The notes beneath the pieces are model-generated. The model was not told the origin of the DNA and did no database searches. It was given only the letters and a program-made list of their open reading frames with translations. Shown here in pieces: positions 1-64,000 of a stretch of 64,000 bases of DNA. The stretch is taken from contig NZ_QWFZ01000020.1 in NCBI RefSeq assembly GCF_003576315.1, forward strand, positions 62,001-126,000, in the 5' to 3' direction. This stretch comes from Henriciella mobilis (lineage in GTDB: Bacteria; Pseudomonadota; Alphaproteobacteria; Caulobacterales; Hyphomonadaceae). Made by a program: the position numbers and the translations under genes. Within the stretch, counting starts at the first letter, position 1. The number at the start of each line of letters is the position of its first letter.

Positions 1-595
1 CTTCGGCAAATTCGCCCGGCCTGTCAGCCGGAACAAGCGCCCGGACGAGCGCGGCGATACGCGCCTTTTCCTCTTTCCAGGGTCCCTTCGCGGCCAGCAG
101 GCGCGCAAACACACGGTCGACATTGCCATCGACCGCCGGCGCCCGTTCGCCAAAAGCCAGCGCTGCAACGGCCCCGGCCGTATAGGCGCCGATGCCGGGA
201 AGGCTGCGCAGCGCGTCCTCAGTCTTCGGCCAGGCGCCTGCCTCGGCAACCGCGCGAGCACATTTCAGCAGATTGCGGGCGCGCGCGTAATATCCAAGCC
301 CTGCCCAGGCGGCCATGACGTCGCCATCGTCGGCGCCGGCAAGATCCTCCACGGTTGGCCAGGTTTCGGTGAAGGCGTGAAAGTAGCGCGCGGCATGCGG
401 AACGGTCGTCTGCTGCAGCATGATCTCGGCCAGCCACACCCGATAGGGATCCGGGGTGACGCCTCGCGCACGCTCACCCGGCCCGATCCGCCATGGCAGA
501 TCGCGGGCATGGCGGGCATACCAGTCGAGCAGCGCCGCCGGCAGACCGTCAAATCTTGTTGAAACCGCATGCGCGGTCTTTTCACCTGATCGCAT
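1..595 (-). CDS. mutY: A/G-specific adenine glycosylase MutY, C-terminus cut off by window edge
   Basis: Base-excision repair glycosylase that removes adenine mispaired with 8-oxoguanine. The N-terminal catalytic half is visible: LLDWYARHARDLPW, then WLAEIMLQQTTV (the MutY LQQT substrate-recognition helix), the helix-hairpin-helix LPGIGAYTAGAV, and AVDGNVDRV carrying the catalytic Asp. The iron-sulfur cluster and the C-terminal NUDT1-like domain lie beyond base 1. The start is taken as ATG at 595-593, giving MRSGEKTAHAV ahead of the first helix. This start overlaps that of the divergent DUF721 gene, so the two genes share a very compact promoter region. The order mutY, DUF721, DsbA-like, smc is common in Alphaproteobacteria. 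Confidence 0.93.
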   Translation of the reverse strand, partial: MRSGEKTAHAVSTRFDGLPAALLDWYARHARDLPWRIGPGERARGVTPDPYRVWLAEIMLQQTTVPHAARYFHAFTETWPTVEDLAGADDGDVMAAWAGLGYYARARNLLKCARAVAEAGAWPKTEDALRSLPGIGAYTAGAVAALAFGERAPAVDGNVDRVFARLLAAKGPWKEEKARIAALVRALVPADRPGEFAE

Positions 596-614
596 GCGCG
601 GCACAATCGCCCTC

Positions 615-1160
615 ATGGTTGCAAGGTCAAGCCTCGATCCGCTGGAAGAAGCGCGCGCGCGTATCGCCTTGCGATACCAGCGGGGCAAGCGCGCCGATGC
701 CCTGCCGGACTCCTTCGGCAAGCTCGCCTTGCAGATTGCGCGCAAGAAAGTGCCGGACAAGGGCCCGGCCATTGGCCGCCTGAAACTGCTCTGGCCGGAG
801 ATTGTGGGCGAACAGCTCGCCAAGGTATGCGAGCCCGAAAAGATCGGCGCGAGCGGCAAGGGCAAGGGCCGCGTCCTCAGTGTGAAATGCATCCCGGCCG
901 CCTCGACCATGGTACAGCACCAGAGCGAAACGATCCGCCAGCGCGTTGCCGCCTCGCTGGGCGGCGATATCCGGGAGGTCCGGATCACGCAGGGGCCGCT
1001 AACGCGCGGCGGAATGCCGGCTGCCCGCAAACGCAAGCGCCCGCTCAGCGCAGCCGAGCGAAAATTTCTCGACGAATCCGTCGCCTCGATCGAAGACCCG
1101 GCACTGCGCAAGGCCATTTTGGCGCTGGGAGAGGCTGTGCTAACGACCGATGAGTCCTGA
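615..1160 (+). CDS. DUF721 / DciA-like protein
   Basis: Small basic protein of the DUF721 family, which includes DciA, the replicative helicase loader or operator of bacteria without DnaC. Recognisable features are LKLLWPEIVGEQLAKVCEPEKI followed by a segment like the family's beta-rich nucleic-acid binding core (GRVLSVKCIPAASTMVQHQ). A basic tail (AARKRKRPLSAAER) follows. About 181 residues from ATG 615; an ATG at 594 in the same frame would add seven residues. Neither start has a clear Shine-Dalgarno, so the choice is arbitrary. It is divergent from mutY and followed by the DsbA-like gene. A role in replication is inferred from the family name only. Confidence 0.8.
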   Translation: MVARSSLDPLEEARARIALRYQRGKRADALPDSFGKLALQIARKKVPDKGPAIGRLKLLWPEIVGEQLAKVCEPEKIGASGKGKGRVLSVKCIPAASTMVQHQSETIRQRVAASLGGDIREVRITQGPLTRGGMPAARKRKRPLSAAERKFLDESVASIEDPALRKAILALGEAVLTTDES

Positions 1161-1230
1161 TGCTACAGGCGTGCCGGGCGCGCCGTTAACCTATTGGAAA
1201 CCACTCCAACCCAATTCTTAAGCAAAGGTT

Positions 1231-2013
1231 ATGATCATGAAGTTCATGTCCCGCCGCGCCGTACTGATCGCTGGAACGCTGATGGCCGCAGCCGCCTGTG
1301 GCGCCGCAGACGACTCATCGTCCAGCGGCAACGCATCGGTCGACAATGCCGCGGTCGAGGAAATGGTCCTCGGCGCAGACGATGCGCCGGTAACGATCAT
1401 CGAATATGCATCCTGGACCTGCCCGGCCTGTCTTCAATACCAGAACGACGTCGTCGGCCAGCTGAAGGAAGAATATGTCGAAACCGGCAAGGTGAAGTTC
1501 ATCTTCCGCGAATACCCGACCGCGCCTGCAAACATCGCCGTCGCTGGCTTTGCCGTCGCCCGCTGTGCCGGCGAAGACCAGTATTTCGACGTGCTGGGAG
1601 AACTGTTCGAGCGCCAGCGCGGCATCCTCAGCCTCGCGCGCGAAGGCGGACAGGTGAAGGCTGCCCTCAAGCAGGTCGCGGCCAATCATGGCATCACGGA
1701 CGACGCCAGCTTCGAGGCCTGCCTGCAGAACTCCGATATCCGCCGCGCCATCGCAAGCTCGGTGTCGAAAGGCGAAAATGACGGCGTGACCGGAACGCCC
1801 ACCGTCCTGCTCAATGGCCAGGTTCTGCCCGGCTATGAATGGCGCCGCTGGGACGGCATGAAAGCGGTTCTCGACGAAGCCCTCGGCGAGGACGCACCGG
1901 CCGCCACGAATACGGCTGAAGAGCCAGAGGCTGCACCGGAAGCAGACTCCACGAGCGAATCCGGCGATATGGAAATCGTCGAACCGACCTCCGGCGAGGC
2001 TGATCCGGAGTAA
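1231..2013 (+). CDS. DsbA-family thioredoxin-fold lipoprotein
   Basis: Thiol:disulfide oxidoreductase of the DsbA/DsbG type acting in the periplasm. The N-terminus is a lipoprotein signal (hydrophobic stretch then AAAC, Cys near residue 23), followed by a Ser-rich linker. The active site is WTCPACLQYQ (CPAC), and the cis-proline loop is GTPTVLLNG. The last 50 or so residues are very acidic (Asp/Glu/Ala/Pro rich) and are not part of the thioredoxin fold. Alternative ATGs lie at 1237 and 1246, all before the hydrophobic core. It sits 22 bp before smc, an alphaproteobacterial arrangement whose functional meaning is unknown. The substrate is not predictable from sequence. Confidence 0.88.
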   Translation: MIMKFMSRRAVLIAGTLMAAAACGAADDSSSSGNASVDNAAVEEMVLGADDAPVTIIEYASWTCPACLQYQNDVVGQLKEEYVETGKVKFIFREYPTAPANIAVAGFAVARCAGEDQYFDVLGELFERQRGILSLAREGGQVKAALKQVAANHGITDDASFEACLQNSDIRRAIASSVSKGENDGVTGTPTVLLNGQVLPGYEWRRWDGMKAVLDEALGEDAPAATNTAEEPEAAPEADSTSESGDMEIVEPTSGEADPE

Positions 2014-2035
2014 CTTCAACAGGGGGAGCCTGTCT

Positions 2036-5000
2036 TTGCACATTACAGAACTGCGCATTGCAGGCTTCAAATCCTTCGTCGACCCGCAGGAGGTCCCGGT
2101 TCTCCCGGGGCTGACCGGCATCGTCGGCCCGAATGGCTGTGGCAAGTCGAACCTCCTCGAAGCGCTCCGCTGGGCAATGGGCGCAAGCTCTGCCAAGGCG
2201 ATGCGCGGCGGGGAAATGGATGACCTGATCTTTTCCGGCTCGCAGCAGCGCCCGGCGCGCGAGCTGGCAGAAGTCACCCTTGTTCTCGACAATTCGAAAC
2301 GCACCGCCCCGCCGGAATTCAATGCTTCCGACGTGCTGGAAATCCAGCGCCGGCTGAAGCGTGGCGCTGGCTCGACCTACAAGCTGAATGGCCGGACCGT
2401 TCGCGGCAAGGATATCCAGCTGATCTTCGCCGACGCCTCGACCGGCGCCAATTCGCCGTCTCTCGTCCGTCAGGGCCAGATCTCGGAACTCATCGGCTCC
2501 AAGCCGCAGAACCGGCGCCGCATCCTCGAAGAAGCTGCCGGTATCTCCGGCCTCAATACGCGCCGTCACGAGGCCGAGCTTAAGCTGCGCGCCGCCGAGA
2601 CCAATCTCGAGCGCCTGTCGGAGGTGTCGGCCGAAGTCGAGCGCCAGCTGGAAAGCCTGAAGCGCCAGGCGCGCAAGGCCCGCAAGTACAAAGAGCTGTC
2701 GGAGCGGATTTCCGCGCTCGAAGCCTTCCTCGCGCACCTTAAATGGGAGGCGGCCCGAGAGGCCAAGGCGCAGGCCGAGGCTGAACTGGCCCGCTGCCGT
2801 GAGGCTGTCGAGCAGTCTTCGCGCGCGGCCGCCGTCGCCGAGACCCGCCGCATCGAAGCCGGCGAAGGCCTGCAGCCGCTTCGCGATGCGGAAGCCGTTG
2901 TCTCCGGCAAGCTCGGACAGGCGCGGATCGACCTTGCCCGGCTCGAAACCGAACGCAAGAATGCCGCTGACCTGCTTGCCCGCCATGAGAGCGAAGCGCG
3001 TCGGCTGATGGACGATATCCAGCGCGAACAGGCCCAGAAGGACGAAGCCGCCCAGGCCCTCGAAGAGGCCAAGGACAATCTCGCCGCCCTGCCGACGGAA
3101 GACCCGAAGGCGAATGAAGAGCTCGAAGCCAAGGCCAAGGTCGACCTTGAAGCCGCCCGCGAACAGCTGAACGACGCCCAGGCCGCTGCCGATGATGTGG
3201 CGGCCAAGCTAGCCTCGATGAAGGCAGAGCGTCAGGCGGCCGAAGCCAGCGCGGAAGCCCAGCGCCGGCGCAAGGCGAGCCTTGAAGCCGATGCCAACCG
3301 GCTGAACCAGCAGCTGACCGACATGCCGGACACCGCTGCACTCCAGGCGAAGCTGGCTGAAGCCGAGAAGGCCGAAGAAACCGCCGAGATGGCGCTGCAT
3401 GACGCCGAACGCGCCGTCGATGCGGCAGAAGCCACCCTGGCTGAAGCCCGCGAGGCCGAAGCTGAAGCCCAGGGTCCGAAGGATGAAGCCGACCAGGTGG
3501 TGCGCACGCTCGAGTCGGAGATCGCAGCGCTTGAGCGCCTCCTGAAGCAGGCCTCGGGCCCGAAGGCCCCACCTGTCATCGACCGGGTGCGCACACGCGA
3601 TGGATATGAGAAGGCGGTCGCCGCCGCCCTCGGCGATGACCTGCAGGCCTCGACCCAGCGCGATTCATCGCTCTACTGGGCGGGCAGCGAGATCAAGACC
3701 GACGCCCTGCCCGCCGGGGCTGAGCCACTCCATAATTTCGTCGAGGCCCCCGGTGAACTCGCCGCGCGCCTTTCGCAATGCGGTGTGGTCAGCGTCGAGG
3801 ACGGTGCCCGCCTCGCCACGGGGCTGAAGCCCGGCCAGCGGCTGGTCACCACTGAAGGCCATCTGTGGCGCTGGGACGGGTTCACCCGCACACCCGATGC
3901 CCCTGTTTCGGCTGCCGAGCGTCTGGCCCAGCAGGCACGGCTGGAAGCCGCCCAGGCCGAAATCGGTCCGGCGCGCGACACACTCGACGAAGCCGCTGAC
4001 GCCCTGTGTGCGGCAAAAGCCCAGCGGGCAGAAGCGGAAGACGACCTGAAAGAGGCGCGCAAGCTGGTCTCGCCCAAGGCAAGCGAGCTGAACCGCGCCC
4101 GATCCGCCACCGCTGAAACGCGGCAGGCCTTCGAGCGCGCGGACGTCAAGCGCGAATCGGCCAGTGAGGCGCTCGCGCGTGTCGAGTCGGACCTGCGCGG
4201 CGTCGAGGAATCGCTGGCGCTGGTTTCCATCGGCGGTGACGATACAGAGCTGGAGCGGCTGGAGACGATTGCGATCGGTGCCCGCGAGGCGCTGACCAGG
4301 GCACGCGAACACGAAACCGAATGCCGCGGCCGGCTGGCTGATATTACCCGCAACCGTGAGCAGGCCATTGCCCGTCGCGAGGGCTTCCAGAAGGATGTCG
4401 AGCGCTGGACAGGCCGCCTCGCCAATAGCGAGCAGCGGCTGCAGGACCTCCTGAAGCGCCGCTCGGAAGCGGCCGCCGACGCCGAACGCGCCCGCTCCAA
4501 ACCGGAAGAGATGCAGGGCCAGATCGACGCGCTGGCCGAGCGCGTCGCCCAGTTCGAGGAAGAGCGCAAGCAGGCCGCAGACCGACTTGCGGAGAAGGAA
4601 AGCACGACGCGCGAGAGCGAGCAGCACGCCCGCGAAACGGCGAACGCCGCCATGGAAGCACGCGAATCACTTGCGGGTGCGAAAGTCCGCCTGGAGAATG
4701 CCGAAAGCCGCCTGGAAGACGCGGTCGAGACCGCGCGCACCCAGTTCCAGCGCATGCCGGAAGGCCTGATGACGCTGGCCCGCGCCGGGATCGACGAGGA
4801 AGAGCTGGAAACGCTGGAAGTTTCCGAAGCTGACCGGCAGCTCGATTTCCTGCGCCGTGACCGCGACCAGCTTGGCGGCGTCAACATGGAGGCCGAAGCC
4901 GAGGCCGAGGAGCTGGCCGAACGGCTCGGCACGCAGGCGAGCGAGAAGGAAGACCTGATCGCCGCCATTGCCAAGCTGCGCGATGGGGTCGCTGCCCTCA

Positions 5001-5497
5001 ACGATGAAGGCCGGGCCCGCCTGCTCGAAGCCTTTGAACGCGTGAACGAGCACTTCAAGGCGCTCTTCACCACGCTGTTCCGTGGCGGCGAGGCAGAACT
5101 GCGCCTGGTCGATAGCGACGATCCGCTTGATTCGGGCCTTGAGATCATGGCGCAGCCGCCCGGCAAGCGCCTTGGCACGCTGAGCCTGATGTCCGGCGGC
5201 GAGCAGGCATTGACGGCGACGGCGCTGATCTTCGCTGTCTTTCTGTCGCGCCCCTCGCCGATCTGTGTGCTCGACGAGGTCGATGCCCCGCTGGATGATG
5301 CAAATGTCGACCGCTATTGCCGCCTGCTCGATGAAATGCGCCGGCGCACCGATACGCGTTTCATCGTCATTACCCACAATCCGGTGACGATGAGCCGGAT
5401 GGACCGGCTGTTCGGCGTCACCATGCGGGAAAAAGGCGTTTCGAAACTGGTTTCGGTCGATCTGGATGCTGCCGAAGAACTGGTCGCAGCGGAATAG
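2036..5497 (+). CDS. smc: Chromosome segregation ATPase Smc
   Basis: Condensin-like ATPase that compacts and segregates chromosomes together with ScpA and ScpB. At 1153 residues it has the usual length. The Walker A GPNGCGKSN is at residues 31-39. Two long coiled-coil arms very rich in Ala/Glu/Arg flank a hinge at roughly residues 505-620. The C-terminal head carries the signature MSGGEQALTATAL and Walker B PSPICVLDEVDAPLDD, then a D-loop and the H-loop VITHNP. The start is TTG at 2036, with the AGGGGGA Shine-Dalgarno about ten bases upstream giving HITELRIAGFKSF, the standard Smc N-terminus. Its position after the DsbA-like gene suggests co-transcription. Confidence 0.97.
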   Translation: MHITELRIAGFKSFVDPQEVPVLPGLTGIVGPNGCGKSNLLEALRWAMGASSAKAMRGGEMDDLIFSGSQQRPARELAEVTLVLDNSKRTAPPEFNASDVLEIQRRLKRGAGSTYKLNGRTVRGKDIQLIFADASTGANSPSLVRQGQISELIGSKPQNRRRILEEAAGISGLNTRRHEAELKLRAAETNLERLSEVSAEVERQLESLKRQARKARKYKELSERISALEAFLAHLKWEAAREAKAQAEAELARCREAVEQSSRAAAVAETRRIEAGEGLQPLRDAEAVVSGKLGQARIDLARLETERKNAADLLARHESEARRLMDDIQREQAQKDEAAQALEEAKDNLAALPTEDPKANEELEAKAKVDLEAAREQLNDAQAAADDVAAKLASMKAERQAAEASAEAQRRRKASLEADANRLNQQLTDMPDTAALQAKLAEAEKAEETAEMALHDAERAVDAAEATLAEAREAEAEAQGPKDEADQVVRTLESEIAALERLLKQASGPKAPPVIDRVRTRDGYEKAVAAALGDDLQASTQRDSSLYWAGSEIKTDALPAGAEPLHNFVEAPGELAARLSQCGVVSVEDGARLATGLKPGQRLVTTEGHLWRWDGFTRTPDAPVSAAERLAQQARLEAAQAEIGPARDTLDEAADALCAAKAQRAEAEDDLKEARKLVSPKASELNRARSATAETRQAFERADVKRESASEALARVESDLRGVEESLALVSIGGDDTELERLETIAIGAREALTRAREHETECRGRLADITRNREQAIARREGFQKDVERWTGRLANSEQRLQDLLKRRSEAAADAERARSKPEEMQGQIDALAERVAQFEEERKQAADRLAEKESTTRESEQHARETANAAMEARESLAGAKVRLENAESRLEDAVETARTQFQRMPEGLMTLARAGIDEEELETLEVSEADRQLDFLRRDRDQLGGVNMEAEAEAEELAERLGTQASEKEDLIAAIAKLRDGVAALNDEGRARLLEAFERVNEHFKALFTTLFRGGEAELRLVDSDDPLDSGLEIMAQPPGKRLGTLSLMSGGEQALTATALIFAVFLSRPSPICVLDEVDAPLDDANVDRYCRLLDEMRRRTDTRFIVITHNPVTMSRMDRLFGVTMREKGVSKLVSVDLDAAEELVAAE

Positions 5498-5566
5498 GCC
5501 CTGCGGCAAAAGTACATTTGCTAAATTTTCGTTCTTTTTCAAAGCATTACGCCGCAATACATTGGC

Positions 5567-5595
5567 TTGACTTGCAAACACCTCTCAAATAGCTT
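5567..5595 (+). promoter_or_regulatory. Candidate promoter of the atpI operon
   Basis: TTGACT at 5567-5572 and TAGCTT at 5590-5595 are separated by 17 bases, in the gap between smc and atpI. The -35 is good and the -10 weak, so this is a plausible housekeeping promoter and not a certain one. Confidence 0.35.
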
Positions 5596-5656
5596 CCGGC
5601 GCAAATGGCAGGGGGTCCTCCCCATGTCTGTATCGAGCGGCATTCAGGTGATTTCC

Positions 5657-6016
5657 ATGGCCGGTCCAGAGCGGAATGATCTTAGCGAGCGCATCGCAAA
5701 AGCTCAGGCCGACCGGGCGGCAAGGGAGGCCAAGAAGGCGCGGCGCGATGCAGAGATGGAAGGCAACGTCTCGGCTGGCGGCCTTGCGCTTCGCTATGGT
5801 GCGGAATTCGGGGCGTCGGTCTTTGTCGGGATCCTGATCGGACTGGTGATCGACCACTTCTTCGGCACCAAGCCGTGGGGATTGCTTGTTATGCTGGGAT
5901 TCGGCCTTGCAGCCGGTATCCTCAATGTTATACGCGCCTATCGCCAGTTGACGGCGAACGCGCAAAGTCAGGGATCGGACCAGTCAGACGGTCCGGAAAA
6001 CGGGAACCAGGGCTGA
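5657..6016 (+). CDS. atpI: ATP synthase assembly protein AtpI
   Basis: Small membrane protein encoded first in many atp operons and thought to help assemble the c-ring. A charged N-terminal helix (SERIAKAQADRAAREAKKAR) is followed by two membrane helices with the AtpI/AtpZ-like signature GASVFVGILIGLVIDHFFG and a second hydrophobic stretch (LLVMLGFGLAAGILNVIRAY). The ATG at 5657 has AGGTGA six bases upstream. An in-frame ATG at 5624, preceded by AGGGGG, would add 11 residues. The TGA stop shares its last base with the ATG of atpB (TGATG), so the two are translationally coupled. Confidence 0.88.
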   Translation: MAGPERNDLSERIAKAQADRAAREAKKARRDAEMEGNVSAGGLALRYGAEFGASVFVGILIGLVIDHFFGTKPWGLLVMLGFGLAAGILNVIRAYRQLTANAQSQGSDQSDGPENGNQG

Positions 6017-6786
6017 TGAATCTTTCGTTCCGGCAAATCGCCGACCCGATGCACCAGTTCGAGGTGAAGAAGCTGATCGAGATCGGTCCGATCGGCGGAC
6101 TCGACCTCTCATTCACCAATGCCTCTTTCTACATGCTGCTTGGCTGCGTGCTGATCGTCGCCTTCTTCGGCATGGCTGCCTCGCGCGGCAAGCTCGTGCC
6201 ATCGCGCATGCAGTCCATTGCCGAGATCGGCTATGGCTTTGTCGCCGACATGGTCCGCGGCGCGGCCGGTGAGGAAGGCCTGAAATTCTTCCCGTTCGTC
6301 TTCACCCTCTTCTTCTTCGTGTTCTTCGCGAACATGATCGGCATGGTGCCGTATGCCTTCACCACGACGAGCCACCTTATCGTGACGGCGGCCCTCGCCC
6401 TGCTCGTTATCTCGATCGTGATCTTTTATGGCTTCTACAAGAACGGCCTGAAGTTCCTGAAATTATTCGCGCCCGCTGGCGCGCCGTGGCCGATCTACCT
6501 GCTGCTGGTGCCGATTGAGGTCATCTCGTTCATCGCCCGCCCGGTCACCCTCGCGCTGCGTCTGTTCGCCAACATGCTGGCCGGGCACATCATGCTGAAA
6601 CTGTTTGCCGGTTTCGCGGTGACACTGGCAACGCTGGGCGGCGCCTATATCGTCATTGCACCGCTGGCTTTCGCCATGGGCGTGGCACTCAACGCACTCG
6701 AATTCCTGGTCGCCGGCCTGCAGGCCTACGTGTTTGCGATCCTGACCTGCGTCTACCTGAACGACGCGCTTCACCCGGCTCACTAA
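6016..6786 (+). CDS. atpB: FoF1 ATP synthase subunit a
   Basis: Stator subunit of the Fo proton channel in the inner membrane; 256 residues. Several strongly hydrophobic helices are visible. The essential channel arginine is in LALRLFANMLAGH (about R182), followed by the conserved helix with LEFLVAGLQAYVFAIL. It starts at the ATG overlapping the atpI stop. The 116 bp to atpE is the largest gap in the operon, and no terminator is seen in it. The Fo genes form their own cluster here; the F1 genes (atpHAGDC) are not in the window, as is usual in Alphaproteobacteria. Confidence 0.97.
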   Translation: MNLSFRQIADPMHQFEVKKLIEIGPIGGLDLSFTNASFYMLLGCVLIVAFFGMAASRGKLVPSRMQSIAEIGYGFVADMVRGAAGEEGLKFFPFVFTLFFFVFFANMIGMVPYAFTTTSHLIVTAALALLVISIVIFYGFYKNGLKFLKLFAPAGAPWPIYLLLVPIEVISFIARPVTLALRLFANMLAGHIMLKLFAGFAVTLATLGGAYIVIAPLAFAMGVALNALEFLVAGLQAYVFAILTCVYLNDALHPAH

Positions 6787-6902
6787 GGACGTCTCTTCGC
6801 CGGTGCGGCCAATCGCGCCGTGCCACAACACTTGACGCGCCCGCACGAACAGGCTTCACGGGCACCAAACCTAAATCAGTCTTTCCCAAAGGAGATCACG
6901 AA

Positions 6903-7139
6903 ATGGAAGGCGATATCACTCTCGGCCTCAAATATGTCGGCGCAGGCCTGGCCACGCTCGGCATGATCGGTGCGGCAATCGGTGTGGGCAACATCTTCGG
7001 CTCGTTCCTCGACGCCGCCATGCGCAACCCGTCGGCTGCCCCGCAGCAGACCGGTAACCTCTTCATCGGTATGGCCCTCTCGGAAGCGCTCGGCATTCTG
7101 GCCTTCCTGGTCTCCATCCTGATTCTGTTCGTCGTCTGA
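6903..7139 (+). CDS. atpE: FoF1 ATP synthase subunit c
   Basis: 78-residue proteolipid forming the rotating ring. It is a helical hairpin with a glycine-rich first helix (GAGLATLGMIGAAIGVGNIFG), polar loop RNPSAAPQQ, and a second helix carrying the ion-binding carboxylate Glu61 in GMALSEALGI. Proton rather than sodium coupling is likely from family and lineage, but this was not derived from the site itself. The start codon has a strong AAAGGAG about eight bases upstream, in keeping with the high copy number of this subunit. Confidence 0.97.
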   Translation: MEGDITLGLKYVGAGLATLGMIGAAIGVGNIFGSFLDAAMRNPSAAPQQTGNLFIGMALSEALGILAFLVSILILFVV

Positions 7140-7219
7140 CGACACCCCAATCAGATCCGGCTGGCCCGCCTTGCGGGCCGGCCGATTTCCCTTTTCGACC
7201 TGTTCATCAAGGTTAGGCC

Positions 7220-7762
7220 ATGATGCTCTTGTCCTTTGCTGCTGAAGCCGCCCATGGCGCAACCGGCGGAAGCGCTGCCTTCCCGCCTTTTGATCCGTGG
7301 CACTTCCCGTCCCAGCTCTTCTGGCTGGTGATCATGTTCGGCGGTCTTTACATCGTCCTGTCCCGCTTCGTGCTGCCGAAACTCGGCGGTGTGATCGAGA
7401 AACGCGGCGACACCATCGCCGACTCGCTGGACGAAGCGGCCCGCCTCGACGAACAGGCCAAGGAAGCCAAGCGCCAGCAGGAGCTTCACCTCGCCGAAGC
7501 CCGTTCCAAGGCCCGCGAGACGGCCGACAAGGCGCGTGACAAGGTCGAAGCCGAGATTGCCGCAGAGACGCAGAAAGTCGATGCCGATCTCGCCACGCGT
7601 CTCGAGGAAGCCGAGGCCCGTATCCGCAAGGTCCGGTCCGAAGCGCTTTCGAATGTCGATTCCATCGCGACCGAAACCACCCAGGCCATGCTGGCCCGCT
7701 TCGGCGTCTCGGTCAGTGAGACCGATGCCAAGGCCGCCGTCCAGCGCGCGACCAAGGACTAG
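7220..7762 (+). CDS. FoF1 ATP synthase subunit b' (AtpF-like, first copy)
   Basis: Peripheral-stalk subunit of the b' type found in photosynthetic and other alphaproteobacteria alongside ordinary b. It has a short N-terminal extension, one membrane helix (LFWLVIMFGGLYIVLSRFVLPK) and then a long charged coiled coil (SLDEAARLDEQAKEAKRQQE onward). The length of 180 residues is typical. The extension with HGATGGSAAFPPFDPWHFPS and the helix ending FVLPKL are characteristic of b'. It lies seven bases upstream of subunit b. b and b' are expected to form a heterodimeric stator. Confidence 0.92.
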   Translation: MMLLSFAAEAAHGATGGSAAFPPFDPWHFPSQLFWLVIMFGGLYIVLSRFVLPKLGGVIEKRGDTIADSLDEAARLDEQAKEAKRQQELHLAEARSKARETADKARDKVEAEIAAETQKVDADLATRLEEAEARIRKVRSEALSNVDSIATETTQAMLARFGVSVSETDAKAAVQRATKD

Positions 7763-7768
7763 GAGCAA

Positions 7769-8368
7769 ATGATGATGAAACGTCTGGTTCCCGTTCTCCT
7801 CGCCGCGACAAGCGCACCGCTCGCCTTCGCCGCTGAAACGAGCGGCAGTGCCCACGAGTCCGGCGCGACCTTCATGAACATCGTTGCCCCGTTCCTCGAT
7901 CCGGTGACCCATGTTGCCACGGCGGCGCTTATCGTCTTCCTGATCATCGCTGCCGCTCTCGGCGCCTTCAAGGCTGTCGGCAAGGCGCTCGACGACCGCG
8001 CTGGCGACATCCAGAAGCAGCTCGACGAATCCCGCGCCCTGCGTGAGGAAGCGGCCGCCATGCTGGCTGAGGCCGAGCGCAAGCAGAAAGAGGCCGACCA
8101 GACGGCCGAGGCCATGATCCAGCAGGCCAAGGCTGACGCCAAGCTGATGGTCGAGCAGGCCCGCAAGGACCTCGCCGAGAAGGTGGCCCGCCGCGAAGCC
8201 CAGGCCGAAGCCCGTATCGCGCGCGCCGAAGCCGAAGCCGCACAGGATGTCCGCCGGGCCGCCGCTGACGCAGCCACACGCGCCTCCAAGGAGATCATTT
8301 CGAGCTCCAGCAAGCGTGGTGACCTGTTCACCGAAGCGCTGGAAGAAATCGACAAGGCGCTCAACTAG
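7769..8368 (+). CDS. atpF: FoF1 ATP synthase subunit b
   Basis: Second peripheral-stalk subunit, 199 residues. The N-terminus (KRLVPVLLAATSAPLAFAAE) looks like a cleavable signal peptide, which some alphaproteobacterial b subunits have. A membrane helix (ATAALIVFLIIAAALGAFKAVGKALDDRA) follows, then a long Ala/Glu/Arg coiled coil. Last gene of the operon; the terminator starts about 30 bases after the stop. Confidence 0.92.
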   Translation: MMMKRLVPVLLAATSAPLAFAAETSGSAHESGATFMNIVAPFLDPVTHVATAALIVFLIIAAALGAFKAVGKALDDRAGDIQKQLDESRALREEAAAMLAEAERKQKEADQTAEAMIQQAKADAKLMVEQARKDLAEKVARREAQAEARIARAEAEAAQDVRRAAADAATRASKEIISSSSKRGDLFTEALEEIDKALN

Positions 8369-8397
8369 GCGCCCTGCTCCGGACCCGAATTCAAAAA

Positions 8398-8430
8398 AGC
8401 CCCGCCGAAACGATCCGGCGGGGCTTTTTC
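8398..8430 (+). terminator. Rho-independent terminator after the atp operon, likely bidirectional
   Basis: The perfect ten-base stem AGCCCCGCCG / CGGCGGGGCT (8398-8407 / 8416-8425) is followed by a T run and preceded by an A run. It therefore ends atpF transcripts on the plus strand, and could also stop the minus-strand gene at 8483-8833. Confidence 0.9.
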
Positions 8431-8482
8431 TTGTCCTGTTGTCGGGGTGTCTGCCTATCGAAGCGCAGGCGCGGTGACCCGC

Positions 8483-8833
8483 CTAACCGGTCTTGCTCTT
8501 TTCGCGGCCGAAGACGGCGCGCATGAGCCAGTTCGGCGCGAAGCGTTCGAGGCGGGGGTTGCGCGCCAGCATATTCTCCATCCAGCGCTTGCCCCAGATC
8601 GCGTTACGTCCCAGCAGGACGACGCCGAGGATCGCAAGCGGCAGACCAATCGGCAGGATCGGCGTCAGGAAGGCGATCGGAATGGCAATAATGATGAAGA
8701 ACAGGCCGAGCAGCGCCAGGAACTGGCGCACCACAGTGCGGAGTCCTGTTGTCACGGTCTGCAGCGGCACGCGGCGTTTCCTCTTGCTATCTGCCTCGGA
8801 GTCTGTGTCCGGCTCTGGCTCTGAATTCAACAT
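8483..8833 (-). CDS. Small membrane protein with charged termini (PGPGW-like)
   Basis: 116 residues. The N-terminus is acidic then basic (DTDSEADSKRKRR). The middle is a hydrophobic region that can form two membrane helices separated by a short turn (QFLALLGLFFIIIAIPIAFL / PIGLPLAILGVVLLGRN), and the end is a basic cytoplasmic tail (NPRLERFAPNWLMRAVFGREK). The pattern of a Pro/Gly turn between two helices resembles the PGPGW family, whose function is unknown. It is convergent with the atp operon and shares its terminator. No function can be assigned. Confidence 0.7.
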   Translation of the reverse strand: MLNSEPEPDTDSEADSKRKRRVPLQTVTTGLRTVVRQFLALLGLFFIIIAIPIAFLTPILPIGLPLAILGVVLLGRNAIWGKRWMENMLARNPRLERFAPNWLMRAVFGREKSKTG

Positions 8834-9019
8834 TCGGGACTATATGGATATCGTTTCTAGTTCTGCCTAGAAGATGGTTTGAATGTGATGAATTTCAGGC
8901 GCAAATCCCGAATAACACACTTCACCATTCTGTAAGCACAGCGTGCCGGAGCCAGCCAGCAAATGCAATTGGCCGGAGACTCAAAAGCCCGTGAATTACC
9001 CGTTTTTAAGCCGACTGGG

Positions 9020-10591
9020 CTATTCTGCCGCAAGCGACTCCGGCTCTGGCGGGACCCAGCGCAACACCGGCTTGCGAGCAGCCTGCGTCTCGTCGAGACG
9101 GCGCATCGGAGCAAGATAAGGCGCCCCCTTCAGGCTCTCATCACCGCTGGCGGCCCGCTCGGCAATCGCGGCAAGCGCGTCGCAGAACCGGTCGAGTTCG
9201 GCCTTGCTCTCGGTCTCCGTCGGCTCGATCAGCATGGCGCCATGCACAACCAGCGGGAAGTACATGGTCATCGGGTGATAGCCCTCGTCGATCAGCGCCT
9301 TGGCGATGTCCAGCGTTTCGATACCCTCGGCGGTGAAGGCATCGGAGAATAGCGCTTCGTGCATGCAGTAGCCGTCAAAGGCTGGCGTCATGACCTTCTT
9401 CAGCCGTGCCTGGATATAATTGGCGTTGAGAACGGCATCTTCGGCCGCCTGTTTGAGGCCATCGGCGCCGTGGCTCAGCATATAGGTCAGCGCCCGCGTA
9501 AACATGCTCATCTGGCCGTGGAAGGCGCAAAGGCGGCCAAAAGCGTCCTCGCCCTCCCCTTTCGTTTCCTCCACCAGGTGGAAGCCATCTTCATCCTTCA
9601 CGACAAACGGCACCGGCGCATAGTCGGCCAGCGCTTCGGATAGCACGGTCGGGCCGGCACCCGGTCCACCACCGCCATGCGGCGTCGAGAAGGTCTTGTG
9701 CAGGTTGATGTGCATCGCATCGACGCCGAGATCGCCGGGACGCACGCGCCCGACAATCGCGTTGAAGTTCGCGCCGTCGCAATAGAAATAGCCGCCGGCC
9801 GCGTGGATGAGGTCGGCGATCTCGCGGATATCGGTCTCGAACAGGCCGCACGTATTCGGATTGGTCAGCATGATGCCGGCAATGTCCGAGCTGTCTTCCA
9901 GCTTGGCCTTGAAGTCTTCCATGTCGACGCGGCCGCGCTTGTCGGCCTTGATCTCATCGACCTTGAAGCCGCACTGCACCGCCGTTGCCGGGTTCGTGCC
10001 ATGGGCCGAAGCGGGCACAAGCACGCGCGTGCGCGTCTCGATTTCGCCGCGCGCCATCAGGGCCCGGCGGATCGCCATCATGCCGCAGAACTCGCCATGC
10101 GCGCCGGCCTTCGGGCTCATCGCCACGGCAGGCATGCCGGTCAGCGTCTTCAACCATGTCGCCAGCTGGTCGATCATTTCCAGTGCCCCTTGCACCGTCG
10201 ATTGCGGCTGCAGCGGGTGGATGTCGGCGAAGCCCGGCATGCGCGCGACTTTCTCATTCAGCCGCGGATTGTGCTTCATCGTGCAGGAACCGAGCGGAAA
10301 GAGGCCGAGATCGATGGCGTAATTCTTCTGGCTGAGCCGCACATAATGGCGCACGGCTTCTGGTTCCGACAGTCCCGGCAGGTCGGTCGGACGCTTGCGG
10401 GCAACCCCTCCAAGGCGGGGCTTCACGCCCTTCGGTTTGGGCAGGTCGACGCCGGTCTTGTTGACGCAGCCCGTCTCGAAGATGAGGTCTTCGCGCTGCT
10501 GCAGACCGCGCGAGCCGGAAACGGTATGGATATCGGACATTGAGCTTGCCTCGGTTGGCGTTGTGGAACGGCCTTGGGAATTCATGGTCAT
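9020..10591 (-). CDS. gcvPB: Glycine decarboxylase P-protein, subunit 2
   Basis: C-terminal half of the split P-protein of the glycine cleavage system: PLP-dependent decarboxylation of glycine and transfer of the aminomethyl group to lipoyl-GcvH. The pyridoxal-binding Lys299 lies in HINLHKTFSTPHGGGGPG. The N-terminal FPLGSCTMKHNPR and the PHGGGGPG loop are family hallmarks. At 523 residues it has the usual length. The ATG overlaps the stop of the small upstream ORF (ATGA), so it is translationally coupled. An alternative ATG 17 codons in (MSDIHTVSG) is possible and gives a more usual N-terminus. Last gene of the operon under the glycine riboswitch. Confidence 0.96.
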   Translation of the reverse strand: MTMNSQGRSTTPTEASSMSDIHTVSGSRGLQQREDLIFETGCVNKTGVDLPKPKGVKPRLGGVARKRPTDLPGLSEPEAVRHYVRLSQKNYAIDLGLFPLGSCTMKHNPRLNEKVARMPGFADIHPLQPQSTVQGALEMIDQLATWLKTLTGMPAVAMSPKAGAHGEFCGMMAIRRALMARGEIETRTRVLVPASAHGTNPATAVQCGFKVDEIKADKRGRVDMEDFKAKLEDSSDIAGIMLTNPNTCGLFETDIREIADLIHAAGGYFYCDGANFNAIVGRVRPGDLGVDAMHINLHKTFSTPHGGGGPGAGPTVLSEALADYAPVPFVVKDEDGFHLVEETKGEGEDAFGRLCAFHGQMSMFTRALTYMLSHGADGLKQAAEDAVLNANYIQARLKKVMTPAFDGYCMHEALFSDAFTAEGIETLDIAKALIDEGYHPMTMYFPLVVHGAMLIEPTETESKAELDRFCDALAAIAERAASGDESLKGAPYLAPMRRLDETQAARKPVLRWVPPEPESLAAE

Positions 10592-10899
10592 GCGTGGGTC
10601 TCCACAAAATGCGGGGAATTGGCGCCAAACTTTTCGCGGATGCGCTTGTTCGCAACGCTGACATTGACTGCGCCCATGGCGATGATCTCGCGGCGCAGGT
10701 TCGAATAGAGCGTTTTGAAACTGTCCGGTTCGCGCCAGACTTCGGGATTGTCGATGATCGCCTGGAATTGCTGCTTGCGCTTGTTAAGGCGTGCCGGGCT
10801 TATGCCGATGGCGCGGAAGCGTTCCTGCAGGAAAGCTTCATACTCCATGATGGCACGCTTGTGGTCCCAGGCGTCCTGGTGTTGGGGGGTGTCTGTCAC
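10588..10899 (-). CDS. Uncharacterised 103-residue protein embedded in the gcv operon
   Basis: It starts with GTG at 10899, sharing one base with the TAG of gcvPA and carrying GGGAGG seven bases upstream. Its own TGA overlaps the gcvPB start by four bases. It is therefore tightly coupled between the two halves of the P-protein. The sequence is mixed-charge and looks mostly helical (ERFRAIGISPARLNKRKQQ; TLYSNLRREIIAMGAVNVS), with no cysteine, signal peptide or membrane segment. I do not recognise the family. Codon usage looks like that of its neighbours, which argues against a chance ORF. A structural or assembly role in the glycine cleavage complex is an inference from position only. Confidence 0.8.
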   Translation of the reverse strand: MTDTPQHQDAWDHKRAIMEYEAFLQERFRAIGISPARLNKRKQQFQAIIDNPEVWREPDSFKTLYSNLRREIIAMGAVNVSVANKRIREKFGANSPHFVETHA

Positions 10900-12242
10900 T
10901 ATAGCACCTCCCTCAGCGCTTCAGCGTAGACGGCAATGTCTTCTTCCGTCGTGCACTCGGTCGCGCAGGCGATGATGACATCATCCAGCTTCTTGCCCGG
11001 GAAGAGCCGGGAGGCGCGCACGCCGCCGATGACACCAAGCTCGTCCAGTTCGGCGAGCACGGCTTCGGCATTGCCCGGCACGCGGAAGGCGAACTCGTTG
11101 AAGAAGCGCGGTGTCAGGATCTCAACGCCCTTCACTTCTTCCAGAGCATCCGCCAGCAGGCAGGCGGCTTCGTGGTTGAGCGTGGCGAGTTGGGTGAGGC
11201 CCTTGTCGCCCAGCAGCGTCATGTGCGCGGTGAAGGCGAGCGTGCAGAGGCCCGCATTGGTGCAGATATTCGACGTCGCCTTGTCCCGGCGAATATGCTG
11301 CTCGCGCGTCGACAGGGTCAGCACGAAACCGCGCTGGCCATCGGCGTCCTGCGTCTCGCCGCAGAGCCGTCCCGGCATCTGGCGGACATGTTTCTGGTTG
11401 GTCGCGAACAGGCCGACATAAGGCCCGCCGAAGTTCAGCGCATTGCCGATCGACTGGCCTTCGCCAACCGCGATATCGGCGCCCATCTCGCCCGGCGGCG
11501 TGACCATGCCGAGCGCGACCGTTTCAGTGAAGACCGAGACGAGCAGCGCCCCGTCAGCATGCGCGGCTTCGGAGACCGGCGTCAGGTCCGTGACCGTGCC
11601 GAAGACATTCGGGCTTTGCCCGATGACGCAGGCTGTCTTGTCGTTGACCGCGTCGCTGAGCGCCAGCTCGCCATCGACAGCCGGCGGCAGCTGAACGACC
11701 TCGATGCCCTGCGCTTCGCAGACGGTTCGGGTCGCCGAGGCATAGTGCGGGTGCAGGCCGCCAGACAGGACCACGCGGCGCCGGCGGGTCACCCGGCAGG
11801 CCATCAGCGCCGCCTCGGCGCAGGCCGTCGAGCCGTCATACATGGAGGCATTGGCGACATCCATCGCCGTCAGGGCCGCGACCTGGGACTGGAATTCAAA
11901 CAGGGTCTGAAGAGTGCCCTGCGCGATTTCCGGCTGGTAAGGCGTGTAGGTCGTCAGGAATTCCGAGCGCTGGATAATGTGGTCGACCGTGGCTGGCACA
12001 TGGTGCTTGTAAGCCCCGCAGCCCACGAAGAAGCGGCCTTCGGACGCGGTCCGGTTCTTCCCCGCGAGCGCCGCCATATGACGTTCGACCGCCAGCTCGC
12101 CCTGATGGTCAGGCAGGCCGTCGATCTTGCCGCCAAGGCGGGCGGCTTCGGGAACGTCGGCATAGAAGTCGTCAATAGACGCCGCGCCGGTGACGGCGAG
12201 CATCGCCTTGCGGTCTTCGGGTGTGAGGGGCAGGTAGCGCAT
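10899..12242 (-). CDS. gcvPA: Glycine decarboxylase P-protein, subunit 1
   Basis: N-terminal half of the split P-protein, 447 residues, partner of GcvPB in an alpha2beta2 enzyme. Characteristic stretches are [14 protein letters not shown] at the start, [31 protein letters not shown] and [11 protein letters not shown]. The pyridoxal lysine is absent here, as expected, since it lies in subunit 2. The ATG shares a base with the gcvH stop (TGATG). The split form is the usual one in Alphaproteobacteria related to Caulobacter. Confidence 0.96.
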
Positions 12243-12637
12243 CAGGCAAGTCCCTTGCAGTATTCATAATAGGCATCTTTATCCATGAGGCCCTCGGTTT
12301 CGGCGCCATCGGAAAACTTGATGACGCAGAACCAGCCTTCGGTCTCGGGATGCTCGTTGACCTTTTCCGGTGCGTCGGCGAGCGCGCCATTGGCGTCGAT
12401 CACCTCGCCGGACATGGGCGCGTAGACGTCGGAGGCGGCCTTCACACTCTCGACGACGGCCATCTCGTCACCCTTCTTGACGGTCTTGCCAACCTCGGGC
12501 GTCTCGACGAAGACCACATCGCCAAGCTGGTCGGCGGCGTAGCGGGTGATGCCCACCGTGGCGAGGTCGCCGTGCACGGTGACCCATTCATGGTCTTCGG
12601 TGTAGAAGGTGACTTGCTGGGTAAATTTCTGCGTCAT
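12242..12637 (-). CDS. gcvH: Glycine cleavage system H protein
   Basis: Lipoyl carrier of the glycine cleavage system. The lipoylated lysine is K66 in [14 protein letters not shown]. The conserved [16 protein letters not shown] and [14 protein letters not shown] lead into it. It has 131 residues from ATG 12637, which has GAGGA about eight bases upstream. A TTG five codons earlier (12652) would overlap the gcvT stop and is less likely. Translationally coupled to gcvPA. Confidence 0.97.
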
Positions 12638-12648
12638 CTGGCTGGTCC

Positions 12649-13803
12649 TCAACGTTTGTAATTGTGCTCGATGAAAGGCAGTGCGGCGACTTCCGCCATG
12701 CGCGCCTTGCCCCTCACCATGAGTTCGATCTGCGTGCCCGGTTCGGCGAGGTCGGCGCGGATGTAGCCCATGGCGACGGGCGCATCGACCGTCGGGCCAA
12801 ACCCACCGGATGTCACGATGCCGACGGTTTCTCCGTTCACCTGAATCTCGGTCCCTTCACGCGCCGGGGCGCGCTCAAGCGGCCGGATCCCGACGCGCTT
12901 TTCGGCCGGGCCATTGGCAAGCTGGTCGAGTATTTTTGCTGCGCCGGGGAAATCAGCGCGCTCGCGGCGTGACTTCTGGATCACCCATTGCAGGTCTGCC
13001 TCGACCGGCGTGCGCGTCGCGTCCATGTCATGCCCATACAGGCAGAGGCCTGCCTCAAGGCGCAGCGAGTCGCGCGCGCCGAGGCCGATCGGCTTTACCC
13101 GGTCATCTTTCAGCAGCTTTGCAGCAAGCGTCTGGCCCGCATCAGCCGGTATGAGGATTTCAAACCCGTCTTCACCGGTGTAGCCACAGCGCGACACCAT
13201 GCACTCTGCCCCCTCCCAGGCGGCCAGCATGGCCTTCATGAAACCAAGAGCCTCACAGCCCGGAAATTCATCCTTAAAGACCTCGACGGCTTCAGGCCCT
13301 TGAAGGGCCATCAGGACCCGGTGATCGGCGGGCTGGAGCACTGCCCGGCCCTTGAACTGTTTCTCGAACAGCGCCCAATCCTGAGCTTTCACGGCGCCGT
13401 TGACGACGATGTAGAGCCGCCCATTCTGTTTCTCATCCGGCAGACGGGTGATAATCAGGTCGTCGAGGATCCCGCCATCATCATTTAGCAGCGTGGTCAG
13501 CCGCGCCTGCCCCGGCTTGAGACCGGCAATGTTGCTCGGAACGACTTCCTCAATCAGCGCGGCAATTGCCTTGTGGGCGTCTTCGCTGCCTGACGGGCCT
13601 TCTTTCAGGGTCAGGAAGCACGGCCCCATATGAGAGACATCGAACAGGCCGGCATGCTCGCGGGTCCAGAGGTGCTCTGGCTTCACGCCTTCAAACTGGA
13701 CCGGCATATCATAGCCGGCAAACGGGACCATCCGCGCGCCGAGCGAAACGTGCAGCCCATGAAGGGGCGTCTGCCTGAGATCGTGTGTAGCCTGGTCTGC
13801 CAT
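12649..13803 (-). CDS. gcvT: Aminomethyltransferase (glycine cleavage T protein)
   Basis: Transfers the methylene group from aminomethyl-lipoyl-GcvH to tetrahydrofolate, releasing ammonia. The N-terminus [20 protein letters not shown] and GLFDVSHMG are typical of the T protein, as is the later [12 protein letters not shown]. It has 384 residues from ATG 13803. The open frame continues upstream through the riboswitch, but [15 protein letters not shown] is the natural start, with AAAGGG a few bases before it. First gene of the operon; its leader is the tandem glycine riboswitch. Confidence 0.96.
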
Positions 13804-13857
13804 GGCGCCCTTTGCGGTCAAACGGCCACACGCCCTCGCCTTTCGAGGATCATGGCC

Positions 13858-14064
13858 GCCCCCGCTGTCTCGGCGCCTGAGAGATTCCGCCTGACGCCCA
13901 TGTACCGGGCCGGCTTGCTCCTTCGGCGAGGCCATCAGCACGAAAATGACCGTGCCTGCCTCTTTCCAGCGTGTGGTCTCTCTCCCGGTCCTTTTGCCTG
14001 AGCGTTTCCGGGGCGGTTGCGCCTTCGGCGGCAGGCTGACGTTTGCCTGCTCTCTCCCGGGGAG
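13858..14064 (-). promoter_or_regulatory. Tandem glycine riboswitch
   Basis: Read on the minus strand, two glycine aptamers follow each other. The first (about 14063 down to 13981) has GGGAGAGAGC, the core GCCGAAGGCGCAA and the 3' side CTCAGGCAAAAGGACCGGG. The second (about 13976 to 13860) has the core GCCGAAGGAGCAA and the 3' side AATCTCTCAGGCGCCGAGACAG. The order and spacing match the cooperative two-aptamer class upstream of gcvT. Between the second aptamer and gcvT is a small hairpin (stem 13834-13838 with 13844-13848), with no obvious T run, so control could act on translation as well as on transcription. Glycine binding is expected to turn the operon on. Confidence 0.93.
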
Positions 14065-14159
14065 GAGATATTACTAACGACACACCTATTTCAGAGTCGC
14101 CCGCCCGGCAAGGCGATGACGCAATTGCGATGGAAATTCCCTGCGAGCGTGCCTGAGTC

Positions 14160-14396
14160 TTACTCAGTCATTGCAGGGTTTGAGAGCTGGCTGGCAGCAA
14201 CCGGGCAGGCGCGCCTCAGCTCGCCGGCATTCTCCGCCAGAAAGTAGCGCGAGGCATCCCCCGCGCATTTCTCCAGTTTTTTCCGGGCGCTCCGGGCCGG
14301 ATCAAGGGCAACGGCACAGACGCTGATGCCCATGCCACGCATCCGATCGCGCCGCTGACGGGCCTGCGGTACGTTTTTCGACCGCAAGACCCGCAA
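14160..14396 (-). pseudogene. Remnant of a TadG-like vWA protein C-terminus
   Basis: A 78-codon open frame with no matching N-terminal part. Its last 65 residues follow the C-terminal pattern of TadG/TadE-linked von Willebrand A proteins: RDRMRGMGISVCAVALDP, KKLEKCAGDASRYFLAENAGEL, and the ending ASQLSNPAMTE, which resembles the ASQLSNLRLTE-type end of the family. The MIDAS metal site and transmembrane start are missing. Some residues expected to be hydrophobic have changed (ACPVAA where AFRxIA is usual). I read it as a decayed fragment left in the gap between the gcv leader and the acyl-CoA dehydrogenase. It could in principle still be translated from its own ATG, but no Shine-Dalgarno is seen. 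Confidence 0.6.
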
Positions 14397-14399
14397 TCA

Positions 14400-15710
14400 C
14401 TACCGCACGGCGAAGTCGAACGGTTCGTTGCGGTTGGCGCCCTTGTTGGGGCCCATGAAGCCGAACAGGTGGCCGGCCACTTTCCGCATCTGGATCTCCT
14501 CGGAGCCCTCGGTAATCCGGTAGCGGCGGTGGTGACGGTAGATATGCTCGAACGGCTTGTGGCGCGAATAGCCCATACCGCCATGCACCTGCATCGCCCG
14601 GTCGGCCGCATCGCAGCAGAGCCGGTTGGCGTAGTAGTTACACATCGACACCTTGTCGGAGAGATAGATCGCGACGTCCGGTTTCGACATCTGGTCGATC
14701 TGCCAGGCCGTCTTGAAAATGAAGAGCCGCAGCATCTCTGCCTGAGTGGCAAGCTCCACCAGCGGGAACTGGATCGCCTGGTTGTACGACAGCGCCTTGC
14801 CGAAGGGGCGGCGTTCATTGGCGTAGTTGATGGCTTCGGTGATGCAGTACATCGCCGCGCCGACCGAACTTGCCGCCTGACGGATGCGGTTTTCGTGCAC
14901 GAAATGCTGGGCAAGCGCGAGACCGCCTTCCGGCGGACCGAATACCGCATCTTCCGGCACCCAGAGGTCCTTGATGTAGAACCGGCAGTGGTCGGTCGGC
15001 ATGTTGAACGTCCACATGTACTCATCGATCTCGATGGCCGGGTCATCGGCCGGGACGATCAGGCAGGTAATGCCTTTCGCGTCGCCATCGTTTCCGCTGG
15101 TCCGGCAGAACAGCATGATGTGGCTGGCGACGTGCATCCCGGTGATCCACATCTTGGAGCCGTTGATCAGCCAGCCATCCTTGCCGTCCTTCTTGTGGCG
15201 CACAGCGCGGGTTTCCATGTGAGTCGCATCCGAGCCATGGTCGGGCTCAGTCAGGCCGAAGCAGGCCTTGAACTCGCCTTTCAGTGCGGCTTCCGCGAGG
15301 TGTTTCTGGTCCGGCCGCGCAAAGTCGCGCAGCATCAGGATCTGCGGGAAGTTGCCGACAATGGAATGCTCGTTCTGAAGGTCGTTGTGCAGGCCAAGTC
15401 CCTTGCGCGCGAAGTGTTCGCGAATGATGGCCATGCCGAGATTGGTCCCGTCCTGGCCGCCAAACTCCTTGGGCAGCGCATAGCGCAGGTGCCCGGCTTC
15501 ATCGGCAAGCTTCTTCGCCTTGGTGAGAAGCTCTTCCCATTCCGGCCGCGGAAGGCCGCCATTGTCAAAATCGGTCCGCGCCCATTCGCGGCGGTGGTCG
15601 AAGAAGCGGATATTGTCATCCTGCTCTTCCAGCGGCTTGATCTTGTCTTCGATGAATTTGTCCAGCACGACGAGATAATCGGCGATTTCCTTGGGTATAT
15701 TGAAGTCCAT
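14400..15710 (-). CDS. Acyl-CoA dehydrogenase
   Basis: FAD enzyme catalysing the alpha,beta-dehydrogenation of an acyl-CoA, the first step of a beta-oxidation-like route. 436 residues, somewhat longer than typical short/medium-chain enzymes. The FAD/substrate motif CFGLTEPDHGSDATHM is in the middle, with WITGMHVASHIMLF after it. Near the C-terminus, HGGMGYSRHKPFEHIYRHHR leads into RITEGSEEIQMRK, whose Glu (E401) is the expected catalytic base. The N-terminus (DFNIPKEIADYL) resembles the ACAD10/11-type bacterial group. It stands alone on the minus strand. The substrate is not predictable. Confidence 0.92.
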   Translation of the reverse strand: MDFNIPKEIADYLVVLDKFIEDKIKPLEEQDDNIRFFDHRREWARTDFDNGGLPRPEWEELLTKAKKLADEAGHLRYALPKEFGGQDGTNLGMAIIREHFARKGLGLHNDLQNEHSIVGNFPQILMLRDFARPDQKHLAEAALKGEFKACFGLTEPDHGSDATHMETRAVRHKKDGKDGWLINGSKMWITGMHVASHIMLFCRTSGNDGDAKGITCLIVPADDPAIEIDEYMWTFNMPTDHCRFYIKDLWVPEDAVFGPPEGGLALAQHFVHENRIRQAASSVGAAMYCITEAINYANERRPFGKALSYNQAIQFPLVELATQAEMLRLFIFKTAWQIDQMSKPDVAIYLSDKVSMCNYYANRLCCDAADRAMQVHGGMGYSRHKPFEHIYRHHRRYRITEGSEEIQMRKVAGHLFGFMGPNKGANRNEPFDFAVR

Positions 15711-15977
15711 CTGCGGTCTCCCTGCCCTTCTTTTCTATATCTACCGCCCAGAATACCGGGCCCCGGTGAGCCTGCAATCAGCGCCGTCGCGTCAACTCGG
15801 GAACATTTTTTCCGGGCGCCTTGCGTAACGATCATTGCACGAGCGTGCCGCCGCCCGAAAATAACCGCCCTGAACGATTGACAATTTATTCAGCCGCCAT
15901 AAACTGAGACTGCGGATTACAAGCAAACAACCGCCGACAGAAATAACCCCGAGCACTGCACCAGGAGTTTCCTCCCA

Positions 15978-16280
15978 ATGAATCGTTTCATCCCTCTCGC
16001 CGCTGCGGCTGCAGCGATCGTGTTGCCGGCTGCCGCTGGCACAAGCTTCACGGCGAAGGTCGCCACGCCGTTCGAGACTCAGGAAAACGTTGTCGCTGCA
16101 AAAGCCCTTTGGAGCTGCAGCGGCGATACATGCGTCGCCGAACTCAACCGCCGCACGGTCACCGTGCGCACCTGCAAGAAAGTCGCCTCGGAAGTTGGCG
16201 TACTGGCCGGTTTCAGCAACGACAAGGAAAGCCTCTCAGAGGAAGACCTCGCCAAGTGCAACGAAGCCGCCAAGGACTAA
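15978..16280 (+). CDS. Small secreted protein of an alphaproteobacterial family
   Basis: 100 residues with a signal peptide (RFIPLAAAAAAIVLPAAAG). The mature domain has three Cys in the core: NVVAAKALWSCSGDTCVAEL then VTVRTCKKVASEVG, plus a C-terminal Cys in LAKCNEAAKD. The arrangement WxCxGDxC followed by RTCKKVAxxVG resembles short uncharacterised proteins from Caulobacter relatives; I cannot name a function. Two disulfides in the periplasm are plausible. It has its own terminator 31 bases after the stop, so it is probably monocistronic. The 267-base gap before it holds no gene that I can see, presumably its promoter. Confidence 0.78.
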   Translation: MNRFIPLAAAAAAIVLPAAAGTSFTAKVATPFETQENVVAAKALWSCSGDTCVAELNRRTVTVRTCKKVASEVGVLAGFSNDKESLSEEDLAKCNEAAKD

Positions 16281-16311
16281 GTAAGCTTTCATCTCACTCT
16301 CTGAATACTTT

Positions 16312-16346
16312 GGCCGCCCTTCACTGTTAAGGGCGGCCTTTTTTTT
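16312..16346 (+). terminator. Rho-independent terminator
   Basis: Perfect nine-base stem GGCCGCCCT / AGGGCGGCC (16312-16320 / 16330-16338) with a nine-base loop, followed by eight T. It ends the transcript of the small secreted protein. Confidence 0.92.
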
Positions 16347-16365
16347 CATTCCGGCGGACGCCTGC

Positions 16366-16755
16366 CTAGCCACGTTCCTTCGGCTGCCAGAGTTCGATCT
16401 TGCGCCCGTCGGGATCCATGAGCCAGGCAAAGCGGCCATAATCGAAGTCCTCCGGCGGCTGAACGAGCTCGACACCGGCCGTCTCGATCCGTTTCAGGAC
16501 AGCGTCCATGTCGTCAACCATCAGGTTGAACATGACAGTTTCAGAAGACGGCTTGAAATAATCGCTGCCGGACTTGAAGGGAGCGAAAATCGACCGCGCC
16601 CCCTCGGGAAAGGCCTTCGCCGAAGCTGCGTGCAGGAAATCAAACCCGCCATAGTCATTCGGCGCCATGCCCAGCACATCTTCATACCACTTTGCCGTCG
16701 CCGCCGGATCGTCGCAGAGAAAGAATATACCGCCCAGGCCGATGACATTGCTCAT
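16366..16755 (-). CDS. VOC-superfamily (glyoxalase/bleomycin resistance-like) protein
   Basis: 129 residues with the two beta-alpha-beta-beta-beta modules of the vicinal oxygen chelate fold. It opens with IGLGGIFFLCDDPAATAKWYEDVLGM and closes with FAWLMDPDGRKIELWQP, the usual end with a metal-ligand Glu. Members range from lyases to antibiotic-binding proteins, so the substrate cannot be named. The 264-base gap to the thiolase gene contains only short unconvincing frames. Confidence 0.85.
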   Translation of the reverse strand: MSNVIGLGGIFFLCDDPAATAKWYEDVLGMAPNDYGGFDFLHAASAKAFPEGARSIFAPFKSGSDYFKPSSETVMFNLMVDDMDAVLKRIETAGVELVQPPEDFDYGRFAWLMDPDGRKIELWQPKERG

Positions 16756-17019
16756 AAGTTTTCCCTTCCATCAGCGGGTTGGCAAATCAGTCGGGGACGA
16801 AGACCGCTACCACCTTCCGCCCGGAAGCGATCATACCGAACGCCGGGCCGGGCACCATCCACGCGGTCAAAAAAAGACCGTCCGGCCTGTCGCGGATGTC
16901 CATCGAAACCTTTCCGCTGCGGCATACCGGCGCCACCGTTGAAAAGTCTGGCCTATTAGGTCCGCCGACATTAGGGTCCGCGGCAACAAGAACCTAGCCT
17001 ACCGGAGGACATTATCCCT

Positions 17020-18228
17020 ATGAGAGAAGCAGTTATCGTATCGACCGCCCGCACCGCGCTGACCAAGGCTGGCCGCGGCGCCCTCAATGACACGCACGGC
17101 ATCAAGATGGCAGGCCATGCCATCAAGGGCGCGATCGAGCGCGCTGGCATCGACCCGAAGGAAGTCGAGGATGTCTTCCTGGGTTCGGCCCAGCCCGAAG
17201 GCGCCACCGGCCATAACGTTGCACGCAATGCGGCGCTCTGGGCCGGCTGCCCGTCAAGCACGTCCGGCGCGACCATCAACCGGTTCTGCTCTTCCGGCCT
17301 GCAGGCTATCGCCAATGCGGCTCACACGGTGATGAACGAAGGCGCACCGGTTGCGATCGGCGGCGGCGTGGAGAGTCTCTCGCTCGTTTCCCGGTCCGGT
17401 CACATGAACACCTATCGCTACACCGAAGAAGAGCTGATGCAGAAATGGCCGGCGATCTGGATGACGATGATCGAAACCGCAGAGATCGTCGCCGACCGCT
17501 ACAATGTCTCCCGCGAGGCGCAGGACATGTATTCGGCCGAAAGCCAGCGCCGCACGGCCAATTTCCAGGAAAAGGGCTGGATGGCTGAAGAGATCGTCCC
17601 GATGAAGACCAAGATGAAGCTGGTCAACAAGGAAACGGGCGAAGAAACCTATCAGGAGGTCGTCGCAGACCGCGATGACTGTAATCGCCCGGGCACGACC
17701 TATGAAACGCTGGCAGGCCTGAAGCCCGTCTTCTCCGGCGGCATGGTCGTCAAGGAAGGCAAGTACGTCACCGCCGGTAACGCCTCGCAACTGTCCGACG
17801 GCGCCGCTGCCGTGGTCGTGATGGAAGCGGCCGAAGCCAAGAAGCGCAATATCGAGCCACTCGGCCGATTTGTCGGTTTCAATGTCGCCGGTTGCGATCC
17901 GGACGAGATGGGCATCGGCCCGGTCTTCGCCGTCCCGCGCCTGCTCGAGCGTCATGGCCTGAAGGTCGACGACATCGACCTGTGGGAGCTGAACGAGGCC
18001 TTCGCTTCGCAGTGCCTCTACAGCCGCGACCGGCTCGGCATCGATCCGGAGAAGTACAACGTCAATGGCGGCTCGATCTCGATCGGTCACCCCTTCGGCA
18101 TGACCGGCGCACGCTGCACCGGCTCCCTGCTGCTGGAAGGCAAGCGCCGCGGGGCCAAGTGGGGCGTCGTGACCATGTGCATCGGCGGCGGCATGGGCGC
18201 AGCGGGTCTGTTTGAAATTTACAGCTAA
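17020..18228 (+). CDS. Acetyl-CoA acetyltransferase / 3-ketoacyl-CoA thiolase
   Basis: 402 residues, type II thiolase. The nucleophile Cys90 is in [11 protein letters not shown], the NEAFA motif is around residue 325, [10 protein letters not shown] has His357, and the second catalytic Cys387 is in [15 protein letters not shown]. This enzyme condenses two acetyl-CoA or cleaves 3-ketoacyl-CoA. The ATG has GGAGGACATT about a dozen bases upstream. No paaJ- or phaA-type neighbours decide between biosynthetic and degradative use; nearby acyl-CoA dehydrogenases hint at fatty-acid breakdown. Confidence 0.94.
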
Positions 18229-18278
18229 ACCTGTAATTGTTCTGTCAGACGAAAAGCCTGACTGAACAAGGAGACTTC

Positions 18279-18593
18279 ATGAAGTTGACTGCGATTGCAC
18301 TCGCCGGGCTGTGCCTGGCCGCCACCGCGTGCACATCCGGCCCCCAAAGAGCCAATACGGGCGGCGCAGCCAACTTCAAAGTCACCCCGCAATTGCGCGC
18401 CGAGCTGGAACAGCAGGGCCTGGACCCGGATGAGCGTGTCTGCCGGACGGAAGACCAGATCGGTTCGATCATTCCGAAACGCATCTGCGCAACCCGGGCG
18501 GCCTGGTACGCCAAGACCAAGGCAAGCCAGGAAGGGACGGCCGAAATCCAGCGCGATGCGCTGCAGACAAGGGCACCCGGCTCAGGCGGCTAA
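18279..18593 (+). CDS. Small lipoprotein, function unknown
   Basis: 104 residues. The signal ends in a lipobox (GLCLAATAC), with Cys at about residue 18. The mature part contains a short motif with two Cys (DERVCRTEDQIGSIIPKRICATRAAWY) and a Gln-rich tail. The pattern CxxxxxxGSxIPxRxC is seen in many short alphaproteobacterial lipoproteins of unknown function. ATG 18279 has AAGGAGAC upstream; an ATG 14 codons earlier lacks a signal. It has its own terminator. Confidence 0.78.
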   Translation: MKLTAIALAGLCLAATACTSGPQRANTGGAANFKVTPQLRAELEQQGLDPDERVCRTEDQIGSIIPKRICATRAAWYAKTKASQEGTAEIQRDALQTRAPGSGG

Positions 18594-18625
18594 CAACGCC
18601 TTTGGCCAGCCCTTTCAAGACAGAC

Positions 18626-18657
18626 AAGGCCCCGGCGCAATCCGGGGCCTTTTTTTG
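18626..18657 (+). terminator. Rho-independent terminator
   Basis: Ten-base perfect stem AAGGCCCCGG / CCGGGGCCTT (18626-18635 / 18642-18651), then a T run. It follows the small lipoprotein gene. Confidence 0.92.
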
Positions 18658-18757
18658 CGCATTTTCCCCTCAAATCTTCGCGAGACGGGCTTCAGGGGTT
18701 TCCAATTCGCCCGAGGTCCCTACATCTGTCGCCACCCAATATGAGAGGACCTGCCCC

Positions 18758-19420
18758 ATGCTGCGCCCCGTGATCGCCTCCTGCGCACTTGCATTGCTCG
18801 CCGCATGCGGAGGCAGTGGCGGCGCTGACGATACCGATGCGACAGGCTTCATCACGCCCGGCACGCCGATCCCTGAGTCCGCCAAGACCGAACAGGGCGA
18901 TGTGCCGCGCGACGATTATGGCCGGCCCTTCGAATACGCCTTTCTCGGCAAGGCGCTGCCGGACATTGCCGGAAAGCGGATCAACGGGACCAACTTCGAA
19001 ACGGAAGATCTCGCCGGCCAGTGGACCGTCATCGATGTCTGGGGTCTATGGTGCAGCGACTGCATGGCCGATGCGAAATATGTCGCCGCGCTCGCCAGCG
19101 CCATTGCGCAGGACCCGGACCTGCACTTCCTGTCGATCCACACACCGCCAAGCGCTGCCCGCGCCGATGAAGCCTATGGCCGCTACGGTTCGGTGGAAGC
19201 CTATTTCGAGGAGAAAGGCTATTCCTACCCGACCGTCATCGACACCAATGCCTCGATCCGCGACGCGCTGGAAATCGCGTGGACGCCGAGCTACCTGCTC
19301 GTCGCGCCCGACCTCACCGTACAGGGCTTTCGCTCCGAACTGTCAGCTGCCGATGGCGAGCCGGTGAAAGATTTCATCCGCGACATTGCGAGCGTGAAAG
19401 CCGCTTATGCGTCTGATTGA
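18758..19420 (+). CDS. TlpA-like thioredoxin-fold lipoprotein
   Basis: Periplasmic redox protein of the TlpA/ResA type. It has 220 residues from ATG 18758 with a lipobox (ALALLAACGG). The active site CSDC is in DVWGLWCSDCMADAKYV; the proline-containing loop AWTPSYLLVAPDLTVQGFR lies near the C-terminus. The central part HTPPSAARADEAYGRY replaces the usual ResA insertion. It may reduce apocytochromes or other thiols, but the partner cannot be read from the sequence. The 3' end overlaps the convergent hydroxylase gene by 16 bases. Confidence 0.85.
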   Translation: MLRPVIASCALALLAACGGSGGADDTDATGFITPGTPIPESAKTEQGDVPRDDYGRPFEYAFLGKALPDIAGKRINGTNFETEDLAGQWTVIDVWGLWCSDCMADAKYVAALASAIAQDPDLHFLSIHTPPSAARADEAYGRYGSVEAYFEEKGYSYPTVIDTNASIRDALEIAWTPSYLLVAPDLTVQGFRSELSAADGEPVKDFIRDIASVKAAYASD

Positions 19421-20208
19421 GGCGGGCGCTCAAGCGGCTGCCGGAGCAGCGCAAAGGGCGCCTGGTCCTTTGCCTCGCGCCAGCTTGTCTGGCCGATCGT
19501 CATGCCTTCATGGCCCGCATCGGGTTGCGCTTTGTAGAGCCTGAACAGCCGGTCCCAGACAGACAGGCAAAACCCGAAATTGCGATTGGATTCGGTGTAG
19601 TCGGTCGAGTGATGAACCCGGTGCATGTCCGGCGTCACGACCAGTTGCCGGAGCACCGCATCCACCGGCTTTGGCAAGGCCCAGTTGGCATGATTGAATT
19701 GTGCAAAGGCGTTAAGGGCGACTTCGAAAAAGAAGGCTGCCCAGGCCGGAATGCCGAAGGCGACCACGATGGCGGCTTTCCATCCCAGTGACACCAGGAT
19801 TTCGGCCGGATGGAAACGCAGCGCCGTGACCACATCGAGGTGCGGGTCGGCATGATGGACCCGGTGCATGCGCCAGAGCAGCGGAACGCGGTGCATGGCC
19901 ACATGCTGCGCCCAGACGCTGAGGTCCATGATCAGGAAGGATAGCACCCCAACGCCCCAGACCGGTCCTTCGACGAGGTTGAAAACCCCGATGCCCTGCC
20001 CGTCCGCCCAGATCGCGAGTCCAGCAAGGCCCGCCGGTGCAATCAGCCGTGAAATGGCCGCGCCGGCAATGAATAGCACACCCGCTCCTGGCCATCTCTG
20101 AAGACGGCTCAGGCTGGCGCGGCGGCGCGGCTGGAGACTCTCCAGACAGGCGAGCGCCAGGAAGACGCCGAGAAAGACTCCCATCCGGATCCAGGCTTCG
20201 TATTCCAT
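19405..20208 (-). CDS. Sterol desaturase / fatty acid hydroxylase superfamily protein
   Basis: Integral membrane di-iron oxygenase of the FAH family. It carries the three histidine motifs HVAMHR, HRVHHAD and HRVHHSTDYTESNRNFG, and about five hydrophobic stretches. It has 267 residues from ATG 20208 (MEYEAWIRMG), with AAAGAGG just upstream; the frame continues further up but without a membrane start. Family members hydroxylate or desaturate lipids, including sterols, carotenoids and fatty acids. The substrate here is unknown. Confidence 0.88.
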   Translation of the reverse strand: MEYEAWIRMGVFLGVFLALACLESLQPRRRASLSRLQRWPGAGVLFIAGAAISRLIAPAGLAGLAIWADGQGIGVFNLVEGPVWGVGVLSFLIMDLSVWAQHVAMHRVPLLWRMHRVHHADPHLDVVTALRFHPAEILVSLGWKAAIVVAFGIPAWAAFFFEVALNAFAQFNHANWALPKPVDAVLRQLVVTPDMHRVHHSTDYTESNRNFGFCLSVWDRLFRLYKAQPDAGHEGMTIGQTSWREAKDQAPFALLRQPLERPPQSDA

Positions 20209-20451
20209 GACCTCTTTCGTAATCGAATTCCCGTGACAGTCGATTACATAATTGGAACGATACGTACCCGAAACGATTGGCCTGTAGAAATTCCGGGGTA
20301 GCTTGTCCCGTATTGCCACAGCTTTGCCGGGTTTTTGGGATGTAACTACATTTTCACACTGCAGACCGCCCGAACGCTTTGATCATTCGCGTGTTAGGGG
20401 TTAGACGAACAGAACGGACCTGCAACCAGAAACAGATGTTGGACCCGCCTC

Positions 20452-22485
20452 ATGCTTCATCCTTCGACGAAAAAGCTGATTGACCGCCTCGCCACCATGA
20501 CGGCCCAGAAGAAGATTGACTGGATCGAAAAGGACAATGGCGACGTCCTGTACGCGACGGAGGGCTATGTCGTCCGGCTGACCCCGGAACCGCCCCGCGT
20601 GCTTCTCAGCACCGAGAGCGGCAAGTCGCTTGAAGATGCGACTTCGACGGTCCTGAACGCGACCATGCATGGCGATGGCGGCACCTATGGCGATCTGGTT
20701 GCGCGGCTTGCGCGCGATGCCTGCCGCGACGCGCGCGGAACTGAAGATGCGATCAACACCCTGCTGGCGGGCCTCTCCGACGCCCCGGCAGACGCGGTAC
20801 CCGCTGACAGCGATGAAGCAGCAGGGGCCACCGCAGAAGCCAGCGAAGAGGCCGTTCCCGTTGGCCCCGATGCGGTCGAGGATCCGGTCGATGACACAAC
20901 CGCGCTCAGCCCGGTGGGCCCGGACGCGGTCGATGCGCCGGATACCGGTGAGACCGAGCCCGAGAGCGTGGAGGCCACAGACGCTGAACCGGCTCCCGCT
21001 GAGGCAGCAGAGACAGACGAAACACCGGCGCCGGACCTCGCCCTTGACGCCAGCGTCCCCGATGCGGTGATCGACGAGACCAACGATTTCTCCGAGACAT
21101 CCGAAGACCAAGCAGCGCCGGAAGAGGCGCTTGCCTCCGAAGCGGCAGAAAGCGACGAGGATGAGAGCGCCGCAGACGACTCCGAAGACAGCGAAGCCTA
21201 TGTCGGCGGCGCCGTTGCCCGTCTGGCCGATGAGGTGAATGCCCGGTCCGTCGAGCCCGCGGACGAAAGCGAAGAAGACACAGTCACCGAGCAGAACGCG
21301 CCACTGTCGCCGTCCTTCTCCATCACACCGGACGATGCACCCGCTTTCGAAGAGGCACCGGACGAAATGGCCCCTGAAGCTGCGGCCCCCGTGCCCGACG
21401 AAGTGCCGGCCGTGGACGCCGATGAGACTGCCCAGGCTGATGCGGTCACCGACAGCGAAACGCCGGAACCCGCCGCCTCCGCTTCCCCGAATTACATCTG
21501 GGACGATGCGCCCGCCGCCGACGCGCCGGTCGCCGAAGCCCAGCCTGAAATGCCTGCTGACGATGGCGCGGAACAGCCTGCTGTCGAGCCAGCAGCAACA
21601 TTCGCCACCGAACCGGTAGAACCTGCCGGAGCCGTTGCCGAAGCAGACGCGGCCACGGACGCTGTTCCAGCACCCCAGCCGGAGAGCAATGTTCGTTACG
21701 TCCCGTTCGGGGCCGCGGGTCTTGAGGCCGTCGGCGCAGACGCCTCCAGCGAAACAGCCGACGAAGGCCCGCAGGAGGACACAGTCGATGCAAGCCTGGC
21801 CGGCGCTTCGGACATGGCGATGCCGGAGGAAGCAGACCCAGCGGAAACAGTCTCGGAAGACCGTGCGCCTATGGCGGACACGTCCGAGCCCGCGGAGACG
21901 TCACCGCAGACATTTGAACCGGCCGCTCCAGAGCCATCGACCAATGTCTCCATGGAACCGCCAGAGACAAAGTCGGACGCATCCGCAGAGCCAATGAGCG
22001 TGTCGAGCGAGCAGCCTGCCTCTGAACCGGCACCGGCCCAGCCATCTGAGCCGGCCGGGTCATTCTCGCTCAGCAGCCTTGGTGCTGGTATCGGTTTCGG
22101 GGCACGCGCCAACGGCTTCCAGCCGACACCGCCCAGCCCGGCCGGTACGCCGAGGCCGGACATTGAGTCCGTCGGCAAGGCGCCCGTCTTCATCGATGCA
22201 ACGAACGACTATCCCGGCGACGCCGAGGCAGCCCAGGCTTCGGATATTCCAGATGTCAGCGACCTCAACACGGGCGAAGACGCGGTAGAAGCGTCCGTAT
22301 CCGAGGCCGATCTTGATGCTGTGGCTCCGGCGCAGCCCGAAGCCTCGACCGGACCGGCTGAGCCTGATCGCGCACTGTCGCTGGTCGACAACGAGACCGA
22401 GACCGAGACCAGCGAGGAGCCGGATAATACCGCCGAAGAGGCAAGGCCCGTGCGGCCCAAGACTCGGTTCAATCCGTGGACCTGA
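20452..22485 (+). CDS. Very acidic Ala/Pro/Glu/Asp-rich protein with a short folded N-terminus
   Basis: 677 residues. The first 110 look folded (STKKLIDRLATMTAQKKIDW; GYVVRLTPEPPRVLLSTESG; LVARLARDACRDARGTEDAI). The remaining 550 or so are low-complexity and strongly acidic, dominated by Ala, Glu, Asp, Pro, Ser and Thr, with almost no Lys or Arg. The last residues are basic again (RPVRPKTRFNPWT). There is no signal peptide and no membrane helix. The second part is very probably disordered. The gene is monocistronic with its own terminator. I do not recognise the family. Length and composition of the acidic region probably vary between relatives. Confidence 0.75.
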   Translation: MLHPSTKKLIDRLATMTAQKKIDWIEKDNGDVLYATEGYVVRLTPEPPRVLLSTESGKSLEDATSTVLNATMHGDGGTYGDLVARLARDACRDARGTEDAINTLLAGLSDAPADAVPADSDEAAGATAEASEEAVPVGPDAVEDPVDDTTALSPVGPDAVDAPDTGETEPESVEATDAEPAPAEAAETDETPAPDLALDASVPDAVIDETNDFSETSEDQAAPEEALASEAAESDEDESAADDSEDSEAYVGGAVARLADEVNARSVEPADESEEDTVTEQNAPLSPSFSITPDDAPAFEEAPDEMAPEAAAPVPDEVPAVDADETAQADAVTDSETPEPAASASPNYIWDDAPAADAPVAEAQPEMPADDGAEQPAVEPAATFATEPVEPAGAVAEADAATDAVPAPQPESNVRYVPFGAAGLEAVGADASSETADEGPQEDTVDASLAGASDMAMPEEADPAETVSEDRAPMADTSEPAETSPQTFEPAAPEPSTNVSMEPPETKSDASAEPMSVSSEQPASEPAPAQPSEPAGSFSLSSLGAGIGFGARANGFQPTPPSPAGTPRPDIESVGKAPVFIDATNDYPGDAEAAQASDIPDVSDLNTGEDAVEASVSEADLDAVAPAQPEASTGPAEPDRALSLVDNETETETSEEPDNTAEEARPVRPKTRFNPWT

Positions 22486-22530
22486 GCCAGCTCCACCTCA
22501 ACCTCGTCTGAATACAGCATTTCCATGGAG

Positions 22531-22558
22531 AGCCGCCCTTTGCCGGGGCGGCTTTTTT
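22531..22558 (+). terminator. Rho-independent terminator
   Basis: Eight-base stem AGCCGCCC / GGGCGGCT (22531-22538 / 22546-22553) with a seven-base loop and T run. It ends the transcript of the acidic protein. Confidence 0.9.
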
Positions 22559-22566
22559 CTGGCGCC

Positions 22567-24630
22567 CTATCCGGCCGTCGACGCGCCCAGTACACGCACC
22601 CTGACAGTGGCTTCACGCCCGGCCTCATCAACCGCGCTCACCTTGTAGAAGCCGGATTGTTCAGGCTTCCAGACCGGCAGGCCCGCATCATCGGTGTCGC
22701 ATGGCACGCCATTGATGTACCAGCGCAGCTTGCCCTCGCCCCGGCCGGCCAGCACGAACGGCCGCGCGGGCTTGCCGTTCACATCGCCTGACCACAGCTC
22801 CGCATCGCGTGGCGGGAACAGGATTTCCGGTGCCTCGCCACCACGGTCGAACCGGGCCAGCGCGCCCTTGGCCTCGGCGGCCTGCTGGCTCATCAGCCGC
22901 GACTTGGCCCCGCCATTGCCGCCGAGGTGATAGGCTGCCCGGTCTGCCGCTTCGAACAGGATTGGCAGCGCCGTGTCACGGCCCGTCGCGCCTGGGCGCG
23001 GGGCCCCGTCGGCCCGGCCAACCCAGACGACGATGGCATGATCGCCGGATACGCCCGCTGCCCAGGCGTCGCGGAAACCGTAGGATGTGCCGGTCTTGAA
23101 GGCGATCTGGGGGGCATTCGCCGTCAGCCGCCCCGGCATACGGCCCTCCGGCGTCGGTGCGTTTTTCAGGATGCGCAGGATCTTTTCGGCGCTGTCCGGG
23201 CTCATCAACCTGTAACCGCGCGCCTTGGCCATCTTCTCTTCGTCCTCGACCCGCCAGACCAGCGGCTTGGCATGGCCATTATCGCCAAGCGCGGCGTAGA
23301 GCACGGCCAGTTCGCGCGCCGTCAGCCCTGCCCCGCCGAGCGCCAGAGCCAGGCCGGGCTCCTTGTCAGCGCCCTTTGAAATGCGCGGCGGCGCGCCTGC
23401 CAGTGCCAGCGTGGCTGCGAACCGTTCAGGCCCGACGCGGTCGAGCGCCAGGACAGCGGGCACATTGAGCGAGTGCTGCAGCGCTTCGGAAATACGGACA
23501 TCGCCGCGGAACATGCGGTCGAAATTGTCAGGCTGATAGGACTTGAAGCGCTTCGGCAGGTCAGAAATGCGCGTATCGGGTGCTGCGGAGCCATCGTCGA
23601 ACGCCATGGCATAGATGAAGGGTTTCAGCGTCGATCCCGGGGAGCGGGCCTGCGCCGTCAGGTCGAGCCAGCCGCCTGGCAAGTCGCGCGAGGCCGATCC
23701 GACCGCCGCCCGGACCGCCCGTGTCGGGATGTCGACCACCAGCATGGCGACCTGCGTTTCATTGCCGAATTCGCGGGCATGCTCATCGGCAAGCGCTTCA
23801 AGCTCCTGCTGCAACTTCGCATCCAGGGTCGAGCGCACATCACCATCTGCGTCCTTCGCAGCGCGGCCGGTGGCATGCCAGGCACGCGCCGGAAAGGCGT
23901 ACTCGCCTGTCGGGAGATGCGACGTGCGCGCCTCTTCAGCGCGCGCGGCGTCGAGATAGCCGAGACGCTCAAGCTTGGAGACAATCGCCTTGCGGCCTGC
24001 AACGGCGCCTTCGGGGCGAAGGTCCGGGCGGCGCACTTCGGGACTTTGCGGCAGGGCGATGAGCAACGCGATCTGGTCATCCGACAGCCGGTCCGGCTCA
24101 CGCCCGAAATAGTGCCAGCTCGCTGCTCTCAGCCCTTCGATATTGCCGCCATAGGGCGTCAGGGTGAGATAGAGTTCGAGGATTTCCCGTTTCGACAGGC
24201 GCGCCTCGATCTGGTGGGCGCGAAACATCTCGATCAGCTTGGACGGGATCGTACGCGGGCGCGGTTCAAGCAGGCGGGCCGTCTGCATGGTGATGGTCGA
24301 ACCGCCAGATACCACCCGGCCTGCCAGCGCAGAACTCCAGACCGCACGGACCATGCCTGTCCAGTCGACACCGCCATGGCTCCAGAAGCGCTGGTCCTCG
24401 ACTTCCAGAAGCGCCTCGACGAAAACCGGGTCGATCTCATCGAGATCGGCGCGGAAGCGCCAATGGTGCTCAGGCGTCGGGATGGCGCGTAGCGGGCGGC
24501 CATCCCTGTCGGTGACCATGACCGAGACCACATCGCCGCGCTCAAGCGGCGGGGGGAAGATACGGTCGCACGCGAAGGCGGCGGCCAGCAATGCCGCGAA
24601 GGCAATGGCCAGCCGCTTCAGCCAGATCAT
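22567..24630 (-). CDS. pbpC: Penicillin-binding protein 1C
   Basis: Bifunctional peptidoglycan synthase anchored in the inner membrane; 687 residues. One N-terminal membrane helix. The glycosyltransferase (GT51) part has the catalytic Glu (about E78) in VEDQRFW and the motif GGSTITMQ (109-116). The transpeptidase has S333-x-x-K336 in SPGSTLKP, the SLN triad at 387-389 and KTGTSYG at 512. The end carries the PBP1C-specific C-terminal domain (KLRWYINGVP, a beta-rich module). Its ATG overlaps the stop of the alpha-2-macroglobulin gene by four bases (ATGA), the classic yfhM-pbpC arrangement. The pair may guard the envelope: the macroglobulin traps proteases and PbpC repairs the wall, an idea from the literature and not shown by sequence. 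Confidence 0.96.
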   Translation of the reverse strand: MIWLKRLAIAFAALLAAAFACDRIFPPPLERGDVVSVMVTDRDGRPLRAIPTPEHHWRFRADLDEIDPVFVEALLEVEDQRFWSHGGVDWTGMVRAVWSSALAGRVVSGGSTITMQTARLLEPRPRTIPSKLIEMFRAHQIEARLSKREILELYLTLTPYGGNIEGLRAASWHYFGREPDRLSDDQIALLIALPQSPEVRRPDLRPEGAVAGRKAIVSKLERLGYLDAARAEEARTSHLPTGEYAFPARAWHATGRAAKDADGDVRSTLDAKLQQELEALADEHAREFGNETQVAMLVVDIPTRAVRAAVGSASRDLPGGWLDLTAQARSPGSTLKPFIYAMAFDDGSAAPDTRISDLPKRFKSYQPDNFDRMFRGDVRISEALQHSLNVPAVLALDRVGPERFAATLALAGAPPRISKGADKEPGLALALGGAGLTARELAVLYAALGDNGHAKPLVWRVEDEEKMAKARGYRLMSPDSAEKILRILKNAPTPEGRMPGRLTANAPQIAFKTGTSYGFRDAWAAGVSGDHAIVVWVGRADGAPRPGATGRDTALPILFEAADRAAYHLGGNGGAKSRLMSQQAAEAKGALARFDRGGEAPEILFPPRDAELWSGDVNGKPARPFVLAGRGEGKLRWYINGVPCDTDDAGLPVWKPEQSGFYKVSAVDEAGREATVRVRVLGASTAG

Positions 24631-27600
24631 CTCTGGCCGCCTGTTCCCGCGCTTTGCGTATCGATGGTCACGCGTCCTGGGGCCGAGCGGGCGAAGACGT
24701 CGGGACGATACATGTCCTCAGCCGTCACGCCCGGCATCGCGAAGGCACCTGGCGTCACCGCGCGGACCACATAAGCCAGGCGAACCGGCTCGCTGCGAAC
24801 GTCGATAGCCGCAACGAAGCGGTCATCGCGCGCTTCGGCGGTGTTGGCATCGTCGATCTCGCCTAGCCAGGAGAAGGCGCCGTCGGCGCCGCCATTCGGC
24901 CGGTCGCCGTCTGCAGACCGCAGCACCGTCTCGATCTCGAAACCGGCAGGCAGAAGGTCTGCAATGATGACCGGATTGGTCCGGCGCTGCTCCGGCGTGA
25001 TCACGACGGACACAACCATCTGGTCACCCTGACGGACCTTGCCGAGATCGACCCGGCCACCCGTCATGGTGCGGACGGCCTTGGCCACCTGCAGCTTTGA
25101 GGACGTCGCCGGCGGCGGGCTGGACGGCTCACCGCGGACCATCACGGTGCGGAAGACGGGCGTCGAGCGATCGCCAAGCGTGAAGCTGACATCGCTAGTC
25201 GCCTGGCTAGCCGTGAGCGAGTAGCGGCGGTCATTGTCATTGCCACGGCCGAGCCCTTCCACCTCCAGGCGCAGGCCCTCGGCCTCCTCATCGCCGCGCA
25301 TGCCGTTGACGGCCAGGAGGGCAAAGGCTTTTTCCTGTGTCGTCAGCTCGCTCGGGTCCGGTGCGTCCGCACCAAGCCGCTCCGCAAGGCGGGCAACATG
25401 GTCATTGAAGCCCGTCTCGGCGGCCAGCGCGAGAATGCCGGCAAGGTCACGCAGCGGCGTCTGGTAATAGTCACCGTCATTATTGTAGCCGAGGGCCTCT
25501 TCGGCCGCATCGAAGGCACTCTTGGCCCGCGAGCGATCCCCCATGTAGGAGAGCGCTGCCGCGAGATGGGCCCGCGCGAGCGGGCTTTCTATGTCGCGCA
25601 GCTCGCGGTCATGCAGGTAGCGCAGGCGGCTCATATCCGCCTTGCCAGCCTTGGCGAGCACGTAGAGCGCATAGGCCGAGGACCGGCGCATCAGCTTCTT
25701 CTCCGTGTCATCGTGCCAGCGGCTCTCCCACACATCCGTGTCGTAGCCATAGACCCGCCAGGCATCGCCCTGGGCGATCTGGCGCATCGACTGGTAAGCG
25801 CGGTCGAGCGCTTCATCCGGAACCTCGTAGCCTTCCGCATTGGCGCGGTAGAGGAAGTCCGCCGTATAGGCCCCGAGCCATGGCGAGGCATTGCGGTCCC
25901 CCTCGCGCCAGAGACCGAAGGCGCCGTCGGAGGACTGGCGGTTCAGGATGCGGGTGACCGCTTCCTGAACCTGCGCGCGGGCTGGCTCCCGGGCCGTTTC
26001 GTCAGCCCCCATGGCGACCAGCTGTTCCTCATAGAGGAGCGGCATGGCGCGGCTGATCGTCTGCTCGGTGCAGCCATAGGGATAGCGAGCCAGCGAGGTG
26101 TAGAGCGCGTTCGCATCAAGCGGCAGCGAGGAGAAGGTGATCGTCACCTCGGCCGTGTCGGGCTTGTAATCCGCCAGCAGCGTTTCGGGGATGGACCAGC
26201 TGTCGCCAGCTTCCATCATCGCCGTGGAAATGCTCGTTGCCGGCAGCCAGGGCGAGCGCGTCTGGATCTGGTAGTTCCGGTCGACCGAATAGTTGCCGGG
26301 ACCATCCACACTGAGTTTGACGTCGGCGATGCCGGTCGCGTCGGACCGGATCATGACGCCCTCATCGACCCGCTTGCCATTGGGGATGGTCAGCGAGAGC
26401 TGCGTGGCCGGTACTTCCAGCGGGCTGGTCACATCCAGCGACGCAGAGAAGGCACCGTCCTCAAGCTCGATATTGTCGATCGAGACCGTGGCCAGGGCTT
26501 CGTCGCCCGGCGCGAGGAAGCGCGGCAGGATCAGCTCGCTCGGCGCCGGATCGCGCACGGTCATGGCCTGGCTCGCCGCGCCGAGGCCGGATTCCGACCA
26601 GGCAACCGCCATCAGGCGAAGCTCACCATTGAACTCCGGCACATCGAAGGTGACCTTCGCCTTGCCCGTCCGGCCGACATCCACGAGGCCGGAGAACAGT
26701 GCAACCGACTTGGTCGGCACGACGCTGAGGCCTTCGCCACCAAGCTGGTCACCGCCCGTGCGGACTTCCGCAGGCAGGCCCATGTTCGGATCAAGCAGGC
26801 GGCCATAATCGTCATAGATTTCAACGCCGAGCGCTTTCTTGCCGAAGTAGTACTGAACCGGATCCGGGCTCTGATATTTGGTCAGGCGCAGGATGCCCTC
26901 ATCGACAGCCGCCAGCGTCAGCCAGACATGTTCGCGCGGGCCGCCGGAGATATCGACCTCGACGGTCTGCTGGCGGCGCGGCCGCACCACCTCCGGCGCA
27001 TCGATCTCGAGTTCGAAGGTCCGGCTTTCCATGTCGAGCGGCACATAACCGACACCGACAGCGCGGCGCGGCTTGGATTGCACGACAGGGTCACGCGGGG
27101 TGTAGACGTTGACGAGGATGTAGGCGCCCTCGCCCCATTCCTCGGTCACCGGCAGGGTAAACTGCGTACCGCCTGCCTGGACATCGCGTGTCTCCACGGA
27201 GATGACCTTGTCGGTCGCCACGACGATCTGCGCCTCACCATCATAGGGCGGGTTCACCGTGATCGCGACCGGGCGTCCGGCAACGATCTTCTGGTCCTGG
27301 ACGACGACCTGCACACGATCGGGCGCTTCGACGCCATCGTCGGAGACGTAGCCGCCCCAGCCGACATAGAAGCCGGTACTGGCCTCGGCGGTCGATCCTT
27401 CGGCCGTCACGATCAGCTCATGCTGGCCCCAGTCGAGACCATCCACGCTGACGGTCTGGGTCGTGCCGTCTGTATCGACAACGCCTTCATTGACTGTCGC
27501 CACGGTGCGCGAGCGGCGCCAGCGCCAGCGGCCATCCTCACGGTACCAGTCATAGTGGTAGTCGATCTCGATGACTTTCCAGTTCAGTTGCGTATCGACA

Positions 27601-29591
27601 ATCGCACCCTGCGGATCGACGGCGGCCAGTTCGAAGCTCGCCGGCTCGCCGCGCGCGGCCCGCCGGTCGAACCCCTCCTTGATACCGATATAGACATCGC
27701 GCGGACGATACGGCACGCGCACGCTTTCGGTGACGGCCCGGCCGCCCGGTTCAAGCACGCTGACCGTTGTGTTCAGGCGCAGCGGCCGGTCGGCGTCTCG
27801 GGCCCGGTTTCCCGGCGACAGCCGGATCACCGACTTGCCGGCACCGTCCGTCGTCTGGTCCGACAGCTCGATGATCTGCTCGCTGAAGCTCTGGTCATGG
27901 CGCCCGAAGGTGAAGCCCTTGAAGGCATCGAACGGGCTCGGATCGACCTCGACCCGCGCCTGAGACTGGACTGTCAGGCCGGCGCCAGGGGCGCCGTAGA
28001 GGAAGCGCGAATCCACTTCGATCTCGCGCGTGCCACCAGCGTCGATCGGGGTATCTTCATCAGTCTCAAGCTCGACAGCAATGCGCTGCGGTACGAAATC
28101 CTCGACCGAGAAGCGCAGCGACCCGGCCTCTCCGGCACCGTCAATGTCGAGCACGACACGCCACATGCCACGTGAGGCGCTGTCTGAAAGGGCGTAGTTC
28201 CATTGCAGGCCGCCGCCCTCTGCACTCGGGAAGCGGTAGCGGTCAGCTTCGAGCCCGTTCGGCCGGTAGACGATCAGATTGCCGGCGCGGTTCTCGATGG
28301 CTTCACCCGTGCGGTCGCGCATCAAGGCTGTCAGGTGCACGGTCTCGCCCGGCCGGTAAATGCCACGTTCGGCATAGATATAACCGTCAACCAGGCCCGG
28401 CGTCCGGCGTCCGCCCGTACTCTGCTCGGACAGGTCAATCGGGGCGCGGGTCAGGTCCAGCACCGCCAGGTCGCCCTTCGCTCCGAAAGCCATGACCATG
28501 CGCGGGGCGAGGTTGCCTTTCCCGTCCAGCAGCGGCGCATCGAAGCGCACGCGGCCAACCTCGCTCGTGTCGGCCTCACCGAGGACTTCATTGTTGAAGG
28601 CCACCAGCTGCACGCGGGTGTTCGGCAGGACTTCGCCGTCCTGAAGCGAGCGCAGCGTGACATCGAGACCGTTCTCGCCGCGATAGGCTGTCAGGGCGAG
28701 GTCGGTCAGCATGATCCAGCGACGCGCAGAGGCTGGTGGTCCTTCATACCGGTCCAGCTCCCTGGCGTCCTGGATCTCGACGAAATAGGACCCAGGCTTC
28801 AGCTCGCCAATGACATCGGGAAGCGGGAAGACCGTGGTCACCGGCGCATTGGTGATGTTGTCGATGGACATCTCGCCGGACCAGACCTCGGAGGAGACAT
28901 CGCGCGGATCGTCCTCGCCATAGAGGTAGGAATAGCGGCCCTGCGGGGCGTCTTCGCCCTGGGTGATCTTCTTGAAGGCCAGCGCACGGTCATTGACGCG
29001 GTAGACGGTGACATCGACCGCCTCGACATTGACCGTCTCGATGGCCAGGCCGTCGGCGTTCTCACGCGGCAGGATCACACCCGAGCCGGCGAAGCCAACA
29101 TAAGGCGGGCGGTCCTCAAAGCTGATCTGGACATCTTCCTCGCGCGCGATCTCCTCGCCCTCGGCAGAAGGCAGGCCCTCGAGAATGGTCGCGGTGTAGG
29201 AACGCGCAAAGTCGAGGCCTTCGAGGCAGAGCTCCCGGCCATCAACGTCATAAGCCGGCCGGACGGCCGGGCGCATTTCGATGTAGGTGGAATAGTCGGT
29301 ATCGGGATCGAGCGGCTTGGAGAAGACAAGGCAGGCGCGCGGCTGATCCCCGGTCGTGTCGGGTGCGTAGCGGAAATAGACGAAGTCGTTTTCTTCCTGG
29401 GCGGCGAGGCGCTGACGTTCGCGTTCGCGCCGTTCGGCAGCGACCTGGTCGGCCCGCGAGCGTTCGACAACCTGTCCACCCGCCTCTTCAGGGACGACGT
29501 GGGGCGGCTCGTCACCACCACCGCACGCTGCAAGGGCAGTGAGCAGACCTGCGAGAAAAATGCCCCTTGCCCGGTTTGTGCGGCCAGTCAT
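24627..29591 (-). CDS. Bacterial alpha-2-macroglobulin lipoprotein
   Basis: 1654-residue periplasmic protease trap anchored by lipidation. The signal ends in a lipobox (LLTALAACGGG). Bait/MG-type beta domains follow, including the MG2-type stretch PGLVDGYIYAERGIYRPGET. The thioester motif GCTEQ (Cys1174, Gln1177) is intact, so this is the thioester-bearing type and not the thioester-less second form. A helical complement-like TED domain follows. The start at ATG 29591 has GGAGGA about seven bases upstream; the frame runs further upstream, but without a signal. Translated together with PbpC through a four-base overlap. Confidence 0.95.
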   Translation of the reverse strand: MTGRTNRARGIFLAGLLTALAACGGGDEPPHVVPEEAGGQVVERSRADQVAAERRERERQRLAAQEENDFVYFRYAPDTTGDQPRACLVFSKPLDPDTDYSTYIEMRPAVRPAYDVDGRELCLEGLDFARSYTATILEGLPSAEGEEIAREEDVQISFEDRPPYVGFAGSGVILPRENADGLAIETVNVEAVDVTVYRVNDRALAFKKITQGEDAPQGRYSYLYGEDDPRDVSSEVWSGEMSIDNITNAPVTTVFPLPDVIGELKPGSYFVEIQDARELDRYEGPPASARRWIMLTDLALTAYRGENGLDVTLRSLQDGEVLPNTRVQLVAFNNEVLGEADTSEVGRVRFDAPLLDGKGNLAPRMVMAFGAKGDLAVLDLTRAPIDLSEQSTGGRRTPGLVDGYIYAERGIYRPGETVHLTALMRDRTGEAIENRAGNLIVYRPNGLEADRYRFPSAEGGGLQWNYALSDSASRGMWRVVLDIDGAGEAGSLRFSVEDFVPQRIAVELETDEDTPIDAGGTREIEVDSRFLYGAPGAGLTVQSQARVEVDPSPFDAFKGFTFGRHDQSFSEQIIELSDQTTDGAGKSVIRLSPGNRARDADRPLRLNTTVSVLEPGGRAVTESVRVPYRPRDVYIGIKEGFDRRAARGEPASFELAAVDPQGAIVDTQLNWKVIEIDYHYDWYREDGRWRWRRSRTVATVNEGVVDTDGTTQTVSVDGLDWGQHELIVTAEGSTAEASTGFYVGWGGYVSDDGVEAPDRVQVVVQDQKIVAGRPVAITVNPPYDGEAQIVVATDKVISVETRDVQAGGTQFTLPVTEEWGEGAYILVNVYTPRDPVVQSKPRRAVGVGYVPLDMESRTFELEIDAPEVVRPRRQQTVEVDISGGPREHVWLTLAAVDEGILRLTKYQSPDPVQYYFGKKALGVEIYDDYGRLLDPNMGLPAEVRTGGDQLGGEGLSVVPTKSVALFSGLVDVGRTGKAKVTFDVPEFNGELRLMAVAWSESGLGAASQAMTVRDPAPSELILPRFLAPGDEALATVSIDNIELEDGAFSASLDVTSPLEVPATQLSLTIPNGKRVDEGVMIRSDATGIADVKLSVDGPGNYSVDRNYQIQTRSPWLPATSISTAMMEAGDSWSIPETLLADYKPDTAEVTITFSSLPLDANALYTSLARYPYGCTEQTISRAMPLLYEEQLVAMGADETAREPARAQVQEAVTRILNRQSSDGAFGLWREGDRNASPWLGAYTADFLYRANAEGYEVPDEALDRAYQSMRQIAQGDAWRVYGYDTDVWESRWHDDTEKKLMRRSSAYALYVLAKAGKADMSRLRYLHDRELRDIESPLARAHLAAALSYMGDRSRAKSAFDAAEEALGYNNDGDYYQTPLRDLAGILALAAETGFNDHVARLAERLGADAPDPSELTTQEKAFALLAVNGMRGDEEAEGLRLEVEGLGRGNDNDRRYSLTASQATSDVSFTLGDRSTPVFRTVMVRGEPSSPPPATSSKLQVAKAVRTMTGGRVDLGKVRQGDQMVVSVVITPEQRRTNPVIIADLLPAGFEIETVLRSADGDRPNGGADGAFSWLGEIDDANTAEARDDRFVAAIDVRSEPVRLAYVVRAVTPGAFAMPGVTAEDMYRPDVFARSAPGRVTIDTQSAGTGGQR

Positions 29592-29705
29592 GTTACGAGT
29601 CCTCCCTGTCTGAGCAGATACCTTTACAGGAAGTTGCTGTGCCTCCAACAGGGCCAGAATTGGACTTTTTAAGGAATTTTCATTCTGACCGACTTCTTCG
29701 ACACC

Positions 29706-30896
29706 GTGGTTCTGGGCGCTGGCGCTGCCGGTCTCTTCTGTGGCGCTCGCGCGGGCGCGCGCGGGAGGCGAATCCTCGTGATCGACCATGCCAAACGCCC
29801 TGCCGAAAAGGTCCGGATTTCAGGCGGCGGGCGCTGCAACTTCACCAATATCGACACCGCAGCCAGCAATTTCCTGTCGGCCAATCCGCACTTCGCCAAG
29901 TCCGCCCTGGCCCGCTACACGCCATGGGACTTCTGCGGCCTGGTCGCCAGCCACGGTTTGACCTGGACGGAGAAGACGCTCGGCCAGCTTTTCTGCGACC
30001 AGAAAAGTGGTGCGATTATCCAGATGTTGCTCGACGAACTGGCTGCAGTCGGCGGCGAATTGCGGCTGGAGACCGAAATCAGCGGCATTCGCCATGCTGA
30101 TTCGCAGTTCCATGTGACGACCAGCGGCGGCGAGGTGTCAGCGAAGAACCTCGTCGTGGCGACCGGTGGGCTGTCCATCCCGAAGATGGGCGCGAGCGGA
30201 CTTGCCTATGAGATTGCCCGCCAGTTCGGCCATGAAGTGATCGCTCCCAGACCGGCCCTCGTGCCTTTCACGTTCAGCGGCGCCCTGAAGGAAACCTTTT
30301 CCAGCCTGTCGGGCGTCTCGGCCCCGGTCGATGCCCAGGCCCGGCAGGGGCCGGCCTTCCATGAAGCGATGCTGTTTACGCATCGCGGCCTCTCCGGCCC
30401 GGCCATGCTGCAGGTCTCCTCCTACTGGCGCGAGAGCGAACCGGTCAGCATCGACCTCGCCCCCGGACAGCCCCTTGCCGAAACGTTACGCGCCGCAAAG
30501 GAGGCCTCCCCCCGCACCAGTCTCAAGTCCTGGCTGACCGGATGGCTGCCTGCCCGCTTTGCCGATTACATCGTCACCTGGCCGGACATCCCCGGCGACA
30601 AGCAGCTCGCCAACCTCTCCAACCGGGAGATCGAGGCGATCAGTCTTGCGCTGACCAAATGGCAAATCGTGCCGACCGGGACCGAAGGCTGGCGCACGGC
30701 AGAAATCACAGCCGGAGGGATCGACACAGACGGGCTGTCATCGCGCAGCATGGAAAGCAAACTTGTGCCCGGCCTCTACTTTATCGGCGAGTGCGTGGAT
30801 GTGACCGGCTGGCTCGGCGGCTACAATTTCCAGTGGGCCTGGGCGAGCGCGGCCGCTGCCGCTGAAGCGCTCGGCGGCACGCCCGCAGACAGCTAA
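29706..30896 (+). CDS. BaiN/HI0933-like FAD-dependent oxidoreductase
   Basis: About 400 residues. FAD-binding Rossmann motif VVLGAGAAGLFCGARAG at the N-terminus, then the family signature EKVRISGGGRCNFTN and a C-terminal GGYNFQWAWASA. The family, annotated as aminoacetone oxidase or flavoprotein BaiN, has unclear substrates. A GTG at 29706 is the only standard start codon in frame, but it begins inside the first beta strand (MVLGAG) and has no Shine-Dalgarno. AAGGA at 29671-29675 is well placed for a start at CTG 29685 or ATT 29682, which would restore LTDFFDTVVLGAG. A stop at 29670-29672 rules out anything further upstream. Divergent from the macroglobulin gene by about 90 bases. Confidence 0.88.
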   Translation: MVLGAGAAGLFCGARAGARGRRILVIDHAKRPAEKVRISGGGRCNFTNIDTAASNFLSANPHFAKSALARYTPWDFCGLVASHGLTWTEKTLGQLFCDQKSGAIIQMLLDELAAVGGELRLETEISGIRHADSQFHVTTSGGEVSAKNLVVATGGLSIPKMGASGLAYEIARQFGHEVIAPRPALVPFTFSGALKETFSSLSGVSAPVDAQARQGPAFHEAMLFTHRGLSGPAMLQVSSYWRESEPVSIDLAPGQPLAETLRAAKEASPRTSLKSWLTGWLPARFADYIVTWPDIPGDKQLANLSNREIEAISLALTKWQIVPTGTEGWRTAEITAGGIDTDGLSSRSMESKLVPGLYFIGECVDVTGWLGGYNFQWAWASAAAAAEALGGTPADS

Positions 30897-30940
30897 ACAC
30901 CTCCGGCATTTACCGGATGGCAGGCCCGCCGCATTTATGC

Positions 30941-30953
30941 GAGAACCATTCTC
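30941..30953 (+). promoter_or_regulatory. Candidate Fur-like palindrome
   Basis: GAGAA-CCA-TTCTC is a perfect inverted repeat in the 90 bases before the DUF454 gene. It resembles the GAGAAT-x-ATTCTC core of Fur-family boxes. The match is short, so this is a weak call. Confidence 0.3.
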
Positions 30954-30986
30954 AAACAGAGCCGCAGTCGAAGGAAACCGAGCCAG

Positions 30987-31343
30987 ATGATCGCACGCAT
31001 GCTTGGCTTCCTGTTCCTGGCCCTTGGCGGGATCGGCATTTTCCTGCCGGTCTGGCCGACGACGATCTTCTGGATCGTGGCCGCGCTCTGCTTTGCCCGG
31101 TCCAGCCCGGCCATGCGCGACTGGATCTATGCGCGTCCGAAATTCGGGCCATCGGTCCAGAAATTCATCGAACAGGGCACGCTATCGCGCGCCTCGAAGG
31201 GCGGAGCACTCTTCGGCATGACGCTTTCTGCGGGGATCAGCACAATCGTGCTGTGGGAGCGCTGGGCGTGGCTCGCGCTGGCCATTGGCCTCATCCTGTG
31301 CGGTGCGGTCTATGTGGTCTCCCGCCCGACCGGCCAGGCCTGA
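30987..31343 (+). CDS. DUF454 (YbaN-like) inner-membrane protein
   Basis: 118 residues with the DUF454 signature in order: GFLFLALGGIGIFLPVWPTTIFWIVAALCFARSSPAMRDWI. Two more hydrophobic stretches follow. Function unknown in the family, although some members sit near heme or iron-responsive genes. ATG 30987 is preceded by AAGGAAA. A GAGAA-CCA-TTCTC palindrome lies 34 bases upstream. The 3' end overlaps the convergent HNH gene by 34 bases. Confidence 0.88.
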   Translation: MIARMLGFLFLALGGIGIFLPVWPTTIFWIVAALCFARSSPAMRDWIYARPKFGPSVQKFIEQGTLSRASKGGALFGMTLSAGISTIVLWERWAWLALAIGLILCGAVYVVSRPTGQA

Positions 31344-31642
31344 GCGCGGCCTTTGCGTCTGTTGCAGCGGGCATGGGCAAGCTGAAGATTGTCCGCGCGG
31401 TCCGGCCCGCCCGCCGCGCGCGGGACGATATGGTCGAACGTCGGCCGCTCGCGCTTCCAGATGGTGGCATGAGCCACCTCGAAGCGGGACCGCGGCATCG
31501 GCTTGCTGCACAGCGCGCAGCACCCGGACTGCACCTGCCAAAGGCGCTCGAAGAGGGGACTGTCCGGCGGGCGGATCGGCTGGCTCATCCACGCTGCTTG
31601 CCCGCCTGGCCTCAAACTGTCCAGATGGTCGCCCTGCCGCAT
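31310..31642 (-). CDS. HNH endonuclease domain protein
   Basis: 110 residues. The HNH core is complete: CCALCSKPM zinc pair, then TFDHIVPRAAGG with the catalytic His, and the second half NLQLAHARCNRRKG. An alternative start (MSQPIRPP) lies 18 codons in. It ends the yggT-DUF167-folD-methyltransferase operon, 30 bases after the methyltransferase stop. Small HNH proteins of this type are widespread, and none of the operon genes looks like a restriction system. Confidence 0.85.
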   Translation of the reverse strand: MRQGDHLDSLRPGGQAAWMSQPIRPPDSPLFERLWQVQSGCCALCSKPMPRSRFEVAHATIWKRERPTFDHIVPRAAGGPDRADNLQLAHARCNRRKGRAQAWPVGRETT

Positions 31643-31671
31643 GCTGTCGCTTTGACGGGCATGCGCCGACG

Positions 31672-32286
31672 CTAAGTCTTCTCGAAAGCGTAGTTCATCC
31701 AGCTGACACCGGCCTTGCGGTTGGCTTCGCCAGCGGCATCGCGGCGTTCGCTGAGCAGGCAGGCCAGCCCTGCGGCTTGAGCCAAGGCAAGCGTCTCTTC
31801 CTCCGGCACCTCGAACATGCAGCGCCCCGGCGGCACCGGGCCATGCCGGACCAGAAGGATCAGCCGGCCGCCGGGTTTCAGCAGCGCGGCCAGCTTTGGC
31901 ATGGCGATGGCCCGTTCATCGGCATCCAGATGCATCCAGACCGCTGAAAGCTGGATCAGGTCAAACGCGCGCGCCCTGTCGGCAAGGCTGGTGAGTTCTG
32001 GCAGGCTGTCATCGACCCATTCGATTTCCGGTGAGGGGTGCAGGGCCAAAGCCCGCTCGCGCATGGCATCCGAGGGTTCTACGGCAACGACCGCGTAGCC
32101 GGCATCGGCAAACCAGGCCGCATCGCGCCCGGTCCCCGCGCCTACGTCCAACACACGGCCCGGCGGCGGCGGAATGAAAGCCTGCAAGGCGGCATGGGTC
32201 CGCTCAAAAGTGTAGGACTCGTAGCGGACAAAGAGCTCGTCGGCTTCGTCAGCATAGCCTTGCGTGCCGCGAACCTTGTCCGCCAT
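31672..32286 (-). CDS. SAM-dependent methyltransferase, class I
   Basis: 204 residues. Motif I GRVLDVGAGTGRDAAWFADAG and a following acidic residue (VAVEPSDAM) form the SAM pocket, and post-I and motif IV regions (FDLIQLSAVWMHL) follow. The N-terminus (ELFVRYESYTFERTHA) fits the methyltransferases that act on small molecules. The substrate is not predictable. Seven bases downstream of folD in the same operon. Confidence 0.88.
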   Translation of the reverse strand: MADKVRGTQGYADEADELFVRYESYTFERTHAALQAFIPPPPGRVLDVGAGTGRDAAWFADAGYAVVAVEPSDAMRERALALHPSPEIEWVDDSLPELTSLADRARAFDLIQLSAVWMHLDADERAIAMPKLAALLKPGGRLILLVRHGPVPPGRCMFEVPEEETLALAQAAGLACLLSERRDAAGEANRKAGVSWMNYAFEKT

Positions 32287-32292
32287 GACCGC

Positions 32293-33177
32293 CTACACGC
32301 CGTCCGGCAGCGTCCATCCGCGCCGGTAGCAGGCGGCTTTCACCGTGTTTTGCAGCAGGCAGGCCCTCGTCATCGGCCCGACCCCACCAGGCACCGGCGT
32401 GATGTGTCCCGCGACCGGCTCGCAATCGGCGAAGTCCGCATCGCCGACCAGCCGCGTCTTGCCTTCGCCGCGTTCCGGCGCATCGATCCGGTTGATACCG
32501 ACATCGATGACGACCGCCCCCGGCTTCAGCCAGTCACCCTTCACCATTTGCGGACGCCCCACGGCTGGCACGAGAATGTCCGCCGTCCGGCAGAGACCCG
32601 GCAGGTCCTTTGTCTTCGAGTGCGCAATGGTGACAGTGCAGTTCTCCGCAAGGAACAGGAGCGCCGTCGGCTTGCCGACCAGGATGGAGCGGCCGATCAC
32701 CACGACGTTCTTGCCGGAGAGATTGTCGCCCAGCGCACGTTTGGCGAGAATGACGCTGCCCGTCGGCGTGCAGGGGCGCAGCCCTGTCTTGCCGAGGACC
32801 AGTCGCCCGGCGCTAGCCTCGGTCAGCCCGTCCACATCCTTGTCCGGATCGATGCATTCGATCGCCTGATTGGCATCGAGACCACCGGGCAACGGCAGCT
32901 GCAGGAGGATGCCGTCAACCTCGTCATCCTGGTTCAGATCGGAAATCAGCGCCTCGACTTCTGCCTGCGTGGCGGTGGCTGGCAGCGTCTTCTTGATGGA
33001 GCGCATGCCGACTTCCTCGGTATCGGTGACCTTGTGTCGGACATAGACCTGGCTGGCCGGGTCGTCGCCAACGAGCACCACGGCCAGCGTCGGCTGGCCC
33101 GGCAATGTCCTCACCGCCGCCGCAACGCTCGCTTTTACGTCTGCTGCGACATCTTTCCCGCTAATCCGTTCGGCCAT
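32293..33177 (-). CDS. folD: Methylenetetrahydrofolate dehydrogenase / cyclohydrolase
   Basis: Bifunctional one-carbon enzyme converting methylene-THF to formyl-THF. The catalytic Lys (about K49) is in ASQVYVRHK, followed by [10 protein letters not shown]. The nucleotide-binding signature [16 protein letters not shown] and the C-terminal [13 protein letters not shown] are intact. 294 residues is standard. The start overlaps the DUF167 gene by 17 bases. The product feeds the same folate pool that GcvT charges elsewhere in this window. Confidence 0.97.
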
Positions 33178-33460
33178 GCCCCATCCACTCCTCGATCTGG
33201 CGCGCCGCGGCGCTACCGTCTTCCGTGTCGATGTCCACGCCCTTAATGCGGCTCGTCTCGCCGGTCACCACCCTGACGGCAGATTTCGGGAGCTTCAGCG
33301 TCTTGGCGAGCAGCTTTTCCACAGCGCGGTTGGCCTTGCCGCCTTCGGGCACGGCGCGGACCTTGAGTTTGAGGAATTCGCGTCCGGCATCATCGACCGC
33401 GCGGCCCTGTATATCGTCATTCGAGGCGTTCGGCGTGACGCGGACGGTCAGGCGCATCAT
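33161..33460 (-). CDS. DUF167 (YggU) family protein
   Basis: 99 residues with the typical [13 protein letters not shown] start, [25 protein letters not shown] and [16 protein letters not shown]. Family structure is known but function is not. It lies ten bases after the yggT stop and overlaps folD, and yggT-yggU order is common in proteobacteria. Confidence 0.92.
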
Positions 33461-33470
33461 CCCTGCCGTA

Positions 33471-33761
33471 TCAGATAACGGCCGGGTAGACGTAGTAGAT
33501 GATGACCCGCTCGAGGAAGATGATGATCAGGATGAGGATCAGCGGCGAGAGGTCGAGCCCGCTCATGCGCGGCAGCAGGTTGCGGATCGGCCGGCAGAAA
33601 GGCTCGGTGACCTGATGCAGGACGTTCCAGAGCCCGGAAACGAACTGGTTTCGCATGTTCACGACATTGAACGCGATCAGCCAGGACAGGATGGCCTGCG
33701 CGATCAGCACCCAGATGCCCAGCTGAAGGACCAACAACACAATGTCTAGAAGCGCGCGCAA
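33471..33761 (-). CDS. YggT family membrane protein
   Basis: 96 residues with two hydrophobic segments (DIVLLVLQLGIWVLIAQAILSWL and LSPLILILIIIFLERVIIY) and the intervening VTEPFCRPIRNLLPRMSGLDLSP typical of YggT. Start at TTG 33761, with GGAGA about eight bases upstream. The upstream frame without a signal is unlikely to be coding. Function not established; sometimes linked to osmotic stress or division. Confidence 0.92.
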   Translation of the reverse strand: MRALLDIVLLVLQLGIWVLIAQAILSWLIAFNVVNMRNQFVSGLWNVLHQVTEPFCRPIRNLLPRMSGLDLSPLILILIIIFLERVIIYYVYPAVI

Positions 33762-33917
33762 TGTTCTTCTCCAGTATTCCCGGGGCCTGACTAATCTACT
33801 TTTGTATTGTTTCGCAATATGGGGACGGTAATCTGCTTCGCTACGCCATCGCGGCAGTCCGCCGCAAGTCCCGCTTGACGAAACTGCCCGCACTTCTCAG
33901 ATAGGCGCTCCGGTCAC

Positions 33918-33992
<75 letters not shown>

Positions 33993-33993
<1 letters not shown>

Positions 33994-34056
33994 TTCATTT
34001 GCGGTTCGCCTTCGGCGAAAAAATTGGTCCGGTGGACCAAATTTTTGCAAATGAAT
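33993..34056 (+). repeat. Large inverted repeat directly after the tRNA
   Basis: Outer arms ATTCATTTGC (33993-34002) and GCAAATGAAT (34047-34056) are perfect. Inside is TTGGTCC / GGACCAA (34024-34030 / 34034-34040), flanked by an A run and a T run that can extend the stem, plus a TTCGCC / GGCGAA hairpin. It begins at the last base of the tRNA CCA. It could be a terminator or processing signal for the tRNA or a remnant of a mobile repeat. Confidence 0.7.
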
Positions 34057-34143
34057 GCCTCGGCAGGGGCTTGATTGCTTTGATCCCCGCTTCGCGATGG
34101 ATCGCGCTCAGGGCTGCTGGATCAAGTCAATGATCGAAACTGA

Positions 34144-34854
34144 TCAGTCCTGTTCCTCGACACCCAGCCCGTCGAGCAGGCCGGACGTGAGCACCGGCCG
34201 GTAGAAATTGTAGGCACCATCGCCGAGCTTGCGGTAATCATAATAGGCGCGAAGGCCGGTCAGGCCGTCTTCGGTCCAGTCGGTGCTTGCCGGCCCGGAC
34301 TGGAATTTCATGTCGATCAGTTCTTCCTGAAGGTGTTTCACCTGCTGCGGCGTCAGCGGGCGTTCGGCGATGAGGTAACTTGCCCCGTTATCCCAAGGGA
34401 TCGCAATCGCCCGGCGGTCGGCCATGTAGACCGGGACTGACGACCCGTCTGAACACGTCACGGTGTAAACCCGGCTAGGCTGGGGCTGGGCCTCATCAAG
34501 GCCCGGCAAGCGCAAATCCGCCAGCATCGGGTCGGTATCGATGACATCCGGCCCCTCCGACCCGACCAGCCCATCGGGCACACACTCACCGCCAGGACTT
34601 GTGATCCCGGCTGGATCCAGCGTCACGACCTCGCCAAGCAAGTCGCTATTGTCGCTATCCGGATCAAGCGGGGCGGCTGTCAGGCTCGCACGGCGTACCG
34701 CGACAACCTCGTAAGTCCCGCTGATCGCCGCCCATTCAGCCGATGCGGCAGCAACTGGCGCTTCGGTGCCGTCAGACACGGGAGACGCAGGCTGTCCGGT
34801 GCATCCGATAAGTCCTCCCGCGGCGATCATGGCCAAGACCCGTTCAGCGCGCAT
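34144..34854 (-). CDS. Lipoprotein, function unknown
   Basis: 236 residues with a lipobox (IAAGGLIGCTG). The mature part starts with an Ala/Pro-rich linker, then an Asp-rich stretch. A C-terminal globular part follows (TPQQVKHLQEELIDMKFQSG, DGAYNFYRPVLTSG). I do not recognise it. It stands alone on the minus strand. Part of the large set of lipoproteins in this window. Confidence 0.72.
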   Translation of the reverse strand: MRAERVLAMIAAGGLIGCTGQPASPVSDGTEAPVAAASAEWAAISGTYEVVAVRRASLTAAPLDPDSDNSDLLGEVVTLDPAGITSPGGECVPDGLVGSEGPDVIDTDPMLADLRLPGLDEAQPQPSRVYTVTCSDGSSVPVYMADRRAIAIPWDNGASYLIAERPLTPQQVKHLQEELIDMKFQSGPASTDWTEDGLTGLRAYYDYRKLGDGAYNFYRPVLTSGLLDGLGVEEQD

Positions 34855-34957
34855 GACACTCTCTCCCCTGCTCGCTCCAGCCCCCCACAGCGAGGTAGCA
34901 GCTTGCCGAAAAGCGGAGCAAATGCCAAGCGGCGCACCGGCCGCCCGACCTGAAGCG

Positions 34958-36100
34958 TCAAAGACCGCTCAGCCGCGCCATGGTGTTGCGGTGAATTTCG
35001 CTGGTACCGGAATAGATGGTCGCAGCCCGGTTGGCGAAGTAGCGGGCCAGCACCATCGCCTCATTCGGCGCGCCCGATACGGCCGCTTCGTTGATTGCCT
35101 GCTGCAGCTCTGTCGCGACCACTTTTAGCATGGACGATGTCATCCGGTCCGTCCCGCCGACCGCCTGGCTCATCTTCCGGGAGGCCAGCGCTTCGAACGT
35201 ATCAAGACGCATTTCGAGGCCTGCCAGCCTGGCCTCGAGCGCCGGTTCGCGGCCTGTCTCATCCGAAGCCCGCCGTGCGGCCCGCAAGGCCCGGCGCAAC
35301 AGGCCGGGCGTCGTATTGTTCGACCGGGCGATGGTCATCAGCGTGCGCGCCGCAGCCCAGCCGCCACCGATCTCGCCGAGACGGTCGGTCACGGGCGTGC
35401 GGACATTCGTGAAAAAGACCTGGCTTGTCTCGCAATTGCCGTCGATGAACTTGATGGGCTGGACCTCAATGCCCGGCCGGTCCATCTCGACTAGAAGCAT
35501 GACGACGCCATCGCGCTCATCGCTTTTAGCGCCGCACCGCGCCAGCAGAAACATGTGTGTCGCGTCGCCGGCAAAACTGGTCCAGATCTTCGAACCGTTC
35601 AGGATGAAATCATCGCCATCGCGCTCGGCGTGCAGCTGCAGCGCCGTGAGGTCCGACCCGGCCTGCGGCTCGGAGAAACCCTGGCACCATTCGTGTTCGC
35701 CTTTCAGGATTCCAGGCAGGTAGGCCTGCTTTTGCGCAGGCGTTCCGATCGCCATGATCAACGGTCCGATCGTTCGGATGCCCGACGAGTGGACAAGCGG
35801 GGCATCCTGTTCGGCGCAGGCGGTCTCGAAATAGAGCTGCTCGGCCTTTGTCCAGCCCGTACCGCCATGTTCGACCGGCCATGCAGGCGCTACCCAGCCC
35901 TGCTGGTACAGCTTGCGATGCCAGGCTTTGCAGGCGGCCCGGGTCGATTTCAGCCCAACGGTGTCGCGTCCGGCCGCGCGAAGCTCATTCGTCAGCGCCC
36001 CGGCGAGGAACGTATCGACACGGTCGCGGAACGCCTGGCTCACGCCATTTGCCCCGACAGCGTCAAACATGTCTCTTGCTGAGGGAAAACTGCCGTCCAT
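34958..36100 (-). CDS. Acyl-CoA dehydrogenase, FadE-like
   Basis: 380 residues. The FAD/substrate motif is WCQGFSEPQAGSDLTALQ. The C-terminal motif reads IYSGTSEIHRNTM, where the catalytic Glu of ordinary acyl-CoA dehydrogenases (YEGT) is replaced by Ser364. This is usual in the heterotetrameric FadE subunits used for steroid side chains, where the partner or another position supplies the base. No second FadE-type subunit is adjacent, so partner and substrate are open. Divergent from the MFS gene. Confidence 0.9.
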   Translation of the reverse strand: MDGSFPSARDMFDAVGANGVSQAFRDRVDTFLAGALTNELRAAGRDTVGLKSTRAACKAWHRKLYQQGWVAPAWPVEHGGTGWTKAEQLYFETACAEQDAPLVHSSGIRTIGPLIMAIGTPAQKQAYLPGILKGEHEWCQGFSEPQAGSDLTALQLHAERDGDDFILNGSKIWTSFAGDATHMFLLARCGAKSDERDGVVMLLVEMDRPGIEVQPIKFIDGNCETSQVFFTNVRTPVTDRLGEIGGGWAAARTLMTIARSNNTTPGLLRRALRAARRASDETGREPALEARLAGLEMRLDTFEALASRKMSQAVGGTDRMTSSMLKVVATELQQAINEAAVSGAPNEAMVLARYFANRAATIYSGTSEIHRNTMARLSGL

Positions 36101-36273
36101 TCCGGCCTCTCATTGCTTCGAAGGGCCAGTGTGCCATGCGCCGTGGGCTGACAAATAAGGGGAGTTACGGATACTCACGCGACGTCAGCGCCGCGAAAAG
36201 CCACGATACTGCGACGTTTTCCTTGCCGACCCCGGCAGAGCGCACCACTCTTTGCAGCGGAGGAGATGCCGGG

Positions 36274-37497
36274 ATGAGCGCAACACCTGCCGATATCGAG
36301 GTGCCGCTGCGGCCCCTCTCGGCGCTTCAGAAACTGACCATTGCGTTCGGCAGCGTTGCCATGGGTGCCGGCATGACGATCAACTTCGTCGTGGTTGCGC
36401 CGTTGGCGCGCAGGGCCGGCCTGACGGAAATCGAGGTCGCCGGAATCCTAACCCTCTCGGCAGCGATCTACGCCCTGATGATTCCGCAATGGGGCCGTTG
36501 GGCCGACCGATTCGGGCGAAAGCGGGTCATGGTGTTCTCACTGTTCGCGATGGGCAGCACCAACATGCTTTTCCTGTTCGCGCTGCAGGCCGCCCTGGCC
36601 GGGCTGATCACAGGCCTGTCGACCTTCTTCCTGCTCGTCTTCACCCGTCTGTTCTTCGGACTGCTTTCACCCGGATTGCAGCCGGCCTCCATGGCGGCCA
36701 TGACGGACGCGACCACGCCGGACACGCGAGCGGGAGGCCTCGGCATGCTGGGCGCGGCGATGGCGCTTGGTTCTATCCTTGGCCCGGCAGGGGCGAGCGT
36801 GCTGGCCGAGTTCGGAGAATTGGCGCCAATCTGGGGATCAATCGTCTTCTGCGGCTTCGCAGGTCTGGTCATTGGCTTTACCCTGCCGAAGTCCCGCGGC
36901 AACCGCTCAAGCTCGCGACCGCAGCCGCTTCGCATGCGCGACCCGCGCGTGTTTCCGCATCTGGCCTTCCTGTTCTGCTACTTCGTCGCTGTCGGCGCCA
37001 TCCAGCAGACCCTGTCCTGGCTGATCGAAGACCGTTACGGGCTTGCAGGGGAAGAAGGCATCCAGGCCACCGGCATCGCCTTTTCGTGCCTGGCCGTGGC
37101 GATGATCGTGATCCAGTTCGGCTACGTCCAGCCTTACCGGCCCGACCCGAAACGCATCCTGCCCATCGGCCTTGGCCTGATCGTCATCGGCTACCTGGCC
37201 GCCGCGGAAATTACGCCTTATCCGGCGGTCTGTGCCGCCTTCGCCCTTGTCGGCGCAGGTTCGGCGCTGGCCGTGCCGGCAGCCAATGCGCTCGGCAGCC
37301 TTGCCGTAGAGCGCCACGAGCAGGGCAGCGCCGCTGCATTGCTGTCGGCCGCCCCGCCATCCGGCTTCATCTTCGGCCCGCTGATCGGGGCGATCCTCTA
37401 CTCCTTCGAGCACCGCCTGCCGCTTTTCGTCAGCGCCGCCATGATGGGCACCCTGCTCGCCTACAGGCTATACAGGAACAGCAAGGCGCCCGCCTAA
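36274..37497 (+). CDS. MFS transporter
   Basis: 407 residues with about 12 hydrophobic stretches, typical of the major facilitator superfamily. The cytoplasmic loop between helices 2 and 3 carries GRWADRFGRKRVMV, and there is a related loop in the second half. ATG 36274 has AGGAG about nine bases upstream. The substrate is not predictable; an efflux permease is most common in this family. The frame extends upstream over the divergent FadE promoter, but those codons are not likely used. Confidence 0.88.
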   Translation: MSATPADIEVPLRPLSALQKLTIAFGSVAMGAGMTINFVVVAPLARRAGLTEIEVAGILTLSAAIYALMIPQWGRWADRFGRKRVMVFSLFAMGSTNMLFLFALQAALAGLITGLSTFFLLVFTRLFFGLLSPGLQPASMAAMTDATTPDTRAGGLGMLGAAMALGSILGPAGASVLAEFGELAPIWGSIVFCGFAGLVIGFTLPKSRGNRSSSRPQPLRMRDPRVFPHLAFLFCYFVAVGAIQQTLSWLIEDRYGLAGEEGIQATGIAFSCLAVAMIVIQFGYVQPYRPDPKRILPIGLGLIVIGYLAAAEITPYPAVCAAFALVGAGSALAVPAANALGSLAVERHEQGSAAALLSAAPPSGFIFGPLIGAILYSFEHRLPLFVSAAMMGTLLAYRLYRNSKAPA

Positions 37498-37503
37498 GCG
37501 GCT

Positions 37504-37878
37504 TCAGGCCGTCATCGTGAAGGCGTTGAGCTTGTTGCCGTCAGGGTCACGGAAATAGGCTGCGTAAAAGCCTTCATCGCCGCGCGGGCCGGGCGGGCCT
37601 TCGTCCGTGCCGCCATTGGCCAGCGCGATCTTGTAGAGCCTGTCGACCTGCGCCTTGTCTTTCGCCTGCAGCGCAACCATGGTCCCGTTGCCGGCGGTGG
37701 CCGTCTTGCCGTCATAGGGTTTTGTCGCGGCCACACCGGCTGGCCCGTCGGGCTTGCCCCAGGCGATGAAGGTGTCGAACTCCATCATGCGCGGCGTCTC
37801 GAGTTCTTCAGCAAGCGCATCATAGAATTTTGCCGCCCGCTCGAGGTCGTTCGTCCCTAAAGTCACATATCCAATCAT
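37504..37878 (-). CDS. VOC-superfamily protein (lactoylglutathione lyase-like)
   Basis: 124 residues with MIGYVTLGTNDLERAAKFYDAL at the start and FYAAYFRDPDGNKLNAFTM at the end, the two halves of the vicinal oxygen chelate fold. Family of glyoxalases and related metalloproteins; substrate unknown. Convergent with the MFS gene, seven bases between stops. Confidence 0.87.
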   Translation of the reverse strand: MIGYVTLGTNDLERAAKFYDALAEELETPRMMEFDTFIAWGKPDGPAGVAATKPYDGKTATAGNGTMVALQAKDKAQVDRLYKIALANGGTDEGPPGPRGDEGFYAAYFRDPDGNKLNAFTMTA

Positions 37879-37956
37879 GTCCCGGTCTCCTTTCAGACGG
37901 CCGGAACATTACATGAACATAAGAGGCTGGCAAGCCGGAAACCGGCCGGTTGGACC

Positions 37957-38718
37957 CTATCTGACGAAATTCGCGGAACACGGCTCCGAGGCCTGTCGGG
38001 GTGTTCCGAAAAAGACCTGATCAAAGTCGAGCTCGTCACCCTCGATCAGCACGGTCCCCTGCTCATAGATATCCTCAGGGACCTGATTTCCGCCCTCGAT
38101 AGCAATCCGAAAGGCGTTCGACTCCGCGTCATATTCATAGACGCCCCAATAGTCCTTGTAGACCTCGAAGGGCGTCCAGGTGACCGAGAACTCGCCGCTC
38201 CCGGTGAAGACAAGCTCCTGTATGGCCTCGCTGCCATCGGGACAGTCTTCAGCCTTCTGGCGCCACGTGCCGACGAGCGGATTGTCCGCCTTACGGTAGA
38301 CGTCGACGAGCCCGCCGAGCCTGTGGCCATCCGGATAGGTCGCGTCCAGCCTGATCCGCGTGCCTGGTTCTGCGTCCGGGCTGATCGTTGCTATTGCCAG
38401 CCCATCTTCCTGCCGGCTGAACGTGACAGCGCCCTCCGGGTATACGCCGAGATCGTCCACGCAGCCCGGCGGCAGGTCGTTGTAGCCGCCAGGCATGTCC
38501 GTCCAGTAAGGAAAAAGCGCGAGACTGTCGCCGGGTTCTGCCGAACGCGGCTCCATCCAGAAGAAATAGGCCCGGTTGCCAATGTCAGGGCAGGCCTCAA
38601 CCGACAGCGTGGCCTTGAGCGGGTCCGCCGTTTTCTGACCGTCCGCATCATCGCCTGTGGCACTCTGGCACCCGGCTGCGCCAAACAGCAATGCGGCGGC
38701 AAGTCCATGTAACTTCAT
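37957..38718 (-). CDS. Lipoprotein, function unknown
   Basis: 253 residues from ATG 38718 with a lipobox (ALLFGAAGCQS), AGGGGA about seven bases upstream. Mature protein appears to be beta-rich (SFSRQEDGLAIATISPDAEP...), with several Trp and a Cys near the end (ASEPCSANFVR). The segment GTWRQKAEDCPDGSEAIQEL suggests a lipocalin-like or similar ligand-binding barrel, but this is a guess. 30 bases downstream of the SDR gene, possibly co-transcribed. Confidence 0.7.
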   Translation of the reverse strand: MKLHGLAAALLFGAAGCQSATGDDADGQKTADPLKATLSVEACPDIGNRAYFFWMEPRSAEPGDSLALFPYWTDMPGGYNDLPPGCVDDLGVYPEGAVTFSRQEDGLAIATISPDAEPGTRIRLDATYPDGHRLGGLVDVYRKADNPLVGTWRQKAEDCPDGSEAIQELVFTGSGEFSVTWTPFEVYKDYWGVYEYDAESNAFRIAIEGGNQVPEDIYEQGTVLIEGDELDFDQVFFGTPRQASEPCSANFVR

Positions 38719-38748
38719 CAATCTGTCCCCTGTTTCCATATGGCCGGT

Positions 38749-39522
38749 CTACATCGCCGAAATGCCGCCATCGACCTTGAGTTCGATGCCAGTCACAAGC
38801 TTGCTCTCGTCGGAGGCGAGATAGAGCACGGCATAGGCGATATCATCCGGCTCGCCGACCTTGCCGAGCGGGATCTGCCGTCCGAGCTTGGCGAGCGCTT
38901 CCTCCTCGCCGAACATTTCCTTGGTGCGGTCGAGGATCGGCGTGTTGATGAAGACCGGGTGAACCGAATTGCAGCGGATCTGCCCGCCCGTCTTGGCGCA
39001 ATGCAGCGCGATCGATTTCGACATGTGCCGCACAGCAGCCTTTGCGGTGTTGTAGGCGACATAATTACCGCTCGCGACGATACCGGCGATCGAGGAAATA
39101 TTGATGATCGAGCCGAGGCCGTGCGCCCGCATCAGCGGGATCGCGTACTTGCAGCCATGGAAGATGGAATCGACGTCGACATTCTGCACATGCCGGAACG
39201 TCTCATACTCTTCGTCCTCAACAGAGCCGAGCGATCCTATCCCGGCATTGTTGACCAGCACGTTGAGCCCGCCCATCGCATCATGGGCCGCCTTCAGGAC
39301 GGTCTGCCACTGCTCCGCATCGGTCACATCATGCTGCCAGGCAAAGGCGGTTCCCTCGCCATGCGCGGCATTGATATCGGCGGCGACCTTGCTGGCCCCC
39401 TCGCCATTGATGTCCGTCACCGTGACTTTCGCGCCCTCTCGCGCCAGCATCTTTGCCGTCGCCTCGCCGAGGCCCTGGGCCCCACCGGTCACCAGCGCCA
39501 TCTTTCCTGAAACGCGACCCAT
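38749..39522 (-). CDS. Short-chain dehydrogenase/reductase
   Basis: 257 residues, classical SDR. The cofactor motif TGGAQGLGEATA, NNAGIGSLG, and the catalytic Ser-Tyr-Lys (INISSIAG, YNTAK) are all present. The Asp after beta2 (VTDINGEG) favours NAD over NADP. The C-terminal KVDGGISAM is typical. Substrate unknown; relatives include cyclopentanol and 3-hydroxy acid dehydrogenases. Confidence 0.92.
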   Translation of the reverse strand: MGRVSGKMALVTGGAQGLGEATAKMLAREGAKVTVTDINGEGASKVAADINAAHGEGTAFAWQHDVTDAEQWQTVLKAAHDAMGGLNVLVNNAGIGSLGSVEDEEYETFRHVQNVDVDSIFHGCKYAIPLMRAHGLGSIINISSIAGIVASGNYVAYNTAKAAVRHMSKSIALHCAKTGGQIRCNSVHPVFINTPILDRTKEMFGEEEALAKLGRQIPLGKVGEPDDIAYAVLYLASDESKLVTGIELKVDGGISAM

Positions 39523-39673
39523 GTTCGCTCCCTTTCATTATTTTGTCTGTGCTGTTTCAGTTCCAGCTGGCGCAGGAAAGGTCAAGCATACCGCGGCGCC
39601 ATGACAGCATGAAGGAATTCTAAACCAGTCTGATGCAATTTCCGGCGAATAAGAATCTCGAGGAGAGGAACCA

Positions 39674-41353
39674 ATGGCGACGAACAAGAAGGAAATCAGT
39701 CTGACGCTGGACCAGATGCTCGACGCGGTGTCGCACATCGACAATGGCTTCGCACTTCACGCTCCCGATTTCAGCCTGCTCTATGTCAATGACACCGCCC
39801 GCAGGCACTTTCCTGTTTTCTACCGGATGCTGGAGGAAGGCCAGTCCCTCGAGGATGCGATGTACAACAGCGCGCGCACCACCCTGGAAGAAACGCCAGG
39901 TTTCGATATCGAAAAATTCGATATTGGCGCATTTTCAAGCCGACTTGTGGAGCAGGTCCGCAACTTTGGCACGATTGATGTGGATACAGTTGAGGGCCAC
40001 TCGATCAAGGCCACATTCTCGAAGATGCCCGACGGCAGCGTGCTTTGTATCAGTTCCGACATTACCGACGTTCGCGACCACGAGCGCGAGCTTCGCCATG
40101 CCAAGCGCACCGCCCTTGCAGCCAGCCAGGCGAAGTCCGAATTCCTTGCCTCGATGAGCCACGAGATCCGCACGCCTCTCAACGGAATTCTCGGTATGGC
40201 CCAGGCGCTCTCACATCGCGAACTCAGATCCGATGAACGCGAAATGGTGAATGCCATTCTCGACTGTTCGAAATCCCTGATGACCTTGCTGAACGACATC
40301 CTCGACCTGTCGAAGATCGAGGCTGGCAAGCTCGAAATCTCACCGATTGCTGGCGACTTCCGTCACAAGCTGCAGCGAACCGAAAATTTCTACCGGCCCA
40401 AGGCTGAGGAAAAAGGCCTCTCATTGAGGGTCATCGTCGACAAGTCGGTACCCTCGAAACTCTCCTTCGACCCTGTTCGTCTTCGTCAATGTGTCGACAA
40501 TCTTGTATCGAATGCGCTGAAATTCACCCATGAGGGCGGGGTCATCGTGGCTGCGACCTGTGAGGAATCCGGTTCTCCGGACATGACGCGGCTGAAGATT
40601 CATGTCTCCGACACCGGCATCGGCATGACTGAGGAGCAGATCGAAAACCTGTTCCAGAACTTCCATCAGGCCGACCGTTCGACAACCCGGAACTATGGCG
40701 GCACAGGGCTTGGCCTGGCCATCTCCCGCAAACTCGCACGGGCCATGGGCGGCGATATCTGCGTCGTGTCAAAACCGGGCAAGGGCTCAGTCTTCACACT
40801 CACCGTGGATGCAGGCCTTGTTCAGACCCGCCCGGTATCCCTGGTGGCTGCAGGCGGGGATGATGGCGCGCCGTCATCATCTGCACAGTCGAATGGCTAC
40901 ATGAACGGCAAGACAGCCCTCATCGTCGACGACAATCACATCAACCGCCGCGTCGCACGCCTGTTCGTGGAGCCCATGGGCCTGAATGTGCTGGAAGCCG
41001 ACGGCGGCATGGAAGCCTTGCACCAGCTGGCCAGCAAGCATGTCGATATTGTTTTGCTCGACATTCACATGCCGCATATGGACGGACCGACCACGCTGAA
41101 CCACATCCGCTCAAGCGGCAAACCGTGGGCCGGAGTGCCAGTCGTCGCCCTGACGGCAGACGCGATGGCCGGCGACCGGGAACGCTACATCTCGCTCGGC
41201 ATGTGCGACTATGTCTCCAAGCCGATTGACGAGCGTCAGCTCATGACAGTCCTGCGCAACTGCCTGTCTGTGGATCACTGTGCCGCCCCAAGCATTGATG
41301 ACGGCAAGGCCGATCCTGAGTTCTACGCGTCGAAGCAGCAGAGAATGGCCTAG
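39674..41353 (+). CDS. Hybrid sensor histidine kinase with receiver domain
   Basis: 559 residues, no membrane helix. Residues 12-135 form a PAS-like domain ([20 protein letters not shown]). The HisKA helix has His163 in [12 protein letters not shown]. The ATPase domain has the N box ([10 protein letters not shown]), G1 ([12 protein letters not shown]) and G2 ([14 protein letters not shown]). A C-terminal receiver with phospho-acceptor Asp463 ([12 protein letters not shown]) follows, then a short tail. Cytoplasmic signal; the response target is not linked. Divergent from the SDR gene. It shares a four-base end overlap with the PCD gene on the other strand. Confidence 0.95.
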
Positions 41354-41640
41354 GCGAGCTTGGATGCGAGCGCGTCCATCTTCTTTGCCAGGTCGATATC
41401 TTTTTGCGTGACGCCGCCGGCATCATGCGTTGTCAGCGTGACCTCGACGGTGTTGTAGACATTGAACCATTCAGGGTGATGGTCGGCCTTCTCAGCCTGC
41501 GTGGCGATGGCGCTCATGAAGCCGAAGGCCGTCGAGAAATCGGCAAATTTGAACGTCTTGGTGATCGCTTCCTTGGAGCCTGACTTTTGCCAGCCTTCAA
41601 GCTGTCCGATTGCGGTTGCGGGATCCATCTTGTCTGCCAT
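41350..41640 (-). CDS. Pterin-4a-carbinolamine dehydratase
   Basis: 96 residues. The family motif [18 protein letters not shown] carries the catalytic histidines. Dehydrates the carbinolamine made during aromatic amino acid hydroxylation and serves as DCoH in other hosts; phenylalanine hydroxylase is not in the window. ATG 41640 has GAGGAG eight bases upstream, sitting in the stop region of the preceding gene; a GTG three codons up is the alternative. Last of a three-gene overlapping operon. Confidence 0.92.
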
Positions 41641-41645
41641 GCGGC

Positions 41646-42257
41646 TCACTCCTCGCTTTGCGTTTCATGGACGTAGTAGAGCCAGCGCCCATCACTGGCG
41701 ATTGCCATGCGTACGCCTGGATAGCCACTTCCGTTCCGAATTTTCTCCACACCGGCATCGCCAACGAGATCCTCAAGCCGGGCGCGCTGGCGGAAATTCA
41801 GGCGTTCGGGTTGCAGCTCACTGGAGTCCAGCGCAGCCAGGTCCGGCCAGACATACCAGGTCTCCTCCCCGACCGAGCGTGTGCCATACGGCTTTTCCAG
41901 CAAGTCCTCCAGCCGCAGGATCGGGTCGAAACCGGTCCGGCGCAACAGGTCCCAATGCTCGCGATGCGAGGCGCCGGCGAAATTCGAAATGAAGCCGGGC
42001 TGACTGTCGGCAAACCGCGCCAGCCTGTAGATCGAATTGGACTCGATAATGGTTTGCAGCGTCCCCACCGTAGCCGCGGCCTCTTCCGACAGGCTGGGCG
42101 CACCGGCATCGCGTTCAGCATCCGGGTTCATGTAGTCCGGCGCTTCCTCGACCTGCAGGCGAACGGTGTCACGCGGTGCTTCACGCTCGCAGGCAACGAG
42201 CAGGGCCAGCTCAAGCACCAGGACGGTGCTGGCGAGGATCACTCGTGAAGCGGCCAT
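41646..42257 (-). CDS. Lipoprotein, function unknown
   Basis: 203 residues with a lipobox ([13 protein letters not shown]). The mature part is acidic with motifs [21 protein letters not shown] and [13 protein letters not shown] and a C-terminal [14 protein letters not shown]. Unfamiliar. It overlaps the HAD gene before it by 19 bases and almost abuts the PCD gene after it, so all three are translationally linked. Confidence 0.72.
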
Positions 42258-42892
42258 CCCGTCGCCTCCGCCAGGTCGCTGAGCAGCTGGTCTTCGTTCA
42301 GTACCTTGATGGTCGTCATGCCCATGGCGCGCGCCGGCTTCAGGTTTATGCCGAGATCATCGAGATAGACGCAATGGTTCGGATCGACATCGAGCGCCTC
42401 GCACATCAGCGCGTATATCCGCGGATCGGGCTTTCGGATGCCCAGCTTGGAGCTTTCGATCACCTCGTCGAACAGCTCGAAGACTTTCGCGATTTCGGCA
42501 GCCCGGCCCTCATCGCTGGTCATGCCCGCGCCCTTGCCAACCGGTGCATTATTCGTGATGCAACCGACCTTCACCTTCGACTTGGCATGTCTCAATGCCT
42601 CAACCACACGGGGGCGAAGGTTACCCGACAGCAGCGCCAGTATGTCCTTGCCCGGCACTTCGTGGCCGAGCGCACGGCTCTCTTCTCGGAACAGGCCATC
42701 GAACTCTTCGGCCGACACTTTCGACTGCTCCAGCTTCGCCCAGGCATTCGTGTCACCGTTGCGCGCATTGACCGAACGAATGAAATCCTCCGGCAAGCCG
42801 TTCTCGGCCTCATAGCGGTTGAACGCCTCAAAGGGTGAGGAGGTCAGCACACCGCCGAAATCCCAGATCACGGCTTGGATAGTGTCACTCAT
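42239..42892 (-). CDS. HAD-superfamily hydrolase (YihX/ACAD10-like)
   Basis: 217 residues. Motif I is WDFGGVLTSSP, where the second Asp of the usual DxD is Gly, as in epoxide-hydrolase-N-terminus and YihX-like HADs. Motif II TNNAP and motif III/IV KPDPRIY and VYLDDLGIN are present. A phosphatase of sugar or small phosphates is likely. ATG has AGGAG eight bases upstream. It starts a tight operon with the lipoprotein and PCD genes, 55 bases downstream of bioB. Confidence 0.88.
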   Translation of the reverse strand: MSDTIQAVIWDFGGVLTSSPFEAFNRYEAENGLPEDFIRSVNARNGDTNAWAKLEQSKVSAEEFDGLFREESRALGHEVPGKDILALLSGNLRPRVVEALRHAKSKVKVGCITNNAPVGKGAGMTSDEGRAAEIAKVFELFDEVIESSKLGIRKPDPRIYALMCEALDVDPNHCVYLDDLGINLKPARAMGMTTIKVLNEDQLLSDLAEATGWPLHE

Positions 42893-42946
42893 CCGGCATC
42901 TCCTTCCGGAAATAATTTAAGCGAGCTGTCAGGATTGCAACCCGGT

Positions 42947-43948
42947 TCAGGCGCCGATCAGCGTATGTTTGCGCGCAGGCGTCGCGGTTTCCTCACGCGA
43001 GGCATGCTCGAAACCCATCGCCGACAACAGCGCTTCGTCGCGCGTTTCGCCCGGATTGTCCGTCGTCAGCAGGCGGTCACCCACGAAAATGGAGTTCGCC
43101 CCGGCCAACATGCAGAGCGCCTGGCCTTCCTCGGTCATGCCCTCACGGCCTGCCGACAGGCGCACCCAGCTTTTCGGGAAGACGATGCGGCAGACGGCAA
43201 TCGCCCGCGCCATCTCGATCACGCTGATCGCAGGGCTGTCGCCAAGCGGCGTTCCCTCGATCGGGACCAGCATGTTGATCGGCACGCTTTCCGGATGGGG
43301 ATTGAGTTTCGAAAGCTCATGGATGAGCCCGATCCGGTCCTCGCGGCCCTCGCCCATGCCGAGGATACCGCCGACACAGAGATTGATGCCCGCCTCGCGG
43401 CAATGCGCGATGGTTTCGAGCCGGTCCTCATAGGTCCTGGTCGAGACGACGGTGCTGTAATACTCGCGCGAGGTATCGAGGTTGTGATTGTAATAGTCGA
43501 GGCCTGCCTCGCGCAGCGCATGGGCCTGGTGCGGCTCAAGCATGCCGGCCGTGACGCAGGTCTCCAGCCCCTCGGCTTTGACCGCGCTGACCATGGCCGC
43601 GATCTTCGGCAGGTCGCGGTCCTTCAGCTCCCGCCAGGCTGCGCCCATGCAGAAACGGTCCGCACCGCCATCCCTGGCTTGCCTTGCGGCGGCGACGACG
43701 TCCTCCAGCGCCATCAGCTTCTCGGCCTTCAGCCCGGTATCAAAATGCGCCGACTGGGAACAGTATCCGCAATTCTCCGCACAGCCGCCTGTCTTGATGG
43801 AGAGCAGCTGGCTCTTCTGCACCTTGCCATCCGCCCAGTTGGCCGACTTCACTTCCAGCGCCTTTGAGAACAACGTGTCGAGGGGCGCTTCATAGAGCGC
43901 GGCGATAGCTTCGCGGGTCCAGTCGTGGCGCGGTTGCATGTCGGTCAT
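42947..43948 (-). CDS. bioB: Biotin synthase
   Basis: Radical SAM enzyme that inserts sulfur into dethiobiotin. The [4Fe-4S] cysteines are C56, C60 and C63 in GGCAENCGYCSQS; YNHNLDTSREYY and the C-terminal [2Fe-2S] ligands (NLCVGGILGMGE...) are conserved. 333 residues from ATG 43948, which has AAGGA six bases upstream. ATG 43954 two codons earlier touches that Shine-Dalgarno and is less likely. No other bio genes are adjacent, and no BioR-type box is visible just upstream. Confidence 0.97.
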   Translation of the reverse strand: MTDMQPRHDWTREAIAALYEAPLDTLFSKALEVKSANWADGKVQKSQLLSIKTGGCAENCGYCSQSAHFDTGLKAEKLMALEDVVAAARQARDGGADRFCMGAAWRELKDRDLPKIAAMVSAVKAEGLETCVTAGMLEPHQAHALREAGLDYYNHNLDTSREYYSTVVSTRTYEDRLETIAHCREAGINLCVGGILGMGEGREDRIGLIHELSKLNPHPESVPINMLVPIEGTPLGDSPAISVIEMARAIAVCRIVFPKSWVRLSAGREGMTEEGQALCMLAGANSIFVGDRLLTTDNPGETRDEALLSAMGFEHASREETATPARKHTLIGA

Positions 43949-44031
43949 GGGCATTCCTTCCCTTTGGCCTGAATAGATCGGCGCCGCTCCATTCAGGATA
44001 CGGCAAACTTCTAGGTGCCTTGAAGCGACAA

Positions 44032-44057
44032 AGGCCGGCGCATTCAAGCCCCGGCCT
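44032..44057 (-). terminator. Possible terminator after divL
   Basis: On the minus strand a seven-base stem AGGCCGG / CCGGCCT (forward 44032-44038 with 44051-44057) follows the divL stop by about 50 bases and is followed by a weak T-rich stretch. Modest support. Confidence 0.35.
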
Positions 44058-44108
44058 CCCCTATCCTGTTCCTGCCGTTACGTCAGCAGTCTTTAAGATC
44101 AGTCCTGC

Positions 44109-46553
44109 TCAAGCGTTGGCCTCAAGCGGGGCGTTCTCCAGCGGCGTGCGCTTGGTGGTCACGGCCGTGACCGGCAGCCAGACGACAACCTCCGTGCCGC
44201 CGCCCTCGACCGACTTCATGCCGACATTGCCGCCATGCAGGTCGACAAAGTTCTTCACCAGGGCGAGGCCAAGTCCGGCGCCGCGCTGGTCCGACGAGGT
44301 GAAGCTGTCAAAGCTGGAGGCCTGGCGCTCGGCCTCGATTCCCCGGCCAGTATCCTTGACCGACAGGATCGCCATGTTTTCCACGCGGCTCGCCGAGACG
44401 GTGATCTCACCGCCCGGCTCGGTAAAGCGCATGGCATTGGAGAGCAGGTTGAACAGCACCTGGCGGATGCGGCGCTTGTCGGCATGGATGGTACCGAGAC
44501 CCTTCTCGATCTCGGCATGCACGGTGACCTGCGTATCGCTCGCTTTTCCGACCGTCAGGTCGACGCTTTCCTGCACGACCTCGGCGAGCTTGAAGTCTTC
44601 AAGGTCGAGATCCATCCGGCCCGCCTCGATCAGGGCAAGGTCGAGAATGTTCTCGATCAGCTTGTTGAGGTGATCCGAAGCCGACAGGATCGAATTCACA
44701 TTGTCGAGCTGACGCTCATTAAGTTCGCCATTGGCACCCGACTGGAGGAATTCGGCATAGCCGAGAATGGTCGTCAGCGGTGAACGCAGCTGGTAGCTGA
44801 CATTGCGAACGAATTCGGTCTTCAGCCGATCGGCCGCCTCAAAGGCTTCTGCCCGCCCGCGCAGCGCGCCCTCGACGGCCCGCTGGGCGGTGACGTCGGC
44901 AAAGGCGATCAGCGTGTTCCCGTCCGGCAAGGGCTGGGTGACATAGGTCAGCGTCGAGCCGTCCGAGCGTTTCATCTCGCCGGTCGTCATCTGGCGCGCA
45001 TTCGCCGACGGATCGGTGATGTGCCCCTTGATCTGCGACCAGGTCTCGCGGTCGTGGAAGAGTGGGACGCACTGTTCGATGATCACATCATAGTCCGGCG
45101 TGTCCTTGATCAGCTGCGGATCGAGCGACCAGAGCGAGGTAAAGGCCTTGTTCGACAGCTTCAGCCGGCCATCGGAGCCGAACACGGCGACGGCCTCATG
45201 CAGGCTGTCGAGGGTCGAGGTCTGCGTCTTGATCAAGGCGTTGAAGCGCGTCTGCAGGTCCTGCTCGCCGGTAATGTCCTTGAACAGAAGCAGCAGGCCT
45301 CCCATCGGGTGGCGCTGGCGGGTGACCTTCAGCGTGCGCCCATCAGGCAGTGACCACTTGTCTTCCTCAGTGCCGGAAATGTCGAGATAGTGCGACAGCT
45401 CATTGGCGCGCCACTCGGCATAGTCGGCCCGGGCGGGAAGGCGGCGGCGTTCGCGCAGCTTGTCGAGCAGTTCGCCATGGCTCGGACTGTCCAGCAGGAA
45501 GCCTTCTTCAAGGTCCCACATCGCCGCAAAGGCGCGGTTGTAGAAGGTAAGCTTGCGATCCGGTCCGAAGATGGCGACGCCATCGGCGACGTGGTTCAGC
45601 GTCTCGTCATGCGCCTTCACATGGCGATTGAGATCCTCGCGCGCAGCTTCTTCCTCGGTGACGTCGAAGGCCATCGCACCGGCCCCGCCCGACAGTGGAA
45701 AAGTCAGAACCCGCATGGCCCGGCGCTCCTCGCCGATCACGATATGGCGTGTGGCGTCGATATCCTTGCCCTCAGCGATGGTGCGGCGCATCTGCTCGAC
45801 GGCCTTGTCATCCAGCATGATCTGGCGGTCGAGCGTGCGGTCGAGCGAGCTGCCCTCGACCGCCTCGATATAAGACGGGTTCGCCCATTGCAGCCGGCCC
45901 ACACCGGAGACGCGCCAGGCTGGAAACGGTGCCTTGCCGAGCATGTCGAGAAAGGCGGTCGGGTCACGCGCAATGACCTGGCGGGCCTCTTCGAGCTTGC
46001 CGCGCGCGGAGCTTTCTTCCAGTCCCTTGATGGTCGAGTCGGTGATCCAGACCACTGCCCGCGCACCGGCTGTGCGGCCATCGGCCTCGAGGAAACGCCC
46101 GGACGGGCCGATCAGCGTCAACGAGAAGGGCTGGCCATTCTCACGCAGCTCCCGAAGCCGGATCCGCAGCGTCGTGTCCTGTCCGGCACCATCACGCGCT
46201 TCAAGGTCGGCGAGCCCTTCAATGATGCGGATCGCCGGATCGGGGGAGACAGCATCATCTGTAAACCGCAGAAGCCCTGCCAACGCGATGGGCGAGCCGT
46301 GGATTTCCGGCGGCGCGATGGTATCGCCCTCATCTTCCAGCGTATCGCCCTGCCAGACCAGGATCACACCGGGGTGTGCGCCGAGAACCGATTTCAGCTC
46401 GGCGAGCGACGTCTCTGCATCGCCGGCCCGTTCGCGGAACTTTCTCGCCGCGCCGCGCGCGCCTTCGGAGGTTCGCAAGGCCCAGAGGATAAAGGCCAGA
46501 CCGAGTGCGAGCGCACCGGCGGCAATGATGATAGGGACCTGTTCAGCATTCAT
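44109..46553 (-). CDS. divL: DivL-type cell-cycle pseudo-histidine kinase
   Basis: 814 residues. An N-terminal membrane helix (IIIAAGALALGLAFILWAL), several PAS domains (around 200-300, 315-430 and 445-560), then HisKA and an ATPase domain. The position of the phospho-accepting His is Tyr587 (FVRNVSYQLRSPLTTILGY), the hallmark of Caulobacter DivL. The ATPase part (NLLSNAMRFTE, VKDTGRGIE, GAGLGLALVKNFVDLHGG) is well preserved. DivL binds DivK and controls CckA activity and so CtrA phosphorylation. Inference: same role here. The upstream gap holds a perfect CtrA-type box. The gene stands alone, with bioB downstream. Confidence 0.93.
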   Translation of the reverse strand: MNAEQVPIIIAAGALALGLAFILWALRTSEGARGAARKFRERAGDAETSLAELKSVLGAHPGVILVWQGDTLEDEGDTIAPPEIHGSPIALAGLLRFTDDAVSPDPAIRIIEGLADLEARDGAGQDTTLRIRLRELRENGQPFSLTLIGPSGRFLEADGRTAGARAVVWITDSTIKGLEESSARGKLEEARQVIARDPTAFLDMLGKAPFPAWRVSGVGRLQWANPSYIEAVEGSSLDRTLDRQIMLDDKAVEQMRRTIAEGKDIDATRHIVIGEERRAMRVLTFPLSGGAGAMAFDVTEEEAAREDLNRHVKAHDETLNHVADGVAIFGPDRKLTFYNRAFAAMWDLEEGFLLDSPSHGELLDKLRERRRLPARADYAEWRANELSHYLDISGTEEDKWSLPDGRTLKVTRQRHPMGGLLLLFKDITGEQDLQTRFNALIKTQTSTLDSLHEAVAVFGSDGRLKLSNKAFTSLWSLDPQLIKDTPDYDVIIEQCVPLFHDRETWSQIKGHITDPSANARQMTTGEMKRSDGSTLTYVTQPLPDGNTLIAFADVTAQRAVEGALRGRAEAFEAADRLKTEFVRNVSYQLRSPLTTILGYAEFLQSGANGELNERQLDNVNSILSASDHLNKLIENILDLALIEAGRMDLDLEDFKLAEVVQESVDLTVGKASDTQVTVHAEIEKGLGTIHADKRRIRQVLFNLLSNAMRFTEPGGEITVSASRVENMAILSVKDTGRGIEAERQASSFDSFTSSDQRGAGLGLALVKNFVDLHGGNVGMKSVEGGGTEVVVWLPVTAVTTKRTPLENAPLEANA

Positions 46554-46622
46554 GATATCCCTCCGGCGCGAATCAGTTGCACGCTGGGCTACGCTACTAG
46601 TTAACGGAATGGGGCGTTCTCG

Positions 46623-46638
46623 TTAAGGCCGTCTTAAC
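46623..46638 (-). promoter_or_regulatory. CtrA binding site upstream of divL
   Basis: TTAA at 46623-46626, seven bases, then TTAAC at 46634-46638: the CtrA consensus TTAA-N7-TTAA(C) with no mismatch, 70 bases before the divL start. In Caulobacter relatives this would couple divL expression to the cell cycle. Confidence 0.7.
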
Positions 46639-46676
46639 GACGCGGTAACCCTTACCCAACCCCGTGCGCAACGCTC

Positions 46677-47639
46677 TCAGGGAATTGTGGACAGGATATG
46701 CAGCGCACCGGGCCTCAGACGCTTGAGGTTTTCATCCTCGTTTTCGGTCGCCGACACCAGGATTGTATAGGCAAACGCTCGCAGATTATGCCGGCGCGCC
46801 AGCGCGCTTTCCGAAGAGAAGGCATCATCCCAGCTTGCGAGCGGCGCCGGCTCGGCCATCCACTCGAACCATGCGTCCAGCTGCTCCTGGCTGAGCAGGC
46901 CGCGTTGCGTCAGGAACAGGATCGGCCGCGCCAGACGCCGGGGCTCATCGAAAATGAAGGCAGGCGCCTCGTTTGATGCGATCTGGCTGCCAACGGCCCG
47001 CATGATGCGTTCGGCCTCCTCCCCGCCAATCGCTGGATTGAGGCTGAGCTGCATCAGTAGGTCGGCCCCATGCGCCACGCCATGGCGCCAGCCCTCGCCC
47101 TCAATGAACCCCCGATAGTCGCGCACGCTCTCGACATAGGACGCCCCCGTCTCAACAAGGGCCGCACGCTGTTCGTCGCTCATCCAAGGCTCAACGCGGT
47201 CCGTACGAGCCACTTCAGACAGGACCAGCGCGGCGAACGGGGCAAGGAAGCCATTGCCCCCTGCCTCCGTATCAATGCGATGCGCGTTCACGCTGGCGGA
47301 CAGGCGGGCCAGAAGCTGCTCGCGCTCCTCCTGCGGCACAAGACCGGCCCGAAGCAGGCGCGCGAGGGATTCATAGGCAAAACCGTCTCGGATGGCCGGA
47401 TCGGCCCGCCCGAGGCAGTCGGCAACGTAAAGCGCCAGCCCCTCGACCGGCTTACCGGCCTCGACGATGACAGCAATATCCGTTTCCGCAGCCAACGTCG
47501 TGCAGGCCGCATCCATCGCCGATGGAGCAGGTCCGGCGGCCTCTCCAGACGCTCCCGGACCGGTCGCCGTACAGGATGACACACCGATCATGGCGAGGAC
47601 CGCCAGGGACGAAAACCTTATCGCTGCGCGCAACGCCAT
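46677..47639 (-). CDS. DUF2785 lipoprotein
   Basis: 320 residues from ATG 47639 with a lipobox (VLAMIGVSSCTA). The DUF2785 signature is in RDYRGFIEGEGWRHGVAHGADLLMQLSLNPAIGG; the rest is helical and Glu/Arg/Ala rich. Function unknown. The frame extends upstream over another 45 codons, but without a signal peptide. Confidence 0.82.
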   Translation of the reverse strand: MALRAAIRFSSLAVLAMIGVSSCTATGPGASGEAAGPAPSAMDAACTTLAAETDIAVIVEAGKPVEGLALYVADCLGRADPAIRDGFAYESLARLLRAGLVPQEEREQLLARLSASVNAHRIDTEAGGNGFLAPFAALVLSEVARTDRVEPWMSDEQRAALVETGASYVESVRDYRGFIEGEGWRHGVAHGADLLMQLSLNPAIGGEEAERIMRAVGSQIASNEAPAFIFDEPRRLARPILFLTQRGLLSQEQLDAWFEWMAEPAPLASWDDAFSSESALARRHNLRAFAYTILVSATENEDENLKRLRPGALHILSTIP

Positions 47640-47764
47640 GATCTGATCCTCCAACGCCCGAAGGCACAATACGTGCTTGCTCCACAATTTGTTAGGCATC
47701 AAGCTTGACGATAGACGATTCCCGGCGCGGTCAGGGTCCCGCGTCCTTACCGGAGACCGACGCC

Positions 47765-50176
47765 ATGCCGTCATCGCCCCGCCAGCGCCTTTACATGTCG
47801 CGCCTCCTGCTCGGCGCCTCGCTAGCCGTGCCGCTGCTTATGGGAACGGCAGCCTGTGCAAGTGGCGGAGGCGGAGGGGGCGGCGGCACAACCACGCCGC
47901 CTGTTTCACCGCCGCCCCCGCCTCCCCCTCCGCCACCACCTCCTCCGCCTCCACCGGTGGGTGATCCGGGCGACTTCGAAACAAGCGAGTACAATTTCAC
48001 CGAGGGCCTGCCCTTTCTTGGCGCTTCTTCGGCCTACGCCGCCGGTGCGACTGGCCAGGGCATCACCATTGCGGTCATCGATACCTCCTTCGATCCGGAC
48101 CATCCGGACCTGGTCGGGCGCATTCTCTCGACCAGCTTCGACATCAATGCCGATACGCGAGCGGCCGACGACATCGACAATGAAGGCCATGGCACACTGG
48201 TCGCTGGCGTCATCGCTGCGAACAAAAATGACCTTGCCGGACACGGCATTGCCTTTGAATCCGACATCCTTGCCATCCGGGCCGACCGGCCAGGCAGTTG
48301 CCAGGAAACGGGTGAGGATGCTGGCTGCCGCTTTCCCGACCAGGACCTTGCCGATGCGATAGACGCTGCGATCGACAGGGGCGTGCGCATCATCAACCTG
48401 TCCTTGGGCGGCACGCCCGACACCAATCCCATTCTCGAAGACGCCGTGCGCCGCGCGGCGGCCGCTGGTATCCTCGTCGTGATTTCGGCTGGCAACGATG
48501 CCGAGCCGGCCGGGTCCGATCCCGACACAGGCGACCCTATCGCCGCGACGGGCACCTCGCTCAACGAACCCGCCAATGTCGCCGGCACGTCCGGTACTTT
48601 TGGCCGGGTCGTGGCTGTCGGCTCGGTGGATCTCAACGGCATCATCTCGGATTTTTCCAACCGCGCCGGCGACGGCAGCGAGCCGGGCTCAGACCCGAAC
48701 AACAAGAACTTCTACATTCTCGCGCCTGGCGAAGGCGTCGTGACGACCGGACCGGATGACGACATATTCTTTCCGGACCTTCCGACGTGTGGGCCGGGCG
48801 AGGTCAATGGCTGTAATGATACCGACGACGAGGGCGACTATTACATCGTCAGCGGCACATCATTCGCCGCGCCCTATGTCTCCGGCGCGCTGGCGCTGAT
48901 GCTCGACCTATTTCCCAACATGACACCGGAGGATGCCCTCTCCGCCCTACTCGAAAGCGCAGACGATTATGTCAGCACCAGCCCGGACCTCATCCGCGAG
49001 GAGACGGCCGGGGTTGGCGTCGATGCAGTATCCGGGGTCGGCACCATGAACCTTGCGGCCGCCTTCGCGCCGCAGGGCACGACCAGCTTCACCATCAACG
49101 GCAAGGCCATCCCAACGGGATATTCCTATGCGCCCGCCGCGGGCGCCTTCGGCGACTGGGCAAGCCAGCCCGGCGCCTTGGGCGAGCTGGTCTTTACCGA
49201 CAAGTTCAACCGCGCCTACCGTTTCGATGCCGCCAGTAACATGCCCGCAGGCAAGGCACGCGTGGCCGATTTTGATTATCGCGCCGATGCCGCTGCCGGC
49301 CAGTCGCATGCCGTGCGCCAGGGTCCGGTGACCTTTGCCTGGCACCAGCCTGCCTTCCGCGACGATCCGGCCATTCCCTATGACGAAGCGCCAATGGCCC
49401 AGTTCACGGCGCAATACGATTTCTCCGGCGGCTCGATCGAATTCGGGCGTGGTTTCGGGGCGAAATCGCTCGCTCCCGAGGTCAGCCTCATCAACGAGGC
49501 CGGCGCCCGCACCGGCTTCTCGGATGGTGGCTGGGCCCGCTTCAGCCACGATATCGGCGAGATGTCCTTCGAGATATTCTCCTCCGACGATGAGGATCTT
49601 TCAGTCTCCGGCGTCGGCCTGTCGCGCATCGAGGAGCGCTGGGGCGTTCGCGGCCAGATCTCGACCATACGCGATGAGCGCACGGCGCTGGGCGGCGTTA
49701 TCCAGGGCCGGTTTGGCGGGGAGGACCGCTCGCAGCTCTCAGCCTATGCGCTCGAAGGGGCGTATCGCCCGATGAGGAGCCTGCGCCTGTCGGCCGGCGT
49801 CGAGGCTGCGACCGTCGACCTGCCGGGCGTCGAAACCAGCAATGTCTGGACGAGCCGCTGGTCGGTCGGCGCCGACACGGTGACCGCGTTCGGACAGCTT
49901 GGCCTGACCGTCGCGCAGCCGCGCCGCGCCGAGGGCGGCACATTCGACTTTGTCGGCGTCACCGGCCTCGACGAAGACTTCAACTTCGTCTCCGAGACGA
50001 TCCGCGCGCCCCTTTCGCCGAGCGGACGGGAAATAAATTATGAGGCCAGCTGGGGCTTCGGCCTGCCGGGTGGTGTCGATGCAGGCCTGACGGCCACGCT
50101 GTCGACCCAGCCGAACCATGTGGCCAACGCCGACCCAGCCAGCGTCTACTGGTTCTCGCTGTCGAAGTCATGGTAG
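47765..50176 (+). CDS. Lipid-anchored subtilase autotransporter
   Basis: 803 residues. The start at ATG 47765 has GGAG upstream; the signal ends in a lipobox (VPLLMGTAACASG), as in Neisseria NalP. A Gly run and a 16-residue proline run (49-64) follow. The S8 protease domain has Asp106 (AVIDTSFDPDHPDL), His142 (EGHGTLVAGVIA) and Ser366 (SGTSFAAPYVSGAL). The last 280 or so residues alternate in the way of an outer-membrane beta barrel and end in aromatic SLSKSW. Probably exported to the cell surface and cleaves itself or other surface proteins. Monocistronic or co-transcribed with the next small gene (9 bases gap). Confidence 0.9.
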   Translation: MPSSPRQRLYMSRLLLGASLAVPLLMGTAACASGGGGGGGGTTTPPVSPPPPPPPPPPPPPPPPVGDPGDFETSEYNFTEGLPFLGASSAYAAGATGQGITIAVIDTSFDPDHPDLVGRILSTSFDINADTRAADDIDNEGHGTLVAGVIAANKNDLAGHGIAFESDILAIRADRPGSCQETGEDAGCRFPDQDLADAIDAAIDRGVRIINLSLGGTPDTNPILEDAVRRAAAAGILVVISAGNDAEPAGSDPDTGDPIAATGTSLNEPANVAGTSGTFGRVVAVGSVDLNGIISDFSNRAGDGSEPGSDPNNKNFYILAPGEGVVTTGPDDDIFFPDLPTCGPGEVNGCNDTDDEGDYYIVSGTSFAAPYVSGALALMLDLFPNMTPEDALSALLESADDYVSTSPDLIREETAGVGVDAVSGVGTMNLAAAFAPQGTTSFTINGKAIPTGYSYAPAAGAFGDWASQPGALGELVFTDKFNRAYRFDAASNMPAGKARVADFDYRADAAAGQSHAVRQGPVTFAWHQPAFRDDPAIPYDEAPMAQFTAQYDFSGGSIEFGRGFGAKSLAPEVSLINEAGARTGFSDGGWARFSHDIGEMSFEIFSSDDEDLSVSGVGLSRIEERWGVRGQISTIRDERTALGGVIQGRFGGEDRSQLSAYALEGAYRPMRSLRLSAGVEAATVDLPGVETSNVWTSRWSVGADTVTAFGQLGLTVAQPRRAEGGTFDFVGVTGLDEDFNFVSETIRAPLSPSGREINYEASWGFGLPGGVDAGLTATLSTQPNHVANADPASVYWFSLSKSW

Positions 50177-50185
50177 GCCGGAGAC

Positions 50186-50587
50186 ATGAAGACGCCTGCT
50201 CTCCTGTCCTCGGCACTTTTTCTCGGCGCCTGCTGCATGACCGGCATGCCAATGGCTGAAGACGGCGACCCGGACGCGGCTGGTAACCTCTGCGGCTTTG
50301 CGATCAAGGACGTTTCGGCCTGGCGCAACCAGATGCCTGGCCCTGATGGGCCGAGTGGAAACCTTGTCATCGTGATCGAGATCGAAGCCGACGAAATTTC
50401 GCGCCGCTTCCAGTCTGGCGGCATCAGCGAAAACGGGACGCTGCTGCTCGATATCGTCGAATGGGACCACCCCTCCGGCATCGGCAAGATCGTCTACCGC
50501 AAGAAGGGCGTACCAGCCGAACGCGTCGAAATCCGCTGCGGCGGCGAGATCGTCACGACCATCGACAAGATTGACACGGTCTACTGA
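50186..50587 (+). CDS. Small lipoprotein, function unknown
   Basis: 133 residues with a lipobox (LLSSALFLGACCM). The mature domain has a pair of Cys (NLCGFAIKDVSAW ... VEIRCGGEIVTTI) and a beta-rich look. It follows the subtilase by nine bases, and may be its chaperone, inhibitor or unrelated. Its end overlaps the convergent PAN-regulator gene by seven bases. Confidence 0.75.
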   Translation: MKTPALLSSALFLGACCMTGMPMAEDGDPDAAGNLCGFAIKDVSAWRNQMPGPDGPSGNLVIVIEIEADEISRRFQSGGISENGTLLLDIVEWDHPSGIGKIVYRKKGVPAERVEIRCGGEIVTTIDKIDTVY

Positions 50588-51336
50588 CGCGGCGCTGACT
50601 GCTGCTCCTGCCCGTCCGAGGGCTTTCGGGCATAATGGTCGTAAGGGTTGCGGTAATAGTCCGTCTTCAGCCCGCCGACATCTTTTGCTGAGGCGTTGCT
50701 CAGGTCACAGGTCTTGCGGATCGAGGAGAAGTCGAAGGACTTGCAGTAGAACTCCGTCTCCTCAAGGCAGGCCGTCATGCACCCCTTCAGAGAGAGGAAA
50801 GTCAGGGGGCGAGTATTGTGACCGCTGATGGCAGCATTGTAGGTGACCTCGAATTGCGAACGCAGCGCGTGCGGTGGTTGGAGCCACAGATAGATGCCTG
50901 AGCCCGTCGCCAGTAGCGCCGCCGCCAGACCTGCCAGCAGCCGCGGCCGCCGGCTCGCCCAGCGCATCGGCCAACTGAGCCAGTCGGCGCCCGGAGACGA
51001 TGGCGCGCCGGTGGACACAGTCTCGACATTCCCGACAAAGCGCAGGCCGATATTCGGAATGGTCCGGATCAGACGCTGGCTCGAACCATCGTCGTCGATC
51101 GCGGCGCGGGCGGCCCGCAAGCGGCTCGTCAATGCGGACGCCGAGACGATGCGCCCATCCCAGACGGCGTCGTTGATCTCGGCCTTTGTGACGGTCTCAC
51201 CGTGTTTTCTCACAAGCAGCAGAAGCAGCATGATGACCTGCGGTTCGGCTGCGACCGGCTCACCCGACCTGAAAAGCCGCATCGATCCGGAATCGATCTC
51301 GAAGTCCTCGAAACGGTAGAGCATTCTCCTTGTCAT
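50581..51336 (-). CDS. Membrane-spanning winged-helix regulator with a periplasmic PAN-like Cys module
   Basis: 251 residues from ATG 51336. Residues 8-102 are an OmpR/CadC-type winged helix (LYRFEDFEIDSGSMRLFR, VTKAEINDAVWDGR, RLIRTIPNIGLRFVG). One membrane helix spans 133-151. The outside part (162-236) is a PAN/apple-like domain with four Cys (186, 190, 198, 210) and the motif DVGGLKTDYYRNPYDHYA. A short charged tail follows. The same module forms the N-terminus of the divergent secreted protein, ungapped over 75 residues with about 43 identities. So the gene looks like a one-component membrane-bound regulator, with a sensor borrowed from the neighbour. The start is uncertain (51369 or 51324 also possible), because Shine-Dalgarno spacing is poor for all three. 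Confidence 0.85.
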   Translation of the reverse strand: MTRRMLYRFEDFEIDSGSMRLFRSGEPVAAEPQVIMLLLLLVRKHGETVTKAEINDAVWDGRIVSASALTSRLRAARAAIDDDGSSQRLIRTIPNIGLRFVGNVETVSTGAPSSPGADWLSWPMRWASRRPRLLAGLAAALLATGSGIYLWLQPPHALRSQFEVTYNAAISGHNTRPLTFLSLKGCMTACLEETEFYCKSFDFSSIRKTCDLSNASAKDVGGLKTDYYRNPYDHYARKPSDGQEQQSAPRQ

Positions 51337-51488
51337 GCTGGTACAGATTTCCCCCCTCACCAGACTCATGGTTAACCGAACAGGCCGCGGCAGGGAACGG
51401 ATAGCGGCCGGAAACCGGGATTCTGGTCAGATTCCGGGCAGTACCTATTCGCTTGTTTCAATGGCGTTTCCCGGCCCTCTTCATATTT

Positions 51489-51503
51489 CTTCATGCCATG
51501 AAG
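51489..51503 (+). promoter_or_regulatory. Perfect palindrome, candidate operator
   Basis: CTTCATG-C-CATGAAG, seven-base arms with one central base, in the 277-base divergent gap between the PAN regulator and the PAN secreted protein. A natural binding site for a dimeric winged-helix regulator. The same gap also holds the repeat at 51563-51581. Confidence 0.5.
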
Positions 51504-51562
51504 ACGCTTCTTCAGTGGTCCTTTGCTCCAGCCAGCGGCTAGCCTCGTGCCCGGGAGCCGAG

Positions 51563-51581
51563 CGTGCACCTGCCGTGCACG
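51563..51581 (+). repeat. Inverted repeat near the secreted protein's start
   Basis: CGTGCAC (51563-51569) and GTGCACG (51575-51581) with five bases between, about 33 bases before the ATG of the secreted PAN protein. Could be an operator or an RNA hairpin in the leader. Confidence 0.5.
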
Positions 51582-51613
51582 GGATTTAACCAGACCGGAG
51601 AACAGATCGTCTC

Positions 51614-53941
51614 ATGAGGAAAACAGAACTGACCAATCGGCGGGCACGCCTGGCGGCCCTGCTGATGCTTGCCGGCGCTGGCGCGGGCGGAATCGCGCAT
51701 GCCCAGCTGGAGAACTTTGAGTGGACCCCGAATGCCGCGATTGCGGGCCACAACAATCTGCGCCTCGACAATGTCACAAAACAGCAATGCGCCTCAGCCT
51801 GCATGACCGTCCGGGAATTCTCCTGCAAGTCGTTCGACTATCACAAGAATGACAATGCCTGCGATCTCAGCGACGCGACGGCGGCCGATGTCGGCGGCCT
51901 GAAAACCGACTATGCCGATAATCCTTACGATCACTATGCCATGAACGACCTCGTCGAGATCCTGGCCCAGAGGGCTGAAGACGCTGTCACGAAAAGTCCG
52001 GTCGTCGAGGATGTCGAATACGCCATCCGGCAGATGACGGGCCGCAAGGCATCCATCTTCGAAGCTGACCTCGACGGTTTCGTCGATAAGTACGGCGCCG
52101 GCATGCACATCGGCGATCACGTCCAGGGTATCACCATGACCGCTGGCGGCCGGCTCGTCGTCTCAATATCGCGCCAGGAGCACGATGAAGCCCCCAGATG
52201 CGGCGGCGTGCTGGCCTTTTCCTCGCCCTTCGATCCCGACAATCCTGACCGCACGCTCGACTGGACCTATTATTGCCACAGCGATGACGGCCTCGAGGGC
52301 CACCCAAGCGCCATTCAGGCTGCGGGCGACATCGTCGCGGTCGGCACATCCTGGAAGGATTTCGGCGTCAGGAAGAGTGGGTCACGCTACTACCACATCT
52401 CGCCAGAAGGTGAGGTCGAACACCTTTGGCACCTGAAGACAGAGGGAGGACGGGACGCAACCGGCCTCGTCTACAACCGCGCTGAAGGCCGCTACTACAC
52501 GCTCAACGCCGACGGGCTGATCAAATCCGGATATGTCGATGCGGAAATCTGCCGGACCGAGCGCAACGCCTCGCTGATGAGCCGGTCCACCAAGTTCGAC
52601 GACTGCCGGACGATTTCGGTCCCGGCATCCGGGCAAGGCTCGAATCTTATCGCACAGGCAGACGGCAAGCTGTTCCTCGCCTCGGCCTTCTCCAGCGATG
52701 TCGGCCACCTTGAGAACACCGACTACCCCCAATGGGTTCGTGAGGGCGACTATGGCGTTCGCTGCGTCGCCGAGGGCGCTGGCGCCATCGCAGCCGGGTA
52801 TGACGTGCGCACGAAATATGAAGACGTTGTGGTTCTGGCAGAGATCGACTTCGTCCGCGGCAAGGCAAAGACGGTGTACGAAGCCAATATCGAACGCACC
52901 CAGCGCGCGCAGACATGCGTCCAGCAGCGCCCGGCCTTCCGCTTTGCCGGAGGGTTTTCGCCTTATGGCAAGGAAGGTCGCATCCTTGGCCTCTGGTCGG
53001 GCCGGCAGAATCCGGTCGGCCAGGTTCACACGGACGAGCTCGAAATTGCCTACCAGCCACTTTCCCAGCGCGGCACGCAGAGCCTCGACTATTCGGTCTC
53101 GATCGATTGCGAGGTTGACGATATCGGCAATGAAAGCACCGGAAACACGATCACAGCCACCTTCTACAGCTCCAGCCGGCGAAAGCTGGGCAGCGCCTCG
53201 ACCGATGGCGTCACCGCCGCGGCCTGCACCTTCACCTGGGTCGACCTGGAAGCGACGCTTGATGAATCGGCCGAGTACGTGACCATCAGCACCAATGGGG
53301 ACGATGGCTTCATGGTCGACCGGATCGTGCTCGAAAAGGATGGCGACGAGATTCGCACCTATGGGCTCAACAATGACAAGGGCTGGTGCTTTTCGACTGA
53401 TCGCGGCGATGCCGATGGTAGCTGGAACTATGCCTCAGACGGCGTTTGCGTGACGGAGCATACCTGGAGCTATTCCGGCCAGCCTGTCACCTTCAATCAG
53501 TGGGACACGCTGGCGGCGGCCGCCAGCAGCAACAAGCCGAAGGTCCGCTACAGTCTCGATATCGACTGTGACGTTGACGGGATCGACAATGAGGGCACCG
53601 ACGACCGTATCACGGCAGTCTTCATGGATGCCAACAAGAAGGAAATCGGCCGCGGCTCCATCAAGGAAAACACCGAGCGGGGCATCCTCGGTTGCTACGA
53701 CATCGAGTTCGACGTGATCACCGATGGTCCGGCGAGTTGGTACCGCATCGAGACCGACGGTACCGATGGCGCAATGCTCGACCAGATCTTCGTCTACAAG
53801 AATGGCGAGGAAGTCGACGTCGAGGGCGTCTCCAACGACCGCGCCTGGTGCCTGTCAAACGATCCTGACGACGCCTCACGCAGCTGGAAGGGGCATGCCG
53901 CCTACAATACCTGCAGGGCCTCCTGGGAATTCGAACTTTAA
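51614..53941 (+). CDS. Large secreted protein with N-terminal PAN-like module and C-terminal tandem repeats
   Basis: 775 residues. Signal peptide ending AHA at about residue 30. Residues 35-109 are a PAN/apple-like Cys module (Cys 59, 63, 71, 83; DVGGLKTDYADNPYDHYA). A helical linker of 110-155 follows. The middle, about 160-490, is beta-rich and looks like a propeller or a similar ligand-binding domain. The C-terminus has two homologous repeats (about 492-619 and 645-773), each with Cys at matched positions (499/652, 538/694, 592/746, 612/767) and ending W-C near W/DGxW and Trp-Ser-Tyr type motifs. Related to the periplasmic domain of the divergent regulator. No enzymatic motif recognised; not anchored by lipobox. 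Possible roles: ligand capture, adhesion, matrix. Confidence 0.88.
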   Translation: MRKTELTNRRARLAALLMLAGAGAGGIAHAQLENFEWTPNAAIAGHNNLRLDNVTKQQCASACMTVREFSCKSFDYHKNDNACDLSDATAADVGGLKTDYADNPYDHYAMNDLVEILAQRAEDAVTKSPVVEDVEYAIRQMTGRKASIFEADLDGFVDKYGAGMHIGDHVQGITMTAGGRLVVSISRQEHDEAPRCGGVLAFSSPFDPDNPDRTLDWTYYCHSDDGLEGHPSAIQAAGDIVAVGTSWKDFGVRKSGSRYYHISPEGEVEHLWHLKTEGGRDATGLVYNRAEGRYYTLNADGLIKSGYVDAEICRTERNASLMSRSTKFDDCRTISVPASGQGSNLIAQADGKLFLASAFSSDVGHLENTDYPQWVREGDYGVRCVAEGAGAIAAGYDVRTKYEDVVVLAEIDFVRGKAKTVYEANIERTQRAQTCVQQRPAFRFAGGFSPYGKEGRILGLWSGRQNPVGQVHTDELEIAYQPLSQRGTQSLDYSVSIDCEVDDIGNESTGNTITATFYSSSRRKLGSASTDGVTAAACTFTWVDLEATLDESAEYVTISTNGDDGFMVDRIVLEKDGDEIRTYGLNNDKGWCFSTDRGDADGSWNYASDGVCVTEHTWSYSGQPVTFNQWDTLAAAASSNKPKVRYSLDIDCDVDGIDNEGTDDRITAVFMDANKKEIGRGSIKENTERGILGCYDIEFDVITDGPASWYRIETDGTDGAMLDQIFVYKNGEEVDVEGVSNDRAWCLSNDPDDASRSWKGHAAYNTCRASWEFEL

Positions 53942-53979
53942 CTTTAGCCCGCGGCCCCGCCGCATCCTCCCACGGCAAG

Positions 53980-54003
53980 CGGCGTCGGATTGATCCGGCG
54001 CCG
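53980..54003 (+). terminator. Possible terminator after the secreted PAN protein
   Basis: Stem CGGCGTCGGA / TCCGGCGCCG (one G-T pair) at 53980-53989 with 53994-54003 and a TTGA loop. Only a weak T-rich sequence follows, so this is tentative. Confidence 0.4.
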
Positions 54004-54036
54004 TTTCGCTGTCCGACCGGGGCGCGGGGAAAGCGC

Positions 54037-55080
54037 CTACCGCGCCTCCATGCCGGCAATCCACTCGCGCACCAGCGCAACGCCATCCTCGTCGATGACG
54101 GAGCGGCCAAGCTCGGGCATCGCGATGCCTGCCTCGGAGGACGCCATCCGGTAGCTGAGGATGGACTTGTCCGGCTGCCCCGGTGCGATCACAAAGACCG
54201 CATCGCCTGAGCCACGCCCGGCGGCCGTCGGATGCTTGCCGATGCCGATGGCCGTCGGGGTATCGACCTCATAGCCCAGGAAAAGGCCGGAATTGGAGGC
54301 CGAGCCCTCCAGCCGGTGACAGTGCGCGCAATTGATATCGAGATAGGCGCGGGCGCGTTGCTCCAGCGGCGCGGTCGCGTCGGATACCTCGGGCACCGTG
54401 GGCGGCGCCTCGGGAAGACCGGCCAGGATGCCGCGCGCGGCCCAGTCTGCCAGCTGCGCATGGCCATAGGGGCCCTGATGATTGAGATTGCGCGCCTTCG
54501 GCCCGATCGGCGCAATCGCATCGCCGAGCTGGTGGCACGTCTTGCACTGGTTCTGGTTGGGGACGCGATAGTCGATGTCCAGCGCCGTGCCGTGCTCGTC
54601 CGTGAAGGCGAGGTCCAGCCAGGCCCCGGCGGGCGCATAGACCGCCTCGGTCTCCTCCTCGTTCCAGACATAGGGATAGGCCGCCCAGCCTTCGGCCTTG
54701 CGGATCAGCAGGCGCGTCTCGCGATAACGCTCATCGACCGAGGGCTGGCGCATGTCCGGGGCGAAGGCGAAGGTCTTGACCAGCACCGTTCCGACCGGAA
54801 AGTCGAACACCTCATCGGGCCGGTAGGCGGCCGCCTTGTCCTTCGGCACGTAGACGAAACGGTGCTTGGCCGCGTGATCGGAGAAAAGCGGATTGACGAG
54901 ATTGTAGGAAACGACGCCCTCGGCCGGCTCTCGCGCGCTGGCGTCCGCGAACAGGCCGTACTCGGAAAGCGTCCGCGCGGGCTTTTCCGCGAGGATCGTG
55001 TTCAGGTCCGGCCCGGCCGCCGTCTGCCCGCACGCCGCGAGCAGACCAGCCAGCAACGCGGCCGCAAGGTGCCGCATCAT
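54037..55080 (-). CDS. Diheme c-type cytochrome lipoprotein (HNE_0200 / SO2930 type)
   Basis: 347 residues with a lipobox (LLAGLLAACGQ). Two heme-binding CxxCH motifs: QCKTCHQLGDAIAP and NCAHCHRLEGSAS. The surrounding sequence (GPKARNLNHQGPYG; ISYRMASSEAGIAMPELG-like end) matches the conserved family typified by Hyphomonas HNE_0200, which is almost always next to a beta-helix lipoprotein. Here its start overlaps that gene's stop by four bases. A periplasmic electron-transfer partner is likely, with the beta-helix protein as the substrate-binding or structural part; the reaction is unknown. Confidence 0.9.
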   Translation of the reverse strand: MMRHLAAALLAGLLAACGQTAAGPDLNTILAEKPARTLSEYGLFADASAREPAEGVVSYNLVNPLFSDHAAKHRFVYVPKDKAAAYRPDEVFDFPVGTVLVKTFAFAPDMRQPSVDERYRETRLLIRKAEGWAAYPYVWNEEETEAVYAPAGAWLDLAFTDEHGTALDIDYRVPNQNQCKTCHQLGDAIAPIGPKARNLNHQGPYGHAQLADWAARGILAGLPEAPPTVPEVSDATAPLEQRARAYLDINCAHCHRLEGSASNSGLFLGYEVDTPTAIGIGKHPTAAGRGSGDAVFVIAPGQPDKSILSYRMASSEAGIAMPELGRSVIDEDGVALVREWIAGMEAR

Positions 55081-56330
55081 TCGGCGTGTTCGAGCGTGAT
55101 CGCCGGTAGCGGATCAAACCGGTCCGCGTCCGGCCTGTCCATCGTCGGTGCGGCATTCTCCACGCTGATGGGGTATGTCCCGAGGCCGAGATTGATGAAG
55201 CCGACCGTGTCCGGCTCGTCGATGAAGATGTTCACATCAGTGTCCGTCTCATCGCCCCAGCGCGTGACGCCATCCCAGACGATTGGCGGCAGGCTGCCGC
55301 CGACCAGCGGCGCGAAGCTGCCGAGAATTCCCTTCGGATTGTAGCCGCTGCGGCCATAGGTGTTGCCAAAGATGGCGACGTTGCGCGGCAGCGGGTTGTA
55401 GGCCTCGTCGGTGAACGGCTCGGTATAGGCGGTGATCAGGATCTGGACGGTCTGGTTGTCGCCAAACCGGTTGTTCGACACCTCGACCTTGTCATTCGCC
55501 ATGATGATGACGCCAGTCCCGGACGGCACGCCAGCCACGATATTGCCGGGCGGAGCGAAGTTGCGGGTATTATTGTCGAGGATGTCATTGTCATAGACTG
55601 CGGTGGAATTGCCGCCCATGACCGGCAGGTCCGGCAGGTCGAAGACGAGGATGCCGCCCGCATTGTGGCGGGCCGTATTGCCATAGACCGCAGCGTTGGT
55701 GGAGTTCTCGATCTCGATCCCGGCGACATTGTATTCAGCCAGGCTGTCGCGAACGATGATCCTGTCGGACTGGCCGACATAGATGCCGGCATCCGAGGCG
55801 CCGCGCACCGTCACACGCTCGACCAGCACATCCGTACTCTCGACCGGATAGACGCCGTAGGCGCCATTCTCCTCGTCCGGCTCACCCAGCCATTCGACCG
55901 TCAGGTCGCGGTAGATGATGCGGTCGGCATCCTTGGACTTGATACCGTCGCCCTTCGTCTCCTGGATGGTGAAATTCTCCAGCGTTACATCATCGGCCGT
56001 GACCAGAAGCCCCTCGCCCGAGCCACGCTGGCCGGAGAAATCGAGGATGGTTGCACCCTCGCCCGCGCCGGTGATCGTCACCCCATCGACATCGAGGGAG
56101 AGGCCGTCCGTCATCATGAACGTGCCGCGCGGCAGCGTGATCGTGCTGCCCGGCTCGGCTTCGATGAGGAGGGTCTGCAGGCGCGCGGCGAAATCATCGC
56201 CAGGCTCCAGGCTCGCATTGGTGTCGGCGGCGTCCGTGCTGGCCGGTGCGTCCGTATCCTCCGTTCCGCCCGGTCCACCACAGCCCGAAAGCAGGGCCGC
56301 CGCGGCGGCCGCCATGATCATTGTGCGCAT
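55077..56330 (-). CDS. Parallel beta-helix lipoprotein paired with the diheme cytochrome
   Basis: 417 residues from ATG 56330 with a lipobox (AAAAALLSGCGGP). A long right-handed beta-helix is evident: repeated VTLENFTIQETKGDGI, VLVERVTVRGASDAGIYVGQ, IIVRDSLAEYNVAGIEIENS and so on, with N/D/G-rich turns typical of NosD/pectate-lyase-like proteins. Companion of the TIGR03806-type cytochrome; the two form one operon with a four-base overlap. Pair conserved in Hyphomonas, Shewanella and others. Function unknown; the operon could handle a polymer or surface redox task. Confidence 0.9.
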   Translation of the reverse strand: MRTMIMAAAAAALLSGCGGPGGTEDTDAPASTDAADTNASLEPGDDFAARLQTLLIEAEPGSTITLPRGTFMMTDGLSLDVDGVTITGAGEGATILDFSGQRGSGEGLLVTADDVTLENFTIQETKGDGIKSKDADRIIYRDLTVEWLGEPDEENGAYGVYPVESTDVLVERVTVRGASDAGIYVGQSDRIIVRDSLAEYNVAGIEIENSTNAAVYGNTARHNAGGILVFDLPDLPVMGGNSTAVYDNDILDNNTRNFAPPGNIVAGVPSGTGVIIMANDKVEVSNNRFGDNQTVQILITAYTEPFTDEAYNPLPRNVAIFGNTYGRSGYNPKGILGSFAPLVGGSLPPIVWDGVTRWGDETDTDVNIFIDEPDTVGFINLGLGTYPISVENAAPTMDRPDADRFDPLPAITLEHAE

Positions 56331-56399
56331 TCCGAAAGGCCTCCCGTCCTTTTTATCTGACGGAAGTGTCACTTTTTTCGCGGGCAGCTGCAAGGGTCA

Positions 56400-56439
56400 G
56401 AAAAATGAAAGAAGCGCCAGACTTGCCGCTGGCGCTTCT
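56400..56439 (-). terminator. Terminator of ahcY
   Basis: On the minus strand an 11-base perfect stem AGAAGCGCCAG / CTGGCGCTTCT (56410-56420 with 56429-56439), eight-base loop, followed by a T-rich stretch (forward GAAAAATGAA). Confidence 0.85.
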
Positions 56440-56511
56440 CATCGTCCTGGCATGTATCCATCCGCCCCGGGGCGTCAGCCCAAAGGCGAGCGCGCAAGGC
56501 GCGCCGGACAC

Positions 56512-57906
56512 CTAGTAGCGGTAATGTTCCGGCTTGTAGGGTCCTTCAGTCGTCACCCCGATATAGTCAGCCTGTTCGGTCGACAGCTCGGTCAGGCCGA
56601 CGCCCAGCTTGGCGAGGTGCAGCCGCGCCACCTTCTCGTCGAGGTGCTTGGGTAGCGTGTAGACCTCGTTCTTGTACTCGCCCTTGTTCTTGTGCAGGGC
56701 GATCTGGGCCAGCGTCTGGTTGGTAAAGGAGGCCGACATCACGAAGGACGGGTGGCCGGTCGCATTACCAAGGTTCACCAGGCGCCCTTCGGACAGGAGG
56801 ATGATGCGCTTGCCATCCGGGAAGGTGATCATGTCGACCTGCGGCTTGATGTTCGTCCACTGGAAATTGCGCAGCCCCTCGACCTGGATCTCATTGTCGA
56901 AGTGGCCGATGTTGCAGACGATCGCCATGTCCTTCATCGCCCGCATATGATCGACGGTGATGATGTCCTTGTTGCCGGTTGCGGTGACGAAGATGTCGGC
57001 CTTCCCGACACTGTCATCGAGGGTCTGCACGTCGAAGCCGTCCATTGCGGCCTGCAAGGCACAGATCGGGTCGACTTCGGAGACCGTGACGCGCGCACCG
57101 GCGCCAGCGAGCGAGGCTGCCGAGCCCTTGCCGACATCGCCGTAGCCGGCGACGAAAGCGGTCTTGCCGGCCATCATGACGTCGGTGCCGCGGCGGATCG
57201 CATCGACGAGGCTCTCCCGGCAGCCATATTTGTTGTCAAACTTCGACTTGGTCACCGAGTCGTTGACGTTGATCGCCGGGAAAGGCAGCTCGCCCTTTTT
57301 CGAGAGCTGGTAAAGACGGTTCACGCCGGTCGTCGTCTCTTCAGAGACGCCGCGGATTTCCTTCTTCACCTTGGCAAACCAGCCTGGCGTTTCGCTGATG
57401 CGCTTCTTGATCTGCTTGAACAGCGCGATCTCTTCTTCCGATTTCGGCTTGTCGAGGACGGACGGGTCCTTCTCTGCCTTCTCACCGAGCAGGATGTACA
57501 TGGTCGCGTCGCCGCCATCATCGAGGATGAGGTTGATCAGCTTGCCATCCGGCCATTCAAAGATCTTGTCACAGAATTGCCAGTACTCATCGAGCGTCTC
57601 GCCCTTGTGGGCGAAGACCGGCGTGCCATTGTCGGCAATCGCGGCGGCGGCGTGGTCCTGGGTGGAGTAGATGTTGCAGCTGGCCCAGCGAACTTCGGCG
57701 CCGAGGGCTTCCAGCGTCTGAATAAGAACAGCTGTCTGGATGGTCATGTGAAGCGAGCCGGCAATGCGGGCGCCCTTCAGGGGCTGGTCGGCGCCATACT
57801 CTTCGCGCGCCGCCATCAGGCCCGGCATTTCGGTCTCGGCAATGGCGATTTCCTTACGGCCGAAGTCGGCGAGGGAGATGTCCGCTACAGCGAAGTCATT
57901 CGACAT
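56512..57906 (-). CDS. ahcY: Adenosylhomocysteinase
   Basis: Hydrolyses S-adenosylhomocysteine to adenosine and homocysteine, recycling the product of methyltransferases. 464 residues. Conserved [20 protein letters not shown], the NAD site [32 protein letters not shown] and the C-terminal KPEHYRY. It stands alone, with a terminator behind. SD AAGGAAC lies eight bases before ATG 57906. In the gap upstream (57907-58138) are a TTTATA-CG-TTTATA direct repeat and an inverted repeat; see the next entry. Confidence 0.98.
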
Positions 57907-58138
57907 ATCAATGTTCCTTTATACGTTTATATGGGCCGTTTAGCGGAGGCGCAGGGCGAAAGCAAGGGAGCGAGCAGCATTGGCCGACAAGAGATCTCAT
58001 CCCCCTGTCCATGCTCTTGCTCCATCGCGCCGACTACATCCGGACAGGGACCCATCTCACTTCTGACGCATTCCTAATGTGGTAATTCTGCAACGGCGCG
58101 TTAAGCTACGTTTCGTGGAGTGATGTTGAGGAGGTCTC
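57907..58138. other. Divergent gap upstream of ahcY and the EF-hand gene
   Basis: 232 bases, no gene seen. It contains a direct repeat TTTATACG/TTTATA about 20 bases from the ahcY start, and an inverted repeat CCCTGTCC / GGACAGGG (58003-58010 with 58042-58049). I could not match either to a known SAH or SAM riboswitch. Confidence 0.55.
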
Positions 58139-58720
58139 ATGACCCGGCTTTTGCCTGCATCTGCACTTGTTTCGGTCCTGCTGCTGTCATTCGGCGCGCA
58201 GCCGGCTTTTGCCGAGGATGACACGCTGGTGCGCCTGCCCGGCTCCGGCGAGGTGAAGTCCGATCGCGACAAGACGATCCTCAAAACCGACAAGCTGAAA
58301 CCCGGCGGCGGCCTGCTGGCCTCGTTCGACCGGGACGGCGACGGGCGTATTTCGGATGCTGAACTGGATGCCGGGATCGCGATTGCTTTTGCGGCCGCCG
58401 ATGGCAATGGCGATGGCGTCGTGACCGCCATCGAGCAGCAGAAATGGGCGGCCAGTCTGCCGACACGCGATGATTCGCTGGCCAATCCGGTGCGCTTCGA
58501 CCCTAATCTCGACCGGCGCGTGAGCTTCACGGAGTTCAGCTCCGTCATCACCGATCTCAGCCAGGATTATCGCAGCGACGGCCATGCCGAGCTGCGCGTC
58601 GCATCGTTGCGGGCCCCGAAGACGGAAAACCGTCCGGGCGACCGCCCAACGCTGGAGGAGCTGCGCGAGCAGCAGCGCGGCGAGATCCCCGGCAGGCCGA
58701 CAGGCGGCAGCGACTTCTAG
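58139..58720 (+). CDS. Secreted EF-hand calcium-binding protein
   Basis: 193 residues with a signal peptide (LVSVLLLSFGAQPAFA). Canonical EF-hand loops DRDGDGRISDAE and DGNGDGVVTAIE form one pair; a third, DPNLDRRVSFTEF, is degenerate. The C-terminal tail is Pro/Arg/Glu-rich (GDRPTLEELREQQRGEIPGRPTGG). Ca2+ binding is likely. GGAGG seven bases upstream of the ATG. Target unknown. Confidence 0.88.
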   Translation: MTRLLPASALVSVLLLSFGAQPAFAEDDTLVRLPGSGEVKSDRDKTILKTDKLKPGGGLLASFDRDGDGRISDAELDAGIAIAFAAADGNGDGVVTAIEQQKWAASLPTRDDSLANPVRFDPNLDRRVSFTEFSSVITDLSQDYRSDGHAELRVASLRAPKTENRPGDRPTLEELREQQRGEIPGRPTGGSDF

Positions 58721-58750
58721 CGTCGTAGTCCGTGTCGGGGTGGCGGGACC

Positions 58751-59140
58751 ATGTATGATTTCAGCCGATTCTGCTTGTCTGCAGTCATCGCGTCACTTGC
58801 GGCAGCGGTGTGGATCGGCGGCGCAGCGTGGCTGTGGGTCCTGATCACTGATACGCCCAGAAACTGGCTTCCATCGTTGTATCACTTCAAACTCTTGGGG
58901 ATCGTCGGGGCCGTTGTCGCTTGCGTCGGCAGCGCTGCAGCGGCTGTTGCACTGCTTCTTTCAGATCAGATGTTTTCGCGTGCGAACGCCAACTTCCTCA
59001 CAATTGCGGGTAGCGCTACGGGACTGGCCAGCATTGCTCTAGTGACGCCTGCCAGCAACATCCACTATGTCGTGATTTTCACCGTTGCGGGCGCGATCGG
59101 CGGCTGGACATTCGCTCAGGTGTGGGAGACTTCACGCTAG
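58751..59140 (+). CDS. Small four-helix membrane protein
   Basis: 129 residues with about four hydrophobic stretches (LSAVIASLAAAVWIGGAAWLWVL, LLGIVGAVVACVGSAAAAVALLL and two more). Not recognised. It lies 30 bases after the EF-hand gene, with no terminator seen between, and 57 bases before polA. Codon usage includes more A/T third positions than neighbours, so a transferred or relaxed gene is possible. Confidence 0.65.
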   Translation: MYDFSRFCLSAVIASLAAAVWIGGAAWLWVLITDTPRNWLPSLYHFKLLGIVGAVVACVGSAAAAVALLLSDQMFSRANANFLTIAGSATGLASIALVTPASNIHYVVIFTVAGAIGGWTFAQVWETSR

Positions 59141-59197
59141 CCCCTACCGCTTGCTGGCGCGCTTCGCTACACAGGCTTCCTAACAGAGGAATCGCCC

Positions 59198-61990
59198 ATG
59201 CCATCTGCGCCCGTCACCGAAGACAGCCATCTCTACCTGATCGATGCGAGCGCCTACATCTTCCGCGCCTATCATGCCCTGCCGCCGCTGACCCGTGCCT
59301 CGGACGGCCTGCCGGTCGGCGCGGTATCGGGCTTCTGCAACATGCTCTGGAAGCTGCTGGAAGAGCTGAAAGGCGGCGAACGGCCGACGCATTTCGCCTG
59401 CGTTTTCGACAAGTCGTCCTACTCTTTCCGCAACGACCTCTATCCGGAATACAAGGCCAATCGCGACGAGCCGCCGGAGGACCTGCGCCCGCAATTCCCG
59501 CTGGTGCGCGAGGCCGCCGTCGCCTTCCACACCCACGCGCTGGAGCAGGAAGGCTATGAGGCCGACGACCTGATCGCAACCTATGCCCGCCAGGCCGAGG
59601 CGAAGGGCGCGCGCGTCACCATCGTCTCCTCGGACAAGGACCTGATGCAGCTGGTGACCGACAAGATCCACATGCTCGACACGATGAAGAACAAGCAGAT
59701 CGATGCTGACGCCGTGTTCGAAAAATTCGGCGTAACGCCTGACAAGGTGATCGACGTCCAGGCGCTCGCTGGCGACAGCGTCGACAATATCCCCGGCGCA
59801 CCCGGTATCGGCGTGAAGACAGCGGCAACGCTGCTGGAGGAATACGGCACTGTCGAGGAACTGCTCGAACGCGCCGAGGAGATCAAGCAACCCAAGCGCC
59901 GCCAGACCCTGATCGAGCATGCCGAGCAGGTCCGCACCTCCAAGTTGCTCGTCACACTGAAGGATGACGTGCCGGTCGAGGTCGCGCTGGAAGACCTTGC
60001 CGTCGCCGATCCGGACCCGAAGACGCTGATCGACTTCCTCGAGAAGATGGAATTCCGCACCATTACCCGCCGCGTGCGCGAGACGTTCGAGGCCGAGGGC
60101 GTGATCGACGAAACCACCGCTGGCGATATCGGGTTCGACGCGGAAAACTATGTCTGCATCCGCGATTTCAAGACGCTGGAAGACTGGATCGCGCGCGCCC
60201 ATGAGGCAGGCGTCATCGGGCTCGACACCGAGACCAACAGCCTCGACTGCCAGACCTGCGACCTGGTCGGTATTTCAATCGCCCTCTCGCCCAACGAAGC
60301 CTGCTACATCCCGCTCGGCCATATCGATCCGGACCATTCGGGCGGCAGCGACATGTTCGACGCAGACCCGCCGCGCCAGATCCGCAAGGAAGATGCGCTG
60401 AAGGCGCTGAAGCCGCTTCTTGAGGATCCGTCCGTCCTGAAAGTCGGCCAGAACTTCAAGTATGACTACACGGTCTTCGCCCGCAACGGCATCCACGTCA
60501 CGCCCATCGACGACACGATGCTGATCTCCTTCGCCCTGCACGCCGGCATGCACGGCCATGGCATGGACGAGCTGTCGGAGCGCTACTTCCACCACTCGCC
60601 GATCCCGTTCAAGGAGGTCGCCGGCACCGGCAAGTCGCAGATCACCTTCGACCGCGTGCCGCTCGACAAGGCCACCGAATACGCCGCCGAGGACGCCGAT
60701 GTCACACTGCGCCTGTGGCAGCATTTCAAGCCGTGGCTGCACCGGGAGAAGGTCACAACCGTCTACGAGACGCTGGACCGTCCGCTCATCCCCGTGCTGG
60801 CCGGTATGGAGCGCGCGGGCATCAAGGTCGACCGCGATCACCTGTCGCGCATGTCGTCGGACTTTGCCCAGCGTATGGCGGGCCTTGAAGACGCCGCCTA
60901 CAAGGCGGCCGGCGGCGAGTTCAACATGGGGTCGCCCAAGCAGCTCGGCGATATCCTGTTCGGCGAGATGGGCCTGCCCGGCGGCAAGAAGACCAAGTCC
61001 GGCCAGTGGTCGACCGATGCGAGCCAGCTCGAATACCTCGCCGCGCAGGGCCATGAGCTGCCGCAGATCATCCTCGACTGGCGCATGCTGTCGAAGCTGC
61101 GCTCGACCTACACAGAGGCGTTGCAGGACGCGATCAACCCCGAGACGGGGCGGGTTCACACTTCCTACTCCATGGCGGGCGCGCAGACCGGCCGGCTGTC
61201 ATCGACCGATCCGAATCTCCAGAACATCCCCGTGCGCACCGAGGAAGGCCGCAAGATCCGCGAAGCCTTCATCGCAGAGGACGGCAATGTCCTGATCAGC
61301 GCGGACTATTCGCAGATCGAGCTGCGCCTGCTCGCCCATATCGCCGACATCGACGCGCTGAAGAATGCCTTCAAGGAGGGCCTCGACATTCACGCCATGA
61401 CGGCGAGCGAGATGTTCGACACGCCCATCGAGGGCATGGACCCGATGGTCCGCCGCAAGGCCAAGGCGATCAATTTCGGCATCATCTACGGCATCTCCGC
61501 CTTCGGGCTCGCCAACCAGCTCGGCATCGAGCGCAGCGAGGCGTCGGATTACATCAAGGCGTATTTCGAGAAATTCCCCGGCATCCGGAAATACATGGAC
61601 GAGACCAAGGACTTCGCGAAGGAGAACCTCTTCGTGAAGACCGCGTTCGGCCGGAAACTGCACCTGAAGGAAATGAACTCCAAGAACGGCGCCCAGCGGG
61701 CCTTCGCCGAACGCCAGGCCATCAACGCCCCGATCCAGGGCTCCGCCGCCGACATCATCAAACGCGCCATGATCGCCATGCCGGAAGCGCTCGCGAAGAA
61801 GAAGCTCGACGCGAAAATGCTGTTGCAGGTGCATGACGAACTCATCTTCGAAGTCCCGGAAGCCCAGGCCGAGGACACGATCGAGACCGTCCGCAAAGTG
61901 ATGGAAAAGGCGCCGCTGCCCGCGCTACAGCTCAGCGTCCCGCTGGACGTCGACGCGCGGGCCGCGAAGACATGGGCGGAGGCGCATTAG
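59198..61990 (+). CDS. polA: DNA polymerase I
   Basis: 930 residues, all three parts intact. The 5' nuclease domain is at about 8-280 (YEADDLIATYARQ, GDSVDNIPGAPGIGVKTA). The 3'-5' exonuclease at 330-505 keeps its metal ligands: Asp343-Glu345 (GLDTETNSLD) and later DADVTLRLW. The polymerase at 550-930 has motif A Asp703 (ADYSQIELR), motif B (KAKAINFGIIYGIS) and motif C Asp880 (VHDELIFEVP). Repairs gaps and removes RNA primers. SD GAGGA before the ATG. Confidence 0.98.
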   Translation: MPSAPVTEDSHLYLIDASAYIFRAYHALPPLTRASDGLPVGAVSGFCNMLWKLLEELKGGERPTHFACVFDKSSYSFRNDLYPEYKANRDEPPEDLRPQFPLVREAAVAFHTHALEQEGYEADDLIATYARQAEAKGARVTIVSSDKDLMQLVTDKIHMLDTMKNKQIDADAVFEKFGVTPDKVIDVQALAGDSVDNIPGAPGIGVKTAATLLEEYGTVEELLERAEEIKQPKRRQTLIEHAEQVRTSKLLVTLKDDVPVEVALEDLAVADPDPKTLIDFLEKMEFRTITRRVRETFEAEGVIDETTAGDIGFDAENYVCIRDFKTLEDWIARAHEAGVIGLDTETNSLDCQTCDLVGISIALSPNEACYIPLGHIDPDHSGGSDMFDADPPRQIRKEDALKALKPLLEDPSVLKVGQNFKYDYTVFARNGIHVTPIDDTMLISFALHAGMHGHGMDELSERYFHHSPIPFKEVAGTGKSQITFDRVPLDKATEYAAEDADVTLRLWQHFKPWLHREKVTTVYETLDRPLIPVLAGMERAGIKVDRDHLSRMSSDFAQRMAGLEDAAYKAAGGEFNMGSPKQLGDILFGEMGLPGGKKTKSGQWSTDASQLEYLAAQGHELPQIILDWRMLSKLRSTYTEALQDAINPETGRVHTSYSMAGAQTGRLSSTDPNLQNIPVRTEEGRKIREAFIAEDGNVLISADYSQIELRLLAHIADIDALKNAFKEGLDIHAMTASEMFDTPIEGMDPMVRRKAKAINFGIIYGISAFGLANQLGIERSEASDYIKAYFEKFPGIRKYMDETKDFAKENLFVKTAFGRKLHLKEMNSKNGAQRAFAERQAINAPIQGSAADIIKRAMIAMPEALAKKKLDAKMLLQVHDELIFEVPEAQAEDTIETVRKVMEKAPLPALQLSVPLDVDARAAKTWAEAH

Positions 61991-62228
61991 AACAACGCTC
62001 TTTCCAAGCCCTCCATCACCGCTCTCACCGGCGTATAGAAACTCATACACCCATTGCATTCCCCCACCGGGCGCACGATATCTCACCCACGCCTTTTGCG
62101 GCTCACGTCACACCAAAATCCGCAAAGCCATTCCGGCGCTGTCCCTGCCCTCGGCGAGCATTCCGCTTGCCCGGCTTTCAGGGGCAAACCGCATCGCTGG
62201 CTGCGATGCATGAGAAGTGACCATCCCC

Positions 62229-62354
62229 ATGTCCAAACAACAGAAATCGAACCGCGAAATCCGCAAACCGAAAAAAGAAAAGCCGAAGACGAACGCCTCC
62301 AACCCGTCACTGAAGACCGGCGTCCACAACGTCTTCGACCAGCGCAAGAAGTAA
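62229..62354 (+). CDS. 41-residue basic protein, first copy
   Basis: Not in a longer frame: ATG 62229 to TAA 62354, sequence beginning MSKQQKSNREIRKPKKEKPK, Lys/Arg-rich, ending HNVFDQRKK. Its leader (AGAAGTGACCATCCCC then ATG) matches that of the second copy 350 bases downstream. Short highly basic proteins of this general type occur throughout Alphaproteobacteria; they may bind nucleic acid or ribosomes. No function known. Confidence 0.7.
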   Translation: MSKQQKSNREIRKPKKEKPKTNASNPSLKTGVHNVFDQRKK

Positions 62355-62578
62355 GCGCCCTGCCCCTCTCGCGGTCCGGCTGATCGCCCGTGCGTGAGGG
62401 GCGCCATTGCCTTCTGCGCCCGGATGGCCGATAGAGACGGGCGCCTTCATGGCCTGCCACCCACAATCTGGCTCACGCCTGGCCCGCGCTGTTCCGGCCT
62501 GACGGATGCGACGTCCGACAGATATCCTGAACATCCCGCATCGCACGCCGCGACGCAAACAGAAGGGATGACCATCCC

Positions 62579-62704
62579 ATGACACGTCACCAGAGACCGA
62601 CACGCTTCCTGCGGAAACGAAAGGCTGAAGCTGCGATGCCCAAGCCCAAGAAGCCGCAGAAAATGAAGAGCATTTTCAACGTCTTCAACCAACGTCACCA
62701 GTAG
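62579..62704 (+). CDS. 41-residue basic protein, second copy
   Basis: ATG 62579 to TAG 62704, also 41 residues. It aligns without gaps to the first copy (13 identical, many conservative), most clearly in the ending IFNVFNQRHQ against VHNVFDQRKK. AGAAGGGATGACCATCCC precedes its ATG, the same leader as the first copy. An internal ATG at 62636 is possible, but the conserved leader favours 62579. Likely a diverged duplicate. Confidence 0.65.
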   Translation: MTRHQRPTRFLRKRKAEAAMPKPKKPQKMKSIFNVFNQRHQ

Positions 62705-62834
62705 TATTGTGCCCTTTGGCACTTGATGCAGGCCCTCCCCAGAGGCATGCGCGGTGGGGCCCGCGGCACGCCCATGGAAACCTGTCCAGATTCCTCTTGG
62801 CAAAAGCCCTGTCTGGCGTGCTAATCCTAGGTTC

Positions 62835-63575
62835 ATGACACGATTACGCCTGCGCCAGCTCGTCATCGCCGCCGAGACCTCGGAAGTCGCTGATCAGTTA
62901 CAATCCGTGCTCGATCTCGGCGAGCCCTTTGCCGACCCGGGCGTGGCGGAGTTCGGGCTCGAGAACGCCGTCTTTGCGATTGGCGACCAGTTCCTCGAAG
63001 TCATCTGGCCGGTGAAGGACGATGCACCCGTCCAGCGCTTCCTGAAGCGCAATGGCGAGGGCGGCTATATGGCCATCTTCCAGACCGACGACATCAAGGC
63101 CGCGCGCGCACGCCTCGACGGGGCGGGCATCCGCCGGGTCTGGAATATCGACCTTGATGACATCGCCGCCAGCCATATCCACCCGGCCGATGTCGGCGCC
63201 GCCATCGTCTCGCTTGATGAGGCCCATCCGTGGGAAAGCTGGCGCTGGGCCGGCCCGCACTGGGAGAGCAACTCCATCGAAGGCGAGCTGAGCGGCGCCA
63301 TCCTTGAGAGCCCTGACCCGAACGCCCTCGCCTCGCGCTGGGCTGCAGCCCTCGGCGTGCCTGCCTCAACCCATCCGGACGTCACCCGCATCCAGCTGGA
63401 GGACGACCAGACACTGGTGTTCCAGCCCGGCGAAGAGACAAAGCTGGAAGGCTTCTGCATCACATTGAACAGCGCCATGAAAGCGCTTGAACGCGCGGAC
63501 AAGCTGGACCTGCACAGCAATGGCGACGGCGTGCACATTGGCGGCGTGCGGCTTGTGCTCAACAACGAGGCCTGA
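62835..63575 (+). CDS. Glyoxalase-like (VOC fold) protein
   Basis: 246 residues. RLRQLVIAAETSEVADQLQSVL at the start and the later VFAIGDQFLEVIWPVKD and AILESPDPNALASRWAAALG suggest two glyoxalase-like domains (type 3). No metal ligands stand out, so it may be a binding protein. ATG 62835 lies in a region without a strong Shine-Dalgarno. Confidence 0.8.
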   Translation: MTRLRLRQLVIAAETSEVADQLQSVLDLGEPFADPGVAEFGLENAVFAIGDQFLEVIWPVKDDAPVQRFLKRNGEGGYMAIFQTDDIKAARARLDGAGIRRVWNIDLDDIAASHIHPADVGAAIVSLDEAHPWESWRWAGPHWESNSIEGELSGAILESPDPNALASRWAAALGVPASTHPDVTRIQLEDDQTLVFQPGEETKLEGFCITLNSAMKALERADKLDLHSNGDGVHIGGVRLVLNNEA

Positions 63576-63668
63576 CCTTCACACCATCTGGCGCAGGCGC
63601 CGCTCTGACGGCATAGTCACCCTTCAGAAAGGCGTCCGCTCGGGTGCCTGCAGACAAAGGAGATGGTG

Positions 63669-64000
63669 ATGGACTGGTTCAATGAAGTGTTCGATCTCGC
63701 CGCCGTGGCATCCGGCGCCGGCCTGGCGGGCGGTGGCGGCGCAGCTGTGCTCGCCTGGACGATCAAAGGCGCCATCGTCCGGTTCATCGTGCGTACGCTG
63801 GCCACCGCCGTTATCACAGGGATCGGCTTCTACTTCCTGCTTGGCGCACTCGGCTTCCAGATCGTGCCGGAAGACCAGGTCGCCGCGACACCGCCAGCCG
63901 GCCGGATGGCGATGGATGAGACCAGCGACAGCTTCTCGCCGCAGGCCGTGCGCCCGGAGGACGCAAAAGAAGACGATGGCAAGACCACCATCGTTGTGAA
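63669..64000 (+). CDS. Small membrane protein, cut off by the window end
   Basis: The 110 codons visible from ATG 63669, with no stop before base 64000. Short acidic start (MDWFNEVFDLAAVASG), a Gly-rich hydrophobic segment, then a basic short loop and another hydrophobic stretch (TLATAVITGIGFYFLLGALGF), then a charged, Pro/Asp/Glu-rich tail. AGGAG lies six bases before this ATG; ATG 63663 overlaps it and is less likely. Not recognised. Confidence 0.7.
   Translation, partial: MDWFNEVFDLAAVASGAGLAGGGGAAVLAWTIKGAIVRFIVRTLATAVITGIGFYFLLGALGFQIVPEDQVAATPPAGRMAMDETSDSFSPQAVRPEDAKEDDGKTTIVV

Follow-up and report, generated by a model that had tools for sequence, protein, structure and literature searches.

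The window, by which we mean the whole stretch of 64,000 nucleotides that was analysed, contains two divergently oriented genes, one for a membrane transcription regulator and the other for a secreted protein, each of which carries a PAN_1 module. An operator-like direct repeat lies between the two gene starts. The features of this locus are listed here in window coordinates.

50581..51336, minus strand: PAN-bearing membrane transcription regulator, 251 aa (ORF calls and orthologues)
51037..51264, minus strand: OmpR/ToxR-type winged helix, predicted cytoplasmic, regulator residues 25-100 (PF00486 and Foldseek)
50881..50937, minus strand: single transmembrane helix, about residues 134-152 (hydropathy, AF2)
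50626..50853, minus strand: PAN_1 domain of the regulator, predicted periplasmic, residues 162-237 (PF00024)
51478..51494, plus strand: operator-like direct repeat TCTTCATATTTCTTCAT, conserved; the opposite strand reads TGAAG-N5-TGAAG, with tox-box geometry
51510..51515, plus strand: weak extra half-site CTTCAG, degenerate in the window; a second repeat pair in sister loci
51540..51545, plus strand: putative -10-like hexamer, TAGCCT, for the secreted gene; the box starts 61 bp away
51614..53941, plus strand: divergent secreted protein, 775 aa (ORF calls)
51614..51703, plus strand: signal peptide MRKTELTNRRARLAALLMLAGAGAGGIAHA (read from sequence; hydropathy)
51716..51940, plus strand: PAN_1 of the secreted protein, residues 35-109 (PF00024, 2.2e-8); homologues are without it
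51980..53068, plus strand: core domain, all-beta and propeller-like, about residues 123-485 (AF2, Foldseek)
53081..53938, plus strand: two C-terminal all-beta repeats of ~130 aa each, of no known family

The coordinates that the preliminary description assigned to the regulator, and the order of winged helix, one membrane helix and PAN, are borne out by ORF calls, Pfam, hydropathy and Foldseek. A longer reading frame is possible, with an alternative upstream ATG at 51369, and the gene 3' of the regulator (50186-50587) is on the opposite strand. The match to Trans_reg_C (PF00486) exceeds the curated Pfam cut-off, with E about 1.4e-9 to 1.5e-9, and the domain is present in all five regulators, that is in the window protein and four orthologues. 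In Foldseek the winged helix matches CadC (5ju7) and ToxR (8b4b) with rmsd values of 1.9-3.3, and these matches, together with the single membrane helix, uphold the earlier label of a ToxR/CadC-type protein. The AF2 model places a helix at 131-152, and in 5/5 regulators a hydropathy peak at 125-134 separates the winged helix from the outer domain; a second, weaker peak, found within the winged helix of two regulators, is buried core. The membrane helix is preceded by the Arg-rich segment MRWASRRPR, and the positive-inside rule predicts that this side is cytoplasmic. The outer domain matches PF00024 with E about 5.7e-8 to 6e-8, PAN_1 is likewise found in the four orthologues (5/5), and the closest solved relative is the PAN of plasminogen (1e-5). 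Over this domain the AF2 pLDDT is below 50, from a shallow alignment of 5 rows. Since PAN_1 stands in place of the CadC/ToxR periplasmic fold, the regulator is not an orthologue of CadC or of ToxR; the NCBIfam CadC profile gives it 29.5 bits vs a cut-off of 400.

The secreted protein belongs to a family for which no match was found in Pfam, NCBIfam or the solved-structure collections searched, and a search of plasmids and viral contigs returned no relative of its core. AF2 modelled the core with pLDDT mostly 50-90, and the Foldseek matches of this model are mainly propellers, e.g. sialidases and GH43, at low TM-scores. The core is therefore probably of the propeller type, an assignment of fold class only; a search for its function gave no family, no PDB sequence match and, from Foldseek, only the propeller class. 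The C-terminal repeats number three in two of the homologues (G080 and G085), vs two in the window protein. Over the PAN of the secreted protein the pLDDT is below 50, with an alignment of 6 rows.

The combination of winged helix, transmembrane helix and PAN_1 occurs in five intact cases among 105 family genomes. Besides the window regulator these are its four orthologues, 44-47% identical to it and encoded by as many genomes of a sister genus; three of the five are close relatives of one another. Outside the family the architecture was not found in the class, phylum and order genomes searched: with the PAN profile, 385 class genomes yielded a single weak match, which is not a regulator, and 349 phylum genomes yielded none apart from the genome of the window; PF00024 was run across 220 genomes of the order, and the loci read there held no additional fusion to a winged helix (this last survey left out the PAN of L084, at a contig end). 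In four of the five genomes (the window genome, G079, G080 and G085) the regulator is transcribed away from a gene of the secreted-protein family, which shows that the pairing of regulator and secreted gene is real. The paired loci span two genera and two different chromosomal places. Homologues of the secreted protein are confined to G079, G080 and G085, apart from a relic in G029, to which a family-wide search for the box described below led and where the box pair is followed by ~43 codons from the 3' end of the secreted gene, the interior being deleted and no regulator lying nearby. In G084 the regulator stands alone; the first box is kept, and the second repeat pair and the secreted gene are absent.

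The operator-like box is a tandem direct repeat, CTTCAT-N4-CTTCAT, with a 10-bp period. On its opposite strand the spacing is the same as that of the ToxR tox-box, TNAAA-N5-TNAAA (PMC8517210). The exact box occurs in only 2/105 family genomes, in both at the PAN-regulator locus; with at most one mismatch the same 105 genomes contain six matches, of which PAN-regulator loci account for four, and with two mismatches the background rises to about 0.5 match per genome. Allowing up to two mismatches, the box is upstream of 5/5 intact regulators, in constant orientation relative to the regulator, and each of the four paired genomes has a single match, located at the shared divergent promoter. The box of G085 has two mismatches, and just 8 consecutive bases are common to its surroundings and the window intergenic region. 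Matches in G082, G005 and G032 have no system genes nearby, and G084 has a further box, at C106, that falls within the coding frame of an unrelated gene. This pattern bears on the idea that the two genes are chance neighbours and that the regulator serves genes elsewhere. The pair is indeed rare and patchy, and the G084 regulator has no partner, but the same divergent partner recurs in 4/5 genomes, across both genera and both chromosomal places, with the one box match of each paired genome at this promoter, and we regard chance as very improbable.

We infer that the repeat is a putative operator to which the winged helices would bind. In the four divergent pairs the box starts 61-62 bp ahead of a -10-like hexamer, and across five promoters the distance from the box to (T/C)AGN(C/T)T, a pattern picked post hoc, is 61, 62, 61, 62 and 61 bp. 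Sigma-70 and terminator scans of the region were at chance level. The regulator might repress the secreted gene, or only itself, and the position of the box between both gene starts and its retention with the lone G084 regulator are in keeping with this. However, the start of the box, ~61 bp ahead of the -10-like hexamer, is upstream of the -35 region, which is where activator sites of OmpR/ToxR-type winged helices usually lie, and in sister loci the second repeat pair abuts the -35 region. Repression thus appears unlikely.

The preliminary description had noted that the two window PAN modules are one and the same, with ~43/75 residues identical, no gaps, and four Cys and a motif in common. 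Our alignment is in close agreement: 43/76 residues (57%) are identical without gaps (E = 1e-25), and the four Cys and GGLKTDY/YDHYA are common to both. Their PF00024 scores are 32.9 and 34.3 bits vs a cut-off of 21.4, and the window genome holds just these two PAN modules of this kind. The PAN of the window regulator is 45-52% identical to those of the orthologous regulators; for that of the secreted protein the values are 49-51% with the same regulators and 47-48% with unrelated secreted proteins of another family. The 57% shared by the window pair is the top value involving either module in the identity matrix, but it exceeds the subfamily level only slightly, so that the shared motif is a signature of the subfamily and not a mark specific to the pair. 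A recent duplication from the regulator into the secreted gene was rejected: the DNA of the two modules is identical at 138/228 positions and at 35/76 third codon positions (46%), so that any copy must be old. The origin of the secreted PAN was also sought in a tree. In the best tree the regulators group together, with support of 51/70; the window pair as a clade is unsupported, yet not rejected (AU p = 0.43).

From the shared module the preliminary description had proposed a shared-PAN sensing system. One part of this stands, since the regulator lies beside the secreted gene in 4/5 cases, and the other does not, since the partner bears a PAN in only 1/5; that homologues should rarely sit by a PAN-bearing secreted gene was the outcome that the description itself had named as telling against it. 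The partner proteins of G079, G080 and G085 are without PAN (0/3), and regulator, box and partner are all kept, so what is conserved is not a mechanism based on a PAN in both proteins. By this comparison, the PAN of the secreted protein in the window appears to be a local addition, or to have been lost elsewhere, and to be dispensable for the switch. The secreted PAN might nevertheless pair with that of the regulator or compete with it for ligand, the amount of product setting its own expression. For such a mechanism speak the identity of the window pair, the periplasmic location that both modules would have, at least in transit, and the possible homotypic clustering of the PAN-fold WSC domains of yeast (PMC9024836). 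Against it are the three partners of four that lack a PAN, the small excess identity and the tree without support for the window pair, and we think it quite unlikely.

It could also be supposed that the regulator PAN binds no ligand and serves for disulfide-dependent dimerisation or as a redox module, the switch reading envelope redox state or stability. The four core Cys are invariant in nine aligned PAN modules, and an intramolecular disulfide is reported to be functional in CadC (PMC3096576) and the cysteine redox state to control ToxR proteolysis (PMC6242745). However, the non-Cys motif GGLKTDY...HYAR is conserved as strongly as the cysteines in the five regulators, which suggests a recognition surface. 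Moreover, the four Cys of PAN domains are normally structural. We consider a dimerisation or redox module unlikely.

Our preferred reading, with a probability of roughly 0.7, is a dedicated one-component switch of the ToxR/CadC type, in which a periplasmic PAN senses a ligand and the regulator activates the gene for one secreted, probably propeller-type protein. Against this reading count the low AF2 confidence over the regulator PAN, whose fold the model did not reproduce, the degenerate second repeat pair of the window, the two mismatches and short common stretch of the G085 box region, and the small set of five intact regulators, three of them closely related. The regulator would sit in the inner membrane, with its winged helix in the cytoplasm and its disulfide-rich PAN in the periplasm, where the latter would detect an envelope or surface ligand, glycan or protein. 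The winged helices would then bind CTTCAT-N4-CTTCAT in the divergent promoter, immediately ahead of the -35 region, and turn on the single adjoining gene, whose product would be Sec-exported, with a probable beta-propeller core and a beta-sandwich tail. The regulator probably controls itself too, because its box has been kept at a locus without the partner gene. In the window genome, the presence of PAN in both proteins would most simply allow sensor and product to recognise the same ligand; that the product competes with the sensor for one envelope or surface ligand, or bridges to it through that ligand, is a tentative suggestion that we hold to be unlikely. The unit is tiny, with one regulator, one box and one target, and since the target family is without a match in the collections searched, a single reporter experiment could reveal bacterial PAN ligands. 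The related loci amount to a natural experiment, in which the same regulator occurs with PAN-bearing, PAN-less or missing partners.

The kind of regulator is known, and what appears to be new is the PAN sensor on it. Like other ToxR/CadC-type proteins, the window regulator begins with an OmpR-type winged helix, crosses the membrane once and ends in a periplasmic sensor, and its putative operator, like that of ToxR, is a tandem direct repeat with tox-box spacing (PMC8517210). The periplasmic domains of CadC, ToxR, TcpP and VtrA have folds other than PAN, which goes unmentioned in a survey of such regulators (PMC10269533). In the literature searched, no bacterial membrane regulator that binds DNA is described with a PAN sensor, in line with the preliminary description, which knew of no CadC-like case. 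VtrA/VtrC and ToxR/ToxS also combine a membrane winged-helix regulator with a neighbouring extracytoplasmic protein (PMC9214523), but there the partner is a co-sensor in the same operon, whereas the window partner is divergent and large and looks like a regulated product; the regulator operon in the window has no small membrane or periplasmic co-sensor gene. The four-Cys PAN_1 module is also found in plasminogen, HGF and yeast Wsc1, and in Wsc1, too, the outer domain of a sensor that crosses the membrane once has the PAN fold (PMC9024836); unlike the window regulator, these proteins are eukaryotic and have no direct DNA-binding output. For a module common to sensor and product, the best precedent is the clostridial RsgI/SigI systems, in which the outer domain (CBM3, GH10) is of the same kind as modules in the secreted proteins that are controlled (PMC4711584). 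RsgI is an anti-sigma factor and the window regulator a one-component protein, and the sharing of a module is seen in 1/4 paired loci and in 0/3 of the other partners. If the shared-ligand reading were true, the locus would represent a Gram-negative equivalent of the RsgI biomass sensors, one that binds DNA directly and has feedback built in.

Both reading frames, that of the regulator and that of the secreted protein, agree with the coordinates in the preliminary description. The features of the window that concern us here are the following.

50581-51336, minus strand: regulator, 251 aa
51614-53941, plus strand: secreted protein, 775 aa, divergent from the regulator
54037-56393, minus strand: diheme cytochrome (TIGR03806) and parallel beta-helix protein (TIGR03805), from NCBIfam, overlapping by 4 bp
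47705-50176: subtilase whose C-terminal region resembles an autotransporter barrel
50186-50587: probable secreted protein of 133 aa, convergent with the regulator and overlapping it by 7 bp
13977-14069, minus strand: glycine riboswitch aptamer, 64 bits

TIGR03806 and TIGR03805 are consecutive NCBIfam models. G007, which belongs to the window's own genus, has the same two genes next to its ahcY region and lacks the subtilase in the syntenic stretch. The 133-aa protein has no match in Pfam or NCBIfam.

In Pfam the regulator scores above cut-off for both Trans_reg_C and PAN_1, as does the secreted protein for PAN_1. As had been proposed, the two proteins carry the same PAN module, with 43 of 76 residues identical in a gapless alignment (E = 1e-25), and there is no third module of this kind in the 3.97-Mb genome. 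Third codon positions of the two modules are 46% identical, and they are therefore not a recent copy. The regulator's PAN is 45-52% identical to those of orthologous regulators, and PANs from unrelated secreted proteins of G119, a genome of another family, show 44-48% identity with the window modules. The motif common to both window PANs is one that marks this PAN subfamily. The G119 proteins are a 1080-aa secreted protein with two tandem PANs of this subfamily (L061 5287-8529) and a 274-aa one with a single N-terminal PAN (L062 6063-6887); a PAN regulator is absent alongside them. The regulator's winged helix models well and matches the DNA-binding domains of ToxR and CadC. Its outer part is a PAN by profile, with plasminogen as the nearest solved relative, and AF2 gave no fold for it with five sequences as input. 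Besides its PAN, the secreted protein contains a signal peptide, two C-terminal beta repeats and a core that is all beta and, by Foldseek, falls loosely with the propellers; a sequence-family search with it gave no match.

Among 105 genomes of the family, full-length orthologues of the regulator were found in G079, G080, G084 and G085, all of the sister genus. All five regulators possess Trans_reg_C, PAN_1 (Pfam) and one membrane helix. A search with the PAN alone at the level of order (398 genomes), class (385) and phylum (349) found no further intact regulator, and PF00024 run over 220 order genomes returned other PAN proteins, none of those read being fused to a winged helix. The regulator type is real and rare. 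With the secreted core as query, the only matches came from G079, G080 and G085, apart from a fragment in G029, a genome of the same genus as the window. In G080 and G085 the secreted gene has tandem paralogues. Loci L037 (3867-9245) and L038 (10183-15640) hold three, of 841/867, 562 and about 353 aa: the first has the C-terminal repeat in three copies, the second has the core and fewer repeats, and the third is without the core.

The regulators of G079, G080 and G085 are each paired, in divergent orientation, with a homologue of the secreted protein (48-49% overall identity to the window's) in which the signal peptide leads directly into the core and the PAN is absent. The divergent unit is thus kept for four of five intact regulators and the PAN is shared with one of four partners, that of the window, so that sharing of the module, proposed earlier as the mechanism, cannot be a general one.

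Alignment of the intergenic regions across the two genera is otherwise difficult, but those of the window (51478-51494), G079 and G080 have in common a 16-17-bp string, the operator-like box TCTTCATATTTCTTCAT; dinucleotide shuffles produced a shared string this long in 1 of 1000 trials for G079 and in none of 1000 for G080. The copies in G085 and G084 have diverged, and the shuffle test detects neither alone. In a search of the whole family the box proved specific: the exact string occurs in two of the 105 genomes, both times at the regulator/secreted-gene locus, and with at most one mismatch there are six matches, four at PAN-regulator loci. An upstream match with at most two mismatches is present for all five regulators, against a two-mismatch background of about one per two genomes. 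A second repeat pair lies 22 bp beyond the first in G079 (weak), G080 and G085 and is degenerate in the window. A -10-like (T/C)AGN(C/T)T hexamer lies 61 or 62 bp from the start of the box in each of the five promoters of the secreted gene, those of the four pairs and that of the G029 relic, although this pattern was picked post hoc and its small computed chance value should not be taken literally.

The G029 relic (L121 7838-8066; G029:C1:2057837-2058065) turned up unsought in the box search. It consists of the box pair and, about 90 bp on, the end of the secreted gene, of which the last 43 or so codons are kept and the interior is deleted; no regulator was found nearby. In G007 (C4; L060 8598-8828) a decayed C-terminal regulator tail (GGLKTAYCRNPYNHYARK...) is flanked by the beta-helix gene and ahcY, and the box is absent there. 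G084 keeps the regulator and first box, and its locus lacks the partner gene, second repeat pair and hexamer. These three cases tie the box to the regulator and to the secreted gene independently. Because of the two relics and the lone G084 regulator, we suggest that regulator, box and secreted gene are an old unit undergoing loss. The regulatory link between the two genes, guessed at the outset, is very probably correct.

Most likely, the PAN of the regulator would sense an envelope or surface ligand, upon which its winged helices would bind the box upstream of the -35 and switch the secreted gene on; we infer the DNA binding, the sign of control and the ligand. Autoregulation is likely as well, since the box is retained where the regulator stands without a partner. 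On the other strand the box reads TGAAG-N5-TGAAG, which has the geometry of the tox-box of ToxR, TNAAA-N5-TNAAA (PMC8517210), and ToxR and CadC provide the precedent for the output side. Two further precedents are yeast Wsc1, a sensor that spans the membrane once and carries a PAN-fold domain (PMC9024836), and RsgI, a sensor with a module in common with its secreted target (PMC4711584). Membrane one-component regulators are a known class of system; a PAN sensor on such a regulator is, as far as the literature searched shows, new.
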